This document shows positions 1-64,000 of a stretch of DNA of 64,000 nucleotides, in pieces (position 1 is the first letter of the stretch; the number at the start of each line of letters is the position of its first letter). The position numbers and the translations under genes are program-made. Where the stretch lies: positions 1-64,000 of the IMG/VR virus record IMGVR_UViG_3300037493_005292; one strand, 5' to 3'. The notes under the pieces are model-generated. The model saw only the letters and a list, made by a program, of their open reading frames with translations. It ran no database searches and was not told where the DNA came from. Source of the stretch: a virus.

Positions 1-2
1 AA

Positions 3-500
3 GAGTTGCTGGGTCTGAACAAACTTCTGGGTACGCTCAAGGACGCCAAGAACCTCAAGGTCGCTTGGATGGTGGCGCAGAACGTGAACCGGCTCGCGCC
101 GCATCTCAAAATCATCCAGGACATGCTCGCGCCCACCAACGCCATGAAGAAGCTCGAGGCCGAGCGACAGAAGATGGCTCTCAATTACGTGGTGAAGGAC
201 CCCTTGGGGAATCCTTTCCAGCGCGAAGACCCTCGCCAGCCCGGAGCCATGCTCTACGAGATCGAGGATTCCAAGGGGTACAGCGAAGCGTTCACGGCGC
301 TGGTCGCGGAGCATCCCCAGGCTAAGGAAGACAGTGACGCGATTCAGAAGAAAGAGACTGAGCTTCTTCAGGAGTCAGTCGAGGTAGATGTGTACACGCT
401 GAGTGTGGAGAACACTAAAATTAGTAGTGACCCGGACAACAGCGTGCTTGACGCCAGTGCTATGATTACTCTGCTGCGGTGTGGTATCTTGAAGGAATAG
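3..500 (+). CDS. Hypothetical protein, possibly cut at the 5' end
   Basis: The frame is open to the left edge, so the true start may lie outside the window. The first in-window start codon is the TTG at 6, with no visible ribosome binding site. About 164 residues are seen, rich in Ala, Lys and Glu. The C-terminal part (from about residue 45) has a helical, charged stretch followed by segments that look beta-rich. It lies 31 bp upstream of a run of virion-type genes on the same strand, so a tail or head accessory role is likely. I recognise no specific family; a DUF1617-like small phage protein is a remote possibility. Confidence 0.6.
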   Translation, partial: ELLGLNKLLGTLKDAKNLKVAWMVAQNVNRLAPHLKIIQDMLAPTNAMKKLEAERQKMALNYVVKDPLGNPFQREDPRQPGAMLYEIEDSKGYSEAFTALVAEHPQAKEDSDAIQKKETELLQESVEVDVYTLSVENTKISSDPDNSVLDASAMITLLRCGILKE

Positions 501-531
501 CTGCTCAAAATCACCGCGGAACGAGGAGACC

Positions 532-1950
532 ATGGGCAAGTTCGACATGTCCGGCGGTGAGTATCGCATTCTTCCCAACGACGAGTCCATTCCTAAGGAC
601 TTGTATACCGCGGATACCAGCATCATATCTGTGCCGTTCACCGTGATTGAGATTGACCTACTCGATGGAACTGAGTTCGCGGTAAAACAAGAGGGCACGC
701 ACTCGATAACTGCAGGGCTAGCCTACGCGGTGAGTTTTACAACTCTGGCGGATACGGGAACAATAACCATAGAGTTCTTTGAGGATACGGCCCGCACACA
801 TCTGGTATATACCCTTACCGCGGATTTGAGCGACACGACAACGTGGAGAGCTTCAGAGTCATGGGGATGTAACCTCGAGGTAGAGGGACATATCCCAGCT
901 ATAGTTTATACGAGTGGCGTTGCTGCGGGGTTTGCCCTTGCGGTTACGGTAGATGTTGTGATGATTTCTCCGGGAGACGCGCCTATTCCGTTACCTGCAC
1001 CGTACGGAGACGGTATCGTAGCAGATGGTTTTGGGAGACCGTCTGTGAATTTTGATACGGTTAGTGGTTTTGAATTCAGCGCTGGGTATCTCGCAATAAA
1101 GCCAAATACCAGTGTTGCGGTGTACCCGACGTTGAGCGCGGACGGTGTAGCGATTACGGGCGCAATTGATAACGCTACGGACGAGGATGTCTCAGCCAAG
1201 AAACGGTTCGACTCAGTAGGGCTCGTACCCAGTGTGGATGCCGGACCCCCGATTGCTGGTACGTACGCGACGTGTGCTGAGTACATGGATAAGAACTACG
1301 TTAAGTGGCGCTGTGTATTGGGGGGTACACCCGGAGATTGGGAGCTCGCGGATAATGTTTTTGAGGGGTCATTGGCGGATATTTGGACTGTTGGCGCAGT
1401 AGCTCCAGGCTTTACGGACCTTATCCAGATTCCTACCACGGGAAATTGTGGGGTCATCCATTCGTTACAGGTTTGGGCGCACACCATTTCAGAGGGTATA
1501 GACGCGTGTCTCCCCTTCCGTGTGCGTATCTTCCCAAATAGTAACGAGTTTGGGCGCGAGATGCTTTGGCAGGGTCAGGGGCTCTCACGACAGACGTACT
1601 CGAGCGTTACGTTGCCCGCAGGTCAGGGGTACATTGTTGTTAACGACAACAACATGATGGATGTTGACGAAGCAATTGTCGTTTACGAGAGCCAGAGTCG
1701 CTACGAGTTGGGACGTATTAGCGCGCGGCCTACTGGGCAGTTCACGTTGGACGAATCATTAGAGGATTCGAGTGACTGGACTGGAAATCTGGACATCGTG
1801 TCTGTGGCGGAGTGGTCAGGTCTCCCTTGGTACAACAACGCGTTTACCAATTGTGTCTACGTGCAGGTTAGAAACGACGCAATAGCAGCAGAAGACAGTC
1901 TTTACTTCTGTGTACGTGCTCAAGTCATGTCCTATGGGGTTAACCGATGA
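532..1950 (+). CDS. Probable virion/fibre-type structural protein
   Basis: 472 residues starting at the ATG at 532 after a GAGGAG ribosome binding site. Composition is rich in Gly, Thr, Val and Asp with few Lys, typical of beta-structured phage fibre and appendage proteins. No enzyme motif was seen. The C-terminal third reads like a beta-sandwich. The stop overlaps the next start (1947), so it is translationally coupled to two further large beta-rich proteins. Function is inferred from composition and position only; it could be a tail fibre, head decoration or appendage protein. Confidence 0.7.
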   Translation: MGKFDMSGGEYRILPNDESIPKDLYTADTSIISVPFTVIEIDLLDGTEFAVKQEGTHSITAGLAYAVSFTTLADTGTITIEFFEDTARTHLVYTLTADLSDTTTWRASESWGCNLEVEGHIPAIVYTSGVAAGFALAVTVDVVMISPGDAPIPLPAPYGDGIVADGFGRPSVNFDTVSGFEFSAGYLAIKPNTSVAVYPTLSADGVAITGAIDNATDEDVSAKKRFDSVGLVPSVDAGPPIAGTYATCAEYMDKNYVKWRCVLGGTPGDWELADNVFEGSLADIWTVGAVAPGFTDLIQIPTTGNCGVIHSLQVWAHTISEGIDACLPFRVRIFPNSNEFGREMLWQGQGLSRQTYSSVTLPAGQGYIVVNDNNMMDVDEAIVVYESQSRYELGRISARPTGQFTLDESLEDSSDWTGNLDIVSVAEWSGLPWYNNAFTNCVYVQVRNDAIAAEDSLYFCVRAQVMSYGVNR

Positions 1951-3338
1951 TTCCGGGTGTTGAGGGGACGGCGTTGGGCGCCCTTCTTAACGCCGCCAAG
2001 CCTTCGTTTCTTTGGGACGCAACTAAGGCCGGGACCGCGCTGGGTACGGGCATCGCAGGTGATGGTAACATGCTTGTTACTATCACCAATGAAGATGCGC
2101 AGACCATAACGGGGTGGAGTCACAACATATGGGACCCCAGCCTCAATCAGATTCGTACGATATCTTTGGATACGGACGCGGATAAGCTCCTTGGACCATG
2201 TGGAGAGTTTACCGAGGGGCTTCTTACCAACAGCATGGGTAGCGTGCTGGCGACGGCTAAACACGGATTTGCGGTAGTTACTCCTACAGTCTCAGGGGCG
2301 TTAATTGAGCATGCCACGGATTACCCAGACATTTTGTACAACGGGAGTACTTGGCACTGCAAGGTAACGCAGCTCGACACGACCTTGGACGCGGTCAACG
2401 CGGTAGTCATCGAGAAGTCTCAGGCGAGGAGCTCGTCGTTCATACGCTGTTTTCAACTTCTGATTCGGAATGACAACGGAGTAACATCACCTGACGGCAA
2501 CATCGAGTTAGGGTGGAACACGACGGCAGGAACGCGCACTACTTCTGTTCCAGTATTCAGGCAGTTGCCGACGTCCCCAGTTGACCGCGGGTGGTATTCG
2601 GCGACTATTGCTGTCCCTCTCGATGTGGTAACGGCAGGGTACATCTCTGTGAAGGCCGCAGCGGACTCAGGCATTTGGCACATTGCGTACCCTCAGTGGT
2701 ATAGTACGGGTGCCAGCATGGAGCGTGTCACGCGCCTCGCGGGTCCTGTGAACAGCACGGACCCCCGCGGACAGTGGCAGGTACACACGACCAATGCCGA
2801 GCTCCGTCTAGGTAGTGCCGGATGGCTTGCGGCGTCGTTTGTACTGCCGGACCCGAGTGTATCGAGCGGACACGTCGATTATACTGGTGCGGGGAATTAC
2901 AAGTTCCTCGGGATGTTGAACTTGGATTGCGGGCTGTACCGGATGCGGTTGTCGATGAGCGATACGTATGACCATCCCGTAGTCTCTCTGGGTACTACTG
3001 CCGGCGTCAATTTTGCGTACCTTGATTTCCCCACAGCTTGGGAGTCGTTCCATGCGTTTGGCATGGTTTGTATGTGGGAAATCAGTAACGGCAGCTTGTA
3101 CGCGATCCTCTATGTCAATGGTGTGAAGGTGGACTCAGCAGTAGACCCTATCGATTGGTTTCCTGCTACCTTGGCTCCAGGAACTCTGTACGTAGGCACC
3201 AGCGGCGCAGCTGGGACATCTGCTGAAGCGTGGATATCCCGGGTAGCTTATGGGCGCAACAGAATTGGGCGCACACAAGCGCGGATACTCTCCCGTCATT
3301 TGCAAAAGCTCGCACGCGGAACAGGTATTGAAGTATGA
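1947..3338 (+). CDS. Probable virion protein with LamG/concanavalin-like C-terminal domain
   Basis: 463 residues, start overlapping the previous stop by 4 bp (ATGA). The C-terminal half (about 290-450) has the rhythm of a LamG or concanavalin-type jelly roll: alternating strands, a segment containing YVNGVKVDS, then YVGTSG and an Arg-rich end. Such domains in phage fibres bind sugars or mediate trimer contacts. It is the middle member of a coupled three-gene block (532 to 7315). The domain call is by eye; binding specificity is unknown. Confidence 0.65.
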   Translation: MIPGVEGTALGALLNAAKPSFLWDATKAGTALGTGIAGDGNMLVTITNEDAQTITGWSHNIWDPSLNQIRTISLDTDADKLLGPCGEFTEGLLTNSMGSVLATAKHGFAVVTPTVSGALIEHATDYPDILYNGSTWHCKVTQLDTTLDAVNAVVIEKSQARSSSFIRCFQLLIRNDNGVTSPDGNIELGWNTTAGTRTTSVPVFRQLPTSPVDRGWYSATIAVPLDVVTAGYISVKAAADSGIWHIAYPQWYSTGASMERVTRLAGPVNSTDPRGQWQVHTTNAELRLGSAGWLAASFVLPDPSVSSGHVDYTGAGNYKFLGMLNLDCGLYRMRLSMSDTYDHPVVSLGTTAGVNFAYLDFPTAWESFHAFGMVCMWEISNGSLYAILYVNGVKVDSAVDPIDWFPATLAPGTLYVGTSGAAGTSAEAWISRVAYGRNRIGRTQARILSRHLQKLARGTGIEV

Positions 3339-6300
3339 GAAAGCTCACGTTTAACGAGATGCTGTTTTCTCGTCCGTCGGATGCCTGGTGCCCCGTAACC
3401 GGCAGGCATGTCGGACCAGACGTTCCGCGAGTCGTTGGTGACCGCATCTTAAAATCGGTAGGAGACGTCCCTATCTATTACCGCTTTCCGGAATCGCAGG
3501 GTTTCGTAAAGTACAGTAATGAAGTAGGGTGTTACGACCGCGTAGGGAGTACGCACGTATTAACAGATGAGCTCGACCTTCTCGAAGCTGCTATTCCAGG
3601 TGTTACACGTCAAGTGCTTGATCAGTCTTACGAGAAGAGACCCTTGGAGTTGTTTAGGTTTGGCAATCGGAGTAATGAAGCTTTTATCTTTACATGTCTG
3701 ATTCATGGTAACGAATCAGATGGTATTCGAGGGAGCTTTAAAGCGTACGAACTCATGTGTACGCATCCTGATTTCGCCGCGTTACGGGACCGTTATTGCA
3801 TCTGTATGTTGCCGTGTTGTAATCCTGACGGGACGTACGCCGGTACTCGTAACCTAGCGCTCTATGGCCCACATCCTTCAGGAGTACCAACCACCATCAA
3901 TCTCAATCGAGTTTGGCCGTGGTTCTGGACTGAGTTCGTGCCCACCGAGGGGGAGTCGAAAGGGGACGCGCCTATTACGTGCAGCCCAGAGTCGCAGGCT
4001 ATGGATAACTGGCTGCAATCAGGTGGCGGAGACGCCCCGATGAAGATCGCCTTCGCCATGGACCAGCACCAGACTGCCGGTGACGGTGCGCGGTATCAAT
4101 CTCGCGACCTGTGTTGGCGCGACTTGGATGAAGGCGACTGGGAAAAGATCTGGGCGGACTGGAACATCTATCGACTTGCAACAGCTATCCAGGCACGGCG
4201 TGTTATCGATGACGCTGCTCCCGAGCTCTGGATAAACTATTTCAGGTCTCGCTGGAGGCCGCACTGGCATTCATATCTGGCAACGCGCTCTGCAGCGGAT
4301 AATGGCGGTGTTGCGTGTGTTAGCATGGTGTTCGAATCCAACAAAGTTCCGGGGCAGGTGGTCTCCACTAACCTCGAGACATACAAGTCTGCGTCAGATT
4401 ACAATCTCGATTACCTGCTCTCCTGTGCTTTAATCATGCAGGGAGGACGCATTGTAACAAAACCTGCTGTTCTCGTAGAGCATGAGGTCGGTGAAAATCA
4501 GGTACAGAATACGGAATTCGCTGATTGGCGCAATAACACAGATCCTCTTCTTGCTAATGAATATCGCCCTTCGTACTGGAACGTAGCTCGCGGGACTTTT
4601 GACCACACAGCGTCTGAGACTGAGACGCGCCATATGGAGTATCCAGGTAGGCACCTGCGTATCAATCCTGACGTGCTCAGTGAGATGGCCCTTGGGCATG
4701 CCGGACCAACGTGGAATCATGACTGCGTATTAGGCTACGGTGAGACAGGCGTAGCCTATCTCGTTGCCTCCTACGACACGGGAGGAATAGGTTTTTGGCA
4801 GTGGGGTGCGCACGGCGATCCTGCTTTAATGTTCTCGTATATGGACGAGGTGACGCATCAGTGGAGGTTAGGTAAATGTGGGATGCTGAGTGTCTCAACC
4901 GTGCAACTCGGCAATGCTAGCACCGCTGAAGCCGCATCTTTTATTGAGTGGGTTGGGGTAGTAGGCGTAGGGGTTCCCACGACCCACGCGACGCATTCTG
5001 GCGCTTTAGAAAACGCGGCTACCGCGTACGACGGCGGGGATAACCTCTATATCATCGGCGGCAACATCAGCGGCAGCACTGGTAGTCGGCTAGTACTGAA
5101 GGCAAGCTCGAGCGCTTGGACGTTGACTGAGGTTGGTACGAACCTACTTCCGTCAGGCGATTGGGGTCAGGCAGCGACGTACTGTAGCGGCGGAGATTTA
5201 GACGGTAAGATCGTCGTTATTGGTGGGCAGTCGATGACGGGTACGTTGACAGTACGCGTTATAGATCCTGCGGGAACTCCATCCTGCACAACGTATGACA
5301 TCACACCATCTGACGGGACACCGTCTGTTATCACTGAAGCTGCTATTTGGTACGACGGAACGGATACAATCTGGGTCTACGGTGGTATTAACCAGCTGAC
5401 GGGAGACCAATACGGTAACGTATGGACCATTCGTTGGACTGGCTCCACCTGGCGTACGTCAATGGAGACCTTGATAGCCGGTACTGATACGGATGGAGAT
5501 CCAGAGGACTACGGCGGCGAAGAAATCTGGAACTTACGTATGGCGCGTTGGCGCCCGTGTTACATTGTCGACGCTGATACTGGTGGTACGTATGTAGCGC
5601 TGTTCGGTGGGCGTCTACAGTTGGACGACGGTAGCTTCGATAACAACACTGCTTCATATAAGGGGTTTTATGCCCATTACCTCGATGATGGTATACTAGG
5701 ACGTCCCGCGGACTATAACTTTGCGTACTCCAGGTATAACCTACATTTCGACGTACTCGGGTACACCAAGGCGGTTACGTCCTGGAGCATGCGGGCGCCG
5801 GACGACACAGTAGGGGACACGACTGCAGCCTATGTGCGTATCAATAACGCTCCGGGGGCTACGACAGTCAGATTGACTGCGCGGCGTTTACGCACGCACT
5901 ACAGACATCCTCCACGATGGTGGATTCGCGAGCACGATGCTGTAGATTTTTCCATGATGTCGCCTGACGTTCCGGAAGATGAATGGCGCGCGTATATCAG
6001 GTGTTACCGTCAAGGTCAGGTCGCTCTATTGGATGCGCCGATGGTGCAGTTTGATACGTTGTGGCCCTCGAGCTGGAGTCCTTATCTGGTAACACGCGCT
6101 GTTGAAAATGCGGCGTGGTTAGATTGCGTGGATCCGCGGTTCTTCCGCATCTCGTTTGACTGGTTGCCGGCCGCACCATTTACCGCGCTATCCAACGACA
6201 CGAGGCTGTTTACGATTGGAAGTAACACAGTTACTGTAGAGGTGTGGGCAGTTAACCCTCTTCCGTATGGTCGCGAGTACTATCGCAACATGACCGCAGG

Positions 6301-7315
6301 ATCCGCTAATCCGTGTCTTGAGCTCAGAGTTGTAGTGGGTGAGTCCACTCCCTTAGTTGCTTGCACTATTCCTTTGTTTTGGGGTGTGGCGCTGCATGAT
6401 ATAGCCTTTAGCCGCTTTGATAGTCCAGTTACTATTGAAGTGTGGAAGCACCAACTCTACGGCGTTGGGATGGCGGTGCGTAACGGTTGGGCAGAAGGAT
6501 GGGATTGTACCCGCGGGCCTCTTGCCTATACGATGGCGGACACGATTGGGGATATCAACATCCTAGCGGGGGGTTGGTGGGGAGAGCCCGAGTACCTTCC
6601 CATGAACCGGGAGTGGCGTAATAAGTACGTCGAGACAAGTAACAGGACGGGCGCTCTGTTACTTGGTGAGACAGACCCCTGTTATGGCCAGACGTCTTAC
6701 CGCCACGCCTTTAGGTACACGGAAACGTTCAATAGAGCAGACAACGCAAATCTTGGCGACAACTGGAACATCATCGTGGATTCGGGAGATGGTTGGAACA
6801 TCTCGTCGAATAAAGCGCGCTGCTCTGATTTTGGTTATGAGATGTGGACTGCGTATCCGTACGTCCGTAGTTGCCAGATTCAGGCAAACGTGTCTGCTCC
6901 CGCGGATTGTTCAGTAGGCTTCTTCGCGCGTATGCACTGGGGGATGGGTCTACGGGGTTTGGTAAACGGCTACGGGGGTTACCTGTCATGCACCGGCGCG
7001 AGCACTGCTGATCTCGTGTTTTCGTATTTCAACGTGGTCGCAGGCGTGCAGCAGGAAACGATCCTGGGGTCGCTGGAGATCGTGTACACCGCGGGCAGTA
7101 CGGTGTTGTTGGAGTTTGAGCTCAACTTCGACGAGTACCGTATTCGCGCCACGGATGGTGTGACACTCCTGGGAGAGTTCGAGGACCTGTACGATATGAG
7201 CATCATGGTGCCTGGAGCATTCGGTATCCTTGGGAGGACGACCAACAACTCGACGTATGTTTGGATGGACAATTTGTCGTCGATACAATTGGTGGAGGTA
7301 CAGAATCTCAAATGA
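3335..7315 (+). CDS. Virion-type protein with M14 zinc carboxypeptidase domain, kelch propeller and lectin-like C-terminus
   Basis: 1326 residues, coupled to the previous gene by an ATGA overlap. Residues about 90-370 carry the full metallocarboxypeptidase (M14) signature: HGNE with zinc ligands H124 and E127, an NLNR substrate-binding motif with N191 and R192, the third ligand H245 in DQHQ, and a catalytic Glu E334 in VFESN. Spacing matches carboxypeptidase A. Residues about 550-780 hold four kelch-like blades (NLYIIGG, KIVVIGG, TIWVYGG, VALFGG). The last 200 residues, beginning near FNRADNANLG, look like a concanavalin-type beta-sandwich. M14 enzymes of phages and bacteria often cut peptidoglycan stem peptides. 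I infer an appendage protein that binds the surface and trims wall peptide or surface protein. The virion location is inferred from its neighbours. Confidence 0.85.
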   Translation: MRKLTFNEMLFSRPSDAWCPVTGRHVGPDVPRVVGDRILKSVGDVPIYYRFPESQGFVKYSNEVGCYDRVGSTHVLTDELDLLEAAIPGVTRQVLDQSYEKRPLELFRFGNRSNEAFIFTCLIHGNESDGIRGSFKAYELMCTHPDFAALRDRYCICMLPCCNPDGTYAGTRNLALYGPHPSGVPTTINLNRVWPWFWTEFVPTEGESKGDAPITCSPESQAMDNWLQSGGGDAPMKIAFAMDQHQTAGDGARYQSRDLCWRDLDEGDWEKIWADWNIYRLATAIQARRVIDDAAPELWINYFRSRWRPHWHSYLATRSAADNGGVACVSMVFESNKVPGQVVSTNLETYKSASDYNLDYLLSCALIMQGGRIVTKPAVLVEHEVGENQVQNTEFADWRNNTDPLLANEYRPSYWNVARGTFDHTASETETRHMEYPGRHLRINPDVLSEMALGHAGPTWNHDCVLGYGETGVAYLVASYDTGGIGFWQWGAHGDPALMFSYMDEVTHQWRLGKCGMLSVSTVQLGNASTAEAASFIEWVGVVGVGVPTTHATHSGALENAATAYDGGDNLYIIGGNISGSTGSRLVLKASSSAWTLTEVGTNLLPSGDWGQAATYCSGGDLDGKIVVIGGQSMTGTLTVRVIDPAGTPSCTTYDITPSDGTPSVITEAAIWYDGTDTIWVYGGINQLTGDQYGNVWTIRWTGSTWRTSMETLIAGTDTDGDPEDYGGEEIWNLRMARWRPCYIVDADTGGTYVALFGGRLQLDDGSFDNNTASYKGFYAHYLDDGILGRPADYNFAYSRYNLHFDVLGYTKAVTSWSMRAPDDTVGDTTAAYVRINNAPGATTVRLTARRLRTHYRHPPRWWIREHDAVDFSMMSPDVPEDEWRAYIRCYRQGQVALLDAPMVQFDTLWPSSWSPYLVTRAVENAAWLDCVDPRFFRISFDWLPAAPFTALSNDTRLFTIGSNTVTVEVWAVNPLPYGREYYRNMTAGSANPCLELRVVVGESTPLVACTIPLFWGVALHDIAFSRFDSPVTIEVWKHQLYGVGMAVRNGWAEGWDCTRGPLAYTMADTIGDINILAGGWWGEPEYLPMNREWRNKYVETSNRTGALLLGETDPCYGQTSYRHAFRYTETFNRADNANLGDNWNIIVDSGDGWNISSNKARCSDFGYEMWTAYPYVRSCQIQANVSAPADCSVGFFARMHWGMGLRGLVNGYGGYLSCTGASTADLVFSYFNVVAGVQQETILGSLEIVYTAGSTVLLEFELNFDEYRIRATDGVTLLGEFEDLYDMSIMVPGAFGILGRTTNNSTYVWMDNLSSIQLVEVQNLK

Positions 7316-7860
7316 TGCGCGCTCTCTACCATTTTAAACGTGCAGAAGAGTTAGCTGCTGATGGTGAAGTACTACCAACGGCTGAGCAATCTGCTATGCG
7401 TAAGGGTCACGCGCTCGAGCGCAATATCTTGGGTAACCTAGGAGAGAGCGCGGTATTTGGTCACGCTCTTGGGCGTCTAGCCCCCATGCCTCCAGGCATT
7501 TCTGCAGCTAATGCGAGCAAAACACGGGGTATTACCGGCGCAGCCTTAGGGGCTTTGATGGCTACAGGTGGAACTGGGTATCACATTCTGCGAAAGCACT
7601 TGGATCCCGGGTACGGCAAAGACGTTCCAGGGGTAGAACATACCGATTACAGCCCCTTCGTTCCCGCGGCATTACAGTTCGGGATGCCCGCAGCGGCATT
7701 AGCGGCGACTACACCGTTGGCGGACAAGCTGGTAGGGAAGATGAACATCAAGAATCGGTGGTTACGGGGTGGCGCGCGGGTAAGTGGGATCCTCCCGGGC
7801 GCTGTCGCTGGAAAATTATTGGCAGACTACCTAGAGCGAAAATATCAAGAAGAATCCTGA
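7312..7860 (+). CDS. Hypothetical protein with hydrophobic segments
   Basis: The start is the ATG at 7312, which overlaps the stop of the carboxypeptidase gene (ATGA) and follows GGAGG at about 7294; a second ATG follows directly. About 182 residues. Two Gly/Ala-rich hydrophobic stretches (around residues 75-95 and 120-145) and another near the C-terminus suggest a membrane-associated or membrane-active protein. Composition resembles the gene at 8207, which also has Gly/Ala-rich membrane segments, but no HExxH motif is present here. It could be a virion ejection or lysis-associated protein; function unknown. Confidence 0.7.
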   Translation: MMRALYHFKRAEELAADGEVLPTAEQSAMRKGHALERNILGNLGESAVFGHALGRLAPMPPGISAANASKTRGITGAALGALMATGGTGYHILRKHLDPGYGKDVPGVEHTDYSPFVPAALQFGMPAAALAATTPLADKLVGKMNIKNRWLRGGARVSGILPGAVAGKLLADYLERKYQEES

Positions 7861-7915
7861 GTATTTTTGCTTGCGTCTTTTCCTAAAACGCCTATATGTA
7901 CGGTGTCACACCACT

Positions 7916-8008
7916 GACCGCCTTTGGTGGACGAGTTTTTGAGCTGCACGCACCAGCTTTGAATCCCCCCGACAATACCCAGAACGTACACATACACCAA
8001 AGGCGGTC
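7916..8008. repeat. Perfect 14-bp inverted repeat upstream of a leaderless promoter
   Basis: GACCGCCTTTGGTG at 7916-7929 is the exact reverse complement of 7995-8008. The 65-nt interval contains a smaller hairpin (AGCTG/CAGCT) near 7942-7958. The right arm ends 9 bp before the -10 hexamer at 8017, so it covers the -35/spacer zone of that promoter. It may be a two-site operator, or a stem in an RNA read from a possible promoter at 7871-7898 (TTGCGT, 16 bp, TATATG). The rest of the 7861-8028 gap holds no gene that I can see. Confidence 0.75.
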
Positions 8009-8013
8009 GTCTA

Positions 8014-8022
8014 TGCTAAAAT
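8014..8022 (+). promoter_or_regulatory. Extended -10 promoter giving a leaderless mRNA
   Basis: TGC followed by TAAAAT at 8017-8022. The hexamer ends exactly 6 nt before the ATG at 8029, so initiation at the usual distance would fall on the A of the start codon. No Shine-Dalgarno sequence is present. The same 6-nt geometry recurs at 9080-9085, 60356-60361 and, on the minus strand, 63161-63166. Confidence 0.6.
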
Positions 8023-8028
8023 TCGACC

Positions 8029-8214
8029 ATGCACAAGGTGACGGCGCAAGAGCTTTACGACGTTCTTCGTAAAATCCCGGAAGATGACCGCCGGCACATG
8101 GTGCTGAAGGTCAAAGACATCAACGACGAGCGCGCGGTTGTAACGGGCATCACGGGATGTCAGAACTGCGTGAGCTTGGAAGTGGATACAGCGTTTGAGG
8201 TGTGTGATGCGTAG
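8029..8214 (+). CDS. Small hypothetical protein (61 residues)
   Basis: ATG at 8029 directly after a -10-like element with no ribosome binding site, so probably translated from a leaderless mRNA. The protein is charged at the N-terminus with an ELYDVLRKIPEDDR helix, then a beta-rich half with two Cys (CQNC). It overlaps the next gene's start by 8 bp, which supports expression as a coupled pair. No family recognised; size and CxxC suggest a small regulatory or binding protein. Confidence 0.65.
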   Translation: MHKVTAQELYDVLRKIPEDDRRHMVLKVKDINDERAVVTGITGCQNCVSLEVDTAFEVCDA

Positions 8215-9004
8215 TAATACCCTTGAAGTTTTGCTCCAAAAGACTGCCGGGTGGTTCGGTGATGATGATGAGGTTACCGAGGAGGACGAGCGTAAGCTAC
8301 GTGCAAGCGAGCGCCGGCAGCTCAACGCTATGGCGGGAGGGAGGAACCCCCTTACCAGCACTAAAGAGAAGAACGAGGACTTTGTGCGGCAGCTGGTACG
8401 TGCTAGTCATGACGCGCCGCTCGAGCAGTACACGCTGTTGCCTGAGGGTGATATCGGGCCGCACATGTGGCAACCACATCCCACAGACTTTCTATCAAGA
8501 CTCCCGTTTATCCAAAATATGCATGACTCCGCCATCGGCGAGGCGCACGCAAAGAAGCACCGAGCTGCGCGTGATGCTCGTGAGAACATCTTGGCGATAA
8601 ATCCGGGGCGTAATCCCGGGGTTATTGCGCATGAGGTAGGCCACAGCACGCGTCCGGGTGTACTGGATAAGCTTACTTACCATGGCGGTGCGGTTACAGG
8701 TAACCCGCTCCTTCAGTTAGGTGGTATTGGGGCGATGTTGGCAGGGGCTGTTACGGGTAAACCCGGTCTTGTTGCTGCAGGTGCGGTGCCCGGTTTGATA
8801 TCCGGAGCGTTTACACTCGCAGAAGAAGCACGTGCTACTCGTCGAGGTAAGGAGCTCTTAAAACGCATTGGGTATACCCCGACAGAGAAAGAGACTAAGG
8901 GGTTAGATGCTGCTTATCGTACCTACCTCGTAGGTGAGGGCATGCAACTCGGACTTCCTGCGATGGCCCTGCTTGCTGCTCTCCAAATGAAGTACGTCCG
9001 TTAG
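8207..9004 (+). CDS. Membrane-associated HExxH zinc metallopeptidase-like protein
   Basis: 265 residues. The ATG at 8207 is chosen because GAGGTG lies just upstream and the start overlaps the stop of the 61-residue gene; an in-frame TTG at 8195 is less likely. AHEVGH (H142, E143, H146) is a classic HExxH zinc site, followed by a Gly/Ala-rich hydrophobic region (about 166-202) and an AEEARA segment (about 205-210) that could supply a third Glu ligand, as in several membrane metalloproteases. The N-terminus is charged and soluble. It may be a processing protease or a virion-associated peptidase; substrate unknown. Confidence 0.75.
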   Translation: MRSNTLEVLLQKTAGWFGDDDEVTEEDERKLRASERRQLNAMAGGRNPLTSTKEKNEDFVRQLVRASHDAPLEQYTLLPEGDIGPHMWQPHPTDFLSRLPFIQNMHDSAIGEAHAKKHRAARDARENILAINPGRNPGVIAHEVGHSTRPGVLDKLTYHGGAVTGNPLLQLGGIGAMLAGAVTGKPGLVAAGAVPGLISGAFTLAEEARATRRGKELLKRIGYTPTEKETKGLDAAYRTYLVGEGMQLGLPAMALLAALQMKYVR

Positions 9005-9057
9005 TCTCAAAAATCCCCCACATCCTGGGTATAAGCAACGCGACCAACAAAGGAGGT

Positions 9058-9085
9058 TTGCAGCAACCTTGTGTTATGGTATTAC
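9058..9085 (+). promoter_or_regulatory. Promoter giving a leaderless mRNA
   Basis: TTGCAG at 9058-9063, a 16-bp spacer, then TATTAC at 9080-9085 with a preceding TGG (extended -10). The hexamer ends 6 nt before the ATG at 9092. An AGGAGG at about 9050 is some 36 nt from the start codon and would lie upstream of the predicted transcript, so it cannot act as a ribosome binding site for it. Confidence 0.6.
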
Positions 9086-9091
9086 CGGCGC

Positions 9092-9355
9092 ATGAGCAAA
9101 AGAAAAATCATCAAGAAAACAGTCGTTCCGAAACTCGACCGCGTGCTGCTGCAGGAGCAAATGGAGCGTGCAGCACAATCATTCAATGAACTCAACGGCA
9201 TAAACCTCAAGCTCAAAGAGGCCAACAACGAGTTGGTAACTCAGTATGAGAAGATCGTGAATGCCATCAATGACCACGAAAATAGGCTCGGGGTCATTGA
9301 AAAACACATCCAACAGGAGCAGGAAAATGAGTGTCAGCGCGAAGGAAATTTTTGA
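9092..9355 (+). CDS. Small coiled-coil protein
   Basis: 87 residues from the ATG at 9092. After a basic N-terminus (MSKRKIIKK) the rest is a continuous heptad-like helix rich in Glu, Asn, Leu and Lys, strongly suggesting a coiled coil. It appears to start on a leaderless transcript and overlaps the next gene by 29 bp. The function is unknown; a scaffold, oligomeriser or adaptor role is possible. Confidence 0.7.
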   Translation: MSKRKIIKKTVVPKLDRVLLQEQMERAAQSFNELNGINLKLKEANNELVTQYEKIVNAINDHENRLGVIEKHIQQEQENECQREGNF

Positions 9356-9764
9356 TCCGAATACCGACGTAAGCATCATCGAGCGTTCGGTCGTGTTCAT
9401 CGACCATCTGGATCGGTACATGAAGGGCATTGAGTACATGGTCGAGCGGTCTGAATACGAGACGCACTTTGTCAGGGACGACAAAGAGGCGTGGATCAAG
9501 GTGTACTTCGGAACCTTTACCGACCAGACTGCCAGTCAGGTGGTAATCCCCGAGATTCAGAAGATCATCCAGACGGCTAAAGCCGAGGACTTTCTCACCG
9601 TCAAGCTCGACGGTGACACGGTGGTAGTGCAGTACGCGTTCAAGTTCGTGGACTGCTACGGCCTGGCGCTGTTCATGCCAATGGACAGTGGCCGGCAGTA
9701 CCCGTTCAATTCGATGGTGGCCCCGCTCGCGCGAATCAGGTCTTACTTGAACCCGGCTGAATGA
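9327..9764 (+). CDS. Hypothetical protein, overlapping its upstream partner
   Basis: 145 residues. The ATG at 9327 is preferred because AGGAGCAGGA lies just upstream, inside the end of the coiled-coil gene; the longer open frame from 9261 is not needed. The sequence is mixed alpha/beta with acidic character and several Phe/Tyr-rich strands. No catalytic motif was recognised. Its 3' end overlaps the convergent minus-strand gene by 29 bp. It is probably co-translated with the coiled-coil protein. Confidence 0.7.
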   Translation: MSVSAKEIFDPNTDVSIIERSVVFIDHLDRYMKGIEYMVERSEYETHFVRDDKEAWIKVYFGTFTDQTASQVVIPEIQKIIQTAKAEDFLTVKLDGDTVVVQYAFKFVDCYGLALFMPMDSGRQYPFNSMVAPLARIRSYLNPAE

Positions 9765-10332
9765 CCTGGTATGGCCGAATGTGTTCAAAGAACCATCCAC
9801 GTACCGCGTGCTTGAAAGGCCAGGCGAACCCGTACATCGGTCCAGCCATGAGCTCGACGTAGTACTCGATATCGATAGGCTTCCCAAGTTCGATGCGGGC
9901 GCGCATGGTCTCGAGGAACGCACGGCGCTCCATGACGTAGCGGAACCACGCGAGCCCGATAGGCAGGGGCAACAACAGATAGAACACGAGGGAGAGGATC
10001 ACCCCGATGGGCAACAGCCCAAAGGGGTTCAACCACGCGAACTGGCGTACGTGGGTGAGCTCGTGCCGTAGGGTCACGAAGTCGTACTCAGGATTAGCCC
10101 CGTAGGTCCACCCGGTAGGAAAATACACGGTATTTCCGATGGTGGTAGCACGGTCCATGAACCCTTTGCGTTTGTCATGCGTAAACAGTTTGAGGAACGG
10201 GTCAGTTATGCGACCGATAACCCGACACCATTTAGTATTTTCTTTCCTTTTGAGTTTCAGGTTATAGTCTGTTTTACCTTTTAGGTACAGGGCGTTAAGG
10301 CGTTCTACAACTTGACCATTTGTTATGGGCAT
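9736..10332 (-). CDS. Membrane HExxH metallopeptidase-like protein
   Basis: 198 residues. RHELTHVRQF contains a zinc-binding HExxH (H90, E91, H94), followed at about 104-130 by a long hydrophobic segment long enough to cross the membrane once or as a hairpin. Glu residues after it (E134, E139) could complete the site. The N-terminus is basic and soluble. The start is supported by TAGGAGGA 4 nt upstream. It is divergent from the Nudix-like gene across a short shared promoter region. The architecture resembles small zinc proteases found in large phages; the substrate is not known. Confidence 0.75.
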   Translation of the reverse strand: MPITNGQVVERLNALYLKGKTDYNLKLKRKENTKWCRVIGRITDPFLKLFTHDKRKGFMDRATTIGNTVYFPTGWTYGANPEYDFVTLRHELTHVRQFAWLNPFGLLPIGVILSLVFYLLLPLPIGLAWFRYVMERRAFLETMRARIELGKPIDIEYYVELMAGPMYGFAWPFKHAVRGWFFEHIRPYQVIQPGSSKT

Positions 10333-10396
10333 GATTCCTCCTAGCTTGTGCGTCCCTTAATGATAGTGGTAAAAGAGAAATTAAAGGAAAAACAAC
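10333..10396. promoter_or_regulatory. Bidirectional promoter region with overlapping -10 elements
   Basis: The divergent gap contains TTAATGATAGTGG. Read forward it offers GATAGT (10362-10367) for the gene at 10397; read in reverse it offers TATCAT (10360-10365) for the gene starting at 10332. Both genes have ribosome binding sites after this point (AAAGGA forward, TAGGAGGA reverse). Confidence 0.45.
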
Positions 10397-11026
10397 ATGC
10401 TCAAAGAAGACCAGTTAATCGCCTGTTTTCCTGCGAATGTTTTAGACGGTACCAAAATTAAAGGGTGTGTCACCGTGTTTCAACACGGCGCAGTGATGGA
10501 GAAGTTGTTCGGTCATACCGTCTACATGCGTCGTGGTGACATCGAACAAGACCCTTCATGGTTGCAGATCATCCCCTACACCTACGTTTATAACAAACGC
10601 GGTGAAATATTCACGTATCGTCGTCGGCCGGTCTCTGGTGAAACGCGCTTGCACGGCAAGGTATCAGTGGGTGTTGGAGGTCACGTAGAGCAGGGAGACA
10701 ACCGCGTATCCCCGCAAGCTGCAGTTCTTGCAGCTGCCTACCGCGAATTGCACGAGGAGCTTCTCTTTGACCCGCTGCTCGGCCCAACATCCACGTTATT
10801 TCACGGATTCTTCTTGCGTTTGCAGGGTACACCAGTGGATCAAGTGCACTTTGGCATGGTGATGTCTTTAGCATATTCCGGTACCATTCAAGCCAACGAC
10901 GGCGAGATCGAAGTAGTCGGGTGGTTAAAGCCCGCGGCGATACTCGAGTTGAAGGAGGTTGAGGAATGGACCAAGGAGTTGCTGACGTACATCATGCAGC
11001 GGGATGCCAAGGGATGCAACTGCTAG
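10397..11026 (+). CDS. Nudix-like hydrolase
   Basis: 209 residues. A Nudix-type box lies at about 92-125: GVGGHVEQGD followed by YRELHEELLF. The REL..EE core (R116, E117, E120, E121) is intact, but the spacing from the first Glu (E98) to the Arg is longer than the canonical 8 residues, so this is a variant box with an insertion. Nudix enzymes hydrolyse nucleoside diphosphates linked to another moiety, such as oxidised dNTPs, ADP-ribose compounds or RNA caps. Three Cys at or near the C-terminus (GCNC) are unusual. Start supported by AAAGGA 8 nt upstream. A zinc-ribbon gene is nested over its 3' end. Confidence 0.75.
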   Translation: MLKEDQLIACFPANVLDGTKIKGCVTVFQHGAVMEKLFGHTVYMRRGDIEQDPSWLQIIPYTYVYNKRGEIFTYRRRPVSGETRLHGKVSVGVGGHVEQGDNRVSPQAAVLAAAYRELHEELLFDPLLGPTSTLFHGFFLRLQGTPVDQVHFGMVMSLAYSGTIQANDGEIEVVGWLKPAAILELKEVEEWTKELLTYIMQRDAKGCNC

Positions 11027-11163
11027 ATATCGTAACCTCGCAGAGTGGCAGTTACTTTAACATTAAGTGTTCATGTGGAATCACCATAAAGCATCCGTAT
11101 CATCAGTATCGTGTTATATGCGACTGCGGAAAGTCAATGCCGTTGCGTGAGCTGGTTGCTTAG
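10966..11163 (+). CDS. Small zinc-ribbon protein nested over the Nudix-like gene end
   Basis: 65 residues. The ATG at 10966 follows a strong AAGGAGG with 7-nt spacing, although this lies 61 bp inside the preceding gene; that site argues for a real overlapping start. An internal ATG at 11014 would give 49 residues. Two CxC pairs (KCSCG and ICDCG) about 20 residues apart form a likely zinc ribbon. Many phage proteins of this size bind nucleic acid or RNA polymerase. No closer assignment is possible. Confidence 0.6.
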   Translation: MDQGVADVHHAAGCQGMQLLDIVTSQSGSYFNIKCSCGITIKHPYHQYRVICDCGKSMPLRELVA

Positions 11164-11164
11164 C

Positions 11165-11195
11165 TTATACTCGCCGCTGTCAGCTAGGTGCTGAC
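11165..11195 (+). promoter_or_regulatory. Promoter and 5'-terminal hairpin before the DHH gene
   Basis: TATACT at 11166-11171 is a good -10. The predicted transcript start near 11178 coincides with a hairpin GTCAGC-TAGGT-GCTGAC at 11179-11195. A hairpin at the very 5' end is a known way to protect mRNA from 5'-dependent decay. A GAGG ribosome binding site follows at 11215-11218. Confidence 0.5.
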
Positions 11196-11225
11196 GTTCG
11201 TTACATTTAAGAAAGAGGCTCTCAA

Positions 11226-12152
11226 ATGTCTGATGTTCATATTCTCTATCACCAGGACGCGGACGGTAATGCCAGTGCAGCGATTCTTCGCAAGTATCTA
11301 CAGGCTTCTGGTAACAATGTTATCCTCCGCGGTCTCAGCCATGGTGCGCGTTCTGGGTCGTTAAGCGTCGGAAGTGACGACCTAATCTACCTCGTGGATT
11401 ATGCCTTTCAGCCCCTAATAGCGATGTCGCAATTTGCGCAATCACACAAGAACCTCGTATGGATTGATCATCATGCCAACAGCATTGAATACGAGGAAGC
11501 AATCCCATCGCTAAAGGACGTTCAGGGCATACGGCAGCAGCATTTCTCAGACACAGAAATGACCATCTCCGCGTGCGAGCTCACGTGGCAGTATTGTTAT
11601 CCCGGCACGCCAATCCCGCCGATCATCGATCTGATTGGGTGCTATGATACGTACCGGCATGTGCGCGAGCACAACGATGATGCGTTGTTATTGGTAAACT
11701 ACCTTAACAGCGTAAACACTGCCATTCACAGTCGAGATGGTTCGCTCTTCTGGAACGACATCATGGCGCTCTCAGCAGAGGAACAGCGACTTGCGCTGGA
11801 GAAGACATTCCTACCTGAAGGACGGGTCTGTCTTCGGTATAGCCAAAGTCGTGCAGCTTCAGTTATGCGTACAGCGTCATTTGAAGCAAAGTTCCTCGGC
11901 ATCTCCGCACTCATCGTAAACACGTCGTGGGCGTACTCACAGTTCTTCAATGAACTCTACGACCACACAGTACACCAGCTTATGGTGGCCTTCACGTTTA
12001 AGCGTGACCGTTGGGTAGTCACGCTCTATTCCACGCACAAAGAAGTCAACTGCGCAGAGCTCGCCCGCAAGATGGGCGGGAGCGGGCATCCTAGCGCCGG
12101 TGGCTTCACCCTCAAGGATTTCTCGGATTTCGAACGACTGCTGGAAAGGTAG
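11226..12152 (+). CDS. DHH/DHHA1-family phosphoesterase (nanoRNase-like)
   Basis: 308 residues. Motif I HQDADG (H9, D11, D13), motif III DHH (D81-H83) and a C-terminal DHHA1 glycine motif GGSGHPSAGGF (about 285) are all present, which fits the NrnA/NrnB and cyclic dinucleotide phosphodiesterase group. Such enzymes use two metal ions to hydrolyse short oligoribonucleotides or pApA-type dinucleotides. In a phage this may recycle nanoRNA or remove nucleotide signals used in defence; that role is inference. The gene has its own promoter and a strong downstream terminator, so it is a single-gene unit. Confidence 0.85.
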   Translation: MSDVHILYHQDADGNASAAILRKYLQASGNNVILRGLSHGARSGSLSVGSDDLIYLVDYAFQPLIAMSQFAQSHKNLVWIDHHANSIEYEEAIPSLKDVQGIRQQHFSDTEMTISACELTWQYCYPGTPIPPIIDLIGCYDTYRHVREHNDDALLLVNYLNSVNTAIHSRDGSLFWNDIMALSAEEQRLALEKTFLPEGRVCLRYSQSRAASVMRTASFEAKFLGISALIVNTSWAYSQFFNELYDHTVHQLMVAFTFKRDRWVVTLYSTHKEVNCAELARKMGGSGHPSAGGFTLKDFSDFERLLER

Positions 12153-12159
12153 GGGAAGA

Positions 12160-12184
12160 GGGAGCGCAAGCTCCCTTTTCTTTT
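12160..12184 (+). terminator. Rho-independent terminator after the DHH gene
   Basis: GGGAGC-GCAA-GCTCCC at 12160-12175 followed by TTTTCTTTT. It has a 6-bp GC-rich stem with a GNRA-type loop. It lies between convergent genes; on the minus strand the run after the stem is only TCTTCC, so termination there is weaker. Confidence 0.85.
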
Positions 12185-12188
12185 GCTC

Positions 12189-12578
12189 TCAGGGACGCGA
12201 GGTATACTCCACGCCACCCATGTGAATAGCGGCAGGCGGGACAGACTTCTTGATTTGCTCTTCAACGTCTTCTTTGGTCACCCCAGGCTTCCCAGCAACC
12301 ATAGCAAACCCACGGACGTACATATCCGTAGCGGCTTGCTTGCCGAGATACCACATCGCTGCAGCGCCCATGGAGAAGGCGATGCCGAGCATGTAGCCAG
12401 CCAAGGGCCAGTCGAGGTTGGGCTGCTTCCAGACAGTGAAGCCAGCCATAGCAGCCGAGAGCACTTCGTAGATGAAGAACGCCAAGAACTTCTTGCTCTT
12501 GAACGCCGGGTGCTGCATCTCGCGGAAGAGATTGTGATTGAGCCTGACGTGTTCTAGTTGGGCCTCGTTGTCAGTCAT
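12189..12578 (-). CDS. Small membrane protein, holin-like candidate
   Basis: 129 residues. Two hydrophobic helices at about 32-52 and 58-84 are joined by a short turn; the N-terminus is charged and the C-terminus is soluble and acidic/basic mixed. This topology fits class II or III holins, but also many other phage membrane proteins. The exported transglycosylase is about 2.4 kb upstream on the same strand, which makes a lysis role reasonable but unproven. Start preceded by GAAGGAAG, overlapping the previous stop. Confidence 0.55.
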   Translation of the reverse strand: MTDNEAQLEHVRLNHNLFREMQHPAFKSKKFLAFFIYEVLSAAMAGFTVWKQPNLDWPLAGYMLGIAFSMGAAAMWYLGKQAATDMYVRGFAMVAGKPGVTKEDVEEQIKKSVPPAAIHMGGVEYTSRP

Positions 12579-13248
12579 TGGGCTCGTCTTCCTTCACTAC
12601 CTTGGGGGGCGGTGGGTCGATGAAGAGCATGGTGATTTCGCCGACAATCGCTTCTGCGGACTGAGCTCCAGTGCACTTCGAGCAGGTGAGCTCGACGAGG
12701 GACACCTCCTCGTTGTTTTTGTCGATCATGTACAGCCGGCTGTCTGCGCTAAGACCGAACTTCGAAACAGTGATGTCCCAGAGCTTCTCATGCTTGTCGT
12801 TGATTTCCTGCATGAGCTGCTGGACCCGAATCTGAGCGTTCTCTACTTCGTGCTCGAGCTCCTTGATTTCTTTGTTCAGGACATCGAGCTCGTGGTCGTC
12901 AGCGTATTTCACGATGGTGCGTTTCTGGAGCTGCTTGGTGCAGAATTGGTCTCCGCGGAGTGTCAGGGCAATCGCGCGTCCGGCAGCGTTTACGAGATCA
13001 TCGGAGGCATCCGGCATGGTGGAGATCTTCTGCACCAGACCGTGCAATTTGGCAGCGTGCTCCGGAAGCTTGCAGTTGGTGAGCTTGCGCAGAACCTGCA
13101 TGCCCTGGGCGTTCTCCCGCAGGGGATTGAAGGTTCTGAAGGGATTGGGAGCCTGTTCTCCTTGGGGCATGCCTTGTGGGTGCCCTGAGATAGGTTGAAC
13201 GAGGCGCGGCCCAGCGTGGCCAGGGAAGGGACGTACGTTGTTTGTCAT
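12571..13248 (-). CDS. Hypothetical coiled-coil protein
   Basis: 225 residues. A Pro/Gly-rich N-terminus (to about 45) is followed by helices, then a clear coiled coil at about 120-160 (repeating Leu/Ile/Val with Glu/Lys). A CSKC pair near 190 and a Pro-rich, acidic tail complete it. AGGAG precedes the ATG. It overlaps both neighbours in a compact minus-strand operon. No family recognised; a structural or adaptor role is possible. Confidence 0.65.
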   Translation of the reverse strand: MTNNVRPFPGHAGPRLVQPISGHPQGMPQGEQAPNPFRTFNPLRENAQGMQVLRKLTNCKLPEHAAKLHGLVQKISTMPDASDDLVNAAGRAIALTLRGDQFCTKQLQKRTIVKYADDHELDVLNKEIKELEHEVENAQIRVQQLMQEINDKHEKLWDITVSKFGLSADSRLYMIDKNNEEVSLVELTCSKCTGAQSAEAIVGEITMLFIDPPPPKVVKEDEPND

Positions 13249-13691
13249 TCTGCGTTCTCCTCAATGTGTGGAATTGTCTCGAGACCTACTAGCTCGTAAT
13301 ACCAGGTATCACCTGCGCCCTCGTCTAGCACGAAGTTTATGCGGACACGCAAGTACTTGTTGATGCGCAGCTTTCCCGGCTGTCTGTGCCGCGCGCCCAC
13401 CCACCCCAACCCGTCAATGAATATCATCGAAGCAAATTCGAGTTCATGCGCTACGACGTTTATTACCATGTGTGGGGTAAGCGGTAAGACCGTCTTAGCG
13501 CGTTTTATTGTCCAATAACGGCTAGAGGTGGCGCACCGTTCTACGTTTTCGCAGTGCCCTACCAACTCGAGGTCGTTCGTTCCCTCTATCCTAGCCCATA
13601 GCTGTATCCGGGTCGTGGATCCCCAGCATAAGTCATCTGGAACATCTATTTCCTGGCCGTTATATGGGTCTTGAGGTAACGGTTCAGTCAT
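13245..13691 (-). CDS. Hypothetical protein
   Basis: 148 residues, mostly beta-structured by appearance, with an acidic N-terminus and several Trp and Cys residues (DLCW, GHCENVERC). No conserved enzyme motif is visible. The ATG at 13691 overlaps the end of the dNMP kinase gene and has GGAG upstream. It sits in an operon with the kinase and the coiled-coil protein, so it may act in DNA precursor metabolism or be an unrelated passenger. Confidence 0.65.
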   Translation of the reverse strand: MTEPLPQDPYNGQEIDVPDDLCWGSTTRIQLWARIEGTNDLELVGHCENVERCATSSRYWTIKRAKTVLPLTPHMVINVVAHELEFASMIFIDGLGWVGARHRQPGKLRINKYLRVRINFVLDEGAGDTWYYELVGLETIPHIEENAE

Positions 13692-14293
13692 ATCTTATGC
13701 TCCAGTGCCGCATGGATATTAGACGCATAGCGCGCAAATTCTCCAGGGTTCTTTACTGTTGCGTAGATGTGTTCCGGTGGGATGTCCCACATTGAGGTTT
13801 CGCTCGCATGTCCCAGTAGTGCGTCGTCTTTAATATCTGCGCTGTAGTTCCGTTTTTCGGGCACGATTAGGAGGTTAAGCGCGTGGTATTCCTTAACGAG
13901 AGCAGCTGCCTCATTAGGAAACCGGATGTCGGTGACCACGATTATCGCGCGTTTGTTCTTGTCGATAGCACGTTGCAACCCGAGAGGATCCACGCCGTTG
14001 CCGACGTAGTCGTCGATTCGTGTGAGGAGCTTATCGATCCAGATATCCGGGTTGTGACCGCGGCAGAGTTCGGTGCCGAACTGCTGCATGAGCTTACGGA
14101 TCTCAGGACCTTTTGTTTCGCTAGGACCCCACAGTTGGTCGTGGGATAGGTCGAAGATGTCCAGGAGGTAGCATTTCATGGCGTCTGCGAATGCCAATGA
14201 GCGTGCACCATGGCTTTGCTCCAGTATCTTGGCCGCAGTGTCCTTGCCACTTCCCATTCCACCTATGATGCCGATAACAAGAGGACTACGCAT
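13688..14293 (-). CDS. Deoxynucleoside monophosphate kinase-like P-loop kinase
   Basis: 201 residues from the ATG at 14293, chosen because GGAG lies 8 nt upstream and the P-loop GGMGSGKDT (residues 11-19) then sits at the usual distance from the N-terminus. TDIRFPNEA near 125 matches the conserved D-R-F-x-N-E motif of phage T4 gp1-type dNMP kinases. The product would phosphorylate dNMPs to dNDPs, complementing the NrdJ reductase encoded elsewhere in the window. It starts 8 bp inside the preceding gene. Confidence 0.8.
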   Translation of the reverse strand: MRSPLVIGIIGGMGSGKDTAAKILEQSHGARSLAFADAMKCYLLDIFDLSHDQLWGPSETKGPEIRKLMQQFGTELCRGHNPDIWIDKLLTRIDDYVGNGVDPLGLQRAIDKNKRAIIVVTDIRFPNEAAALVKEYHALNLLIVPEKRNYSADIKDDALLGHASETSMWDIPPEHIYATVKNPGEFARYASNIHAALEHKI

Positions 14294-14609
14294 TCGATGT
14301 CTCCGGTGTAACGGGCTCGTCTGGGTCAATCGCAGCTTCAACCGGGTCGTTAACCTCAACAAAGTCTGACTCCACTCGGGTGTTGGTGGCCGCGTCGATG
14401 TCGATGATAATGAAGCGTCGGCCGTTTACAAGTTTGGCGTACACGGGAATGCGGCTAGGGAGGGCTTCTCCGAGGTCTATAGAGGTGTATTTGTGTGAAG
14501 TTCTGGGAAGGGTGCTCTCCCATACGGCATCTGTAAGGAGAATACCCCCCGAGTCAGTATCGATGTAACCGACAACGGTTTCTTTAGAAGGAAATTGAAC
14601 AATGGCCAT
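14286..14609 (-). CDS. Hypothetical small beta-rich protein
   Basis: 107 residues with an N-terminal beta-rich body and a disordered acidic, Pro-rich tail ending PVTPETSNA. AGGAGGG precedes the ATG, and an extended -10 promoter (TGC-TATAAC) lies about 32 bp upstream. It is the first gene of the operon that includes the dNMP kinase and the holin-like protein. No family recognised. Confidence 0.65.
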   Translation of the reverse strand: MAIVQFPSKETVVGYIDTDSGGILLTDAVWESTLPRTSHKYTSIDLGEALPSRIPVYAKLVNGRRFIIIDIDAATNTRVESDFVEVNDPVEAAIDPDEPVTPETSNA

Positions 14610-14640
14610 GAGCCCTCCTTATGCGGTGTTTGTTGAAAGT

Positions 14641-14649
14641 GTTATAGCA
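14641..14649 (-). promoter_or_regulatory. Extended -10 promoter for the dNMP kinase operon
   Basis: On the minus strand TGC precedes TATAAC (14641-14646). The transcript would start near 14634 and carry a 25-nt leader with AGGAGGG before the ATG at 14609. It lies just downstream of the terminator at 14664-14693, so the upstream and downstream transcription units are insulated. Confidence 0.6.
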
Positions 14650-14663
14650 CAGTCTTTAGGAGC

Positions 14664-14693
14664 AAAAAAAGGGGTGCTGTAAAAAAGCACCCC
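14664..14693 (-). terminator. Strong Rho-independent terminator
   Basis: On the minus strand GGGGTGC-TTTTTTACA-GCACCCC (14671-14693) is followed by seven T residues (14664-14670). Four bases of its 5' arm (14690-14693) also belong to the closing stem of the adjacent structured domain, so the two foldings compete. Confidence 0.9.
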
Positions 14694-14833
14694 CTCTTCT
14701 CACTGAGAGAGCCGAGCTCCTGGCGATCGAGCGTCTGGGGCCGCGGCTGCTATTTTGGTTGTCCTACAACCACACCGAACATACCGTAGTATCTACGGCC
14801 CTACGGAAAGGAAGGACATCTGAGAAGAGGGGG
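14690..14833 (-). ncRNA. Structured RNA domain 1 (tandem copy next to the terminator)
   Basis: A perfect 13-bp closing stem pairs 14690-14702 with 14821-14833. Inside, on the plus-strand reading, CTGAGAGA follows the stem directly and GACATC directly precedes its partner arm. Local hairpins are 14709-14719 (GAGC/GCTC), 14757-14771 (GGTTGT/ACAACC) and 14784-14798 (CCGTAG-TAT-CTACGG). The same junction sequences and hairpin order recur in domain 2 with different stem sequences, which supports RNA structure rather than chance. The minus strand is favoured because the terminator and the upstream transglycosylase gene read that way. I do not recognise a known RNA class. Confidence 0.65.
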
Positions 14834-14847
14834 TACACAAAAACAAC

Positions 14848-14975
14848 GATACCCTCGCTGAGAGATGGAGCTCGATTCTCCTGGCTCCTTCTTCCTCGGG
14901 TAAGGGCGCTGGCGCCCAGACAGATATTGCGCAGTATCTGCGCATGTCTGTAACAAACAGACATCCGAGGGTATC
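14848..14975 (-). ncRNA. Structured RNA domain 2 (tandem copy next to the transglycosylase gene)
   Basis: A perfect 10-bp closing stem pairs GATACCCTCG (14848-14857) with 14966-14975. Shared with domain 1 are CTGAGAGA at 14858-14865, CTCCTGGC at 14878-14885 (14717-14724 in domain 1), a hairpin with loop TAT (GCGCAG/CTGCGC, 14929-14943) and GACATC at 14960-14965. Further hairpins are 14867-14881, 14904-14917 and 14944-14964 (ATGTCTG/CAGACAT). A GGGC-GTAA-GCCC hairpin (minus strand, 14977-14988) sits between the gene's stop codon and this domain. A 14-nt A-rich linker separates the domains. It may be a long 3' untranslated region, a processed small RNA or a tandem regulatory element. Confidence 0.65.
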
Positions 14976-14987
14976 GGGGCTTACGCC

Positions 14988-15800
14988 CTACACTTTAAGC
15001 GCCCGGAAGAACGACCTTCCAAAACGCATGACTTTTTCGAGGTAATCGGGGGAGCGCCGACCTGGCCAGTATGCTGCGGGATCCTTCGTGTCGTACTCAA
15101 CTCCGCGGCGGACGAGTTCAGCAAAAACGTTACGTATGCCGCTGCCCAGAGTTGTGTATTGGCGGAAGTCTCCCTTCTTTTTGTTCCACATGATTTGGCC
15201 CGGTCCAAGATCCGCGCTTCGGTGCTCTTTTTCCCATTTTGGGTTTTCGAGAACCTCAGCGAGTTCATCCTCCGAGTAGCTGTAAGCGCGGCGTCCGTGT
15301 AAAAGCAGGAGGCCGTGTTCTGCAGCCCATTTCCTAGGCCAAGGGCCGATAGCGCACCGGTCAAAGCGCGACTCGTTTGTGATGATACCTAGTGCAGACT
15401 CCATGGGTACGGTAACAGCCTCGCCACTCTTTAGGTTGTATGTGGCATCTCGTTGCGCATCGTAAAGCGCTACTGCCCACTTAGTAGAAGCTTCCTGCTT
15501 CTTAGAAAGAGTGGTGTACCGTTCTCCACACTCATACCAAAGTTCACCATCCAGTTTGGTTTTCCAGGCAACCAAACTATTTGCGATCCGGTCAATGCTC
15601 ATTTCCCGCTCTTCATTAGTACCGTAGGGGGCCACGTCCTTGTTTAGGCGTGCTTCCTCTTGCTCCCTGTAGACTGTTGCCAAAGACTTTGTGATCACGC
15701 GCGTACCTTCCCAGGGAAGGTTCCTCTTGTTTTCCTGGGTTCCACCTGTACACAGTAGTCCCAGGATAACATAAACGAGTATTACGCCTCTCAGTCGCAT
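14988..15800 (-). CDS. Exported lytic transglycosylase-type endolysin
   Basis: 270 residues. The N-terminus (MRLRGVILVYVILGLLC) is a signal or signal-anchor sequence, so the enzyme should reach the periplasm or outer surface. GIITNESRF with E143 is the catalytic Glu motif of SLT/goose-type transglycosylases, and LGPGQIMWN (about 198-206) matches their G-x-M/GxQI motif. These enzymes cut the MurNAc-GlcNAc bond of peptidoglycan. AAGGAGG precedes the ATG and TGC-TATAAT lies about 40 bp upstream, so it has its own promoter. The mature enzyme is longer than typical phage lysozymes; residues 25-130 are of unknown function. Confidence 0.8.
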   Translation of the reverse strand: MRLRGVILVYVILGLLCTGGTQENKRNLPWEGTRVITKSLATVYREQEEARLNKDVAPYGTNEEREMSIDRIANSLVAWKTKLDGELWYECGERYTTLSKKQEASTKWAVALYDAQRDATYNLKSGEAVTVPMESALGIITNESRFDRCAIGPWPRKWAAEHGLLLLHGRRAYSYSEDELAEVLENPKWEKEHRSADLGPGQIMWNKKKGDFRQYTTLGSGIRNVFAELVRRGVEYDTKDPAAYWPGRRSPDYLEKVMRFGRSFFRALKV

Positions 15801-15838
15801 CGGACCTCCTTACCTGCGCGAATTTTTCTCTTGGAGTT

Positions 15839-15847
15839 ATTATAGCA
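15839..15847 (-). promoter_or_regulatory. Extended -10 promoter for the transglycosylase gene
   Basis: Minus strand TGC-TATAAT, a perfect consensus -10 (15839-15844) with the extended TGn element. No clear -35 lies 17 bp upstream (GCTGAA), as expected for an extended -10 promoter. The predicted leader is about 30 nt and contains AAGGAGG. Confidence 0.7.
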
Positions 15848-15899
15848 AATCAGAAACGAACTTCAGCTATTTTTTATACCATAAACCGGAGGGATTTCT

Positions 15900-16250
15900 T
15901 CAATCTTTGGGCTGCTTTTTAAACCACTCCCACATTAACGCGGTAACGCGGTCGAACTCCTCTACGCCACCGTCCTCCGCGGGAAAGAAGAAACGGTTAT
16001 TACAGTTTTCGAGGTATACGCCCGCAGCTGCTTCCTGATGGGTAAGGCCGTTTTCTTTGGCGTATATCCGTACGAGTTTGTTGATGTACAACGCGAGCTT
16101 TCCGGCGGCTTCATAGAAATCTTTTTCGATAGCCTCTTCCATGATCTTGGCCTGCTTACTCGTGTCCTGCTTTACTTGGGTTCCAGCAGGTACTTTAGTC
16201 CAGCCGCCTTTACCGTCGGGAACAGTGATCATCTCGGGGATAGCACTCAT
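15900..16250 (-). CDS. Hypothetical protein
   Basis: 116 residues from the ATG at 16250, which follows AAAGGAG at 7-nt spacing and overlaps the previous stop (ATGA). The middle is helical, with KLALYINKLVRIYAKENG and a following Gln/Ala-rich helix; one Cys occurs in LENCNNRF. No family recognised. It is the last gene of a compact minus-strand series running from 17599. Confidence 0.65.
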   Translation of the reverse strand: MSAIPEMITVPDGKGGWTKVPAGTQVKQDTSKQAKIMEEAIEKDFYEAAGKLALYINKLVRIYAKENGLTHQEAAAGVYLENCNNRFFFPAEDGGVEEFDRVTALMWEWFKKQPKD

Positions 16251-16504
16251 CGTTGCGCTCCTTTGAATGTTTGGCACTCGGGGACTACTTGGTTAGCGTA
16301 CACCAGAACTGTGTGATGCATGGCGTTGGGAAGCTCCGCGGTCTTTGCGCGCGGTGGGTATACGGGGTCACCAGGCTTGTTACTTGCAAACACTGTTTTT
16401 TCCAAACAGTAACCGTGGTTGAGCGGGCGGCGTTCCCCCCCGCGTACACCCTTCTCGAGCGGGTAGTACTGCGAACACTCTCCGCATGGCCGTTTATTTT
16501 GCAT
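16247..16504 (-). CDS. Small Cys-containing protein (85 residues)
   Basis: The N-terminal PCGECSQYYPLEKG followed by GYCLEK and a further Cys near the C-terminus gives a probable metal site (CxxC plus two single Cys). The middle is basic and Pro-rich. AAGGAGAT precedes the ATG. It is one of several short Cys-rich proteins between 16.2 and 17.9 kb. A small phage regulator or an iron-sulfur/zinc protein is possible. Confidence 0.65.
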   Translation of the reverse strand: MQNKRPCGECSQYYPLEKGVRGGERRPLNHGYCLEKTVFASNKPGDPVYPPRAKTAELPNAMHHTVLVYANQVVPECQTFKGAQR

Positions 16505-16506
16505 GT

Positions 16507-16968
16507 CTATCTCCTTGTGAAAACGCGCATTCTGTGGCGTTTCAGTGTGTCGTTAATCCCAAGACCGATGATGGCGTGGGCTATGCGGCGGTAGACAGGA
16601 GTTTCATTCACGTAACTCGGGTCAACGTCTACGATGATCGCTTTCCCCCCTATCACCAGCATGAGTTGACCGACAGGGAGTTTGTCAGGAACGTCAGACC
16701 CAGGAGAAAGTACGTTGACCCCTTGTTGACGGAGTTTTCGTTTATGTGCGTCGTCCAAGGAGTATAGCAGTTCAAGGAGTTTTTTCCCTGCGTCTAACGG
16801 AGTTGTTACCCCGATTATCTCGATTCCATAGCTACCACCGTCGAGAATAATAGAAGGAGGAGTAGGCGCGACTTTTTCAGAGTCGTCAGAATCGAAGTTA
16901 GCAGTAAATTCAGGTTTTTTTACTTTCTTAACGGGGTCTTTGAAGGGGTTGTGGATTCCAGTAGCCAT
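16507..16968 (-). CDS. Hypothetical protein
   Basis: 153 residues: a Lys/Pro-rich N-terminal tail (to about 40), then an alpha/beta body with a SLDDAHKRKLRQQG helix and a hydrophobic beta pair (GQLMLVIGGKAIIVDVD), and a basic C-terminus. The start overlaps the previous stop (TAATG). No conserved motif identified. It lies two bases upstream of the 85-residue Cys gene, so the two are surely co-transcribed. Confidence 0.6.
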   Translation of the reverse strand: MATGIHNPFKDPVKKVKKPEFTANFDSDDSEKVAPTPPSIILDGGSYGIEIIGVTTPLDAGKKLLELLYSLDDAHKRKLRQQGVNVLSPGSDVPDKLPVGQLMLVIGGKAIIVDVDPSYVNETPVYRRIAHAIIGLGINDTLKRHRMRVFTRR

Positions 16969-17213
16969 TAGGGCACCACGATTTTACTGACGTAGTTTCC
17001 CTTAAGAAGTTTTGTGTCGTTGCAGTCCGCATGAATGAACTCGTATTCCTCCATCAGCTCGGCACCCCGGCATACCACGTTCAGAGGATTGGGCGCCGAA
17101 CGGTGAAAGATGTAAGCCTCTACGATCCGGTCACCTGACTCGAACTTCTTTCGGCACTTAGAGCAGGTGGTGACATCAACGTGGGGTCTCAACAGTTCGG
17201 CGTGTGTTGTCAT
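16968..17213 (-). CDS. Small zinc-finger-like protein (81 residues)
   Basis: TTCSKCRKKFESGD near the N-terminus gives a CxxC knuckle, with further Cys at CRGAE and His/Cys at IHADCN, so a four-ligand zinc site is likely. The layout resembles treble-clef or HNH-free zinc knuckles, but no nuclease His pair was seen. The ATG overlaps the upstream stop by one base (TAATG). Function unknown. Confidence 0.65.
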   Translation of the reverse strand: MTTHAELLRPHVDVTTCSKCRKKFESGDRIVEAYIFHRSAPNPLNVVCRGAELMEEYEFIHADCNDTKLLKGNYVSKIVVP

Positions 17214-17599
17214 TATTGCGGTTCTCCTACGAGCAAACTATTGAGTACTTTCTGGGTGCACTCAATTGCCCAGTGGTCAGAATCAATTTCGTATTTCATC
17301 GACAGATGAACAGGCTTTTGAAGAATCATGATAGCCGGTGGATAGTCGTTAAGCGGACTCGCGATTAGATTTTTCAGGTACATTTTTTCTAGGGTGCGCT
17401 GTAGACACGCCTCAAGCGTTACAACCTCATCCCAGTTTGACGTAACTGCACAGGCTGCCGCGGTAGTGCGGAGCTCTTGTATCGAAGTCTTTTGGATGTT
17501 GAACGGGGGAAGGGTGCTAATCGCCCAGGCAGTAGACACTGCGATGTAGGGTCCCTTATTAGGCAATTTAGCTTGGCATATTCCTATAACAAAACGCAT
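17213..17599 (-). CDS. Hypothetical protein
   Basis: 128 residues if the ATG at 17599 is used. The frame is open back to a TTG at 17707, but that start would lie upstream of the terminator hairpin at 17647-17693 and is unlikely. No ribosome binding site is evident before 17599; a TTGACG lies about 35 bp upstream without a good -10. The protein is alpha/beta with several Cys (ICQAK, AACAV, EACLQ, IECTQ). No family recognised. Confidence 0.5.
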   Translation of the reverse strand: MRFVIGICQAKLPNKGPYIAVSTAWAISTLPPFNIQKTSIQELRTTAAACAVTSNWDEVVTLEACLQRTLEKMYLKNLIASPLNDYPPAIMILQKPVHLSMKYEIDSDHWAIECTQKVLNSLLVGEPQ

Positions 17600-17646
17600 T
17601 TCTAATGAGTGGCAGGTTCTATGGGATACGTCAAGTACCTTGAACC

Positions 17647-17693
17647 AAAAGAAACGCCCGTGTAGTTGCCTCTCAGCTAACCACACGGGCGTT
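17647..17693 (-). terminator. Rho-independent terminator of the UDG-helicase operon
   Basis: An 11-bp perfect stem (17653-17663 with 17683-17693, ACGCCCGTGT/ACACGGGCGT core) is followed on the minus strand by TTTCTTTT. The loop (19 nt) can extend the stem by GTT/AAC pairs. It closes the series UDG, DinG-like helicase and 53-residue protein. Confidence 0.85.
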
Positions 17694-17716
17694 CCGAATC
17701 GACCCAATACGTGGAA

Positions 17717-17878
17717 TCACTTGATTCCGAGCTCCTTCATCAGAGCCTTGGTCATCTTCACCTTGGTGCTGCAGGTCTTGCAAACACCAACCTCGCCGGC
17801 TGCCGGCATCAGGACCACTTTGCCCGAGCACTTCGGATTCGGGCAATCAATCATCTTAGACCCTTTGGGACGTGCCAT
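17717..17878 (-). CDS. 53-residue zinc-ribbon protein
   Basis: A short gene with start ATG at 17878 after a strong GAAGGAG (5-nt spacing) located inside the end of the helicase gene, and stop TGA at 17717. The product begins MARPKGSKMIDCPNPKC and contains CxxxxC (DCPNPKC) and CKTC pairs, a compact zinc ribbon, and ends in a Lys-rich helix. Size and composition suit a nucleic-acid or polymerase-binding accessory protein. It is followed 24 bp later by the operon's terminator. Confidence 0.75.
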   Translation of the reverse strand: MARPKGSKMIDCPNPKCSGKVVLMPAAGEVGVCKTCSTKVKMTKALMKELGIK

Positions 17879-20168
17879 CTTGGACTCCTTCTTTTGTGAG
17901 CCGCTCTTGTTCGGCTCGTTTTGTGTAAGTTCGTAGTTTGTTTATTGCCCCAGTTTTGTCCATAATGCAATCCTTAAAACCGAGGGCAGCAAACAATTTA
18001 TTACCATAAGCCGTGTTAAGGGTGCGTTCTGTCGGTTTCCTTAGCATAAGCTTTGACATAATCGCCGCGTGCTTTTGGGGGTTAGACACGCCAGACCAGA
18101 CTCTGGGATCCAGGATGGCCACTATCCCGTAGTCTGTTTTGGTGCGTATTAGGCGCCCTGCGCCTTGTCGGACGGCAGCAAGCATACGCGGTATGAGGAC
18201 TAAACGAAACCACTGGTTACCCGCGATGTTGCTAAGAACCTTGATTACCGGGTCATCGGGCGGGGGGAATGGAAGCTTGGGGATGATCACGAGGCGCAGC
18301 TTACTTCCCTGGATGTCGACCCCTTCCCAGATGCTTTTTACCCCAAATAGGACGGAGGCAGGGTTGTTACGGAACCGCTGGATAGCGGTGTTTGCGTCCC
18401 CGTCTTGTAGGACTGCGGTAATGCGGTTGGAGAATAGCACGGGCTCTACGCGACTGTGGATCTCTTTCATGTCGGCCACATTCGAGAAGAGCACAAAAGC
18501 GTCGCCCTTGTTGGCAATGACGAGGTCCTTTATCTCTTCAGTCATCCAGCGCATCCAGTCTTCGTACCCCTCTTCTCCGCGGCGCACGGGTACCGGAGCC
18601 TCAATTGGGAGGTAGACCTGTGCGGCTGAAGCGAGGTCAAAGGGAGAGGGATGGACGCTCTCCGATAAGAGAGGGAGCGCTGCAGGTACTTTTTGCAGTC
18701 CGATACCGAGTTCTTCTTTGAAGTGAGAGAAGTCGGAGCCGATCGCAAGTGTAGCGGAGACAAACACCGCTTTTTTGGTCACTCGAGCCAGAGTCTCTTG
18801 GAAGCGCTTGCTGATGTCGATCGCTTTGATTTCGATCGATTCAGAGCTGAGGGCAATGACTTCCTTGGTTTTGTCCGAGTCACCGTAGTTGATGAGGGCA
18901 AGAAAGAGCTTCTCTAGTTTTTTGAGAGAGTTGAGCGCTTTCTTGGCTTTTGACCGGGCACGGACATCCAAACCATAATCGAAGTCATCGAGCTGCGGCG
19001 CGCTGCATACCTCGTCCAGTAGCCGTGATGCTTTATTGAGCAGAGGTTCAGCTTCCTCACACGCAGCCACCGTTCCAGGCGGTGCGGTATCCAACACAAT
19101 GGCGCGCTTGTCCCGAGATGAGGACGCCATTTGGCTAAACTGTACTTGTAGACTGTCGTAAATGTCCTGCGTCCGGGTGTGAACGTGCTTTATGACTTCC
19201 ATGTTCTCTGCCGCTTCCGCGCGGCTATTGCGGCGGAACACGGCGATTTCGTCTACAGACACCTGACCATTCCGTGTGGAAACTGCGTGAGCTACACCCA
19301 TTTCTGTCCACCAGTCTATGAGGTCGTAGTCGTTTTCAACGCGGAATAAGCGCGAGATTCCGGCGTATTTGAACACACTAGAAAAGGCGCCACGTACCGA
19401 TTCTGACAGCTGGTGAGCTTCGTCCACGACTACGACGTCAACGCCCCCCGTTTTGAGCATACGAGGGTTCTCGAGCATGAACCCTAGGAGGTGCTGGTTG
19501 ATGACCATGATATCCAACAGCTTGTAGTCCGGGCTGCAGCTCTTGGCGTGCGGACAGACGTTTTTGTTGTGGGGGCAGTTTTCTACAGTGGTGTCATCCC
19601 ACCAATTTGGCCGAGGACCTGGCCAGTTGGCCACATCAGCTGGGAGCATCTCTATGAAGTCTCGGAATTTTCCCTTATCGACGTCAGGTACGTGCTCGAT
19701 GAGCTCGGGACACGCGTAATTGCTTTTTCCCTTCACGACGCTAAAGGCAGGTGTTTGCTTATTGGACACAACAGATCTAGCGTCGATGTTCAGCTTCTGG
19801 ATCAGCAGTGGGATGTCGCGTTCGAGCTGGTGCTGCAGTGCCTTGTTTGATGTTGCGATAACGTACTGTTTCCCCGGGGTCTTCCGATGCACGTAGTCGT
19901 TCAAGATGGGGACAATGTAGGCAAAGCTCTTACCAATGCCCGTACCGCCCTCTGCGATGATGCAGCCCCTAGTGGTTTTGTATTGTAGGAGCCCCTCAAC
20001 CTTGTTCCCGAGCGTGATTTGTCCGGGACGAATCTCCTTCACGAGCTCACCGTACCCGTGCTTAAGCACGTCTTCGACGGTGATCTCGAGTTGGACCCCA
20101 CAGACAGGACAGACGGTGGTGTTTACTTTCCCATAGGGAAGTACGCTGTAGCAATCGGAGCAGAACAT
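17856..20168 (-). CDS. DinG/XPD-like superfamily 2 helicase with N-terminal zinc finger
   Basis: 770 residues. CSDC and CPVC (C3, C6, C20, C23) form an N-terminal zinc finger. The P-loop GGTGIGKS is at 74-81, a VDEAHQL DEAH box is near residue 250, and four Cys between the Walker motifs (YACPE, ENCPH, VCPHA, KSC) match the iron-sulfur cluster of DinG/XPD helicases. The C-terminal motor domain has IWEGVDIQG and RQGAGRLIR (motif VI). Such helicases unwind 5'-3' and resolve R-loops or D-loops. GGAG precedes the ATG. Its start lies inside the UDG gene, linking helicase and repair function. Confidence 0.9.
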   Translation of the reverse strand: MFCSDCYSVLPYGKVNTTVCPVCGVQLEITVEDVLKHGYGELVKEIRPGQITLGNKVEGLLQYKTTRGCIIAEGGTGIGKSFAYIVPILNDYVHRKTPGKQYVIATSNKALQHQLERDIPLLIQKLNIDARSVVSNKQTPAFSVVKGKSNYACPELIEHVPDVDKGKFRDFIEMLPADVANWPGPRPNWWDDTTVENCPHNKNVCPHAKSCSPDYKLLDIMVINQHLLGFMLENPRMLKTGGVDVVVVDEAHQLSESVRGAFSSVFKYAGISRLFRVENDYDLIDWWTEMGVAHAVSTRNGQVSVDEIAVFRRNSRAEAAENMEVIKHVHTRTQDIYDSLQVQFSQMASSSRDKRAIVLDTAPPGTVAACEEAEPLLNKASRLLDEVCSAPQLDDFDYGLDVRARSKAKKALNSLKKLEKLFLALINYGDSDKTKEVIALSSESIEIKAIDISKRFQETLARVTKKAVFVSATLAIGSDFSHFKEELGIGLQKVPAALPLLSESVHPSPFDLASAAQVYLPIEAPVPVRRGEEGYEDWMRWMTEEIKDLVIANKGDAFVLFSNVADMKEIHSRVEPVLFSNRITAVLQDGDANTAIQRFRNNPASVLFGVKSIWEGVDIQGSKLRLVIIPKLPFPPPDDPVIKVLSNIAGNQWFRLVLIPRMLAAVRQGAGRLIRTKTDYGIVAILDPRVWSGVSNPQKHAAIMSKLMLRKPTERTLNTAYGNKLFAALGFKDCIMDKTGAINKLRTYTKRAEQERLTKEGVQDGTSQRV

Positions 20169-20749
20169 GGAGTCTCCTTAATGCGGCCTACGGCCAGGGT
20201 TAGGGCTTTCCGGACGTGCTGTCTGAAAAGCTGTTCGATCTCGCTTTTTCTATGCTGAAAAACAAACGACGGGTGAAAAGTACAAACGGTTAGCGCGTCG
20301 TTGCCATCCGGCATAATAGCGCTAGGGATGATAGCTCCTGCGTACTTTAGCATCCGAACCTGACTTGGATGGGTACCCAAGAGGCACGCGGTGCTAGAGC
20401 GCCCTAACGCGAGAACTACTTTAGGTGAAATTTCTTCGAGTTGCAAACGTAAAAATTTAGAACAGTTTTTGATTTCTTTTTGAGTGGGGTCACGTTTGTC
20501 GGGTGTTTGGCATTTGGTGATTGTTAAGTAATGCGCGAGTACTGTTTCTAATTTGAGTAAGTGGCGAACATAGCGACCGGCCAGGTCGTTAAAGGGGATA
20601 CCTGTAGCGTCGTCGGTAGCATTTGGTGCAGCTCCTATGCACACAAAATTGCAGGGTATTGGGCCATCACCCGGTATCGCTCGGGTTCGTGAAAGCACCA
20701 GTTCAGGACAGCGATTACAACTCTTGATCTCGTGGATTAGCTTGCTCAC
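20123..20749 (-). CDS. Family 4-like uracil-DNA glycosylase
   Basis: 208 residues, GTG start after AAGGAG. The N-terminal CNRCPEL (C11, C14), then GAAPNATDDATGIPF resembling the GEAPGxxE motif, and two later Cys (TKC, KNC) at iron-sulfur positions match family 4 uracil-DNA glycosylases. TFHPSFVFQ corresponds to the HPS catalytic motif. The change from GEAPG to GAAPN may alter specificity or catalysis. The enzyme would excise uracil from DNA. It overlaps the helicase gene by 46 bp. Confidence 0.85.
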   Translation of the reverse strand: MSKLIHEIKSCNRCPELVLSRTRAIPGDGPIPCNFVCIGAAPNATDDATGIPFNDLAGRYVRHLLKLETVLAHYLTITKCQTPDKRDPTQKEIKNCSKFLRLQLEEISPKVVLALGRSSTACLLGTHPSQVRMLKYAGAIIPSAIMPDGNDALTVCTFHPSFVFQHRKSEIEQLFRQHVRKALTLAVGRIKETPCSAPIATAYFPMGK

Positions 20750-20775
20750 GGAAATCTCCTTGCTATTTGGTTAGT

Positions 20776-20786
20776 CTTATACCACT
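20776..20786. promoter_or_regulatory. Divergent promoter with overlapping -10 elements
   Basis: Forward CTTATACC (for the tail operon starting at 20820) and reverse TGG-TATAAG (for the UDG-helicase operon) overlap on the same bases. Each gene has a ribosome binding site at the expected place (GGAGG forward, AAGGAG reverse). Confidence 0.5.
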
Positions 20787-20819
20787 AAGGTAGAAGTGAT
20801 TTTCACCCAAGGAGGACCT

Positions 20820-21434
20820 ATGGCAGGCGTCGATAAAGATACAGGTATGCCGATCATCGGGGAAGACGGTTATCGGATTGCGGAGAAGTTCAAAGCGGTG
20901 CCAGACTCTAAAAAAATTGAAGAGTCACTGAAGGTAATGGACGACACGGCTAAGGCTGAATCCGGGGATGTTGAGAAGACGCTGCAGGAACGCTACGAAG
21001 AAGGTATCCGTAATCAGGGGATATCTTTGGCGGACGCGCGTCAAATCAAAGAGAGTGTTTTGACGCAAGGGTTCTACGAATCCACGCACCGTATTGGGTC
21101 GATGCTGCTTAAACTACGTACGCGGCAGTATAAGGACACCTTGCGTGTTCGACGCGCTATGGAAGCGGAACAGCTGGAATTCCCTATCAACATAAACGAC
21201 CTCGTTTTGCAATACAATGCCGCGGCATCTCTGTCGCAGTACGGTGATCGGGTCTTTACTATCCCACCGCACGCAACGACACCTCATGCAGATATCGAAG
21301 CAGCGTTCAAGGAGCGTTATGAGTTCCTCGGAAATCTGCCGCAAGTCGTTAACGCCAGTATCCAAAAGAAAGTTTTGGATTTTGATAACAAGCTCATCGC
21401 GATATTTGCGGAGGGAGCCCCCGAGGATTTTTAA
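20820..21434 (+). CDS. Probable tail assembly chaperone, short product
   Basis: 204 residues from the ATG at 20820, which follows AAGGAGG. The protein is largely helical and acidic. It is the first of two overlapping-frame genes directly upstream of the long tape-measure-like gene, the position where many tailed phages encode tail assembly chaperones made as a short and a frameshifted long form. The stop TAA follows GAT-TTT, after a C5 and a T5 run (21418-21432). I assign it by position and gene layout; sequence similarity is not obvious. Confidence 0.6.
   Translation: MAGVDKDTGMPIIGEDGYRIAEKFKAVPDSKKIEESLKVMDDTAKAESGDVEKTLQERYEEGIRNQGISLADARQIKESVLTQGFYESTHRIGSMLLKLRTRQYKDTLRVRRAMEAEQLEFPININDLVLQYNAAASLSQYGDRVFTIPPHATTPHADIEAAFKERYEFLGNLPQVVNASIQKKVLDFDNKLIAIFAEGAPEDF
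21418..21434 (+). other. Candidate -1 programmed frameshift site
   Basis: The upstream frame reads GCC CCC GAG GAT TTT TAA. A -1 slip on CCC (21420-21422) or on TTT at the stop (21429-21431) re-pairs the same codons and enters the frame of the next gene, which is open through this region. The next gene's own first start (GTG at 21452) has no ribosome binding site, which favours frameshifting. Confidence 0.45.
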
Positions 21435-21451
21435 ATTCGGCAACGGGCCAG

Positions 21452-21811
21452 GTGCGTGCGTACGCGTACGCTCACGGGTCCCCGTTGCCGGAGTCTGGGT
21501 CGTTCCAAGAGCAGTTGCTGGCGGAATCGATCGCACGAGAGCGTCACGTGAAGTTCTCAGAAGTATCGTTATTCGCGACTCTTTTAGGAAAGGGTCTCGG
21601 GATCAACGATCAGTACATCGAACTCATGTTGGAAGGGTTCCGGGAAGAGCTCTACCAGCTCCGCTATAATTCGAAGTACAAGACGGCTAGACGCCGGTTT
21701 ACGGATACTCGGATGAAGAAAGCGCGTGAACAGGATCGGTTGTTCCGCAAGCTTGACGCGATGACTGCGATTGATACGCCGCCTGAGGTCGTTAAAGAAA
21801 AGGGTGCATAA
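21452..21811 (+). CDS. Probable C-terminal extension of the tail assembly chaperone
   Basis: 119 codons from a GTG at 21452 with no convincing ribosome binding site; the frame is open upstream past 21420 and lies in the -1 frame of the preceding gene. The product is helical and basic at the end (RRFTDTRMKKAREQDRLFRKL). The stop overlaps the tape measure start by one base (TAATG). Expression as a -1 fusion of roughly 325 residues with the upstream gene is the most economical reading; independent translation is the alternative. Confidence 0.55.
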   Translation: MRAYAYAHGSPLPESGSFQEQLLAESIARERHVKFSEVSLFATLLGKGLGINDQYIELMLEGFREELYQLRYNSKYKTARRRFTDTRMKKAREQDRLFRKLDAMTAIDTPPEVVKEKGA

Positions 21812-24800
21812 TGGCTGAATACAACTCCATGCAGGCTAATCTCGGACTCATACCAGGTACGAGCGCGCCGAGTGGGACGAAGTCACCAGCGCAGGTCGCT
21901 TCGGAGTTGTCGCAGCAGGCCAGTATGCAGATGCAGTACGCGCAGGCGATGCTGCCGATGACGAACTCGAGGGCGGCATCATTCTCGTTTGGGCAACAGT
22001 TTCAACAGCAACTACAGCAGATACAATCGCAGCAGTCGTTCAATCCGTACCAGGCGTCGGCATTGTCGATGCTCACTATGCCTTCGGTACTTCCATCACC
22101 GCTCTTGATGACTCCGGCATCTTCGGGAGTATTCCGGCCATCGGCGCCGTCTCCGATGGGTACTCCGATGTCTCCGATGCCCATCATGCCCACGTTGATG
22201 ACGCCGTTCACGCCGCGGATGCCCTCTCCCATGTTCCAGAACGCGTGGGAACAGGAGCTTCAGCAGCGGGAAATGCGTGCTGATTCCTTGTACTCGATGG
22301 TGGCCCAGGCGCCCCGGGTAGGCGGTGCGATGGGCGGGTACGCCGCCGGAGCCATGGCGGGGGCGGCAGCAGGCTCGAGGCTGGGCTTCGGACGGATGGG
22401 TGCGATGGGTGGAGCTCTCCTGGGAGCTGCTGCTGCTGGAGCCTCTGGTTTTTCAGGTGCGATGGGCGATTTGTCCATGATTCCGATGCGGCCTAACGTA
22501 GAAATGCACCAGATGGGAGCAGCGCTGCAGCGCCAGACGCAAGACTGGGTCGTGCAGGGTCCGCAGTTACACCCCATGGGTCGGGGTCTTTCCCGACCGG
22601 CGTCGATGGAGTTGGCCGGCGGTATTCAGTCCTTGGCGACCGACGCCGGATTCCAAAAGTCCACAAACAACATGTTCAATCGGAACGATCTGATGAAGAT
22701 CACTCAGCTATCGGGGCAATCCGGGCTGATGGACATGGAGCAGGGTGTTGAAGGGATCCGAGGTAACCTACGGGAAGTGAGTCAGGTTGTCAAGCGCTTT
22801 ATGGAGCTCACCAACGATCCTGATGTCGTAAGCGTCATCAAGCAGATGGGACAGTTGCGACGCTTCGGTTTGTCTCTCCCAGAGATGGATCAGGCAGCGG
22901 CAGGCATGCGCTCCTACGCCCGCGGGGCCGGTACGACCATCTCTGGTCTTGTGCAAGGTGGCGGGTTGCCGGGGGCGATGACCTACCAACAGGCGGGGCT
23001 GTCCGCGGGTGCGGGATTCAATTACGGCAACTTCTCGATGGCGTCTGCTCGGCAGTCGGTAGCGAGTGGCACGTTTTCGGAAGCGCAGCTCTCAATGCTT
23101 GGAGGTACGTCGGGAGTATCGCAACGGAACATGCAAGCACAGGCCGCTTTCATGTCGATGCCGATGCTTGGTGCGTCCTTCGCGGGGTACAACGCGCAGT
23201 CCGGGTCCTGGGGTCCCAACATGGGGAACATCGCGGGGCAGATGAAGAGCGCGAATCCGATCGACATGATTATGGGAGCGTACCAGAACTTGGGGCAGGG
23301 GGTCGCAGAGGGAGGCGTTGGAGCCTTGGCGATGCTGCCCTTACAACAGCGTTCTATTAACGACGCTGCAGCGCGTGCAATGTCTCCCACGCAGCAAACC
23401 ATCATGCGTTATAAGATGGCGCTCAACACCGGTAAGTCGATGGGATTGGAAGGAGCTAACGCTTTTGCCGCGGGTTCCCGAATGCTCTACGGCGATGAGA
23501 TGTCGGAGCAGATGCTGCAGGAAGTATCGAATCCCGCGCAGTGGAGGAGTTTGCAGGGTATGTCTCAACGCCGAGTAGGGGAAATTGCGCAGGATCAATG
23601 GGGACAGGTGCAGTCACAGCGTACGGGATTTATGGGTAGGATGCTCGGCGGCATAATGCCAGACACGTCGGATGCACAGTATGCGCTGCGTAGTGTGGGT
23701 GGATCATTAGCTTCACCATTTAGGGCGATGGGAGACGCGTTTGATGAGTGGCAACGGAGTAGCGAGGAGTCGAGCGCGCTCGAGCAGGGGCAATTTCTCA
23801 GGATAGGCCGAAATGCGGCTAGCGCTCGGTTTAAGACAAAGAAGGACCGAGATGCGTATCTTGGTAACGTGAGTGCGGCGCGTTCTCGTCTTAATGCGTC
23901 TTCTTCTACGGCGGAGATGTCCAACGCAGAGTTTGCACGGCTTAATGACCGTTATATCTATGGCGGTGGTGAGGGCGGAACAATAGACGCTGCTTTGAGT
24001 GGCGTAGCCAATCTCGCTACGGGGCTTATTTCTGGCGGAGTAGGTATTGCTGCAGGTGTTGGTTCGAGCTTTTTACCGGTAGATGATTGGGTAAAATCAG
24101 GGCGTGGAGCCATGTTGAAAAGCTCGTATGGCTCGCAATTAGGAGAAGCCACTTCTTACGTGCGGGAGCAGCGGCAGGCTGACAGCCTCTATTTCAATAG
24201 TGGTCTTAGGTCATCGATGGTTGGTAAAGAAGCCAGCGCTAATTACCAGGCATTTGAAAAAGAAGCAGGTATTCGGGGAGGTGGTGCGTTTAACGTCGCG
24301 CAGCGTGCAGGTGCGAAGATCGCAGCATTATCAGAGAAGTATGCCACGAAGTTTGGTGGAGACCAAAAGATACAGAAGGCAGATGGCGTCCGTTTTACGA
24401 TTGAAGCACTAGCTGAAGAACGCGGTATCTCGGTAAAGGAAGCCGAGAAGGTGTATTATAAAATGTCACCGGCAGCTCAAGCAGCGGCCGAGACACAGTC
24501 ACTTGCTGCAGGGTATATTCAGGGAAGTGCTGACGCTAAAGCCGGGATATTGGATGCTCAGCGTGAAACTAACGCCGGTATAAAGGAAGAGCTGTGGGCC
24601 AACACAGATAAAGACCTCGAGGATTTGAAGACGAAGTCCAATAAGTACGCAATGGATTTAGGCTTCATCACGGAGACTGAGACCGAATACGGCGTTATGC
24701 GTACGGATAAAGCGGGGTTAGGTGAACTAAAGAAGGTTGCGCAGTACGCGTCGGAAGAAGAAATGCTGTCACTAGCGCTTACGCACGGTGGTATGGCGAG

Positions 24801-25467
24801 TGGCGAAGCTCGACAAGTAGAAGAGAAGATTGCGGGGATCTTACGAAGTAAGAATCCCAAGATGTCTGAAGCCCAGATTCAAGAGGCGTCACAGCAGCTA
24901 CGAGCTAACGTAGCTCAAGGTGATGTAGGGGGACAGATTGGCGCTGTAACTGACGACATCAAGAAGCTATTGAGTACGTCGTTAAAGGGCAGAAAAGCGA
25001 CTGACGTTATTGCGGGCATACAGGGACTAAGCGATACAGGACTCGTAGAAGGTACAACGGAGTTTAGAACACGCGGGTTAGAAGAGCTCGGTGTTGGTGC
25101 GGATTGGATGGAACCGGCTAATGCGAAAGACGTAGAAGCGGCTCTAAAGGAAAAGAATCCCGCGATACACGCTAAATGGCTCAAGATGCGTAAAGCGACG
25201 GGAGAAGAGAAGAAGAAACTCCAAGCGGAACTTGAAAATGAGGGGATAGCGTTAGGACGTGAGAGCTTAGGGGTAGCTAGCAGTCTTACTACGGCAGTGG
25301 GCGATGAGGCGCGGGCTGCCGAACGCGACGCGGCGGCTGCTGGTGGTGCTGCGAGTGAGTTCGGCGACATTTTCAAGTACTTCAACGCCGACACCACGAG
25401 TCAATTTGCGAATGGTGCTAAAATGCTCTACGACGCAATGTTGATGAAGAGCGTGTTCGGAGACTAA
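21811..25467 (+). CDS. Probable tail tape measure protein
   Basis: 1218 residues. The N-terminus is rich in Met, Gln, Pro and Ser with repeats such as QQFQQQLQQIQ; a Gly/Ala hydrophobic block at about 170-220 resembles the membrane-spanning part of tape measure proteins; the remainder is long helix with Gly-rich breaks. AAGGG precedes the ATG. Length, composition and position after the chaperone pair support the call. If the usual rule of about 0.15 nm per residue holds, the tail would be about 180 nm. An inner tail or ejection role other than ruler is possible. Confidence 0.7.
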   Translation: MAEYNSMQANLGLIPGTSAPSGTKSPAQVASELSQQASMQMQYAQAMLPMTNSRAASFSFGQQFQQQLQQIQSQQSFNPYQASALSMLTMPSVLPSPLLMTPASSGVFRPSAPSPMGTPMSPMPIMPTLMTPFTPRMPSPMFQNAWEQELQQREMRADSLYSMVAQAPRVGGAMGGYAAGAMAGAAAGSRLGFGRMGAMGGALLGAAAAGASGFSGAMGDLSMIPMRPNVEMHQMGAALQRQTQDWVVQGPQLHPMGRGLSRPASMELAGGIQSLATDAGFQKSTNNMFNRNDLMKITQLSGQSGLMDMEQGVEGIRGNLREVSQVVKRFMELTNDPDVVSVIKQMGQLRRFGLSLPEMDQAAAGMRSYARGAGTTISGLVQGGGLPGAMTYQQAGLSAGAGFNYGNFSMASARQSVASGTFSEAQLSMLGGTSGVSQRNMQAQAAFMSMPMLGASFAGYNAQSGSWGPNMGNIAGQMKSANPIDMIMGAYQNLGQGVAEGGVGALAMLPLQQRSINDAAARAMSPTQQTIMRYKMALNTGKSMGLEGANAFAAGSRMLYGDEMSEQMLQEVSNPAQWRSLQGMSQRRVGEIAQDQWGQVQSQRTGFMGRMLGGIMPDTSDAQYALRSVGGSLASPFRAMGDAFDEWQRSSEESSALEQGQFLRIGRNAASARFKTKKDRDAYLGNVSAARSRLNASSSTAEMSNAEFARLNDRYIYGGGEGGTIDAALSGVANLATGLISGGVGIAAGVGSSFLPVDDWVKSGRGAMLKSSYGSQLGEATSYVREQRQADSLYFNSGLRSSMVGKEASANYQAFEKEAGIRGGGAFNVAQRAGAKIAALSEKYATKFGGDQKIQKADGVRFTIEALAEERGISVKEAEKVYYKMSPAAQAAAETQSLAAGYIQGSADAKAGILDAQRETNAGIKEELWANTDKDLEDLKTKSNKYAMDLGFITETETEYGVMRTDKAGLGELKKVAQYASEEEMLSLALTHGGMASGEARQVEEKIAGILRSKNPKMSEAQIQEASQQLRANVAQGDVGGQIGAVTDDIKKLLSTSLKGRKATDVIAGIQGLSDTGLVEGTTEFRTRGLEELGVGADWMEPANAKDVEAALKEKNPAIHAKWLKMRKATGEEKKKLQAELENEGIALGRESLGVASSLTTAVGDEARAAERDAAAAGGAASEFGDIFKYFNADTTSQFANGAKMLYDAMLMKSVFGD

Positions 25468-25469
25468 CC

Positions 25470-25700
25470 ATGGCGACAACAACAGCACCCCAACCTCGAG
25501 TTCGTCGGTTTCCACCGCGCGCAGAAAACTTTCTGGCGTACATCCAGGAAGCGATACTGTACAATCTGGAGATGGGACAGGCGTCTATCGCGATCGAAAT
25601 GCCCGGTCCCGTGGAGATTGCGTTCATGATTGTAAATGAGACGCAGACGATAGCAGTGCAGGACTACGCGGATGGTACCGTGTACGTGCCGGTGCAGTAA
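25470..25700 (+). CDS. Small tail-module protein (76 residues)
   Basis: Begins MATTTAPQPRVRRFPPR and continues with a helix and a beta-hairpin ending in YVPVQ. It is placed between the tape measure gene and a tail protein, overlapping the latter's start by one base. The size fits a tail tube initiator, connector or adaptor, but no family was recognised. Confidence 0.65.
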   Translation: MATTTAPQPRVRRFPPRAENFLAYIQEAILYNLEMGQASIAIEMPGPVEIAFMIVNETQTIAVQDYADGTVYVPVQ

Positions 25701-26755
25701 TGGCGATAATTACTGATACCGGAGAAGTCTTTATGACGGGTACGCAGCCGACAACTACGCCCGTACAGCCAGATAACTCTCGCCCGACCAGTACTGTTGT
25801 TCCGATAAAAGATAGCAAGATCATTAAGAAGTATAACGAGCTTAATGATCAGAGAGGGAATACTTCCAGGGGAATTTTTGCGAATTTCCCTCTAATGACC
25901 CCGAAGTACGCGCGGCATAATGGTCTAGCGGATAGAGATGGTAAGGACACGCTAGCGCGGATGTATATCAAGGTTGGTGGAGAAGGTAAGTCTTTAAAGA
26001 GCCGCATTACGAGCATCAGTAACAGTATGCCGGATGCGGAGTCGAAGGAACTCGTTAAAGTTCTTTTAGGTTCTGGCAAGAACACCGCGCAGGTAAACCG
26101 TACCGACAATCCTCCTGGATATATCGATTTTTTCTTACAGCATGTGCAACAAAGTTTTGCTGAAAAGGTACAAGTAGTCGACGTACTCGAGGACAATTAC
26201 GTAGCGTTTTTCTTTGGACAGCAACCCCCGACATTCACGTTTACGGGTACGGTTCTAAACACCTACCAAGATGATTGGGCCATGCGGCTACTGCGTATTT
26301 ATCGCGACCTAGCGCGCGGTACGCAGCTCGCACGGCGTGGACTTCTTTTTTATATCAGGTATGACTCAGTAATCGCGTCGGGAGCGATGCTCAATTTGAC
26401 TTTGGATCTCGACGCGTCGAACGAAACTGCGATTCCATTTTCCTTTCAGCTTCTTGTTAAGAAGCTCCATATTGTGTATGGAAGTTATGCGCCCCCTACT
26501 GAATTAGGGTTAATGGCAGGAGCGTTTGTACCGGACGGATACAACATTATTGAACCGCGGGCTGCGTCGTTATCTCCACAAATTTCAAAGGGAGAAAAAG
26601 TTAAGCCAGATGCTACGGGCATCAATTCAGGGGCAGGACCGATTAACACACAGGAACCAAGTACTGCGGCTACGCCTGAAGAAGCGGATAAACGTGCGGC
26701 ACAGCAAGAGACTGAAGATCTTAATAACGACGTCACGCAAAGTACCCTCCCCTAG
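25700..26755 (+). CDS. Tail/baseplate-associated structural protein
   Basis: 351 residues. The N- and C-terminal tails (to about 45 and after about 290) are Pro/Thr/Gln-rich and probably flexible. The core has a beta-rich segment (PPTFTFTGTVLNT) followed by a helix and more strands, a pattern found in tail-tube-tip and baseplate adaptor proteins. No catalytic motif. Start coupled to the preceding stop (TAATG). The assignment is from its place in the tail operon. Confidence 0.6.
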   Translation: MAIITDTGEVFMTGTQPTTTPVQPDNSRPTSTVVPIKDSKIIKKYNELNDQRGNTSRGIFANFPLMTPKYARHNGLADRDGKDTLARMYIKVGGEGKSLKSRITSISNSMPDAESKELVKVLLGSGKNTAQVNRTDNPPGYIDFFLQHVQQSFAEKVQVVDVLEDNYVAFFFGQQPPTFTFTGTVLNTYQDDWAMRLLRIYRDLARGTQLARRGLLFYIRYDSVIASGAMLNLTLDLDASNETAIPFSFQLLVKKLHIVYGSYAPPTELGLMAGAFVPDGYNIIEPRAASLSPQISKGEKVKPDATGINSGAGPINTQEPSTAATPEEADKRAAQQETEDLNNDVTQSTLP

Positions 26756-26775
26756 GGTTAGTAGGAGTTCACGCC

Positions 26776-27984
26776 ATGGCGAACGCAGCTAATTTTCGAA
26801 TCGACCAGCTAACTTCAGGTACTCCTGGAGTTGCGCGAAGAGATATTTTACCGATTTCAGATGGTGTTCCTCCAGTATCTCTAGTCGCGGATAACGCCGC
26901 GTTGATCTCATACCAGTGGGAAATTACACAACCTCCCGGATCAACAGCGACGGTTAGCGGATCCACAACGAATACGTGCACGATAAACGTCGTGGATATC
27001 GGCGGATACCGCGCAAAGTTGACCGTTGACGCGGGGTTACCAACCGAAGATGTTTGTATTCTGTATTTCGGTATTCCCGTGTCGATTGGTGGCACTGATT
27101 ACGCATTCCCGGCAATCAATGAGACCATCGAAGATAACAGCCGTACGTCGACATGGTGGGGCTGGGGCGAGAAGATCCATAACCTGTTACTAGCACTGGC
27201 TACCAGCGGCGGGTATACGTACACTAACCCGGACGAGATGCCCGTAACGGTCGGAGGATGGGAAGCTGGGTCTTCGTTCTCTGGGAATACGCTAGCTGAG
27301 ATGTTTGACGGTCTTCTGTACCCCTATCAGTATCCAGCGTTCACATCTTTTAGCATCTCGGGTCAAGCACCCATTCTTGAAGTAGGGGATGTTATCCCGA
27401 TCAACCGCACGTTCGTGTGGACAACGGTTAACGACGATACCGTAGAGCCCGACACTCTCGTGTTAAACGATGTGACCGATCACGTCGTTATCGCAAGCGC
27501 TTTAGCAAATGACGGTAGCGAAGTAACGAGTTACCCGACAGTCCCCATTCAATTAACAAACGCGGGGTCCTACAGCTTTTTGATCGAAGGGGACAATACT
27601 CGGTTGGATACGTTCAGTCTCGGATACACCGTGTACTGGCAGTGGCGCCGTTTCTACGGTGAGTCTATCAACCCTGGGGCGTTGATTGAGGCCGACATTC
27701 TCAATCTGCGTGTCAGTGGGTTAGTGAGTGGATACGCAGGTACTTACGCGTTCATTGCAACTGGGTATAAGTACGTCTGCTACCCAACATCGTTAGGACT
27801 AGCATCAACGTTTAAGGATGAGCTCACAAACCTCGACGTTCCGTTTGAAGCTCCGTATAGTGTTAACGTAGCGAATGGGTTCGGGATTACGACGAGTTAT
27901 CGCGTACACCGTTCGACGAACATTATCGGATCCGCCATCAACATCATTGTGACGGGGAGCTTAGCACCTCCTCCGCCGTCTTAG
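26776..27984 (+). CDS. Structural protein with N-terminal Ig/PKD-like domain
   Basis: 402 residues. YQWEITQPPGSTATVSGS near residue 55 followed by GGYRAKLTVDAG is typical of PKD/Ig-like folds found on phage surface and fibre proteins. The rest is beta-rich with Tyr/Trp strands and ends in APPPPS. TAGGAG precedes the ATG. Probably an exposed tail or baseplate appendage that aids weak binding to the cell surface. Confidence 0.7.
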   Translation: MANAANFRIDQLTSGTPGVARRDILPISDGVPPVSLVADNAALISYQWEITQPPGSTATVSGSTTNTCTINVVDIGGYRAKLTVDAGLPTEDVCILYFGIPVSIGGTDYAFPAINETIEDNSRTSTWWGWGEKIHNLLLALATSGGYTYTNPDEMPVTVGGWEAGSSFSGNTLAEMFDGLLYPYQYPAFTSFSISGQAPILEVGDVIPINRTFVWTTVNDDTVEPDTLVLNDVTDHVVIASALANDGSEVTSYPTVPIQLTNAGSYSFLIEGDNTRLDTFSLGYTVYWQWRRFYGESINPGALIEADILNLRVSGLVSGYAGTYAFIATGYKYVCYPTSLGLASTFKDELTNLDVPFEAPYSVNVANGFGITTSYRVHRSTNIIGSAINIIVTGSLAPPPPS

Positions 27985-27994
27985 GAGGTACCGG

Positions 27995-29242
27995 ATGTCT
28001 GCGATTCCAGGGTCAGTCCGATTTACAGGGTTTATAGCGCCGTCAGACAGCACGGATACCTATGCGGTGCATGATGAGATCTACGGGCGTGGCGGTTGGC
28101 GCACGGTTGCTGACATAACTGAGCGTGATCTCATTACAGCAGACCGCCGGCGCGTGGGCATGGCAGTCCGGGTGCTCGATGATGGGTCAGGCTTTCAGGC
28201 GTTCTATACCCTGGTTGGGGGCATTACCAATAGCGATTGGGTAGAGGACAATTTTGGCAGTACGGGGAATTGGAAAGTAGAGACTATCGGAACAGCTACT
28301 TACGAGGTGCCCCTTACGTTTCCGAATACGGCGTACCTAAGCATCAATCCTGTGTCAGGGGAAGATGTTGTTTGGGATCTTCCGTTAGCCGCGGACACTC
28401 TCGAAGGGCAAGTATTTACAGTACTTGTGGTCGGAAATTTTACGGGAGAGCTGCATGACGGAATGTTCGCACTACGGGCTGCGGGATCGGATGTGATCAT
28501 CTGGTACGGTGGTACGCATGCGACGTTCATCATCGGTACGCAGCAATCGTATTCAAAGATCAGCATCATGTCGAATGGCGTGGACGGATGGGGAGCGTAT
28601 GACGGAGAAGGGCAGTGGGGTTCGGTAACATACGGAGATGACCTAGTTTGGACGTATATTGATACGTACAGATTCTGTGGAAATATCCCGGGTGCTACTG
28701 AAGACAACATCGTCACATTCGACGCTGACGGGAATATCAAAGACAGTGGAATAGCGATTAGCGGTGCTGGTACCACAGACCATAGCGCTCTGTCTAACCG
28801 CGACGTTACGGGTGAACACCCTGTGAACGCGGTTGGAATGCCTTTAGGTAACCTAGGTGGTGCGGGAGCTATCGCGCACCTTGGGCAATATCAGTATTAC
28901 ACACAACGGGGTATGGCGTTTGTAGGATGCCTGCTGTTCTATGACCGGGATCTAGCAACTGTTCAGATTTCTGGCGGGTTCATCATGCTGCGGCGCTCGA
29001 GCCAGCCTGTTTACGGTTCAGGGCTCGAGACATTTTTGTATCCGGGAGAGGTTTTTACTTTCAGCGAGTTCGATACGGGAACAGTCATGTACGTAGTAGC
29101 CCAGTATTCAGATATCACGTCCGATATCGAAGTAGTGGTTACGGCTACAAGACCGGGTCCCACAGATAACGCCGTACTTTTGCACACCGTTGTCGTGTCA
29201 ACCGATGACATCTTTGGTGGCGGTGGTGGAGGTGAGTTTTGA
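27995..29242 (+). CDS. Tail fibre or receptor-binding-type protein A
   Basis: 415 residues after AGGAGGT. The N-terminal GRGGWRTVADITERD followed by RRVGMAVRVLDDG is a signature repeatedly seen at the base of phage fibre proteins. The middle (about 100-255) contains SNGVDGWGAYDGEGQWGS and GNIPGATEDNIVTFDADG, which has a clear paralogous copy in the next gene. The C-terminus is Gly-rich (GGGGGGEF) and runs into the ribosome binding site of the next gene. Confidence 0.75.
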   Translation: MSAIPGSVRFTGFIAPSDSTDTYAVHDEIYGRGGWRTVADITERDLITADRRRVGMAVRVLDDGSGFQAFYTLVGGITNSDWVEDNFGSTGNWKVETIGTATYEVPLTFPNTAYLSINPVSGEDVVWDLPLAADTLEGQVFTVLVVGNFTGELHDGMFALRAAGSDVIIWYGGTHATFIIGTQQSYSKISIMSNGVDGWGAYDGEGQWGSVTYGDDLVWTYIDTYRFCGNIPGATEDNIVTFDADGNIKDSGIAISGAGTTDHSALSNRDVTGEHPVNAVGMPLGNLGGAGAIAHLGQYQYYTQRGMAFVGCLLFYDRDLATVQISGGFIMLRRSSQPVYGSGLETFLYPGEVFTFSEFDTGTVMYVVAQYSDITSDIEVVVTATRPGPTDNAVLLHTVVVSTDDIFGGGGGGEF

Positions 29243-30738
29243 GTACCCCAATCCTGATACACACGAATCACTCACAAATGAATTCCTTTGTGGGTCCGGC
29301 GGATACGCTGTTTCAGTCAGCGGGGTATAAGTTATCTGATCGACCTGGGTTTAACCAGTTCTCAGTATCAGGCCCTGCTACGGTAAAAGTACGCAATCTC
29401 CTGATTACTTACGGCGAGAGCGTATACCAGCGGGACGGGTACCTTACGTTAGGTACATACGTGTACACCAATGAAATGAGTTTTACGTACACGCCGATGT
29501 TGGGCACTGGGACAGACTTGGACCTCGTATATTACGATGGTTACATAGGAGAAGGCATATCGGGGTTAGCGGTAGTTCCGGATGGTAATTTCTCATGTCA
29601 CTACGTATACGCCGCTGTCGACATGGTACCAGGAAGTCCATCAGGTATATACGACCGTTTATTTGTAAAGTATCCGGTTTATACGTATGCCACGCTTGAA
29701 GAAGCCCTTTGGGAACAGTCTCCGCTAGATACAGACGAGGTAGTACCTCCTGAGATGGGGGTTGATGGCCCATTTGTTTTGCTGGCTAAGTACGTGGTGC
29801 AGCAGGGTGTGGGCGTAGTACGGGTGCAGCCTTTCAAGAAGGGCTTCACAGGAGGTGGAGGTGGCGGAGGCTCGAGTCAGTGGGATATCGTATTGGCGGA
29901 GGACGCTGACTACCTGCTCCCTGACGCATGCCACGGTAAACTGTTCCTAGGATCGTACGGCCCGGGGACACAGCTTATGACGCTTCCTATCTCTGCTAAC
30001 GCTGGAGAGGGCGCTGAACTTGAAGTGATGGTGTACGCCGTGCACGAATCTGGTGCCATGCTTGTGATGGCTTCCGGGGGCGACACCATCCTTTGGCTAG
30101 GTGAGGGTTCTTGTGGCGTGGTTGGGTCTTTCCAACGGTATGCCAAAATTCGTTTTGTGTCGAACGGCGTTAATGGTTGGTCCGCAACCGACGGTGATGG
30201 AAAGTGGAGTTCGTTTACGTTCGACGATCCTGATTGGTTGATCAGTCAAACGTTCCAGTATAACGGCAATGTGCCAGGCGCTGCAGACGGTAATCTGGTT
30301 GCATTCGATGAGTTTGGTAATATCGTTGATAGCGGTGTTTCTCCCTCGGGACTGGTACCATCTATCTCTTGGTCCGGCACGACCGCTAACGCTACTCCGG
30401 CAGAAATCTTCATTGGTGGTGTGCTGAACGAGCGGCATGTGCTCGAGGCGAGTGCGGTAACGTCCTGGACGCTGCGGTGCGTTGCCTTCGATCTGACCGG
30501 CATGAAGGTTAAGCGTTGGCGTATCGAGTGTGACGCGGTTAGAGGAGCAGCAAATAACAGCTCGATGGTGGACGAAGTTCTGTACACTGTTATTGGGCAA
30601 ACCGACACCTCTGGTGGCGGCACGGGTACAGACCTTTGGGACGTCGCGGTTGTAGTCAACGATACTGATGAGACTTTCCGTATTACGGTCACTGGACAGG
30701 CGGCTACGTCTATTGCGTGGACAGTACGGAGTGAGTAA
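29239..30738 (+). CDS. Tail fibre or receptor-binding-type protein B
   Basis: 499 residues. The start is a TTG at 29239 overlapping the upstream TGA, supported by a strong GGAGGTGAG about 3 nt upstream. Residues about 205-370 repeat the domain of the preceding gene: SNGVNGWSATDGDGKWSS and GNVPGAADGNLVAFDEFG. A poly-Gly hinge (GGGGGGGSSQ) precedes that copy. The pair looks like a domain duplication giving two related appendage proteins. Confidence 0.75.
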   Translation: MSTPILIHTNHSQMNSFVGPADTLFQSAGYKLSDRPGFNQFSVSGPATVKVRNLLITYGESVYQRDGYLTLGTYVYTNEMSFTYTPMLGTGTDLDLVYYDGYIGEGISGLAVVPDGNFSCHYVYAAVDMVPGSPSGIYDRLFVKYPVYTYATLEEALWEQSPLDTDEVVPPEMGVDGPFVLLAKYVVQQGVGVVRVQPFKKGFTGGGGGGGSSQWDIVLAEDADYLLPDACHGKLFLGSYGPGTQLMTLPISANAGEGAELEVMVYAVHESGAMLVMASGGDTILWLGEGSCGVVGSFQRYAKIRFVSNGVNGWSATDGDGKWSSFTFDDPDWLISQTFQYNGNVPGAADGNLVAFDEFGNIVDSGVSPSGLVPSISWSGTTANATPAEIFIGGVLNERHVLEASAVTSWTLRCVAFDLTGMKVKRWRIECDAVRGAANNSSMVDEVLYTVIGQTDTSGGGTGTDLWDVAVVVNDTDETFRITVTGQAATSIAWTVRSE

Positions 30739-31187
30739 TGAGCGGCATATCTCACGTAAGCACCGATTATAACGGAGGTTATGGGATTATCGCGTTCGGG
30801 CAATCCGAGTACGGTAATGCGCAAAGCACCATTGAACCGAGGTTCTTGGGATCCCGCCCAGCTGATAGAGCCTTCAATGTTCCAGTTACTGAGGTTGTTA
30901 TCAAGTTCACCAACTATTCCCACTCGAGTTGGGTGGACATTTCCACAGTGCTGGTTGAATTGAGTGAGGACTCGGGGTTAACGTATGCCCCGGCCTTTCA
31001 GACTGAAGCGTTTGTAGCGCCGTATAATGGAACACAGAGTAAGTGGCGACGCTCTGAGGGGCATTCGATAGCGTTCTACATCCATAAAACGGATGTGTGG
31101 CCCGTAGGCACGAAGATTCTGATTCGGTTTACTGGAACAGATGAGTTTGGCCAAACATCTACAAAGTCCGCACCGGTTATGTGGTAA
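30738..31187 (+). CDS. Small beta-rich structural protein
   Basis: 149 residues starting at ATG in a TAATG overlap. The sequence is beta-rich with many Tyr, Ser and Thr, and contains RPADRAFNVPVTEVVIKF, resembling a fibre tip or baseplate accessory domain. No family was recognised. It is part of the tail operon and directly follows the fibre-type protein pair. Confidence 0.65.
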   Translation: MSGISHVSTDYNGGYGIIAFGQSEYGNAQSTIEPRFLGSRPADRAFNVPVTEVVIKFTNYSHSSWVDISTVLVELSEDSGLTYAPAFQTEAFVAPYNGTQSKWRRSEGHSIAFYIHKTDVWPVGTKILIRFTGTDEFGQTSTKSAPVMW

Positions 31188-31193
31188 GAACTC

Positions 31194-31694
31194 ATGACGT
31201 ATACCTGGGAATTCAATACAGCGGGACGACGGACGGTAGCCTCGCAACGTAGGTGTCACAGGGGTCCGATGATCCCACTCGAAGTGACGATGTCGCAACC
31301 GTTTACCACTTACCCGGGATACAACGTCATACGTAAACAGCTTCTGAATCATCTTACCGATAGTGCTCTTCTGCCGGTGCAGACACGGGACGCCATCCTA
31401 CGAGTGCTTCACTGCAATCTTAACGCAGCGTTCGTTGACTTGAAGAACCAACAAAATGATCTCGAAGTCACGATATGCGAGAAGAGAAACAGCATAATAG
31501 TCGACAGAGAACTACTCGTGTTCGATCCGCTGTATAAAGAGGGTCTTACGGCTCTGCGCGCGATGGGAGTAGATCCGTCGTATTTGGGCATCGTGCAATC
31601 GGCGTTGATTTCCAATAACGCTATCTACAGGGTGTCGGCGCGTTGTGCCGTTGTCATCCTAGCTGCAATCTATGAGCTTAGGAGCCACGGTTAA
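31194..31694 (+). CDS. Hypothetical tail-module protein
   Basis: 166 residues if the ATG at 31194 is used; an ATG at 31269 with AGGGG upstream would give 141 residues and is a real alternative. The main body is helical with RDAILRVLHCNLNAAF and a C-terminal helix. It ends in a TAATG overlap with the large hub-like gene, so it may be a chaperone or small partner of that protein. No recognised family. Confidence 0.6.
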   Translation: MTYTWEFNTAGRRTVASQRRCHRGPMIPLEVTMSQPFTTYPGYNVIRKQLLNHLTDSALLPVQTRDAILRVLHCNLNAAFVDLKNQQNDLEVTICEKRNSIIVDRELLVFDPLYKEGLTALRAMGVDPSYLGIVQSALISNNAIYRVSARCAVVILAAIYELRSHG

Positions 31695-34600
31695 TGAAAA
31701 ACGACGACGGAGGTGTCAACTTCACCGTTAACATGCCCCATCAGGGTGGGTGGGTCGTGTATATTAACGGTATCGAAGTCCCGGTAGTCGGTGTGGAAAC
31801 AGATTTTGGTGTGTGGCAGATTCCTACTGCTTCAATCAAGATGATTCCGCACATCTCATTACAGCGTATTGGTTTTGAGGACCGTTTGCAGGTAGCTGTT
31901 TTCTACTTGGATGAGTTCTTCGATCCTAACCATCCGGCGTTCTGTTTGTTGGGTGAGTACGAAACGGTTGGTTGGTCCTACCAGAACACGGCAACCGGAC
32001 GGTTTTTAAGCCTGGATTGCCGCGGGCATCTGCAGATTTTCGAGCAGCTCCGTATTTACTACATGTCGTCTTTGAACGATATGGCAGTTGCTCTTGCGCC
32101 CCAGGGCGCTACGATGGCAGACCAGATTGTCGACGTTCAAGTGATGTACCCGTTATCGTTGTTTCTCGAGGGTCTGCTGAAGGTTCCTGGAGAGAAGCTA
32201 AATAACACCAATTTCATTAAAACGCCTTTCCAGTTCGTAAACAATGTTCTGAAAGCGTTGACTTATCCGGTGTCTCCGACGGAAATTGCTGCAGCGGGAC
32301 AGATCCCACCGAATGCCGCAGCAGCGCCAGGTCGTAATTTCTTTGGTCGTTGGATGAACCTCACTGACTTTCCCCGGAGATGGTTTGGTCTACCGCTCAT
32401 AGATGACAACGAATGGAAAGAGACCGGTGGGTGCTTCCCTCTTATTAAGGCTGTCGCTGCGACTGAAATTTTAGACACGATCAAGCAGCAGATTGGCGCG
32501 AGTGTCGGGCATGCGGGAACCATCTGGGAACTGTTGCAGCGGGTACTGGGTACCATGTTCATGGAGATCAACCCGATACCGGCACCTCCCATCGCGATGC
32601 TCCAGAAAGGTACTTCGGTACCTACGAGTGCGTTTACTGCTCGAGGAACCAAAGATACGAACGTGTACGGTGCGATCCTCTCGCACATGTTGAAGCCACA
32701 GTGTATCTTCGGGATACCACCGGCGTGCAACATCATCTTCCCGTCGATGGTTAAGTCTTTTTCCTTCAGTGAAAATTTTATGCAACAGCCCACCCGTCTG
32801 TATTTGGGTGAGCAGTATATGACCAGTGTGCTGTCTGCCGGTGCGAACTCGGATATGAAGACGCTTGCTCAGGAGCTCAATGTAACTGGGTATCCAGAAA
32901 TCGTCTCCAAGAGAATGGAGATGTACATTGGTGACCCCAAGCAGAACACACGCAATTTCTTGTTGTTTCCTGAAGAAGTGTACAAGGGGCCTGTCAGTAA
33001 GCATATGAACGCGCCCCCGTGGTTGTTCGCACTTCAGAAGATCGCAGAAAAGCAAGGTAACCCGGCGGACTGGGCGACGGGAGTTGGTGCACAAACATAT
33101 TCGTACCGTCCTAAAAAGGCGGTTATTACGGATGATATTTCGAAGATATTAGGTACAGCAGATAACCGCGAAATAAACATAAAGAATCCTACACAAGGTA
33201 ATCAGGTAGCAATTAACCACGGATATAAGTGGTACGACGTTAAAGAGAAAACATTTTTAAATAACATAGCTAGAAGTGCAGATCGTATGAATGATAAGAC
33301 GCAAGCTGATGCGTCTTTGGTCGCAGCGGGTTTAACGAAGTATTACGCGATGGTCGAAAAATACTGTAAGCAATACAATGTACCTTTAGAGTATGCTGGA
33401 GCTACGATTACTGCAGAATCTGGGTGGAAGGCGAGTGCAACGTCGTCTACGGGTGCCATGGGTCTTATGCAGATTCAGCCTGGAACTTTTGCGCAATTAT
33501 ATAATGCGGCACGTCTTAGTAATCCAGCACTGCCCCCTACCGCAGATGGGTATGACCCAGAGACTAATCTTATGTGCGGCATACGGTATCTCGCGGATAA
33601 CTTAGCTGAGTTTAAGGTAACCGCAGCGCAGTGTACGATCGATCAAGTAAGCCCTACGCGCGTTGAGCCGTCAATGCTCCAGGTAGTTGTGATGGGATTT
33701 GCGTTAGGTGGCGTGGGGTCTACTAAATTATTAAGCGAGCTTTTAGCGTATAAAGCAGCAAAAGCAAATAATCAACAATCCGTTCGTAATTCGAAGGGGC
33801 AGCTTATTACGTTCCAGCGAGAGAAGTGGACAGACGAAGACGCGTGGCGTAATCCAGACGAGAGTGATTTTTTTGAGTCTAAGAGTTGGTGTATTCGTAC
33901 GAATCAAGAACCCTACGTCAACAAGACATGCCCCATACCTTATTGGAGATTTTATTCAGCACGTCTTCACTGGTGTTGGGCTGTTTTTCAAGAGGGATTT
34001 AAACAGTATAAGAATAAGGGTGTTCCCGCGCCAGCTGTATCCCCGACAGCTCCAGGAGCTGATCCGTTCTTGCCTACGTCTAAGACACAGCCTATGACGG
34101 TGCATGATACGCAAGTGGCACAAGCCACCGCCACACCAGCCGTTGGGCTTGCAGCAGTAGGCGGCACGATTGATGTTTCTAACATAAACCTGGCGCCGTC
34201 GAGTCCCGCAGTGTCGGCGTTGTTTAAGCTGTACGCCAAGTACGAATATTTTAGAGCAAGGTATGAGCCTCGTACAGCTAACGTTGCGTTGGCGTTTAAT
34301 CCGTTTATTGTTCCAGGTTTCAGCGCGATCGTCTTTGACGATATGTCTGCAGGATTCCACATTCTCGGGTATGTGACGAGTGTTAAGCATTCGTTATCAG
34401 CAGAGAGTGGCGGTTCTAACATGTCTACGTATGTAACTCTCACCTATTTACGGACGCTGCCTGAGTACATTGGTCTTATAGCAGCAGGTGATGCGGATGT
34501 CGGTATGTCAGATGGAACGAAGACTCCGAATAACGAGTGTGCGCCCTCTGAGCCGATAGCAGATGTACGCGCGTTATTCCAGGACTCGTTGGCTGCAGAG

Positions 34601-35194
34601 AACTTCTTCCAAAAGACGCTGTACCCTTCGACGAAGATGTCGCATCCGCTAGTGTTTAGGTACAAGCTGATGCTGGACTATTACAACGCAGACGGCGAAG
34701 AGCTCAACATCGACAAAATCAAGACGATGTGGAAGGTGGAAGACGGTTTAGAAGCGCGTCCCAATGCCAAGCATCGTGATTTCTTCCGTAGTTACGACGC
34801 AGCCATGTCGTATGCTGCGCGTCCGGCGACGACGCTTACGCAGTATATCGAACTGTGGCACGGTAAGCCGATGAAGGAATGTTTGCAGGATCGCTCTAGG
34901 GTTGCTGCTGCCAAGTATAACTTCGCAGCGCAGCACCGTGCAGCTAACGATAAACGGGGCAATAACGCGGTGTACTACGCGCGAATCTACTCGTTGACAC
35001 AGGGTCCCGGGGATCCCAATGGCGCGATTATCCAGGGCATCACAAACGTGGGTGCGGATGGTGGTCCGGTAGCTAGCGGGTACTGGAGCATCATAAACCG
35101 CGACTCCGGCGTAGCGCAGACGCGGCGCAATTGGGACGAGATGCTAATCCGCTATCGTACTATTGTTCGAGAGAATCAACTCATAAAGGGTTAA
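31694..35194 (+). CDS. Baseplate hub/tail lysin with SLT transglycosylase domain
   Basis: 1166 residues. Residues about 555-690 form a lytic transglycosylase (SLT) domain: ITAESGW with catalytic E575, then GAMGLMQIQPGTF and NLMCGIRYLADNL. N- and C-terminal parts are large and beta-rich; the segment around 850-930 has a beta-barrel-like pattern seen in tail hub proteins. The enzyme likely opens the cell wall during DNA injection. Two Pro/Ala-rich linkers (about 775-830) flank the catalytic part. The hub role is inferred from its place before the wedge genes. Confidence 0.8.
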   Translation: MKNDDGGVNFTVNMPHQGGWVVYINGIEVPVVGVETDFGVWQIPTASIKMIPHISLQRIGFEDRLQVAVFYLDEFFDPNHPAFCLLGEYETVGWSYQNTATGRFLSLDCRGHLQIFEQLRIYYMSSLNDMAVALAPQGATMADQIVDVQVMYPLSLFLEGLLKVPGEKLNNTNFIKTPFQFVNNVLKALTYPVSPTEIAAAGQIPPNAAAAPGRNFFGRWMNLTDFPRRWFGLPLIDDNEWKETGGCFPLIKAVAATEILDTIKQQIGASVGHAGTIWELLQRVLGTMFMEINPIPAPPIAMLQKGTSVPTSAFTARGTKDTNVYGAILSHMLKPQCIFGIPPACNIIFPSMVKSFSFSENFMQQPTRLYLGEQYMTSVLSAGANSDMKTLAQELNVTGYPEIVSKRMEMYIGDPKQNTRNFLLFPEEVYKGPVSKHMNAPPWLFALQKIAEKQGNPADWATGVGAQTYSYRPKKAVITDDISKILGTADNREINIKNPTQGNQVAINHGYKWYDVKEKTFLNNIARSADRMNDKTQADASLVAAGLTKYYAMVEKYCKQYNVPLEYAGATITAESGWKASATSSTGAMGLMQIQPGTFAQLYNAARLSNPALPPTADGYDPETNLMCGIRYLADNLAEFKVTAAQCTIDQVSPTRVEPSMLQVVVMGFALGGVGSTKLLSELLAYKAAKANNQQSVRNSKGQLITFQREKWTDEDAWRNPDESDFFESKSWCIRTNQEPYVNKTCPIPYWRFYSARLHWCWAVFQEGFKQYKNKGVPAPAVSPTAPGADPFLPTSKTQPMTVHDTQVAQATATPAVGLAAVGGTIDVSNINLAPSSPAVSALFKLYAKYEYFRARYEPRTANVALAFNPFIVPGFSAIVFDDMSAGFHILGYVTSVKHSLSAESGGSNMSTYVTLTYLRTLPEYIGLIAAGDADVGMSDGTKTPNNECAPSEPIADVRALFQDSLAAENFFQKTLYPSTKMSHPLVFRYKLMLDYYNADGEELNIDKIKTMWKVEDGLEARPNAKHRDFFRSYDAAMSYAARPATTLTQYIELWHGKPMKECLQDRSRVAAAKYNFAAQHRAANDKRGNNAVYYARIYSLTQGPGDPNGAIIQGITNVGADGGPVASGYWSIINRDSGVAQTRRNWDEMLIRYRTIVRENQLIKG

Positions 35195-35197
35195 AAA

Positions 35198-35896
35198 ATG
35201 CCGTCTGATCGCCAGCAGCAAGACCTTGATATTTGGCGGGAGTGGCATAACACGCATGACCCGCAGAAGTTGAATCAGCTCCTGCTCAGGCTTGATCCGC
35301 TCATCCAGAGTGAGGTCAATAAGTGGGGTTCTGCTGTTCCGCGCCCCGCGCTCGAAGCTAAGGCACGCCTTTTGGCTGTTGAGGCACTGGAACAGTACAA
35401 CCCCAACAAGGGAGCGGCAATTGGAACGCACGTAGCGAGCCGGCTACGGAAGCTCTCGCGGTCAGTGTACCCCTACCAAAACGTCGCACGCATCCCCGAG
35501 AACCAGCAGCTCTACTACAACACCTTTCAGGTGGCGCACAACAAGCTCGAAGAGAACTTGGGGCGCGCTCCGACTGTCCCAGAGCTCTCAGATGACTTGG
35601 GGTGGAGTGCGCGGCGTGTTACAACGTTTCAGAAGTCTTTTGGACGTCGTGAATTAGTGGAGTCCGAGGGTTCGTACTGGAAGACAGAGGAAGACGACGG
35701 GCTGGTGGACTTCTACTACCACGGGCTGGCGCCGCGTGACCAGAAAGTGTTTGGGGACATCGTAGGGTACAAAGGGGCGAAGCCGCTGAGTAACACGGAG
35801 TTGATGAAAAAATACAACATGACGCAGGGGCAGTTGAGCTATCAGAAACGAAAGTTCATCGACGACCTTGAGCGCGTGCAGCACGGGCATACCTGA
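35198..35896 (+). CDS. RNA polymerase sigma-70-family factor
   Basis: 232 residues. A region 2-like segment (about 55-105: YNPNKGAAIGTHVASRLR and RIPENQQ), a region 3-like segment (about 112-150: LEENLGRAPTVPELSDDLG and a helix-turn-helix) and a region 4-like helix-turn-helix (about 178-226: NTELMKKYNMTQGQLSYQKR) follow the order of sigma-70 factors. Region 1.1 is absent. It could direct host RNA polymerase to phage late promoters. It is unusual for it to lie between the hub and amidase genes of the tail module. The ribosome binding site is weak (AAAGGG). Confidence 0.8.
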   Translation: MPSDRQQQDLDIWREWHNTHDPQKLNQLLLRLDPLIQSEVNKWGSAVPRPALEAKARLLAVEALEQYNPNKGAAIGTHVASRLRKLSRSVYPYQNVARIPENQQLYYNTFQVAHNKLEENLGRAPTVPELSDDLGWSARRVTTFQKSFGRRELVESEGSYWKTEEDDGLVDFYYHGLAPRDQKVFGDIVGYKGAKPLSNTELMKKYNMTQGQLSYQKRKFIDDLERVQHGHT

Positions 35897-37320
35897 TGGC
35901 ATTACGGGAAGACCAGTTAAGTCGGTTATCCGAAGCGGGGAAGTCTAACGCGTTAAAGGGCCGGTATGTTGCTGACCACATGATGGTTGGAAGCAGCGAG
36001 GCACCGGAGGAAGCTGCGGATAAGACTTGGCTTGCGTATCTGTCTGATATGTCAACGGACATGGCGGACAATGCCAGGGTGATGCTCAACGCTGGTACGC
36101 GTTCTGCGGTTGCGTTTTCGCGTTCGATGTTGGTTTTGAGCTCAGAAGGTTTTGCGTCAGACATCAAAGTAAACTACATGTTTCTGAATCCCGGGTCGTA
36201 TATGCCGTGGATCAGCGATGTAGCGCGCGATGTGAAACAGGTAGTTCTGCATTCTTTTGGTCAACAGTGGCACGCCTTTGAAGCGAGTGGCACGTGGCAG
36301 GGGTACATGAACCCCACATCGGAGAGGGTGGGGGGAGCTTCAGCGCTAGAGTACTACGCGACTTCAGAGCAGATTAAGCCCACGATTGTGTGGGTTCCAA
36401 AGGGCACAGCTCCTTATCGTGGTATGGCGCACCCCGTTCGGATTGCTACGGCGTTGCGTTCGCTGGTTACGTCAGCGGAAGGAACCGTTGGGGTTCATTT
36501 TATTATCGACCGCGAAGGCAACCTTTACGTGATGAGTGACTGCAACAACATCTTGCGGTCATCGGGCGTTTTAAGTGACACGTGCGTGTCTATCGCGCTT
36601 GAAGAAGCTCTGTACGCAGATTCACTGAGTGCTGGCGGACACCCGATTCCTTATACGTGGTACCCTGATGAGAGTGGCAATTTAACAGCTTGGGATTTTT
36701 CTGATTTCCAATACAACACGTTAGCTGCGTTAATCGCCAAACTGAGACTGGCGTACCCTAACCTGCGAACGTCAAATTACTCAACGAGTCGTAATAGCGT
36801 AGACAGGTCGTTTGTCGGTTACACCATGCATGGGCATGTTGCGGACGCTAAAGCGGACCACATCGATGTCGCACCGCATTTTGCAACATCAGAGAAGTGG
36901 GAACAGTTTTTCGCGTTAGTTGATGGGCAGTCGCAGATGACGAAAGTCCCGGTTTGGCAGAAGATTGAAAAGGGGTACAAGGGCAGGCTTGCCTGGGTAA
37001 CTGAAATCACAAAAACCATGGGGACAGATTCTCTAGGGTTTAACAAACAAGCTACCATCAATCCGTCAATTCCTATCCTGGCAGGCGCATACCGTGCGCA
37101 ACTTGAAGCCTGCAAAACTTCAGCGTACTACGCCGAGAAAAGTGCGAGATACTCGGTGAACGAGAGTCAGCTGCAGAGCATGCGTCAGAGTGTTGGGACT
37201 GAGCTAGAATCTATAGCGAGATCACCGCTGGTGCTGCCGGCGTCAGAGCCTATTCCGGCAGACCAGTCCGTGGATGATCAGCGACATTCTGGGCAAGGCG
37301 ATGAAGGGCTTTTTGGATGA
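35896..37320 (+). CDS. N-acetylmuramoyl-L-alanine amidase domain protein (amidase_2 type)
   Basis: 474 residues, coupled to the sigma gene by a one-base overlap. The N-terminal 100 residues are unassigned. The amidase core runs about 108-330: VVLHSF with zinc ligand H119, GVHFIIDREGNLY near 200, and ADHIDVAPHF near 320 supplying the second His and the conserved acid. It would cut the bond between muramic acid and the stem peptide. Its position in the structural operon suggests a virion-borne enzyme rather than a free endolysin; the last 140 residues may anchor it in the particle. Confidence 0.8.
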   Translation: MALREDQLSRLSEAGKSNALKGRYVADHMMVGSSEAPEEAADKTWLAYLSDMSTDMADNARVMLNAGTRSAVAFSRSMLVLSSEGFASDIKVNYMFLNPGSYMPWISDVARDVKQVVLHSFGQQWHAFEASGTWQGYMNPTSERVGGASALEYYATSEQIKPTIVWVPKGTAPYRGMAHPVRIATALRSLVTSAEGTVGVHFIIDREGNLYVMSDCNNILRSSGVLSDTCVSIALEEALYADSLSAGGHPIPYTWYPDESGNLTAWDFSDFQYNTLAALIAKLRLAYPNLRTSNYSTSRNSVDRSFVGYTMHGHVADAKADHIDVAPHFATSEKWEQFFALVDGQSQMTKVPVWQKIEKGYKGRLAWVTEITKTMGTDSLGFNKQATINPSIPILAGAYRAQLEACKTSAYYAEKSARYSVNESQLQSMRQSVGTELESIARSPLVLPASEPIPADQSVDDQRHSGQGDEGLFG

Positions 37321-37769
37321 CAACTTACGACGTCCATTTTCAGCCAGTACAGCGTTCCAACGCTATGAGCGCTAAGGCGTTTACGTTTGGGTATGCGTCC
37401 TCTTTGAAAGTCACAGGGTTTCAAGCGCTGGTCAATCGTTGGGTTAAGACGTTTCTGACGCCCCGCGGAAGTGACCTGCTTCATCCAAATGAGGGGACGG
37501 ACTTTTCTAATGTCATACGGTCTAACGCTCCTGCAGGGAGCACGTCAGATGTGCATGACATCGTGGTTATAGCGATAGAAGACGCGAATGACCAAGTAAG
37601 AGCCCAGGATATGCAGGGCATGTACTCAGACGAAGAGTCCTTACAAGAAGCTAAGATCGTCGGATTTCAAGCAAGTACGGTAGGGGACGGAGTGGACATC
37701 TGGGTGGACATCCGAAACCTGGCTGGAACTGATTTGATAATTCGCCTAGCCGAGTTAGGTACGAGGTAG
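37317..37769 (+). CDS. Baseplate wedge protein, gp25-like
   Basis: 150 residues with an ATGA overlap upstream. The central block GFQALVNRWVKTFLTPRGSD followed by LLHPNEGTDF matches the helix and loop pattern of the gpW/gp25 wedge family, which forms the core of contractile-tail baseplates. A lysozyme-like activity is not implied. It directly precedes the J-like gene, the standard order in myoviruses. Confidence 0.8.
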   Translation: MTTYDVHFQPVQRSNAMSAKAFTFGYASSLKVTGFQALVNRWVKTFLTPRGSDLLHPNEGTDFSNVIRSNAPAGSTSDVHDIVVIAIEDANDQVRAQDMQGMYSDEESLQEAKIVGFQASTVGDGVDIWVDIRNLAGTDLIIRLAELGTR

Positions 37770-37771
37770 CT

Positions 37772-39919
37772 ATGCAGTTCGAGCTCAAAGATTCTGACCT
37801 AATCGACGCAGAAAACTTTCTCGTAGAGTACCTAACTGAGAAAGTTCCCGAGGCTAATTTTCAAGCAGGGACAGCTGTCCGGGATCTACTCGTAAAGGCG
37901 TTTACTCCTCTGTATGCCTTCTTGCGCGCGACCGCTGCAAAACAAGAACTTCTACAGTCCCTGACGCGGATTCAAGTCGAGCTTGGTAAGGGCGAGACTA
38001 GCATATTGAACTCGACCGAGGTATCGCAGGCGGTCGACGAAGTGATGTCCAACTGGTTCATCTCGCGGCGGGGTGGCCAGCAAGCTCGGGTAACCGCAAC
38101 ACTGCATTTCACGAGGCGTGCGTCCGTAGCGATACGTAGTGACACCAAGTTTTGGCGTACGAGTGCCCTGGCATTCTATTTGGATATCACCAGTAACGTT
38201 TACGTGATTTCGGAAAATCAGATGCGGCCGGTATTTGATACGCGTGGACGCTTGATTGATTACGTAGCGTCCATCCCGCTCGTGTCCTCTAAGGCAGGCA
38301 CCGAGTACAACTTTGACCCGGGTCGGTTTACTCGAGTAGAAGCGGCAGGTGGTTTGCCGTTCTTCTCATACGCCGAGCACAAAGACAAGGTAAGTAGCGG
38401 AACTTCTACCGAGGATACTCAAGACCTAATTGATCGAGCTCCTACGGCGATCTCCGTGCGCAATTTGATTAACAACAGATCAATTGACGCAACCATCTTA
38501 GAAGAATTTCCCGCAGTAAAGAGCACGATTACCGTTGGTATGGGTGAGCCGGAGATGGTCAGAGACCGGATATCTGACGTGTATCCGGGCATGGAGCTGC
38601 ATATCGGGGGTCATGCGGATACGTACGTAGATATGCCGCTTACCACTGTGGAAGAGGTAGGTCTGGTAGGTGGGTATTATCCGCGGGCAGACGGCATCAT
38701 CAACGTGTTCAGAGACCCGCTGCTGACTCGAGATGGTACGAATACAACGTTCACCGACCTCGGTGTACAGGCTGGGTACATCTTGTACATCTCGGAAGGC
38801 ATTCTAGGTGCTCCGAGGGGTTTCCCCATTACTGCTGTGACCGAGCACGAGCTCTTGGTGAGTGAGCGTACACCTTTTGGTGAAGCGTCTGATGAGCTCG
38901 ATACGAATGCGGTGCGCTATTCGATTGGGTGGTTAGCGCCGGACTACCAGGAAATCGACTTTGATACCGCTCCCTTGACACACCAGTACCTTCGAATTGC
39001 CGCGGTAAGCACTAATCCGCTTTATAGCAACGTCCCTCCTGGCACCTCGCGTCACATATGCGAGCCCGGGTGCATGCTGCTTAGCGGTCAGCCAATACAA
39101 GACATATTGACAGTTGAGGTTACAGACCCCGACGCGGGGGATGCTTTCTTGGACCCGTCTACAGGGACAGTTAGGTTCCCTGTACGGTCTAACTACCCGC
39201 CTATTCGTGGGTCGGTAATGGGAACGTCGCAGTTTCAGTTGGAAGTTTTGAATCCAGAAAAGGGTCAGTCTGCGTTAGCGGTTTCGTTACTGCGTGTAGG
39301 GTATCCGGATCCACCGGCTGTAGTGCCGGCGTATGAGGGAAAAACTCTGCGCGTATCGTACATGACGCTTCAAGATTTTGCGCCCATTCACTGGTACGTT
39401 ACCAACTTTGATACCCGCGTATTGGCGGAGAATCACTTAGTTCGAGCACGAAATCCGATATGGGTTTCGATGACAATCCCCTTTAGGTACAAGCCTACGT
39501 CGCAGTCTACAATCGACACGAGCGAAGCGGCTGGTCGCGTAGCTGCACACATCGATGTCTTTGACGCGAATGATGATTTGGATATGTCGGACATTTCGGC
39601 GCTTATCCGAGATGCGTATCCAGATAGCGTAGGAACGGTGTTTCCGTTTACCATTGAGTACGACCTCTATACTCCGGATGGTCAGCTTCTCCAGTTTACT
39701 ACGACGGATATTGTTTCCATCTATCCGACTACGAGTAACGGAGTAACGCTTCTCAATGGAGATGACATCGTAGTTCCGACGAGTTTGCAAGTGAAGGGGA
39801 TTACGCGCATCGTTACTGCGTCTGATCTCAGTAATTTGTACGCAGTATACGGGATATCAGACAGGACCGTGGTGTACCGCTCGCGCGCCGAGCTCATTTA
39901 CTTTGTTTTGAGAGGTTAG
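37772..39919 (+). CDS. Baseplate J-like protein
   Basis: 715 residues. The N-terminal FQAGTAVRDLLVKAF segment is the conserved helix of the baseplate J family (P2 gpJ, T4 gp6), which forms the wedge ring. A beta-rich middle follows, and the C-terminal region around 560-640 (RVAAHIDVFDANDDLDMSDI) matches the second conserved helix-turn of the family. It is much longer than P2 J (about 300), closer to T4 gp6. GAGG precedes the ATG. Confidence 0.85.
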   Translation: MQFELKDSDLIDAENFLVEYLTEKVPEANFQAGTAVRDLLVKAFTPLYAFLRATAAKQELLQSLTRIQVELGKGETSILNSTEVSQAVDEVMSNWFISRRGGQQARVTATLHFTRRASVAIRSDTKFWRTSALAFYLDITSNVYVISENQMRPVFDTRGRLIDYVASIPLVSSKAGTEYNFDPGRFTRVEAAGGLPFFSYAEHKDKVSSGTSTEDTQDLIDRAPTAISVRNLINNRSIDATILEEFPAVKSTITVGMGEPEMVRDRISDVYPGMELHIGGHADTYVDMPLTTVEEVGLVGGYYPRADGIINVFRDPLLTRDGTNTTFTDLGVQAGYILYISEGILGAPRGFPITAVTEHELLVSERTPFGEASDELDTNAVRYSIGWLAPDYQEIDFDTAPLTHQYLRIAAVSTNPLYSNVPPGTSRHICEPGCMLLSGQPIQDILTVEVTDPDAGDAFLDPSTGTVRFPVRSNYPPIRGSVMGTSQFQLEVLNPEKGQSALAVSLLRVGYPDPPAVVPAYEGKTLRVSYMTLQDFAPIHWYVTNFDTRVLAENHLVRARNPIWVSMTIPFRYKPTSQSTIDTSEAAGRVAAHIDVFDANDDLDMSDISALIRDAYPDSVGTVFPFTIEYDLYTPDGQLLQFTTTDIVSIYPTTSNGVTLLNGDDIVVPTSLQVKGITRIVTASDLSNLYAVYGISDRTVVYRSRAELIYFVLRG

Positions 39920-39920
39920 G

Positions 39921-42900
39921 ATGCCGCATCCGTTTGATATCGGAGATTACTCCTCCACGATCTTCCGCGGATTGTCAGGTTTTTGGCAACGGTTTTTCCG
40001 TGATACCAAAGACTTGCAGGCATTCTACAGGGCATCAGAGCAGTATCTAGGACAGGTTTACCTAGATTTTCTCAGTAACGTACTGAGTACCAGCGTTAGT
40101 AACTGCCCAGTGTTCAACAAAGAATACTGGAAGCTGTTCGCTATCAACGAGAATGAAGTGGTGTACCGCGAGGGCGTCACGGCAGTGGATGATCGCTTTG
40201 TCTACGACTTGCCCGGAAGCGCGGTAAATGTGGACGTTCTGCAGAACGCTATTTTTGCTCCGGACGTAACGTACGAAAAAGAAGTGGATTTTGACGTTAC
40301 AAATTCAGATGGCTTTTTGCGCTTTTTTCGAGATCCTTTCCGAGAGTCTATCAACACAGAAACAGGCGAGCGTACCCCTTTAGACGGCGTAGCATGGCGC
40401 TGGCTTGATATCGAAGTCGGCAACCAGCTGCAAGATGCTTCCTTTACAGGAGACTGGATAACAAGCACCGCCGTTGAACGCGGGGACACGTTACGCTTTT
40501 TGGCGTACAAGGGTCCAACAATCCAAGACGATACCGCGGGATACTTAACCTATACCGGTGTGCTTACATTCACTTGCGCCACAGCCAGCTTTGTCGACTC
40601 ACATGTGGGAGACATTATCCACATATACGACGAACCCACGCAGCAAGCCATTGGTTATTACATTGTAAAGTCCATCTTGTCGTCGACGGCCGTAGTGCTA
40701 GAAAACTCGTTTGGAGCACAGCTCATTACGACCTCACCCACGCTTGAGTGGCGGCATTACAAAGCGGTCTATTACGATTTTTCAAGCCAAGACAAAGCGA
40801 TCGATTACACAGACGGGAAGTACCTCATAGGGAATGTCGATAATCCTTATCCCATCCCAGAAGAGCAACAACCCTTTGTATACGCTATCGTGCGGGAACC
40901 GTATGACGCAACCGTTACTGGCGCTAGCGTCGACAACGTGCTGCCAACCTTTCTGGGTTTGCGGCATATTGTCCTAGACTCTGTTCACGTACATGCCACA
41001 CGGAATGACGGACAAGCAGTTGAAGAGGGCGTTGACTACAAGGTAGATTACCTACGTGGTGTTATTACACCCATTCCATACGTGGGTAAGTCCGTGCAGG
41101 ACGGCAGTGCGGGGTACGCGCTAAATTGGGGTGGGGTACCGTACTTCGTATCTTCTGACCCGACCGTAGAGTTCAGTTCTCCGGAGGATATCGGCGGGAC
41201 AATCACTATCAATACTGGCGGAACGATCCAGACGTTCATTATCGCTGATGTAGTTTCTTCTAACATGCTTATTCTAGCGGATCCGGACGCAGAGTTACCG
41301 TATTGGCCGGCGTATATCGGGCCTATCTGGGAGACGCGTCGTTTGAGTAACGTCCCAGATTGGAATCCGCTATCGGTAAGTTCTACATGTAGGTACTCCT
41401 ATATGGATGAAGTAATCCTCTCAGGCGGAGGACTGACAACCGAGAAGGTAACTGGGAGCATTAAGCAGTTATCCTTTTGGGTGCCAGAAGTATCCATCGA
41501 TAGGTTCCTGCTCTATAACAATTTTGGGTATCTGTTAAACCGATTTGAGGCGTCATCGGAGACGTACAGGGCGTTCCTAAAGGGAATCATGTACCTGTAT
41601 ATGTCTGGCCCCATCCTCTACCGCGTGAACTCAGCGATGAATGTCGCTGCGGGTTACCCTGTTATTCAGTCTAACGGAGAAATCTTACAGCGGTATGACA
41701 GTGGAGTCTCGGCGTCGGGAACCGACGGTGTCATGGTTCCGGGAACTCAGTCGTACATCACGTCAGCATCCGCGCCGTTTACCTCTGCTATGGTAGGTGG
41801 GGATATTGTAGTAACGTCGTCGATAAACGCTATCAATAAGGGACGGTTTAGGATCATCGCATTGGTAGACGCGACGAGCGTTGAAATTGAATACACGTAC
41901 ACTCCCGTGGTGGAAACTGGCTTACACTGGGAAGTTACGACAACGTATACGCGGCGGGTATACACAAACACCGCGGCAGGTACATCACGTGTTTACGCTT
42001 ATCCGTATTACGTACCAATTCGTGCGGATATCATCGATCCGGTTAACTGGGGGAAGTTGACCTTCAAGTCGTTTGACTACCTGACAACTGCGTTTACGGT
42101 AACGGACTATCTCGAGGACCCGCAATGGTGGCACAACAAGTACATCCCAGATGTTTTGTGGGCCAACACTCCGCAGCTTCGGCGGCTCGCTACGAGCGTT
42201 CTTTACGAAAACGTAGTGGGCGGAGGAGATGGTCCACACGTAGGAGACCCGGGTCTTTTCGTTGGAGCAGACGAGACGGGTATTGTGTACGCGCCGACTG
42301 ACCCCAGCACAGGCGAACCTACACCAGTACACCGGCACTGCGCAGCCTTCGTATTGTTCGACCGCTTTTTGAAGTTTCACATGTTTTACATCTCTTTCGA
42401 CCAGCATCTCGAGCTCTCCGACGCCTTTAGACAAGACCTGGAAAGTCTCATCCTGGTTGCTAAGCCGTCGTACACATACCCCTACGTAGAGCCCAGTGCG
42501 TTCATGGAAGACATTGGGTCTCTGTGGGATCTGTTTGCAATTCCTGAAATTGCGTTTACGATAGGACTCGATGGAATCGAAACAGTTAGTAAAACGCCGA
42601 CGGTCGGCGAAGCGGAATTTAGGGTCGGAGATTACTACACCTACACGACCATCATTGGGGCTGCTGCCGGTGTGGTGGCGCCAGTGGCTACACCCTTTGA
42701 CCTCCCCCTCCCAACAACAACAATGCGACTTGTTGCTTGGCAATTGGGAGCAGCTGTTGGAGGAAGTCGCGTCTTGGAAGGAGTTGACTATACCATCGAT
42801 CTCAACCCCCTCTCGGCGACGTACCTGCGAGTAACTCCGTTAACGTCGTGGGATGCCGGGGCAGTTACATACGACGCGCTCGTCATTGATACTGCAAATA

Positions 42901-43079
42901 TCGTGGATGGTTACCCAGATACGACTATCGGGTTTACGCCAATTATTGTTGGTGGGAACGATCCGCGGTACATCCGAAAGACGCTAGCAGCTCCGTCTAT
43001 AACTGAGGAGATGATCGATCGTCCGCTCACCCTCACTATCGACACGAACTACCCATTGGGTGTACCGTACCATTACTGA
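39921..43079 (+). CDS. Large baseplate-associated structural protein
   Basis: 1052 residues. The N-terminal 90 residues are helical (FWQRFFRDTKDLQAFYRASEQ), then a long beta-rich body with repeated short beta-hairpin modules, for example GRFRIIALVDATSVEIEY, suggestive of tandem domains. GAGAGG precedes the ATG. Position after the J-like gene corresponds to wedge or fibre-attachment proteins such as T4 gp7 or P2 gpI in other phages, but similarity is not clear. Confidence 0.65.
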   Translation: MPHPFDIGDYSSTIFRGLSGFWQRFFRDTKDLQAFYRASEQYLGQVYLDFLSNVLSTSVSNCPVFNKEYWKLFAINENEVVYREGVTAVDDRFVYDLPGSAVNVDVLQNAIFAPDVTYEKEVDFDVTNSDGFLRFFRDPFRESINTETGERTPLDGVAWRWLDIEVGNQLQDASFTGDWITSTAVERGDTLRFLAYKGPTIQDDTAGYLTYTGVLTFTCATASFVDSHVGDIIHIYDEPTQQAIGYYIVKSILSSTAVVLENSFGAQLITTSPTLEWRHYKAVYYDFSSQDKAIDYTDGKYLIGNVDNPYPIPEEQQPFVYAIVREPYDATVTGASVDNVLPTFLGLRHIVLDSVHVHATRNDGQAVEEGVDYKVDYLRGVITPIPYVGKSVQDGSAGYALNWGGVPYFVSSDPTVEFSSPEDIGGTITINTGGTIQTFIIADVVSSNMLILADPDAELPYWPAYIGPIWETRRLSNVPDWNPLSVSSTCRYSYMDEVILSGGGLTTEKVTGSIKQLSFWVPEVSIDRFLLYNNFGYLLNRFEASSETYRAFLKGIMYLYMSGPILYRVNSAMNVAAGYPVIQSNGEILQRYDSGVSASGTDGVMVPGTQSYITSASAPFTSAMVGGDIVVTSSINAINKGRFRIIALVDATSVEIEYTYTPVVETGLHWEVTTTYTRRVYTNTAAGTSRVYAYPYYVPIRADIIDPVNWGKLTFKSFDYLTTAFTVTDYLEDPQWWHNKYIPDVLWANTPQLRRLATSVLYENVVGGGDGPHVGDPGLFVGADETGIVYAPTDPSTGEPTPVHRHCAAFVLFDRFLKFHMFYISFDQHLELSDAFRQDLESLILVAKPSYTYPYVEPSAFMEDIGSLWDLFAIPEIAFTIGLDGIETVSKTPTVGEAEFRVGDYYTYTTIIGAAAGVVAPVATPFDLPLPTTTMRLVAWQLGAAVGGSRVLEGVDYTIDLNPLSATYLRVTPLTSWDAGAVTYDALVIDTANIVDGYPDTTIGFTPIIVGGNDPRYIRKTLAAPSITEEMIDRPLTLTIDTNYPLGVPYHY

Positions 43080-43092
43080 AATCGAGGAAGAC

Positions 43093-43653
43093 ATGCCCAA
43101 GAAATTTGACGCAGCAGGACTTTACGGACGCATGACGGTGACAGTGTATGATGAAGGCGTGAAGGTCTACCGCTGTGTGAAAATGAACCAGATTACGGAC
43201 AAGGGGCGTGAGAGCGTGCTCGAGCTCTTGGCCCAAATTCTTCCGGCGGCAATTCCTCCAGCGGTAGGTATTCCGCAGGCTAATCCTACGTATAACAAGA
43301 TTTGGTCCCTAAGCGTTGGAGAAGACCCCACTCCCCCAGCTTCCACACAAATAGCGCTTCTTTCGCCAGTCTGGACTTCCGCGTTAGATATTCCTGCAGA
43401 GCGTCAGTACATACCGTCTCTATTCGAAATTTACGTACATAAGGAAATTCCCGCGGGCACAGCGACTGGCGCGGTGTTGGCTGAGGCGGGAATTTTTACG
43501 CGGGGGTCTCTCGATGAACCCGCTCCAGGTGACGCGTGGGAGACTATTCAGCATCGTCGAATGTACGCGCGTCAGATTTTCCCGGCTATCACAAAGGGCG
43601 CCACAATGTCCATCGTTTTTGATTGGCACCTGGGCATGACGATCCAGGCGTGA
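43093..43653 (+). CDS. Tail/baseplate structural protein
   Basis: 186 residues from the ATG at 43093, preferred over the longer frame because GAGGAAG lies just upstream. The N-terminal GLYGRMTVTVYDEG and a following helix (GRESVLELLAQ) precede a beta-rich body. It is likely an attachment or connector piece for the fibre encoded next; no family recognised. Confidence 0.65.
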   Translation: MPKKFDAAGLYGRMTVTVYDEGVKVYRCVKMNQITDKGRESVLELLAQILPAAIPPAVGIPQANPTYNKIWSLSVGEDPTPPASTQIALLSPVWTSALDIPAERQYIPSLFEIYVHKEIPAGTATGAVLAEAGIFTRGSLDEPAPGDAWETIQHRRMYARQIFPAITKGATMSIVFDWHLGMTIQA

Positions 43654-43668
43654 TCTGAGGAGATACAA

Positions 43669-46545
43669 ATGGCTGGCAAACAGTATATCGATTTTGAGCA
43701 CGGTACGGACACTGGCGAGCGCACAGACAGTGATTCCATTCAACCTATCATCGACGGTGAGTCCGTATTGGGTGCGGTTCTCAATCGCCCGCCTGAAAAT
43801 CTCAGATACCGCACGGAGCTTCTTCGCGCCTTTGGGGATGATACGCTGTACCGACTGGACAGCGACCGTTGGATCATCACAGGCGGTACCGCCGCTGGTG
43901 TAGGTGCTGCTGCTCCGGTGCTGACGTCGTGGTCATCTACCACGGGCATTTTTGTCACAACAGGCGACATGGTGCTGCAGCCCTTGATGGGTCCGAATAC
44001 GGACGTGAACGAAGTAGGGACTTTCCCGATCGTGGATGGGGGCCTATCAGCGACGTTTACAGTTACTACAACGCGTAGAGCGTATGCGCATGGTAATGAA
44101 TCGAGAATCATCTTTGAAGAAGCTCCTACAGCGGAGCTCCCAGGTGGTAACGTAGCCGCAACGCTTGAAGGCTCACCGCTTCATACACTGCGTGTCATCG
44201 TACGGGATGATGGGCTAACGACGGTTACGCAAGTTTACAACGCCATCGTGGCGCTTGGTGGCGGCGCAACAGTTGGTATGACCATCGTTTTGACGGGCGA
44301 CGCAGCTACGAAGATTGACCTTGATCTCATTCCCGCGGAATACCACATATGGCAAGCCACCAAGGTGGCTGACCGTGAGTTGAACCACATTCCCGCGAGT
44401 TCTTTCGCAGCGTTCTTTGTCACATCGGCTAACCGCTTAGCTGATGGGGATTCGATTGGTATCTACTTTCCGTACATGGTGGACCCAACAGGAAATAGTG
44501 GTGGTCGGCGTGAGTCGACTGTTACGACAACTGACCCAGGGTCTGGGAGTCCCCCGAATACGGGCGTAGCGTACACGCAGCTCTTCAACTCGCGCGTACA
44601 TCCGGAGTACCTTCCGTACGCGATTCCTCTTTGCCGGAGGATTGGAACAAGTCTCATTTTTGTTGACGGTACGGTGGTTGAGGCGACTGCTACGGATCCG
44701 CGGGCCTTTGGTTCGGGGCACATCGTAGCGCATCTACACCACTCCCCACACGCATCAGCTGATACGTTTGATATCACCGCGGGGTCTGTGCAGTCGGTGC
44801 TGCAGGCATTGCAGCTGTTCGTAAACGATAAGGCGTCGTTGGATGCTGTCGAAACGGTAACTGGTGCGTGGACTATTACGGGTGCGTTGAAGTACGCTTC
44901 GGCGTATTACTACACACCAACGCCTACTCCAATTGAAGGAAGCATCACCCTCCTGTGGCGTTATCCCGAAGTGGCGAATGCGAGTGTGGATTGGGATACT
45001 ATCTCTGCGTATCTAGTAAAAACTTCCAGTGCAGTGTCCGGGATCAACAGCACGCGGTATGTTATTGTTAATGGAGCTACGCTAGAGTGGCAGGGTTCCG
45101 GGCATTATCATGTTAATATCCACACGGCTCCTGTACGCACTACCGGTGATACGGGCTATGTGTCAGTTAACGTTCTGTCGCACGGTAAAGATGAGGGGAC
45201 CGCACTAGGTGAGTGTATAACTGGATGGGTTAAGTTCCCGTACATCGCTGGTAACACAACGTTCACACTGGCTGAAGTATCCCCAATTCAATCAGCAGTC
45301 GCGTCTTATCCGGCATTAGCAGCAACTGTTGCAGTCGGTGTGTATCACAATTTCCACGGTGCTTCAGTCGCTGCAGGATCTGAACTTGTGCTAGCCGCGG
45401 GAGGTGGTGATCTTGCATACCACCATAACATAAATCGTAAGGTTACTTATGACTACACGTTAACAGGTACCCATGCGGCTAAGCGGCTATCTACTGATTT
45501 AGACTGCATAAATGGCAGTAGTTACCGCGTTTTTAACCGCGTTCTAAACGGCATGTGTGTACGGCCTGCTAATACTGACTCAACATACCCTGACGATCGT
45601 GGACGTTGGCCGCTGAACTATATCTCAATCGGGCGCGGCAGGGCTATTGTAAACGGCGGGATGTACTACGATGAATCCGGTTCGGCCATTGCTGACGTCA
45701 TGGGGGCAATGACTCCAGGTACAGCAGCTTTGATAGGCTTAACTACGGAGTGTAAGTGGTTTGGGGTATACCTACGCAGCGATGGTAATTACCGAATCGG
45801 GCCGTTACCGTCTTCTTATCACCAGAATAACACTGGGATAGTTGGTGGTACGTTGCACCTTATACCTGATGCGAATAAGGATAGCCACTATGGCCAGATA
45901 GATTACACCTTAGTTGATGTTATCTGGAAGTATCAAGGAACTGACTCATCAACTGCTCGTTTTGCAAATGTCGAGCATGTTGCGGGTAATTTGCACCTAA
46001 TTCCGGTTGCAAAGGTATATGATTACGGCTCAAGTACCTTTACGAATACGTTGAATCCCGATATCGTAATGCCGAGCACTACTACGCAGGTACAACTCCA
46101 GCTAGAGACGACGGCTCCTTCTACCTATTCGGGAGATCGCACAATTGGTGTTCCCCGAATTTCTGATCGTGCGCTATTTGCCGTGTATTTTGATATTTTG
46201 TCCGGATCTACAGCAGGATCAACCTCGTCGATGGGGTTGTCATCTGGACACAGTGGCACGGCTCCGAACGACCATGGAGATCCGTATCTCTGGGGATATA
46301 GGACACTGTGGTCAGAAAGAGCTCACGGTGATACGCAGTATCGGCAGGGTAATTCGATTGTGGATCTTCCCATTATCGGACGAAACATGGACCATGATGG
46401 CTCTAATAGTTATGTGTACGCTTCCGCTAGTCTCGGTACTGGCGGTTCCGTTAGTGGTACTATCAGTCTTTTAGGGTTCTTCTGGGACAGATTCTGCATG
46501 GGAGTATCCGCAATAAACGAGGAATGGTTTACTCCCCAACCCTGA
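43669..46545 (+). CDS. Large tail fibre protein
   Basis: 958 residues after GAGGAG. The N-terminus (about 1-70) ends in RPPENLRYRTELLR, a helical attachment motif common at the base of phage fibres. The body is beta-rich with Thr, Gly and Tyr, and the C-terminal 200 residues include His-rich strands (HSGTAPNDHG, HGDTQYRQGN) reminiscent of metal-binding fibre tips. It ends the plus-strand tail operon and is a likely receptor-binding fibre. Confidence 0.75.
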   Translation: MAGKQYIDFEHGTDTGERTDSDSIQPIIDGESVLGAVLNRPPENLRYRTELLRAFGDDTLYRLDSDRWIITGGTAAGVGAAAPVLTSWSSTTGIFVTTGDMVLQPLMGPNTDVNEVGTFPIVDGGLSATFTVTTTRRAYAHGNESRIIFEEAPTAELPGGNVAATLEGSPLHTLRVIVRDDGLTTVTQVYNAIVALGGGATVGMTIVLTGDAATKIDLDLIPAEYHIWQATKVADRELNHIPASSFAAFFVTSANRLADGDSIGIYFPYMVDPTGNSGGRRESTVTTTDPGSGSPPNTGVAYTQLFNSRVHPEYLPYAIPLCRRIGTSLIFVDGTVVEATATDPRAFGSGHIVAHLHHSPHASADTFDITAGSVQSVLQALQLFVNDKASLDAVETVTGAWTITGALKYASAYYYTPTPTPIEGSITLLWRYPEVANASVDWDTISAYLVKTSSAVSGINSTRYVIVNGATLEWQGSGHYHVNIHTAPVRTTGDTGYVSVNVLSHGKDEGTALGECITGWVKFPYIAGNTTFTLAEVSPIQSAVASYPALAATVAVGVYHNFHGASVAAGSELVLAAGGGDLAYHHNINRKVTYDYTLTGTHAAKRLSTDLDCINGSSYRVFNRVLNGMCVRPANTDSTYPDDRGRWPLNYISIGRGRAIVNGGMYYDESGSAIADVMGAMTPGTAALIGLTTECKWFGVYLRSDGNYRIGPLPSSYHQNNTGIVGGTLHLIPDANKDSHYGQIDYTLVDVIWKYQGTDSSTARFANVEHVAGNLHLIPVAKVYDYGSSTFTNTLNPDIVMPSTTTQVQLQLETTAPSTYSGDRTIGVPRISDRALFAVYFDILSGSTAGSTSSMGLSSGHSGTAPNDHGDPYLWGYRTLWSERAHGDTQYRQGNSIVDLPIIGRNMDHDGSNSYVYASASLGTGGSVSGTISLLGFFWDRFCMGVSAINEEWFTPQP

Positions 46546-46552
46546 TCTCCGA

Positions 46553-47023
46553 CTATAAAATAGGAATTCCCGTAACCGTCCCGATCGTACAAGCCCACCC
46601 CGTACTAAACCACAAAAAATAGCCGTTAGCCAAGACCGTCTTGGCTGTGGCGTTATCTGGCTGTTGTGCGGTAAGCATTGGGGGCAAAATAGTGGCAAGA
46701 GGTACGATGGGCGCCGCGGCTATAACCGACGGCCATATCGTCGTAAAGGGGGCGAGCAGCGACACCACTGCAATCTGAAACAGACTGCAGTGGGTCGCCG
46801 GATCCAACGCTCTAAACGATGTGATGGTGTTTTGTACGAAGATAGCACGCGTTGTCTCGAGCGCTACCGGAACCGCGGGGACAGCACCTACGGCTGAGAG
46901 TCCCATCCACGTGATGAAGGCGTTACAGAACTTGGCTGCAGCGTCTTCGACTGTGGCACTTCCGGCTTCGTCGTTTGCAACGAGTGTGCTGATAAAGGCA
47001 GGTTGGGCTACGGAGAGGGGCAT
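46553..47023 (-). CDS. Hydrophobic Ala/Pro-rich protein
   Basis: 156 residues from the ATG at 47023, one base after the stop of the preceding gene, which suggests translational coupling. Long stretches of Ala, Val, Pro and Leu (SAVGAVPAVPVALE, VIAAAPIVPLATILPPML) indicate membrane association or a buried, repeat-like beta structure. I recognise no family. Its stop is 7 bp from the stop of the converging fibre gene. Confidence 0.6.
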   Translation of the reverse strand: MPLSVAQPAFISTLVANDEAGSATVEDAAAKFCNAFITWMGLSAVGAVPAVPVALETTRAIFVQNTITSFRALDPATHCSLFQIAVVSLLAPFTTIWPSVIAAAPIVPLATILPPMLTAQQPDNATAKTVLANGYFLWFSTGWACTIGTVTGIPIL

Positions 47024-47024
47024 G

Positions 47025-47231
47025 TCAGATAACTTTGTCCAGGAAGGTTGCAGTGCTGACAGCGTATGTCGCAGCTTCACGCGCTAGGACAACTCGAATA
47101 CCGGGACTTTCGTTGATGCAGTCCGCGCAGATGAATCCAACGGGATCACCGTTGTAGGTGAATTCGAGGGATCCTGGCCCGGGTCCATTCTCGCACTCCT
47201 CCATGGAACAGAGGTCAAATCCATTTTTCAT
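47025..47231 (-). CDS. Small Cys-rich protein after nrdJ
   Basis: 68 residues from the ATG at 47231, which overlaps the nrdJ stop (TCATGA) and has GGAG upstream; a GTG at 47237 is also possible. Cys occur as LCSMEEC and ICADCI, forming a probable zinc ribbon. It is coupled to both the reductase and the hydrophobic protein. Function unknown; an accessory role in nucleotide metabolism is only suggested by position. Confidence 0.65.
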   Translation of the reverse strand: MKNGFDLCSMEECENGPGPGSLEFTYNGDPVGFICADCINESPGIRVVLAREAATYAVSTATFLDKVI

Positions 47232-49906
47232 GAACACACTCCAGTTTGGTTTGAGCAGTTACGGCAAGCGTAGCAGGTAGCGCCAGTCTTCACCATGGGG
47301 TGTCCGCACTCTGGGCAGATGTCTGTTCCAAGGTCGGGGATGGCGTCGTCGATATCTGGGATGCTCGACATGCCGTTTTCGTAGTTGTTCCCGGGTTCGG
47401 GGACATCGACATGTAGGAAGCGGATCTTCATCCACCGCGCGATGTAGTCCATGAGGGACCCCGCGGTACGGATCTTGGGATTGCCAGTCAGTCCCTGGGG
47501 TGGGAACTTGCTTCCGTCCATATGGCTGAGGAGCTCCTCGAGGGGCAGACCAAACTGGAGCGCCTTGGACAACAGTGTAGCGTAGGAGTCGAGGAGCCCG
47601 CCGATGGTCGAGCCGAAGCGCGCCATGCGGATGAAGACCTCCATCGGCTGCTGTGTATCGGGGTCGAGCCCCACGTGAAGGTAGCCTTTGTGGCCGGCGA
47701 CCTCGAAGTGGTGGCGTACTGAGGGAACTTCGTCCGGCAGAATCTTGCGCTGCAGCTTGTGCTCGACTTGCACTTTGGCGATGGCCTCGCGCACGCGCAT
47801 GGGTTCGTTGAGCTTGGACCCCTGGCGGTAGACCGTGATGGCTTTGACCCCTTTCTCCCACGCCTGCAGGAAGACGTTTCTCACTTCTGAGACAGTTGCT
47901 TCGTGGGGCATGTTGAAGGTTTTTGAGATGGCGCCAGAGACGAAGGGTTGGGCTGCAGCGACCATGCCGATGTGCCCGTCGATAGAGATGGACCGTGTGC
48001 CGGCCGTCATGGAGCAGTCGAACACCGGGAGGTGCGCAGGCTTGAGGATGGAACCCTCGAGGTGCCCGTGCTTCTCCGCGTACATGACGAGCTCGTCGAT
48101 GTCCCCGGTGTCGTAGCCGAGCGCGCGGAGCGCCTGCGGGACCAGCGGGTTGACATAGTCGATGCTGCCTCCGCCAACCAGGCTCTTGAACTTCTTGAGG
48201 CCGAAGTCGGGCTCGACGCCGGTAGTGGCACAATCCATCATGAAGGCGATGGTTCCCGTCGGTGCCAGAAGGGTGGTTTGGGCGTTGCGGAAGCCGACGC
48301 CCTCTGTTGTGGTCTTGTCCCGAGAGCGTTTCCCGAAGCCGAGGGCGAAGGCGTCTTTCCAGCGCTGAGAGGCGACGTGCTGGATGCCCGCGATGTCTTT
48401 GGCCAGTTTGCTGGTCGCACTCGCATGTTTTGTGAGCACGTCGTCCATGGGGACGCGGTTGACATCGAAGCGCTCAAACGCTCCTACCGTTTGTGCCAGC
48501 TCAGCACTGGTGAGATACGCCTGGGCAGTCATTAAGCTGGTGATGCTGGCAGTCAAATCCCGAGCTGGTTGGCTGTCGTAGGGAAGACCCCAACTCATCA
48601 GCAATCCACCTAGGTTGGCGTAACCCAATCCTAGTGTTCGGTATTTGCGACTGTTCTCGCGTATTTTATCGGTGGGGTAGTGCGCTCTATCTACGATGAT
48701 GTCCTGCGCTGTTATCATAATGCGCACGACGTGGCTGAACTTCTTATGGTCGAACTCGCGTTCGTCCTTTTCAGTTTTAGGAGCGTTAATGAACTTGCAC
48801 AGATTGATGGAGCTCAAATTACAAGCTGAATCGTCTAGCCACATAAACTCGGAACATGGATTACTGGAATTTATCTCACCATCATTAGCGCATGTGTTCA
48901 TGCGGTTAATGTGGTCATGGAACTGCATGCCGGGATCTCCACAAGCGTGCGTGGCCTCTGCGACGCAGTCGATGATGTCCCGTGCTTTTACCGTACGAGC
49001 AACGCTCCCATCCGTACGGTTAATGAGTTTCCATTCTTGGTCAGCGTTGTAGAACAACCCTTGATGCGCCGCGTGCATGAACTCGTTTGTAGCTCTAACC
49101 GAGTTGTTACCCGTTTGGTGTCGTGCTGCAGCGTACGCACCTTCACGGTCATTGAAGTCGCTTGAAAGCCCCGACTGCACGAGGCGCTCAACGAGGGCTT
49201 CCTGTTTGACCTTGCAGTTGATGAACTTTTCGATGTCTGGATGGTCAGCGTTGAGGATGCACATGCGTGCTGCCCGGCGTGTGCGCCCTCCAGAGAGGAT
49301 GACATCCGCGAAGGCGTCATACCCCTGCATGAAAGACACTGGGCCGGAGGCGTTGCCACCTCCGCGGATGGCCTCGGAAGATGCACGCAGTTTAGAGAAA
49401 TTCACACCACTGCCGGCGCCTTCCTTGAAGATCAAGCCCTCGGTCGTGGCTAGTCCAAGGATGCTGGACATTGAGTCATCGACGCTGTTGATGAAGCACG
49501 CGGAACAGAGGGGGTGGTCATTGCCAGGGACACCCATGTTGAACCAAACAGGGCTGTTGAACGAAGCCATCTGATGCAGGAGAATCATCCGGAGCTCATC
49601 TGCGAAGTTGTTCGCGTGTTCCTCGTCAAAATAGGACTGCTCGAGTCCCCATGCTTTGAGAGTTCCCACGACGCGTTCGAGCATTTGTCGGACACTGGTT
49701 TCCTGGTAACTATCGATACGGGAGGCGCGGAAGTATTTGGTAGCAACAATCTTTTTAGCGACATCAGACCAAGAGCTAGGAAATACGCCGTTGGGATGGT
49801 GGAATAACACGTCCCCGTTAATATTGGTTACGGTAACGGGAAAGGTGGTGTATTCCACAGTTTGGTAGGGGTCTTTGTCCCCTGCGAACAGCCTATCAAA
49901 TTTCAC
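47228..49906 (-). CDS. nrdJ: Adenosylcobalamin-dependent (class II) ribonucleotide reductase
   Basis: 892 residues, GTG start after AGGAGG. NSPVWFN, SACFINSVDDS, the active-site NPCSE motif (Asn, radical Cys, Glu) and APTGTIAFMMDC are all hallmarks of the class II reductase. The C-terminal CPECGHP, CYACRNC zinc ribbon belongs to the NrdJ-type enzymes. It reduces ribonucleotides to deoxyribonucleotides with a coenzyme B12 radical and needs no partner subunit or oxygen, so the host must supply cobalamin. No intein interrupts the gene. It lies 9 bp downstream of the RuvC-like gene and belongs to the DNA-metabolism operon. Confidence 0.95.
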   Translation of the reverse strand: MKFDRLFAGDKDPYQTVEYTTFPVTVTNINGDVLFHHPNGVFPSSWSDVAKKIVATKYFRASRIDSYQETSVRQMLERVVGTLKAWGLEQSYFDEEHANNFADELRMILLHQMASFNSPVWFNMGVPGNDHPLCSACFINSVDDSMSSILGLATTEGLIFKEGAGSGVNFSKLRASSEAIRGGGNASGPVSFMQGYDAFADVILSGGRTRRAARMCILNADHPDIEKFINCKVKQEALVERLVQSGLSSDFNDREGAYAAARHQTGNNSVRATNEFMHAAHQGLFYNADQEWKLINRTDGSVARTVKARDIIDCVAEATHACGDPGMQFHDHINRMNTCANDGEINSSNPCSEFMWLDDSACNLSSINLCKFINAPKTEKDEREFDHKKFSHVVRIMITAQDIIVDRAHYPTDKIRENSRKYRTLGLGYANLGGLLMSWGLPYDSQPARDLTASITSLMTAQAYLTSAELAQTVGAFERFDVNRVPMDDVLTKHASATSKLAKDIAGIQHVASQRWKDAFALGFGKRSRDKTTTEGVGFRNAQTTLLAPTGTIAFMMDCATTGVEPDFGLKKFKSLVGGGSIDYVNPLVPQALRALGYDTGDIDELVMYAEKHGHLEGSILKPAHLPVFDCSMTAGTRSISIDGHIGMVAAAQPFVSGAISKTFNMPHEATVSEVRNVFLQAWEKGVKAITVYRQGSKLNEPMRVREAIAKVQVEHKLQRKILPDEVPSVRHHFEVAGHKGYLHVGLDPDTQQPMEVFIRMARFGSTIGGLLDSYATLLSKALQFGLPLEELLSHMDGSKFPPQGLTGNPKIRTAGSLMDYIARWMKIRFLHVDVPEPGNNYENGMSSIPDIDDAIPDLGTDICPECGHPMVKTGATCYACRNCSNQTGVCS

Positions 49907-49915
49907 GATTCCTCC

Positions 49916-50509
49916 TCATAGGTCCAGGATTCTTTTGCCTGGGATCCGTGTCTCAGTTGAATCTTCTTTTAGTGTGAGAATGACTTCTGCTTGTTTACGT
50001 GTATGTACCTTATCTGTCAATAACGAATGCGCAATATGTGCTAACCATAACGCGTCTGCAATATCATCGTTAATCTTTGTAGAGTCGAGGTAAGGCCATC
50101 GGTATAACGCGGCTGCAATCATCGCATCTTTTTGTGCGGCACCGCTGCGCGTCGCAAACTTCTTCAGCATGGTGGGTTGGATTACCGTGGCGTGTATTTT
50201 GAAATCAGCCAGGGCCACGAGAAATACGCCCCTAACTTGACCGAGAGTGTCGGCCTTATTGATTGCTTTGAGCGCAGGTCCTTCGATACAGGCCGTTGAC
50301 ATACCGTGTACCGGGACGTGTTGGGATAGTACTTCACGGAGTCCATCCCGTAAAAATAACAGGCGGTCTTGCTCACGTAACTTGCGCGGTATGATACACG
50401 CAGTATCAATGACCTCGCCGTCTATCCCGAGAACAGCAATACCTGTGCTCTGAGCCGATGGGTCTATTCCGACGAACCGGGTAATCAACGTTGACTCGTA
50501 GTTTTGCAT
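49916..50509 (-). CDS. ruvC: RuvC-like Holliday junction resolvase
   Basis: 197 residues. VGIDPSAQSTG (first catalytic Asp D16), CIEGPAL (second acid), RSGAAQKDAM, and DDIADALWLA near residue 147 with the last two acidic residues follow the RuvC RNase H-like active-site order. Phage RuvC homologues resolve branched replication and recombination intermediates before packaging. The C-terminal 40 residues are an extra basic/acidic tail. It is the first gene of the nrdJ operon and is divergent from the gene at 50551. Confidence 0.85.
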   Translation of the reverse strand: MQNYESTLITRFVGIDPSAQSTGIAVLGIDGEVIDTACIIPRKLREQDRLLFLRDGLREVLSQHVPVHGMSTACIEGPALKAINKADTLGQVRGVFLVALADFKIHATVIQPTMLKKFATRSGAAQKDAMIAAALYRWPYLDSTKINDDIADALWLAHIAHSLLTDKVHTRKQAEVILTLKEDSTETRIPGKRILDL

Positions 50510-50550
50510 CGACTACCATTCTCTGAGACTTCCCTACCGAAGGCAAGCAA

Positions 50551-51201
50551 ATGGCAAAGATAGAAATCACATACACGAAAGCGTCGCTCGACAGCGGCTA
50601 TTTCCTCGAGACTGTGGTTCACCCATACCCCGAAACAGATCCCACGACGTTGGAAGAGTGTCTGATCATCAACGTTTCTACTGGTGATCTGGTGCGCGTG
50701 GCGACCATCGCAGAGCTCACGTCTATTGCGGCTGCTCCGACTATCCGCTGGGTTAACATTCCCACGCTAATCGTGGGTAGCACGGTTGAAGCTGGGGATG
50801 TTATCCGATTCACATCTGTGCCAGACGAGTGGGAGTATTTGGGAGTTACAACGCCGTATAACGTGTCGGTATCAGCGCTTGGGACAGACGCACCGATTAC
50901 GGCGATATTGGCAACAGCGGACCTACCGTGTGAGTTCAGCGCGGAGGTAACGGTGGGACTCTATACCTCTACGGGTACTGAGAAGCTGCCTCCTATGGCG
51001 CATACCGTTACCGTCAATCGGCATGACCCGGCTGCTACAGGTTTGCCTACCTACTGGCGTTGTGAGAGCGTCGTTAGTATGTACGATACGCTCAATGATG
51101 CCGAGAACTATTTGGCAGCGGTGCAGGCGGGCGCAGAAGCGCTAGTACTTGAGTACCGTGCCAATTCGTTCGTGGGGGTACTCACGGAGATTTACGAATG
51201 A
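50551..51201 (+). CDS. Probable virion-type beta protein
   Basis: 216 residues with Val/Thr/Ser-rich strands. The end is helical (DAENYLAAVQAGAEALVLEYRANS). AAGGC precedes the ATG. It opens a three-gene coupled block, isolated between two minus-strand operons. Composition suggests a structural protein; it could be a head or tail decoration. No family recognised. Confidence 0.55.
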   Translation: MAKIEITYTKASLDSGYFLETVVHPYPETDPTTLEECLIINVSTGDLVRVATIAELTSIAAAPTIRWVNIPTLIVGSTVEAGDVIRFTSVPDEWEYLGVTTPYNVSVSALGTDAPITAILATADLPCEFSAEVTVGLYTSTGTEKLPPMAHTVTVNRHDPAATGLPTYWRCESVVSMYDTLNDAENYLAAVQAGAEALVLEYRANSFVGVLTEIYE

Positions 51202-51569
51202 GCGTAACGATCTCAATACGGGAAACACGTACGCTGGAGCCCGACAACTTATACCAAGTACGTGAAGAAGTTACGGCGTCTTCAGAGATCGCGTCGAGCA
51301 TCTTTGTATTCCGGACAGTGGACCAGACCTTTGACCATGTAGCTGTGCCCTGGGATATGGAGAATTTGCCGTATGAGACGCAGGATGATGCAGAAACGAA
51401 TGGGGCCGAGTTCTATCGATTGGACACGGTAGTCCGTTCGTTTACCCAGCAGAGTCGCGCCTTAGACTTTTCGACATACACGCTAGCGCGTATTAACTGG
51501 TTGGCAGAAGAGTACGGGTCTGCAACACATGACTTCGTGGGTGTACGTTATTACACCTATACGGTGTGA
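51198..51569 (+). CDS. Hypothetical protein, probable structural partner
   Basis: 123 residues with ATGA overlap with the previous gene. It contains a beta-rich N-terminus (VTISIRETRTLEPDN) and FRTVDQTFDHVAVPWDMENL, and ends in strands (HDFVGVRYYTYTV). It shares the style of the neighbouring gene and may form a complex with it. Function unknown. Confidence 0.55.
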   Translation: MSVTISIRETRTLEPDNLYQVREEVTASSEIASSIFVFRTVDQTFDHVAVPWDMENLPYETQDDAETNGAEFYRLDTVVRSFTQQSRALDFSTYTLARINWLAEEYGSATHDFVGVRYYTYTV

Positions 51570-51572
51570 ACT

Positions 51573-52625
51573 ATGCAATTTACGCGCGTCAGCCAGGCAT
51601 GTACGACCTTCCCTCAGTCAGATGGGACAATGGTCTACGACATCACCTCGACGGTGCTTGACCAGGGAGAGCTTCCGCACGCGAATATCTTCCTGTTCAC
51701 CATCCTTGATCCTGTAGATCCCAACAGGGATTCGTTTACGCGCCTGGCGAATCCATACGATATCTTGCACGTGGCACAAACGCGGGATTCAGCGATAGCT
51801 GCGGACGAGACCACCTACCTGGCGTCCGTGATGACGCGTAGGTATACGGATATCGAGGTTGCGGTACAGGCCAAAGATGCTGTGCGCTCGCGCATTGATA
51901 ACTGCGTAAATTCATGGGTCACGTACGATACGCAGTTTCAAGGTACGCTCGAGATCCTGCATCCAACGGCAGAACCCACATATGAGCAACAGCTCTCGGA
52001 CGCGTATGCTGCGGCTCGGGATGAGCGTATCGCAGCAGAGGCAACCGTAGTACTTGCGAATGCCGCAGTGGATTTGGCGCGGGTAACAGCGACCGATTCT
52101 CAAGAGTTCGCGGACGCATATAAGAGTGAGACAGAGTACTGCGTTAGCGCCCATAACGCGACCACTGGGTACTTGTCTATGTACCTTAATGGTCTTGGAA
52201 CAATCAGCGGTGTTACCGGGTTGCTCGCGGCGTCGAATACCTTCTTGGCAACAAGTAAGGTAGAGTTTGAGACGTTGTCTGGCTATCCGTATACACCCTC
52301 GGGCGTTATCGTAGGACTAGACCCCTCGTTTAACGCGTGGCTTACGGCTATCCGAGCGCACGACGCGGCAACATCGACTTTCAAGCAGAACAGCGCAAGC
52401 TACGTCACGACGTTTACCAGCGCTCAGACTGCGTTCTGCCAGAACGCTAATACGAAGTACGCGGAGAAGGTCGTGGAATCCGCGCAGGACAAGGGCGCGT
52501 TGGCAGACGCTATTAAAGCAAAAGAAGAGGCCGACGCTACATTGGTTGCCAAGGAGTCTGCGGAAGCAGCAGCTCTCGCCGCTGCTCGCGCAGTCTGCCC
52601 TGATTTTGACCCCAATGATGCGTGA
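51573..52625 (+). CDS. Hypothetical protein with helical Ala-rich body
   Basis: 350 residues. The N-terminus is mixed, and the region about 120-200 and the C-terminal 60 residues are long Ala/Glu-rich helices with coiled-coil character (KAKEEADATLVAKESAEAAA). This resembles a fibre stalk or shaft. It ends 11 bp from the stop of the converging minus-strand gene. The three plus genes look like a small appendage unit separate from the main tail operon. Confidence 0.55.
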   Translation: MQFTRVSQACTTFPQSDGTMVYDITSTVLDQGELPHANIFLFTILDPVDPNRDSFTRLANPYDILHVAQTRDSAIAADETTYLASVMTRRYTDIEVAVQAKDAVRSRIDNCVNSWVTYDTQFQGTLEILHPTAEPTYEQQLSDAYAAARDERIAAEATVVLANAAVDLARVTATDSQEFADAYKSETEYCVSAHNATTGYLSMYLNGLGTISGVTGLLAASNTFLATSKVEFETLSGYPYTPSGVIVGLDPSFNAWLTAIRAHDAATSTFKQNSASYVTTFTSAQTAFCQNANTKYAEKVVESAQDKGALADAIKAKEEADATLVAKESAEAAALAAARAVCPDFDPNDA

Positions 52626-52636
52626 CCTCTTCTACC

Positions 52637-53992
52637 TTACCTGTTTCGGTTGAACTCAGTGCTGTTGGTCATGGCTCCTATCCCCCAGTAAGAAACGAAA
52701 TCCAACGGGTTTGAGATGTCGATCTGATACCAACTACGTATCTCGTAGTTGCACAATGCGGATAGCCTAACTTCGCCGCCGTACCGCGTTTCTATAAACG
52801 CGATGGGATAGTCAACGGTGCGAAAACCCCGGCTATGCGTGGGACTTCTGGACCTAGTGGAAGCCATATAGAGCATGGCTTTTTGCTGTTTGGTCATTTC
52901 GAGGTACGCAGGTGGATCTTTAGCATCGTCACCTAGAAGGCCCAATACTGCATCGAATCCTTGTATTTTGATGTCTTTGAAGCGGTAAGGGTCCCGCTTA
53001 TGCCGCAGTACAGCGACCAGCTTATCTCCGTTGTGGTACTGCTGTGTTAGGGTTAGGTAAACTACACGTCTTTTGTACCGGCGTGAAAGTAACCCGCTGT
53101 TGTATGCAATGTACGCAAGCTGTTTGTCGGTGTACTCTGTTTCCATCCCTTGGATAACAGTGTCGAGATACTGATCCCAGTTATCGTACTTGAAGGTTCC
53201 CGTACAATACCTGGCGTGGTAGAAGTTCTTTCCGTTTTTACCTTCTCCCGTGCATCCCTTGTAGAGCAGACACGTTGTACACGTCTTGCGCTTAAAGCGC
53301 ACGAGAGCGGCAGACTTAATAGACCTATCACGTTTTTCGTATACGTTTTCTGTGATCAACTCAAAGTGATGTTGGTCTAGTCTGCGTACGCTGTTTTCAA
53401 AACTCTTAGCGGCAGTCATCGTCGGGCTTACGTATTCAAAACCTGCGATGACTCGATTGCGCTTCTTACGCGCCCATTCAATGATGTCTTCAGCTCCCTT
53501 ATCAGATTCTTCTCCGTCATCCTTGAGGGCTAGTTCTTTAGGGCGACAGTGGTTGGTGGTGTCGGGGATTTCCATGCAGCCGCTACACCCCAGAACGTAC
53601 TTGTGTGGAAGCGCGCAGCGGTCGTACACGGTAGCTGCGTCAAATGACTCGATGCCGTCTCTGTGCACAATGTCAAATGTGCCCCGAGTTACGTCTAGTT
53701 TATTGACGTAGTTTTTCGTGTCATACGACGCAATGAGCAATTGGTATTGCCGGTCTTTAGACTCTAGGTCGTATATACGGGGTATAACGATGTACGGGAA
53801 TCCTAGAAATTCTCGTAGTTGTGGGTTGTTTGAGATGGCGTGTACGATGTCAGGCGTGTGGATGCTGGGAGCGTCGCCAAAGTCATCAAGATTGATGAAT
53901 ACCAGAATGGGGCGTTTGGAGTTAGTCGCATAACCCCGGGCTGGTACTAATCCGCTCTCCTCCGTCGCTACTGTCCAGTATAGTTTTCCCAT
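52637..53992 (-). CDS. Cys-rich protein downstream of the reverse transcriptase
   Basis: 451 residues with two Cys clusters: CSGCMEIPDTTNHC (about 135-150) and CTTCLLYKGC followed by a later YCTG (about 235-270), likely zinc or iron-sulfur sites. Other features are an alternating N-terminal alpha/beta part (RPILVFINLDDFGD) and an acidic insert. The ATG at 53992 overlaps the RT gene by 71 bp; no alternative start was convincing. No family recognised. It is the last gene of the VWA/Cys-rich/RT operon and a candidate effector or accessory factor. Confidence 0.65.
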   Translation of the reverse strand: MGKLYWTVATEESGLVPARGYATNSKRPILVFINLDDFGDAPSIHTPDIVHAISNNPQLREFLGFPYIVIPRIYDLESKDRQYQLLIASYDTKNYVNKLDVTRGTFDIVHRDGIESFDAATVYDRCALPHKYVLGCSGCMEIPDTTNHCRPKELALKDDGEESDKGAEDIIEWARKKRNRVIAGFEYVSPTMTAAKSFENSVRRLDQHHFELITENVYEKRDRSIKSAALVRFKRKTCTTCLLYKGCTGEGKNGKNFYHARYCTGTFKYDNWDQYLDTVIQGMETEYTDKQLAYIAYNSGLLSRRYKRRVVYLTLTQQYHNGDKLVAVLRHKRDPYRFKDIKIQGFDAVLGLLGDDAKDPPAYLEMTKQQKAMLYMASTRSRSPTHSRGFRTVDYPIAFIETRYGGEVRLSALCNYEIRSWYQIDISNPLDFVSYWGIGAMTNSTEFNRNR

Positions 53993-55115
53993 GGTCTAGT
54001 GCCAGCTCAAGTTCTTTGGCCAGCTTGGCTCCTTTCGTAGGCATGATGTGGCGGTAGTAGTTGAGTTTACCCTTTAGCCAGGTAATGAATGTTTCGACGT
54101 CGTTAAACCCAGCACGCTCGTACTGCGTATCTGCCCCCCAAACAAAGCAGTTGTGTACAATCGCTTTTATCTGGAGGTAATCGTGCCGCGCGATGTTGGG
54201 TCGCTGGTTAAACACAAGTCCTAGCATCTGTTTACGGAAATTCTCGCTGTGTAGTTTGGTTTTGCCCGTATTGGGTTGATACCCTGCAGCGTAAATAACC
54301 TGGTAAAAGCGGCGTAGGATGTGTTCTTTTTCGATTAAAGAGAAGTCTCTTCCACACGTGAAAGAGAGGTCGTCGGCATACCGCGAGTAAACCCACCGAT
54401 ATGCACCTTCCAGTTGGTACTGCTGGTTCATGGATTCAAGAAGTTGAAGCATGGGGATGTCGAGCACACGGTCAGCAACTAGATTGCAGATGCTTCCGGC
54501 GGTTGGGTTACCTTGCGGAACACCACAGAAGAATGGTGGTGCGGTCGTTTCAGGAACGTAGTGCGTGTTGGGAATGCCCGACACGGTAAACATTCCTCCC
54601 AATAGACTCGCAGTCTCATGGGGGTATCCCAGGCTCTTAAAGTAGTTACGGACCTTGCTCTTGCTGGTAGTAGAGAAGAAGTCTTGCAGGTCGATTTGGA
54701 TGTAGGCACCGCGGCGAGGACACCGGTGTTTAGGCGGGGTATAGGATGGGTCACCGTTATTGTCACAAACAATGCATGGAGCAATGTGTCGCGCCACAGC
54801 GTCCTTGATGCTTTGGCCGGTACGGTAGGCGGTGACGTGTCCCCCTAATTGCTGGTGTAGGGGTTCAAGGAAGGTCTTGTTGAGGATTTTCATGAGGGCT
54901 TTCATTAACGGCTCCGGGGCGTGGATAACGCGGAATCCTCCTTTCTTCTTGGGTATTTTGAACACATGGTAACGTTGTTTGACGGGAGCTACAATGGTGT
55001 ACCACAGGACTTTGTTTCTCATTCCCAGGTGGTAAGCCAATGAGAAGTCATCGAATGGGAGATGATTTTCTACGTCATAGCCCGTTATCGTCGTTTCCGG
55101 GTACCCTGGCGGCAT
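53922..55115 (-). CDS. Retron-like reverse transcriptase
   Basis: 397 residues, ATG at 55115 after AAAGGAGAT. Motifs in order: GFRVIHAPEP (RT1/2), YIQIDLQDFF (RT3, first catalytic Asp), FFCGVPQGNPTAGSICNL (RT4), YSRYADDLSFTC (RT5, YADD), GKTKLHSENF and LGLVFNQRPNIARHDY (RT6/7). This matches the retron-like group rather than group II introns or diversity-generating retroelements; the RT4 motif lacks the SQ typical of the latter. Two Cys pairs (CIVCDN, HRCP at about 115-131) insert a zinc-like module before RT3. No canonical msr-msd RNA gap lies directly upstream, because a coding gene overlaps its start. Confidence 0.9.
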   Translation of the reverse strand: MPPGYPETTITGYDVENHLPFDDFSLAYHLGMRNKVLWYTIVAPVKQRYHVFKIPKKKGGFRVIHAPEPLMKALMKILNKTFLEPLHQQLGGHVTAYRTGQSIKDAVARHIAPCIVCDNNGDPSYTPPKHRCPRRGAYIQIDLQDFFSTTSKSKVRNYFKSLGYPHETASLLGGMFTVSGIPNTHYVPETTAPPFFCGVPQGNPTAGSICNLVADRVLDIPMLQLLESMNQQYQLEGAYRWVYSRYADDLSFTCGRDFSLIEKEHILRRFYQVIYAAGYQPNTGKTKLHSENFRKQMLGLVFNQRPNIARHDYLQIKAIVHNCFVWGADTQYERAGFNDVETFITWLKGKLNYYRHIMPTKGAKLAKELELALDHGKTILDSSDGGERISTSPGLCD

Positions 55116-55719
55116 CGTCGGTATCTCCTTTAGTTATCCGGGGTACGGCAACTTGCATGTTTTTCGCACAGCTACTATGACCAGGGGTGCATGCATTTTC
55201 GTAATACAGGTGGATGCTATCGCACACAGCACATACGCACGGTATGCGTTTTCCTGGTGTTAAGAAGTAGGACTCGAGCGCAGGAACTTTTTGAGCGATG
55301 TGGTGTTTGTACGCCTGACTGAAGGAGTACGAGACTTGGCGTGGGACGCTGTCTTTTGAGGATATTTTGCTTGCAAAGGTCGGAACGACCAGTAACCAAT
55401 CCTCGTAGAACGGAATTATGCGGTCTTCCATTAGACGCGTCGTTGAGTAGGAGGATTCTCGGTGTTGCCGTTGGTGGTTTACTACCTCAACTGTTTTAGT
55501 ACCAACCATGTGGTACAGTGCGAGGGCTAGTTCTATGGTGAGTTTGTAAACAAAGGCGTAACGCCAGTGTACGGGGATTTGGTCTTCGTGGTTTACCGGC
55601 CATAAGTAACACCTATCGAATGGAAACCTGTCGTAGGTGTGGGGTCTTCGTGAGTGATCTTCCATCGTCACAATGTTGCCCTTGTACTCTTGGTGGATTT
55701 TCACGCAGTAGACGCGCAT
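55075..55719 (-). CDS. Cys-rich protein upstream of the reverse transcriptase
   Basis: 214 residues overlapping the RT start by 41 bp. The N-terminus (MRVYCVKIHQEYKG) is beta-rich; residues about 158-190 hold PCVCAVCDS and a later CTPGHSSC, a four-Cys zinc site with a His. No catalytic motif was recognised. It is translated before the RT and may be its RNA- or DNA-binding partner; this is inference from overlap. Confidence 0.7.
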   Translation of the reverse strand: MRVYCVKIHQEYKGNIVTMEDHSRRPHTYDRFPFDRCYLWPVNHEDQIPVHWRYAFVYKLTIELALALYHMVGTKTVEVVNHQRQHRESSYSTTRLMEDRIIPFYEDWLLVVPTFASKISSKDSVPRQVSYSFSQAYKHHIAQKVPALESYFLTPGKRIPCVCAVCDSIHLYYENACTPGHSSCAKNMQVAVPRITKGDTDDAARVPGNDDNGL

Positions 55720-55720
55720 G

Positions 55721-57259
55721 TTACTCCGTTATTTGGATAGTGCGATCTCCCATAGCGGGGTCGGCCTTTCCAGAGGGTGTTAGTACCCAGATAACTGGGC
55801 AGTTTGGGTAGAGGGCTGGTGCAGGACCACCGTGGTCAGAGCTAACGGGCGCATACCCATCAGTGAACATGAGGAAGAGGTCAATACGGGGAAGACGTTC
55901 GACAATACGGTGTTCTGTTTTATCATCCCACAACGACTCGTCCTGCTTACCGCACACCCGTCTGAACGCGGGACAGAAGTCAGTACCGCCATAACCGTAG
56001 CGGTATAACTCGCGCTTCAACTTTGAAATATCCGCTTCGTTTTCGGTGTCTATCCAGGTCTCAAACTGGATAGCAGCATCGAACATCATGAGATGGATGC
56101 GTACACCCTTATGAGACTTAGGAATGTTGAGAATTTCAGAGATAAACCGGACAAACTCGTCGTCTCCTACTGACCCACTCGTGTCCACGGCAATGCTGAG
56201 CACGAACGTAAAGTCATTTTGGAAACCAGGGTAAGGTTCGATGCCGTCGTCCATGACCGGAAACAACGCTGTATTGGGTAGGCAGACGCTCTCTACCAAC
56301 TTGGAACTGATAACTGATTTGATCTGTCCCTTGAGAACGGTTTCCCAGGGAATTGTTGCAGGGGTTAGGAAATCCTGCAGTGCCTTGGCGATACCTCCTG
56401 GGATAGTTCCGCGGCCACGCTCCGTTTGTTCGATAGCTGTTTTGATGATTTTCTTTCCTTCGCGTTTGGCGCGGTCGAGCATCCTTTCGACTTCAGCAGA
56501 GGTCATCTCACTGAGGTCGTGGGTGATGTCGATGGGCTTGAGCTTGGAACTTTCTACCAATGACTTGAACCACCCGGGAAGTTTTTCGTCGAGCTCTTGC
56601 TGCTTAGCGGATCCGGGGGCTACATCGGGATCCTCTTCCGAATTACCCCCAGCTCCTCCAGAACCCTGTTGGTTACTCTCGGATGATTCTTGCGGAGCGT
56701 TACCGGTAAGTGCTTGGCCAATCTGTTTGTCTGTGTCCAACACGTTCTGCATGTCGTACCCAGACTTCTTGAGGTCATCGAGGAGCATGTCCAAATACTC
56801 CTCAAAGCTCTTTCCAACGGGGTATTCGCGGTCCTCTGGCCAGATGAAATCGCTCCGGAAGTCCCCAAAATTATGACCGTACGCTTTATCCGTCAGGAAG
56901 GGACGCACAGCTACGTCGTTGACGCACATGTCTGCCGCGACGTTGACTACTGGATGGAGCCTTTGCGCAGCTACCGGACTGAGGTTGGCAAGGACGCGAG
57001 ACATGCGTTCAACATGGCGTAACGCCAGGTGTCCTGCCTCATGGATGACCACCAAGATGCGAAAGCCTTGGGCAGTGGACTCAAACCACGCTGTGTCGTA
57101 CATAAATAGGTATCTACCAGATTTGGGTAGTGTTACACCGCAGGTTCCGAGTCCGGGAGCAGGTATCTGGACGCACTGGTTGAGTAATCGGCCGTAAAAA
57201 TTGTTGCCTCCACGAGGAGAACAGGTCCATTGAAGAACCTCACTGAGAGCAGTTCCCAT
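55721..57259 (-). CDS. Metallopeptidase-VWA protein (DUF2201-like)
   Basis: 512 residues from the ATG at 57259, preferred over the longer frame because AAGGACAAGAAAGAG precedes it. HEAGH (H73-H77) is a zinc metallopeptidase motif; the C-terminal VWA-like domain contains VDTSGSVGDDE, a metal-ion-dependent adhesion site. The linker (about 180-260) is Gly/Ser/Asp-rich. This architecture is that of putative peptidase plus VWA proteins that pair with MoxR AAA+ ATPases, and such an ATPase is encoded 1.8 kb away. It is the first gene of the RT operon. Confidence 0.85.
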   Translation of the reverse strand: MGTALSEVLQWTCSPRGGNNFYGRLLNQCVQIPAPGLGTCGVTLPKSGRYLFMYDTAWFESTAQGFRILVVIHEAGHLALRHVERMSRVLANLSPVAAQRLHPVVNVAADMCVNDVAVRPFLTDKAYGHNFGDFRSDFIWPEDREYPVGKSFEEYLDMLLDDLKKSGYDMQNVLDTDKQIGQALTGNAPQESSESNQQGSGGAGGNSEEDPDVAPGSAKQQELDEKLPGWFKSLVESSKLKPIDITHDLSEMTSAEVERMLDRAKREGKKIIKTAIEQTERGRGTIPGGIAKALQDFLTPATIPWETVLKGQIKSVISSKLVESVCLPNTALFPVMDDGIEPYPGFQNDFTFVLSIAVDTSGSVGDDEFVRFISEILNIPKSHKGVRIHLMMFDAAIQFETWIDTENEADISKLKRELYRYGYGGTDFCPAFRRVCGKQDESLWDDKTEHRIVERLPRIDLFLMFTDGYAPVSSDHGGPAPALYPNCPVIWVLTPSGKADPAMGDRTIQITE

Positions 57260-57275
57260 CTCTTTCTTGTCCTTT

Positions 57276-57300
57276 CTTTTGCTGCTATACTTGCAGCGGG
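57276..57300. promoter_or_regulatory. Divergent promoter overlapping a small inverted repeat
   Basis: GCTGC-TATACTT-GCAGC (57281-57297) is a 5-bp inverted repeat around TATACT (57286-57291), the forward -10 with an extended TGC. In reverse the same bases read AAGTATAGC and serve the VWA gene at 57259. The forward transcript would start near 57298 and carry GAGGTG before the ATG at 57321. The repeat could also be an operator. Confidence 0.5.
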
Positions 57301-57320
57301 TTTCTACTATGAGGTGTGTA

Positions 57321-58325
57321 ATGATTGACCAGACATCGGACGCCGGGTTTGCCACGCTGCGCACACTTGCGGATATGTTTCCGCAGCTCGAAGAACTCGC
57401 AAAGACCGCGGAGCTGGATCCGGGGGAGTTTGAGGCTCTTCCTGATTCAGCGTTTGCGTGGCCCGAAGCGCGCCGACTTCCAATTCATAACCGTGAGCAC
57501 ACCGCGATCTCGTTAGCGTACGAGAAAGTTGCGGTCGAGTTGCCCAAGTATGCGCACCATGCTCTACAACAAGCCGCTGTTGCTTACGGACTGGATGCAG
57601 AGATATTTGACCGACCCCTTCGATTGGTCAAGACTGCTTCAGCACCTGAATTCTGGCTCCTCCCGACGCACCAGCGTTTCCGTGTTACCTCCGCAGAAGA
57701 CGTCAAGCTCGCGGAGCAAGCGATCCAAGCGCGCAGTAAAGACCTGCCGCCCAACGAGCGCGCCGAAGCCATGATCAATCTGGAGAAGGTGGCGACGTTC
57801 TTCGGGGTTTCTCTAGCACCTTCTACCAAGAAGATCGCTGGCTTTACGCTGACGAATACGCGTACGTTGCGCGATTGGCTGCAGGCCAGGCAAGAAGCGG
57901 CAGAGAAGGTGGGATCGGACTTGTCTGCGACTTACGGAGAGCTGGCGCAGCAGTTCGACGGCGTGAACACGCACATCGCGAATCGCGACTACCAGGTAAA
58001 GTTGGCGAGCGCCATCAATGACCTGGACCAGAAGTCCGGTGTTTCGAAGTTCTACGGAAAGTCACTGCTGGACCCCATTGAGACAGTTTGGAACACCACC
58101 AAGTTGTCCGCGGACACAATCGACGTCAATGGGGTGATGCTCGATAAGGGCATGCTGGCTTCCCTGCCCATCACGTTCTGGCAGGATGTGATTGGGCCGG
58201 ACATGGCCCAGGAGATCGCTCCCAGTGGGCAGGTCGACCCGGAGCTCTTGGCGCAGATCATCCCCACTCTTCCGGCAGACCTCAAGTCTGTGCTGGTCAC
58301 GCAGCTATCCGCCTACCGTTCATGA
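57321..58325 (+). CDS. Hypothetical protein
   Basis: 334 residues from the ATG at 57321, which follows GAGGTG at suitable spacing; an upstream ATG at 57309 is less likely. The sequence is mostly helical with several Ala/Glu-rich segments, such as LTNTRTLRDWLQARQEAAEK. No catalytic motif was seen. It overlaps the next gene by 4 bp and is divergent from the VWA gene. It may be a virion or adaptor protein of the MoxR/VWA system, but this is speculative. Confidence 0.6.
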   Translation: MIDQTSDAGFATLRTLADMFPQLEELAKTAELDPGEFEALPDSAFAWPEARRLPIHNREHTAISLAYEKVAVELPKYAHHALQQAAVAYGLDAEIFDRPLRLVKTASAPEFWLLPTHQRFRVTSAEDVKLAEQAIQARSKDLPPNERAEAMINLEKVATFFGVSLAPSTKKIAGFTLTNTRTLRDWLQARQEAAEKVGSDLSATYGELAQQFDGVNTHIANRDYQVKLASAINDLDQKSGVSKFYGKSLLDPIETVWNTTKLSADTIDVNGVMLDKGMLASLPITFWQDVIGPDMAQEIAPSGQVDPELLAQIIPTLPADLKSVLVTQLSAYRS

Positions 58326-59101
58326 TCCACGAGCAGCTCCAGGAGTTTATGCAGTACGTTCCGCGGCTGCATGCCGGCATGCTTAAGACGGCTGCCGCCG
58401 TGCTCTCAGCACGCGAGATGTTACAGAACCCGCATCAGGCAACGGCTGTGGGACTGTACCTCGCTGCGAAGGCGCTCTACGGAGAGGACCTTTTGCAGTG
58501 GGAACCGGAGACTCTCTGGCTTACCCTGGAAAAGGATAAGATTGACCTTACGGAGCTCGAGCGTAATAAACTTCAAGCGGCCATCACGCTCACTACGAAC
58601 CCCGCGTTCTACTGGGATAACTTGGTGTTTCAGCGCACAGTCCACGCGTTATGCGAGGAGTACTACGATTCGGAATCGTTACTTGAGTGCAGTGTGGCGC
58701 ATATGTGTTGGGCGGTTTATGAAGCTGGTATTCTTCGGGGGTTAGACCAGGAGACTCCGCAGATTCCGGAGTTTGATGAAGACGTTCAGCAGTATGTCGC
58801 GGTGTGCTTATCCCGCGCCGGCTATGCCCTCCCCCCACCCCCTTTGGTGGAGTTTTGCGAGGATAACCTCGACGCGCTTTTCGCCAAAGGTTCTGAGTTC
58901 GCAGAGCTAAAAAAAGAGCTCAAGTACGCATGGGCTAAGCTGGACAAGAGCGCCCTCGAAAGAACTGAGTTCTCCGAGGACGCTCTTGGTATCCAGCTTT
59001 CCCGCCTTTCCTTCTGTTATTTGTACGTCAGCGAGCGTGCCGACGCCGTTGCTGCAGACCTGGCCAAACTAGGCAGTCATACCAAGGTCACTTCGTTCTG
59101 A
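58322..59101 (+). CDS. Hypothetical helical protein
   Basis: 259 residues with ATGA coupling to the gene before. All-helical by appearance, with many Leu, Ala, Glu and scattered Cys (ALCEEYY, LECSVAHMCWAV, VCLSRAG, EFCED). The last 14 bp overlap the end of the converging AAA+ ATPase gene. It resembles no family I know; the shared setting with the preceding gene suggests the two proteins act together. Confidence 0.6.
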   Translation: MIHEQLQEFMQYVPRLHAGMLKTAAAVLSAREMLQNPHQATAVGLYLAAKALYGEDLLQWEPETLWLTLEKDKIDLTELERNKLQAAITLTTNPAFYWDNLVFQRTVHALCEEYYDSESLLECSVAHMCWAVYEAGILRGLDQETPQIPEFDEDVQQYVAVCLSRAGYALPPPPLVEFCEDNLDALFAKGSEFAELKKELKYAWAKLDKSALERTEFSEDALGIQLSRLSFCYLYVSERADAVAADLAKLGSHTKVTSF

Positions 59102-60332
59102 TCTTCTCTTCCACTGACTTGTACGCAGAGTCCACGCGCTGATGCCACTCAATGAATCCCTCTTGGTTCTGCATGCCACGCATGAAGTCCTTGAGGTATT
59201 CCTTGGCGTCTGACTCGGCAGCGATAGCCCGTTGTTGTTGCAGCATCATGGCGCCCTGTTCATTGGGAAGGTCAATCAAGAACTGTACAAAGTTCCCGAC
59301 TGTTTTGTCGATGCTGGGCTTGACTGCGAACAGCGTTTTGAGAACGTTATGGCACAGGTCGGTAAGGACCTCCATGCGCCCGTCTGTAATGAGCTTCTTG
59401 ATTTTGGACTTGACGGTTCCGTAGCTCTCGAGCACATCGCCCGCGTTAATCAAGGTGTTGTGGTCCTTGATGTACGCGCAGATTTGTTCTGCAGCATGCA
59501 CGCCCACGGACGCAGCGAATCTGTTAATGGCGGTTTCGCCGTACAGACTCTTGCCGCTCTTTTCGAGGACGTACGCACTGAGGCTCAGCGTCTCAACCGT
59601 GGCGGGACACATGAACTGCTTGTTGTTCTTCAGTGCCTCTTCATCGTACAGCAGCTTCGGCGCTGCTTTGATGGGTCCCAGGATGGCGGGATGACACGGT
59701 TTGCCATCTTCGCCAATCGCTTTACAGACACGGTCTGCGTAATGGAAATCGTTTGTTTTTGCGTGGTTCAGCCAGTCAGCGTACGATGGTACTAGAAATA
59801 CTTTACGCAAGCGCCTGTTAAGCGCTGCATTGTTTTCGATCTGTTGGACGTTGTAGTTGGCGCCGGCCGGATTCATAAGCGCCACGACGATTGCGTCATC
59901 GGGAAGCTGGTAGTCGTACATGTTCCGGTCCTCAATGAGGCTGAAGAACATGGCAATGGCGTGCTGCAGACCCTGATTGATTTCGTCGAACAGGACAATC
60001 GCTTTTTCGCCTTTGCGCGGGAACATCTCAGGAAGCTTCACCTTGAAGAAGCCTTCATCAGAATCCCGTACGGATGGGATTCCGGCTCCCATAAGTCCAT
60101 ATTGCGCAGTACGGATCACGCATACGCGGTATCCGTGTTTGCGGGCGAGTTGGTTGATGACCTGCGTCTTACCAACTCCTGCTGGTCCAATAACACACCA
60201 GCAGCCGCGGAGTTCGCGCTCGAGCATTGTCATCTCGAATTGTGAGCCGAACTCCCTAAGACCCATGCGGGGTATGTCGAGTAACTCAGCGTAATCAGGG
60301 GTGGTTTTGGTCTCTTCTTGCTTCTTAGCCAT
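59088..60332 (-). CDS. MoxR-type AAA+ ATPase
   Basis: 414 residues. Walker A GPAGVGKT (49-56), Walker B AIVLFDE (111-117) followed by INQG, and a sensor-1-like VVALMNPAGAN at about 150 identify an AAA+ ATPase of the MoxR/RavA/CbbQ group. These ATPases work with VWA-domain partners to remodel or activate target proteins. The metallopeptidase-VWA gene at 55721 is the likely partner. The start follows AAAGGAAAG; its promoter (reverse TATAAC, 60354-60359) overlaps that of the terminase gene. Confidence 0.85.
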   Translation of the reverse strand: MAKKQEETKTTPDYAELLDIPRMGLREFGSQFEMTMLERELRGCWCVIGPAGVGKTQVINQLARKHGYRVCVIRTAQYGLMGAGIPSVRDSDEGFFKVKLPEMFPRKGEKAIVLFDEINQGLQHAIAMFFSLIEDRNMYDYQLPDDAIVVALMNPAGANYNVQQIENNAALNRRLRKVFLVPSYADWLNHAKTNDFHYADRVCKAIGEDGKPCHPAILGPIKAAPKLLYDEEALKNNKQFMCPATVETLSLSAYVLEKSGKSLYGETAINRFAASVGVHAAEQICAYIKDHNTLINAGDVLESYGTVKSKIKKLITDGRMEVLTDLCHNVLKTLFAVKPSIDKTVGNFVQFLIDLPNEQGAMMLQQQRAIAAESDAKEYLKDFMRGMQNQEGFIEWHQRVDSAYKSVEEKIRTK

Positions 60333-60361
60333 TTGTCTTTCCTTTGTTGATTGGTTATACT
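60333..60361 (+). promoter_or_regulatory. Terminase promoter giving a leaderless mRNA, with overlapping reverse -10
   Basis: TTGTCT at 60333-60338, a 17-bp spacer and TATACT at 60356-60361; the hexamer ends 6 nt before the ATG at 60368. On the other strand TATAAC (60354-60359) serves the AAA+ gene, so the two -10 elements overlap. No ribosome binding site lies in the 6 nt between the -10 and the ATG. Confidence 0.65.
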
Positions 60362-60367
60362 GTACGC

Positions 60368-61987
60368 ATGGTTGCTAAAACTAGCGCAACACTTAGTGAG
60401 GTTGCTGAAGCGTGGTTACGCCTCAATGGTCGTCCGTTTTCATTAGAATACTGGCCAATGCACCGGGCATTCTACGATGGACGTTATCGTAGAACTTTAT
60501 TCAAAACAAGTCGACAGGTCGCTAAGTCCACCACCTTAGCGAACTTCGCCATCATTGAGTGCGCTCTTATACCACACTTTTCTACGGTATTCGTTAGTCC
60601 AACTAAAGAGCAAACCACTCGATTTTCTAACACACGCGTCTTAAAGGTAATGCGGTATTCGCCCATTATCAATTCCCGTTTTCTTAACCCGGAACTAGCT
60701 GATCGCGTATTCCATAAGCAATTCTCGAACGGCGCGGAAATGCTCTTCACGTATGCGCTGGATGACGCCGATCGCTTACGTGGCCCGTCGTCTGACCGCA
60801 ATATGTACGACGAGGTCCAGGATCTTTTGTATGACCCAGTTATTACGGTGGGTAACGAAACCCTGTCACACTCGCACTACGGTTTTGAGACGTACGCAGG
60901 TACGCCGAAGACTATGGACAATACTGTCCAATATCTGTGGGAATCGAGCAGCCAAACCGAGTGGGTTATTAAGTGTGATTCCTGTGGATCGCATCAGTAC
61001 ATCGATTCGGATAAAGCCATAGGTGCTACGGGTATCATCTGTCTTAAGTGCAAATCCTACTTAAACCCATTTAAGGGTAAATGGATTGATACCTACGCGT
61101 TTCCAAATTCGAACATTCCTGAGTCCCAGCGGTTGAAGGGTTTCCACATCAGCCAGTTGATGATGCCCGAGAACAATCCACTGGCTATGAAAGCCATTGG
61201 TGCGGGAACGGAGATGGAAGCGTTTGCGCTGCAGCAGTGGCAGCGCATTCTGCTCAAACACGAGACTCTGCCTACTGCGACGTTTAACAACGAGGTATTG
61301 GGGATTTCAGACGCCGTCGGTACACGGATGATTTCCAAAGAGGAGCTCGAGGAGCTCTGTACCGGTCAGCCGTTGCAGCTGTATCCAAAACAGGACACGT
61401 TCGTTGGCTTGAATCACGTAGTTGGTGGGGTTGACTGGTCAGGCGGAGGAACCACAGGCGTGTCACGAACAGTGATATGGATTTGGGGATTTAGGCAATC
61501 AGACAGACGTATGCTGACGCTGCTGTACAAGGTGTACCCAGGCATTAACCCCGTAAACATCATCGACGAAATCGCCAACATCTTTGCGTGTTACCGCGTA
61601 GAAATCGTGATCGGTGATGCTGGTGAGGGGCATACCGCCAATGACCTCCTACGGAAAAAGCTTGGGTATCACCGTGTACAGCAGGTACAGTACGCGTCTG
61701 CTACTAAGGCGTTTGTTTGGAACGATTACGACAGGTACATTGCGGATCGTACAACAGTTATCGATAACTACTTCATGGACATTAAGCAGAAGAAGCTCGA
61801 GTTTGGTCCTCTGCACGAGATGAAGGAAGCGATAGATGACATCCTAAACGTGTACGAGGACATCACGACCATGGGGAAGAAGGTGTGGAGACACTCGCCG
61901 TCTAAATCTGACGACTGTCTCCACGCAGGACTCTTTGGCTGGCTGGCAATGAAGATGGTTTTGAACGACGTGAAGTTTTACCAGTAA
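60368..61987 (+). CDS. terL: Terminase large subunit
   Basis: 539 residues from the ATG at 60368, chosen because the promoter ends 6 nt before it; an upstream start at 60344 would lie before the transcript. The ATPase half has a Walker A-like KTSRQVAKST (46-55) and MYDEVQD with Walker B D148 and E149. A zinc ribbon (KCDSCG and CLKCK, about 205-240) resembles the lambda GpA-type group. The nuclease half has GVDWSGGGTTGVS, IGDAGEG and KSDDCLHAG, with the acidic residues of an RNase H-like fold. It packages the genome into the prohead. Confidence 0.9.
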   Translation: MVAKTSATLSEVAEAWLRLNGRPFSLEYWPMHRAFYDGRYRRTLFKTSRQVAKSTTLANFAIIECALIPHFSTVFVSPTKEQTTRFSNTRVLKVMRYSPIINSRFLNPELADRVFHKQFSNGAEMLFTYALDDADRLRGPSSDRNMYDEVQDLLYDPVITVGNETLSHSHYGFETYAGTPKTMDNTVQYLWESSSQTEWVIKCDSCGSHQYIDSDKAIGATGIICLKCKSYLNPFKGKWIDTYAFPNSNIPESQRLKGFHISQLMMPENNPLAMKAIGAGTEMEAFALQQWQRILLKHETLPTATFNNEVLGISDAVGTRMISKEELEELCTGQPLQLYPKQDTFVGLNHVVGGVDWSGGGTTGVSRTVIWIWGFRQSDRRMLTLLYKVYPGINPVNIIDEIANIFACYRVEIVIGDAGEGHTANDLLRKKLGYHRVQQVQYASATKAFVWNDYDRYIADRTTVIDNYFMDIKQKKLEFGPLHEMKEAIDDILNVYEDITTMGKKVWRHSPSKSDDCLHAGLFGWLAMKMVLNDVKFYQ

Positions 61988-63154
61988 CTAGATCGCTTTG
62001 GAGAGGGCCTCTTCAAGGATGGCTTCTTCTAGCTCGTTACGGATGTCACACTCCATAAAGTCTTCTTCGACTTCGATCACCTGCAACGTGTCCATGGTGT
62101 CTAAGTACTTCCGGGCTGATATGAGCTCACCGTAGGACGGTCCCATCTCTACGTCCCACTGGAATGGAACGGGTAACCAGGGGTACTTCTTGGCGACAGC
62201 ATCAACACCGTGTTTTTGGATGAAGTCTGGAATCTGGTGCAGGTACTTTTTGGGTATTTGCATCACGAGGGAGTCGTGCACCGTATTCATCAACTGTCCA
62301 CCAAAGTCACCCCGGATGGCGTCGTCTACAGACGCCATGACATCCATGACGATGTCGGAGCTCGTGCTCTGGATCTTGAAGTTGATGCTCTGGCGCTCGG
62401 CACGGCTGCGTTGCCAAGAGGTGAGCTTCTTCAGGTCAAAGCGTCTGCGTCGACCGATAAACGTTTCTACCATCCCGAAGGACCTAAGCTGCTGCTGCGT
62501 TATGGCGATGTAGTTGGGGATGGACGGGAACATCTTAAACAGCGTGTCGATAACGATCTGTGCTTGCTCGTCCGGGATACCTACTATAGACGCGATCTTT
62601 TTCTTCGCGGCACCGTAAAGGATTCCGAACACAACGCGCTTAACGATGGTGCGCAGCTTGTCTAGCATGATGCCATAAGCGCGGTCATTGCTTTCCTCGC
62701 TTGAGTCACGCACGCAGAAGTCGTTGTAGTTCCAGGCGTGGTTCTCATCGATTCCCACAGTGCTGAGAACTTTGTGCTTATCCCCGGGAGACACGCCGCT
62801 CAGAACGTTTGCGGGGTTATACACGATGGAAGCGAAGAAACTGTGCGGGTCCATGCCTTTGTTCAAGGCGTCGATAAGGTTCTTATCGTGGCTGTAGGCA
62901 GCGTAGATGCGCACTTCCGCGGCTTTTGCGTCGGTGTTCACAATAGCGAATGTCTCCGAGTCAGTCGGTACGAACATCCTCTTGATGTTGTGTCCACCGA
63001 TTTTCTTGGGGATATTCTGCATGTTCTCTTGCGACGAAGAGTTGTGGTTAACAAAGCCATGCGCGACGTAGGAGTGGTCAACTGCTACTTGGATATCCCA
63101 TACGCCCATAACTCCTATAGGCGTAACTTTTATTATTCGGCTAACGCCAAACAT
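61988..63154 (-). CDS. polA: C-terminal half of family A DNA polymerase with N-terminal C-intein (fractured polA)
   Basis: 388 residues from the ATG at 63154. Residues 1-38 are a C-intein: GVWDIQVAVDHSYVAHGFVNHN carries block F and ends in the splice junction His-Asn before Ser39. From Ser39 the sequence continues SSSQENMQNIP, the conserved SSxxPNLQNIP motif of PolA. Motif A has catalytic D75 (NTDAKAAEVR), motif B is KRVVFGILYG (K172, F176, Y180) and motif C VHD (H293, D294). So this is the polymerase catalytic half; the N-terminal half and N-intein must be joined by trans-splicing and lie beyond the right edge. The upstream frame is taken by an endonuclease gene. Confidence 0.9.
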   Translation of the reverse strand: MFGVSRIIKVTPIGVMGVWDIQVAVDHSYVAHGFVNHNSSSQENMQNIPKKIGGHNIKRMFVPTDSETFAIVNTDAKAAEVRIYAAYSHDKNLIDALNKGMDPHSFFASIVYNPANVLSGVSPGDKHKVLSTVGIDENHAWNYNDFCVRDSSEESNDRAYGIMLDKLRTIVKRVVFGILYGAAKKKIASIVGIPDEQAQIVIDTLFKMFPSIPNYIAITQQQLRSFGMVETFIGRRRRFDLKKLTSWQRSRAERQSINFKIQSTSSDIVMDVMASVDDAIRGDFGGQLMNTVHDSLVMQIPKKYLHQIPDFIQKHGVDAVAKKYPWLPVPFQWDVEMGPSYGELISARKYLDTMDTLQVIEVEEDFMECDIRNELEEAILEEALSKAI

Positions 63155-64000
63155 ATTTGTGTTATAACGTGTGGGAGCTTTTCCTCTACCTCCTTCGTTG
63201 TGAAACGAAGTGTTTTGTACCCCAAGCGTACCGCTTCTTTCTGCTTGGATATATCTCTTTTCGTGGTATCGGCTTGTGCGTGGAAGCTCCCGTCTATTTC
63301 TACTAGAAGTTTGTGACCTGGAAACCCAAAGTCTGCGAGGTAGTTTTTGTAGAAGGCTACCTGGCGTGTATGTGGTATTTTTGAGTCCGTTAACGCCATA
63401 GATAGCAGCATCTCGTGCCTGTTTAAGCTCCAACATATATTGTCTGCAGGGACTTGCCCACGTCCTTTGTACTGATTGTAATTCCGGGCCTGTTCTTTTA
63501 TAAACCAAGTCAGCTCTATGACATGGGAAAATGCTTCGTACAGCTTTTTGTAATAAGCGTGCGGGTCCTGGTAGAACTGCGTTACCGTTTTCATTAACCC
63601 GGGAGCGTACTGCTCTAAATCGCGCAGCTGTTCCATATCTGTAGCGAGTATTTTGTAGGTCAGCTTTTTTTCGGGCGTCATACCGTATGCCCGCATATTC
63701 TGACGCACGAACCACGCACTGACATTTAGTACTTTGGCAGTCATGGAGTAGGTGTACCCTCTGTCTACACATTCCTGTAGTCTCTCGCGCGGGATAACGA
63801 CCCCGGGTTGGGCTTTTATACCGTGAGTATTTCCCTTTAACGCAGCTGAGTAATTGAGGTACTTTCTCTCGCGTATCTGTGTGGCATACTTTTCTTTGTA
63901 TGCCCGAACAGAATTGCTGAGTATTTTGTACGACACTCCCAAATCCAAAAACGCTTGACCGGATAACCTTTCTTCTAAGTAAAGGCGCACAAACGTCGCC
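63133..64000 (-). CDS. Vsr/EDxHD-like homing endonuclease in the split polymerase locus (5' end outside window)
   Basis: At least 285 residues; the frame is open to the right edge, so the start may be outside (a GTG at 63990 is the first seen). Two helix-turn-helix-like segments (GQAFLDLGVSYKILSNSVRA and YSMTAKVLNVSAWFVRQNMR) could bind DNA. The C-terminal nuclease domain LLVEIDGSFHAQADTTKRD, with E231, D233 and H237, and GYKTLRFTTKEVEEKL matches the Vsr/DUF559 fold used by EDxHD homing endonucleases. Its stop lies 22 bp inside the C-intein gene in another frame. It probably drives homing of the intein halves. Confidence 0.8.
   Translation of the reverse strand, partial: ATFVRLYLEERLSGQAFLDLGVSYKILSNSVRAYKEKYATQIRERKYLNYSAALKGNTHGIKAQPGVVIPRERLQECVDRGYTYSMTAKVLNVSAWFVRQNMRAYGMTPEKKLTYKILATDMEQLRDLEQYAPGLMKTVTQFYQDPHAYYKKLYEAFSHVIELTWFIKEQARNYNQYKGRGQVPADNICWSLNRHEMLLSMALTDSKIPHTRQVAFYKNYLADFGFPGHKLLVEIDGSFHAQADTTKRDISKQKEAVRLGYKTLRFTTKEVEEKLPHVITQICLALAE
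63161..63166 (-). promoter_or_regulatory. Leaderless-type -10 for the C-intein-PolA gene, inside the endonuclease gene
   Basis: Minus strand TATAAC at 63166-63161, then 6 nt (ACAAAT), then the ATG at 63154, the same geometry as three other leaderless genes here. It lies in the last codons of the endonuclease gene. There is no clear -35, and a GAGGAAAAG about 25 nt upstream is too distant to act as a ribosome binding site. Confidence 0.5.

Follow-up and report, generated by a model that had tools for sequence, protein, structure and literature searches.

Tandem structured RNA modules with covarying stems form an uncatalogued family in one phage clade

In the virus record IMGVR_UViG_3300037493_005292, the minus strand between a gene for a 270-aa protein and a gene for a 107-aa protein includes two long closing stems in tandem. 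Do these stems enclose related RNA domains, to which class would such domains belong, and do they control the gene that follows? The window analysed here is bases 1–64,000 of this record, which is 98,876 bases long and in which no end repeats were found. The original prediction of two adjacent domains was correct in position. Read on the minus strand, D2, the 5' domain, extends from 14976 to 14847 and D1, the 3' domain, from 14836 to 14687, both within the single intergenic gap. The closing helix P1 is a perfect 11-bp stem in D2 (14976-14966/14857-14847) and a 16-bp stem with one G-U pair in D1 (14836-14821/14702-14687); the long paired stems are real, and only the lengths first given for them, 10 and 13 bp, needed correction. 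Just inside P1 are the identical junctions GATGTC (14965-14960 in D2, 14820-14815 in D1) and TCTCTCAG (14865-14858 and 14710-14703), previously read on the plus strand as GACATC and CTGAGAGA. Also common to both domains, as had been noticed, are the element GCCAGGAG and a triloop hairpin, P3, with the loop ATA (14944-14928 in D2, 14799-14783 in D1), for which the stem is of 7 bp in both but of different sequence. The remaining hairpins are P2 (14964-14957/14951-14944), P4 (14917-14904) and P5 (14888-14884/14871-14867) in D2, and P4 (14771-14757) in D1.

Two copies of the arrangement GATGTC-N-GCCAGGAG-N-TCTCAG are present in the window, and none of 100 shuffles has one. Each domain folds better than all of 200 shuffled sequences (z -5.8 for D2 and -2.8 for D1), and the window has five perfect stems of at least 11 bp closing 60–200 nt where 1.6 would be expected; D1 and D2, adjacent in the same gap, account for two of them. 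No tandem repeat was found at the DNA level. A search with the Rfam 15 covariance models gave no family match at gathering scores, the arrays showing only sub-threshold chance matches, in agreement with the earlier impression of an unrecognised class. Elsewhere in the window, a perfect 14-bp inverted repeat, GACCGCCTTTGGTG..CACCAAAGGCGGTC, was observed at 7917-8008 in the intergenic gap 7861-8028, without a triloop module.

Searches of phage and viral contigs with the neighbouring DNA and proteins identified no close relatives, and the 270-aa, helicase and kinase proteins likewise found none among viral contigs. The large terminase detected 25 contigs, mostly 47–67% identical, and two of them, G002 and G004, share the local arrangement of a transglycosylase-like or 270-aa-type gene, a gap, the 107-aa gene and the gene for deoxynucleotide monophosphate (dNMP) kinase, with flanking proteins 35–43% identical to those of this phage. 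The 270-aa gene (14988-15800, minus strand) has a 42% identical homologue at the same place in G004, and in G002 its place is taken by a shorter lytic-transglycosylase-like gene. The 107-aa gene (14286-14609, minus strand), followed by the kinase gene (13688-14287), is conserved in the two syntenic relatives (37–43% identical); its product has a predicted beta-rich fold of low confidence (pLDDT 55), which was left out of the reasoning. An alignment search with an 85-aa protein retrieved only these two syntenic phages and nothing in bacterial genomes. In both relatives three structured domains follow one another in the same gap, on the strand that encodes the 107-aa protein. With the two domains of this phage they make eight, and every one has a triloop hairpin of the form G-NUA-C or G-UAA-C, on stems of differing sequence. 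By scanning the relatives, intergenic clusters of triloop hairpins were also identified beside the terminase gene in eight records (G003, G004, G006, G007, G010, G011, G016 and G017), G004 thus having arrays at both sites. These terminase-side arrays lie mostly just downstream of the terminase gene and convergent with it, and lead no gene on their own strand. In four further records (G014, G015, G018 and G024) the triloop hairpin was found without a clear P1–GA frame.

When the search was extended outward from each hairpin, a common frame emerged, consisting of P1, GA, the G-NUA-C hairpin, AG and the 3' half of P1. Among 33 candidate domains, the loop NUA is present in 27, and both GA and AG in 24, a count that is not independent since the scoring favoured GA/AG. 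P1 takes 27 distinct sequences in these 33 candidates and is paired in all of them. Examples of first-domain stems that are changed and still paired are GGTACTG/CAGTACC and TGTACTG/CAGTACA, and the corresponding P1 is CTTTTGTCG/CGACAAAAG in G004 and CTATTGTCG/CGACAATAG in G010. In an alignment of 28 excerpts, both partners vary in ten of 11 pairs, and the covariation score is 0.994 compared with 0.241 after shuffling and at most 0.19 with slid partners; since the stems in this alignment were selected for pairing, part of its 100% pairing comes from that selection. Two lines of evidence are independent of it: pairs that differ between domains at corresponding positions, and the enrichment of the descriptor (P1, GA, triloop hairpin, AG and P1 3' half) over its controls. 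This descriptor gave 35 matches in 1.45 Mb, of which about 24 lie inside the intergenic arrays, a few kb in all, against nine in 1.06 Mb of unrelated contigs, nine in the reversed relatives and four after block shuffling. The proposal of tandem homologous RNA domains with covarying stems is therefore strongly supported by the relatives, in which P1 sequences change yet stay paired. The modules are homologous, share a covarying structure and are found at recurring genomic positions; they make up a genuine and so far uncatalogued family of structured phage RNA, found in one phage clade within the searches made. No description of the element was found in a search of the open-licence literature for tandem structured phage RNAs beside terminase.

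Wider pattern searches added no member. The sequence GATGTC..GCCAGGAG..TCTCAG occurs at 37 loci in viral contigs, none with a matching P1, and was set aside as chance. With GTACTGGA..GHTAC..AGCAGTRC, the confirmed stretches among the 80 listed of 88 were known members of the clade, and the four best new candidates listed fall in open reading frames. Of the named phages, Arash of Salmonella and D181 of Vibrio are the nearest by polymerase; Arash has four descriptor matches, all within annotated genes, and D181 has none. The clade includes an RNA polymerase-encoding member, which is this phage. An Rpb1 domain-5 (beta'-like) protein and a sigma-70-like factor were identified (L041:6749-8554 and L040:7666-8679, both on the plus strand), so that, judged from sequence, the phage is predicted to encode its own RNA polymerase of multi-subunit type; the nearest named phages for the Rpb1 domain-5 protein are Vibrio D69/D181/D148 (33%) and Salmonella Arash (28%). 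The window also encodes a reverse transcriptase domain (PF00078; 53922-55115, minus strand), near which no direct repeats of at least 40 bases, as in a diversity-generating element, were found, and a VWA/metallopeptidase-like protein (DUF2201) with a nearby AAA ATPase (AAA_5) (55721-57364 and 59088-60332, both minus strand).

With respect to transcription, an intrinsic terminator, GGGGTGCT-TTTTTAC-AGCACCCC-T7, was identified on the minus strand at 14664-14693 from sequence, energies and pairing probabilities. The overlap between its 5' arm and the end of D1 P1 is of seven bases (14693-14687), not four as originally counted. Two TGNTATAA boxes (15881 and 15847) precede the 270-aa gene, so D2-D1 is probably the 3' end of its transcript; the sequence immediately before D2 shows no obvious promoter. 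The same box precedes a further gene (20784) and the 107-aa gene (14649), where the extended -10 promoter-like sequence TGCTATAAC (14641-14649, minus strand) would probably start a new transcript past the terminator. Among the relatives, a TATAA-like box, GGTATAA, stands just before a first P1 in G003, G004, G007, G010 and G011, and a box near the first P1 reads CGTATAAA in G017 and GGTAAAAG in G006 and G016. All of these promoter boxes are sequence matches rather than mapped transcription starts.

The best explanation, to which we assign a probability of about 0.6, is that D2 and D1 are modules of a phage-specific family of structured non-coding RNA, and that the array is transcribed and functions as a trans-acting or scaffold RNA, not as a switch. 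Each module would be multi-branched, with the long closing helix P1, the GA...AG junction just inside it, P3 with its G-NUA-C triloop, usually the neighbouring hairpins P2, P4 and P5, and finally the 3' half of P1. In this phage the two modules would end the transcript of the 270-aa gene at the intrinsic terminator, and in the relatives they would more commonly make up a free-standing array that points toward the terminase gene and has the TATAA-like box bordering its first P1. The RNA may bind a phage or host factor, or may self-assemble; we infer such action in trans from the position of the arrays and from the promoter boxes.

Arrays are located where transcription units end and in gaps between convergent genes, which would also suit a cis-acting element that stabilises the end of the upstream mRNA, reinforces termination and insulates neighbouring or convergent units. 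In this phage a T6 run directly follows D1 P1, ahead of the strong terminator, and a U-rich stretch follows D2 P1. A plain stabiliser or terminator, however, has no need of a conserved GA..AG junction or an NUA triloop, or of as many as five modules over about 1 kb, and several arrays of relatives have a promoter box of their own, so that this explanation appears doubtful.

A switch was the function first proposed, the competition between D1 P1 and the terminator being taken as that of an attenuator or a tandem riboswitch. As in tandem riboswitches (e.g. the tandem glycine aptamers), two homologous aptamer-like domains are followed by a terminator, and in three phages the array precedes the same operon of the 107-aa protein and dNMP kinase. 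In the partition function of the D1-terminator RNA, however, every pair of P1 forms with a probability of 0.81–1.0 and the terminator with virtually none, and a fold constrained to contain the terminator is about 5 kcal/mol less stable; the two foldings are thus far from balance in this equilibrium model, which does not represent co-transcriptional kinetics. In G004 the terminator and the last domain's P1 have no bases in common, no terminator was detected after the G002 array, and the domains, unlike known tandem riboswitches, match no known aptamer. Location upstream of a gene that could be controlled holds for the 107-aa site but fails for the terminase-side arrays, which are the majority, and in this phage the 107-aa gene has the promoter-like box of its own past the terminator. 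A regulated attenuator is unlikely because P1 dominates, G004 lacks the overlap and the terminase-side arrays lead no same-strand gene, and riboswitch control of the 107-aa/dNMP-kinase operon appears quite improbable.

That the array directly adjoins the gene for the large terminase, the packaging ATPase, in most relatives recalls the pRNA of phage phi29, likewise a structured phage RNA with branched hairpins, and raises the idea of a packaging RNA or another partner of terminase. The array of this phage, however, is about 45 kb away from its terminase gene, no Rfam packaging RNA is matched, and the phages are unrelated. No test of sequence or structure links the array to packaging, and the shared location may merely be a gap between convergent genes; a role in packaging is very unlikely.

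The choice of strand bears on whether an RNA is involved at all. At D1 and D2 the stability of the folded plus strand equals or exceeds that of the minus strand, and in most arrays the antisense strand matches or surpasses the sense strand, so the strand cannot be told from folding energy. When wobble types were treated alike, the P1 stems showed 15 G-U against three A-C, whereas the unrestricted stems of the arrays showed the two about equally (39:33) and were uninformative. The minus strand is indicated by the terminators in this phage and G004, by the promoter boxes of the relatives and by the excess of G-U over A-C in P1, which is supporting evidence for RNA on this strand. An element acting as DNA in replication or packaging (a cruciform or palindrome array, REP-like) would fit the folding of both strands and the intergenic hairpin arrays, but is scarcely credible in view of this wobble excess, the strand-specific TATAA boxes and terminators, and stem sequences that differ between copies, unlike those of REP elements.

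The preferred reading, a transcribed trans-acting or scaffold RNA, can be carried further. The AGCAGTRC end motifs are repeated within some arrays, nine in the array of G004 and three each in G006, G010 and G016. In the terminase-side array of G004 (53020-54300, minus strand) all nine are in the sense orientation and none antisense, with only four elsewhere in the 107-kb record. As a tentative possibility, the arrays would encode promoter-driven modular RNA machines, in phages that have a multi-subunit RNA polymerase of their own, each machine consisting of two to about five rapidly diverging copies of the module with interchangeable closing helices; pairing between AGCAGTRC repeats could then join modules or copies, assembling an RNA or RNA-protein scaffold.

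Among known phage RNAs, the closest comparison is with GOLLD and ROOL, which are RNAs of phages and prophages, of unknown function, often located near tRNA islands, and which form cages (PMC12286853). The arrays described here are likewise phage-encoded, non-coding and highly structured, but no covariance-model match to GOLLD or ROOL was found, and the modules are repeated units of about 100–330 nt in contrast to a single fold of 600–800 nt. Different from the frequent location of GOLLD and ROOL near tRNA islands, no tRNA gene was found in the record of this phage.

The finding adds an uncatalogued family of structured RNA to a poorly known phage lineage. The anatomy of its sequence, comprising P1, the GA/AG junction, the NUA triloop and the promoter box, lets the family be found and tested, and as a modular family varying in copy number and genomic position, it offers a natural comparison for the function of GOLLD and ROOL.
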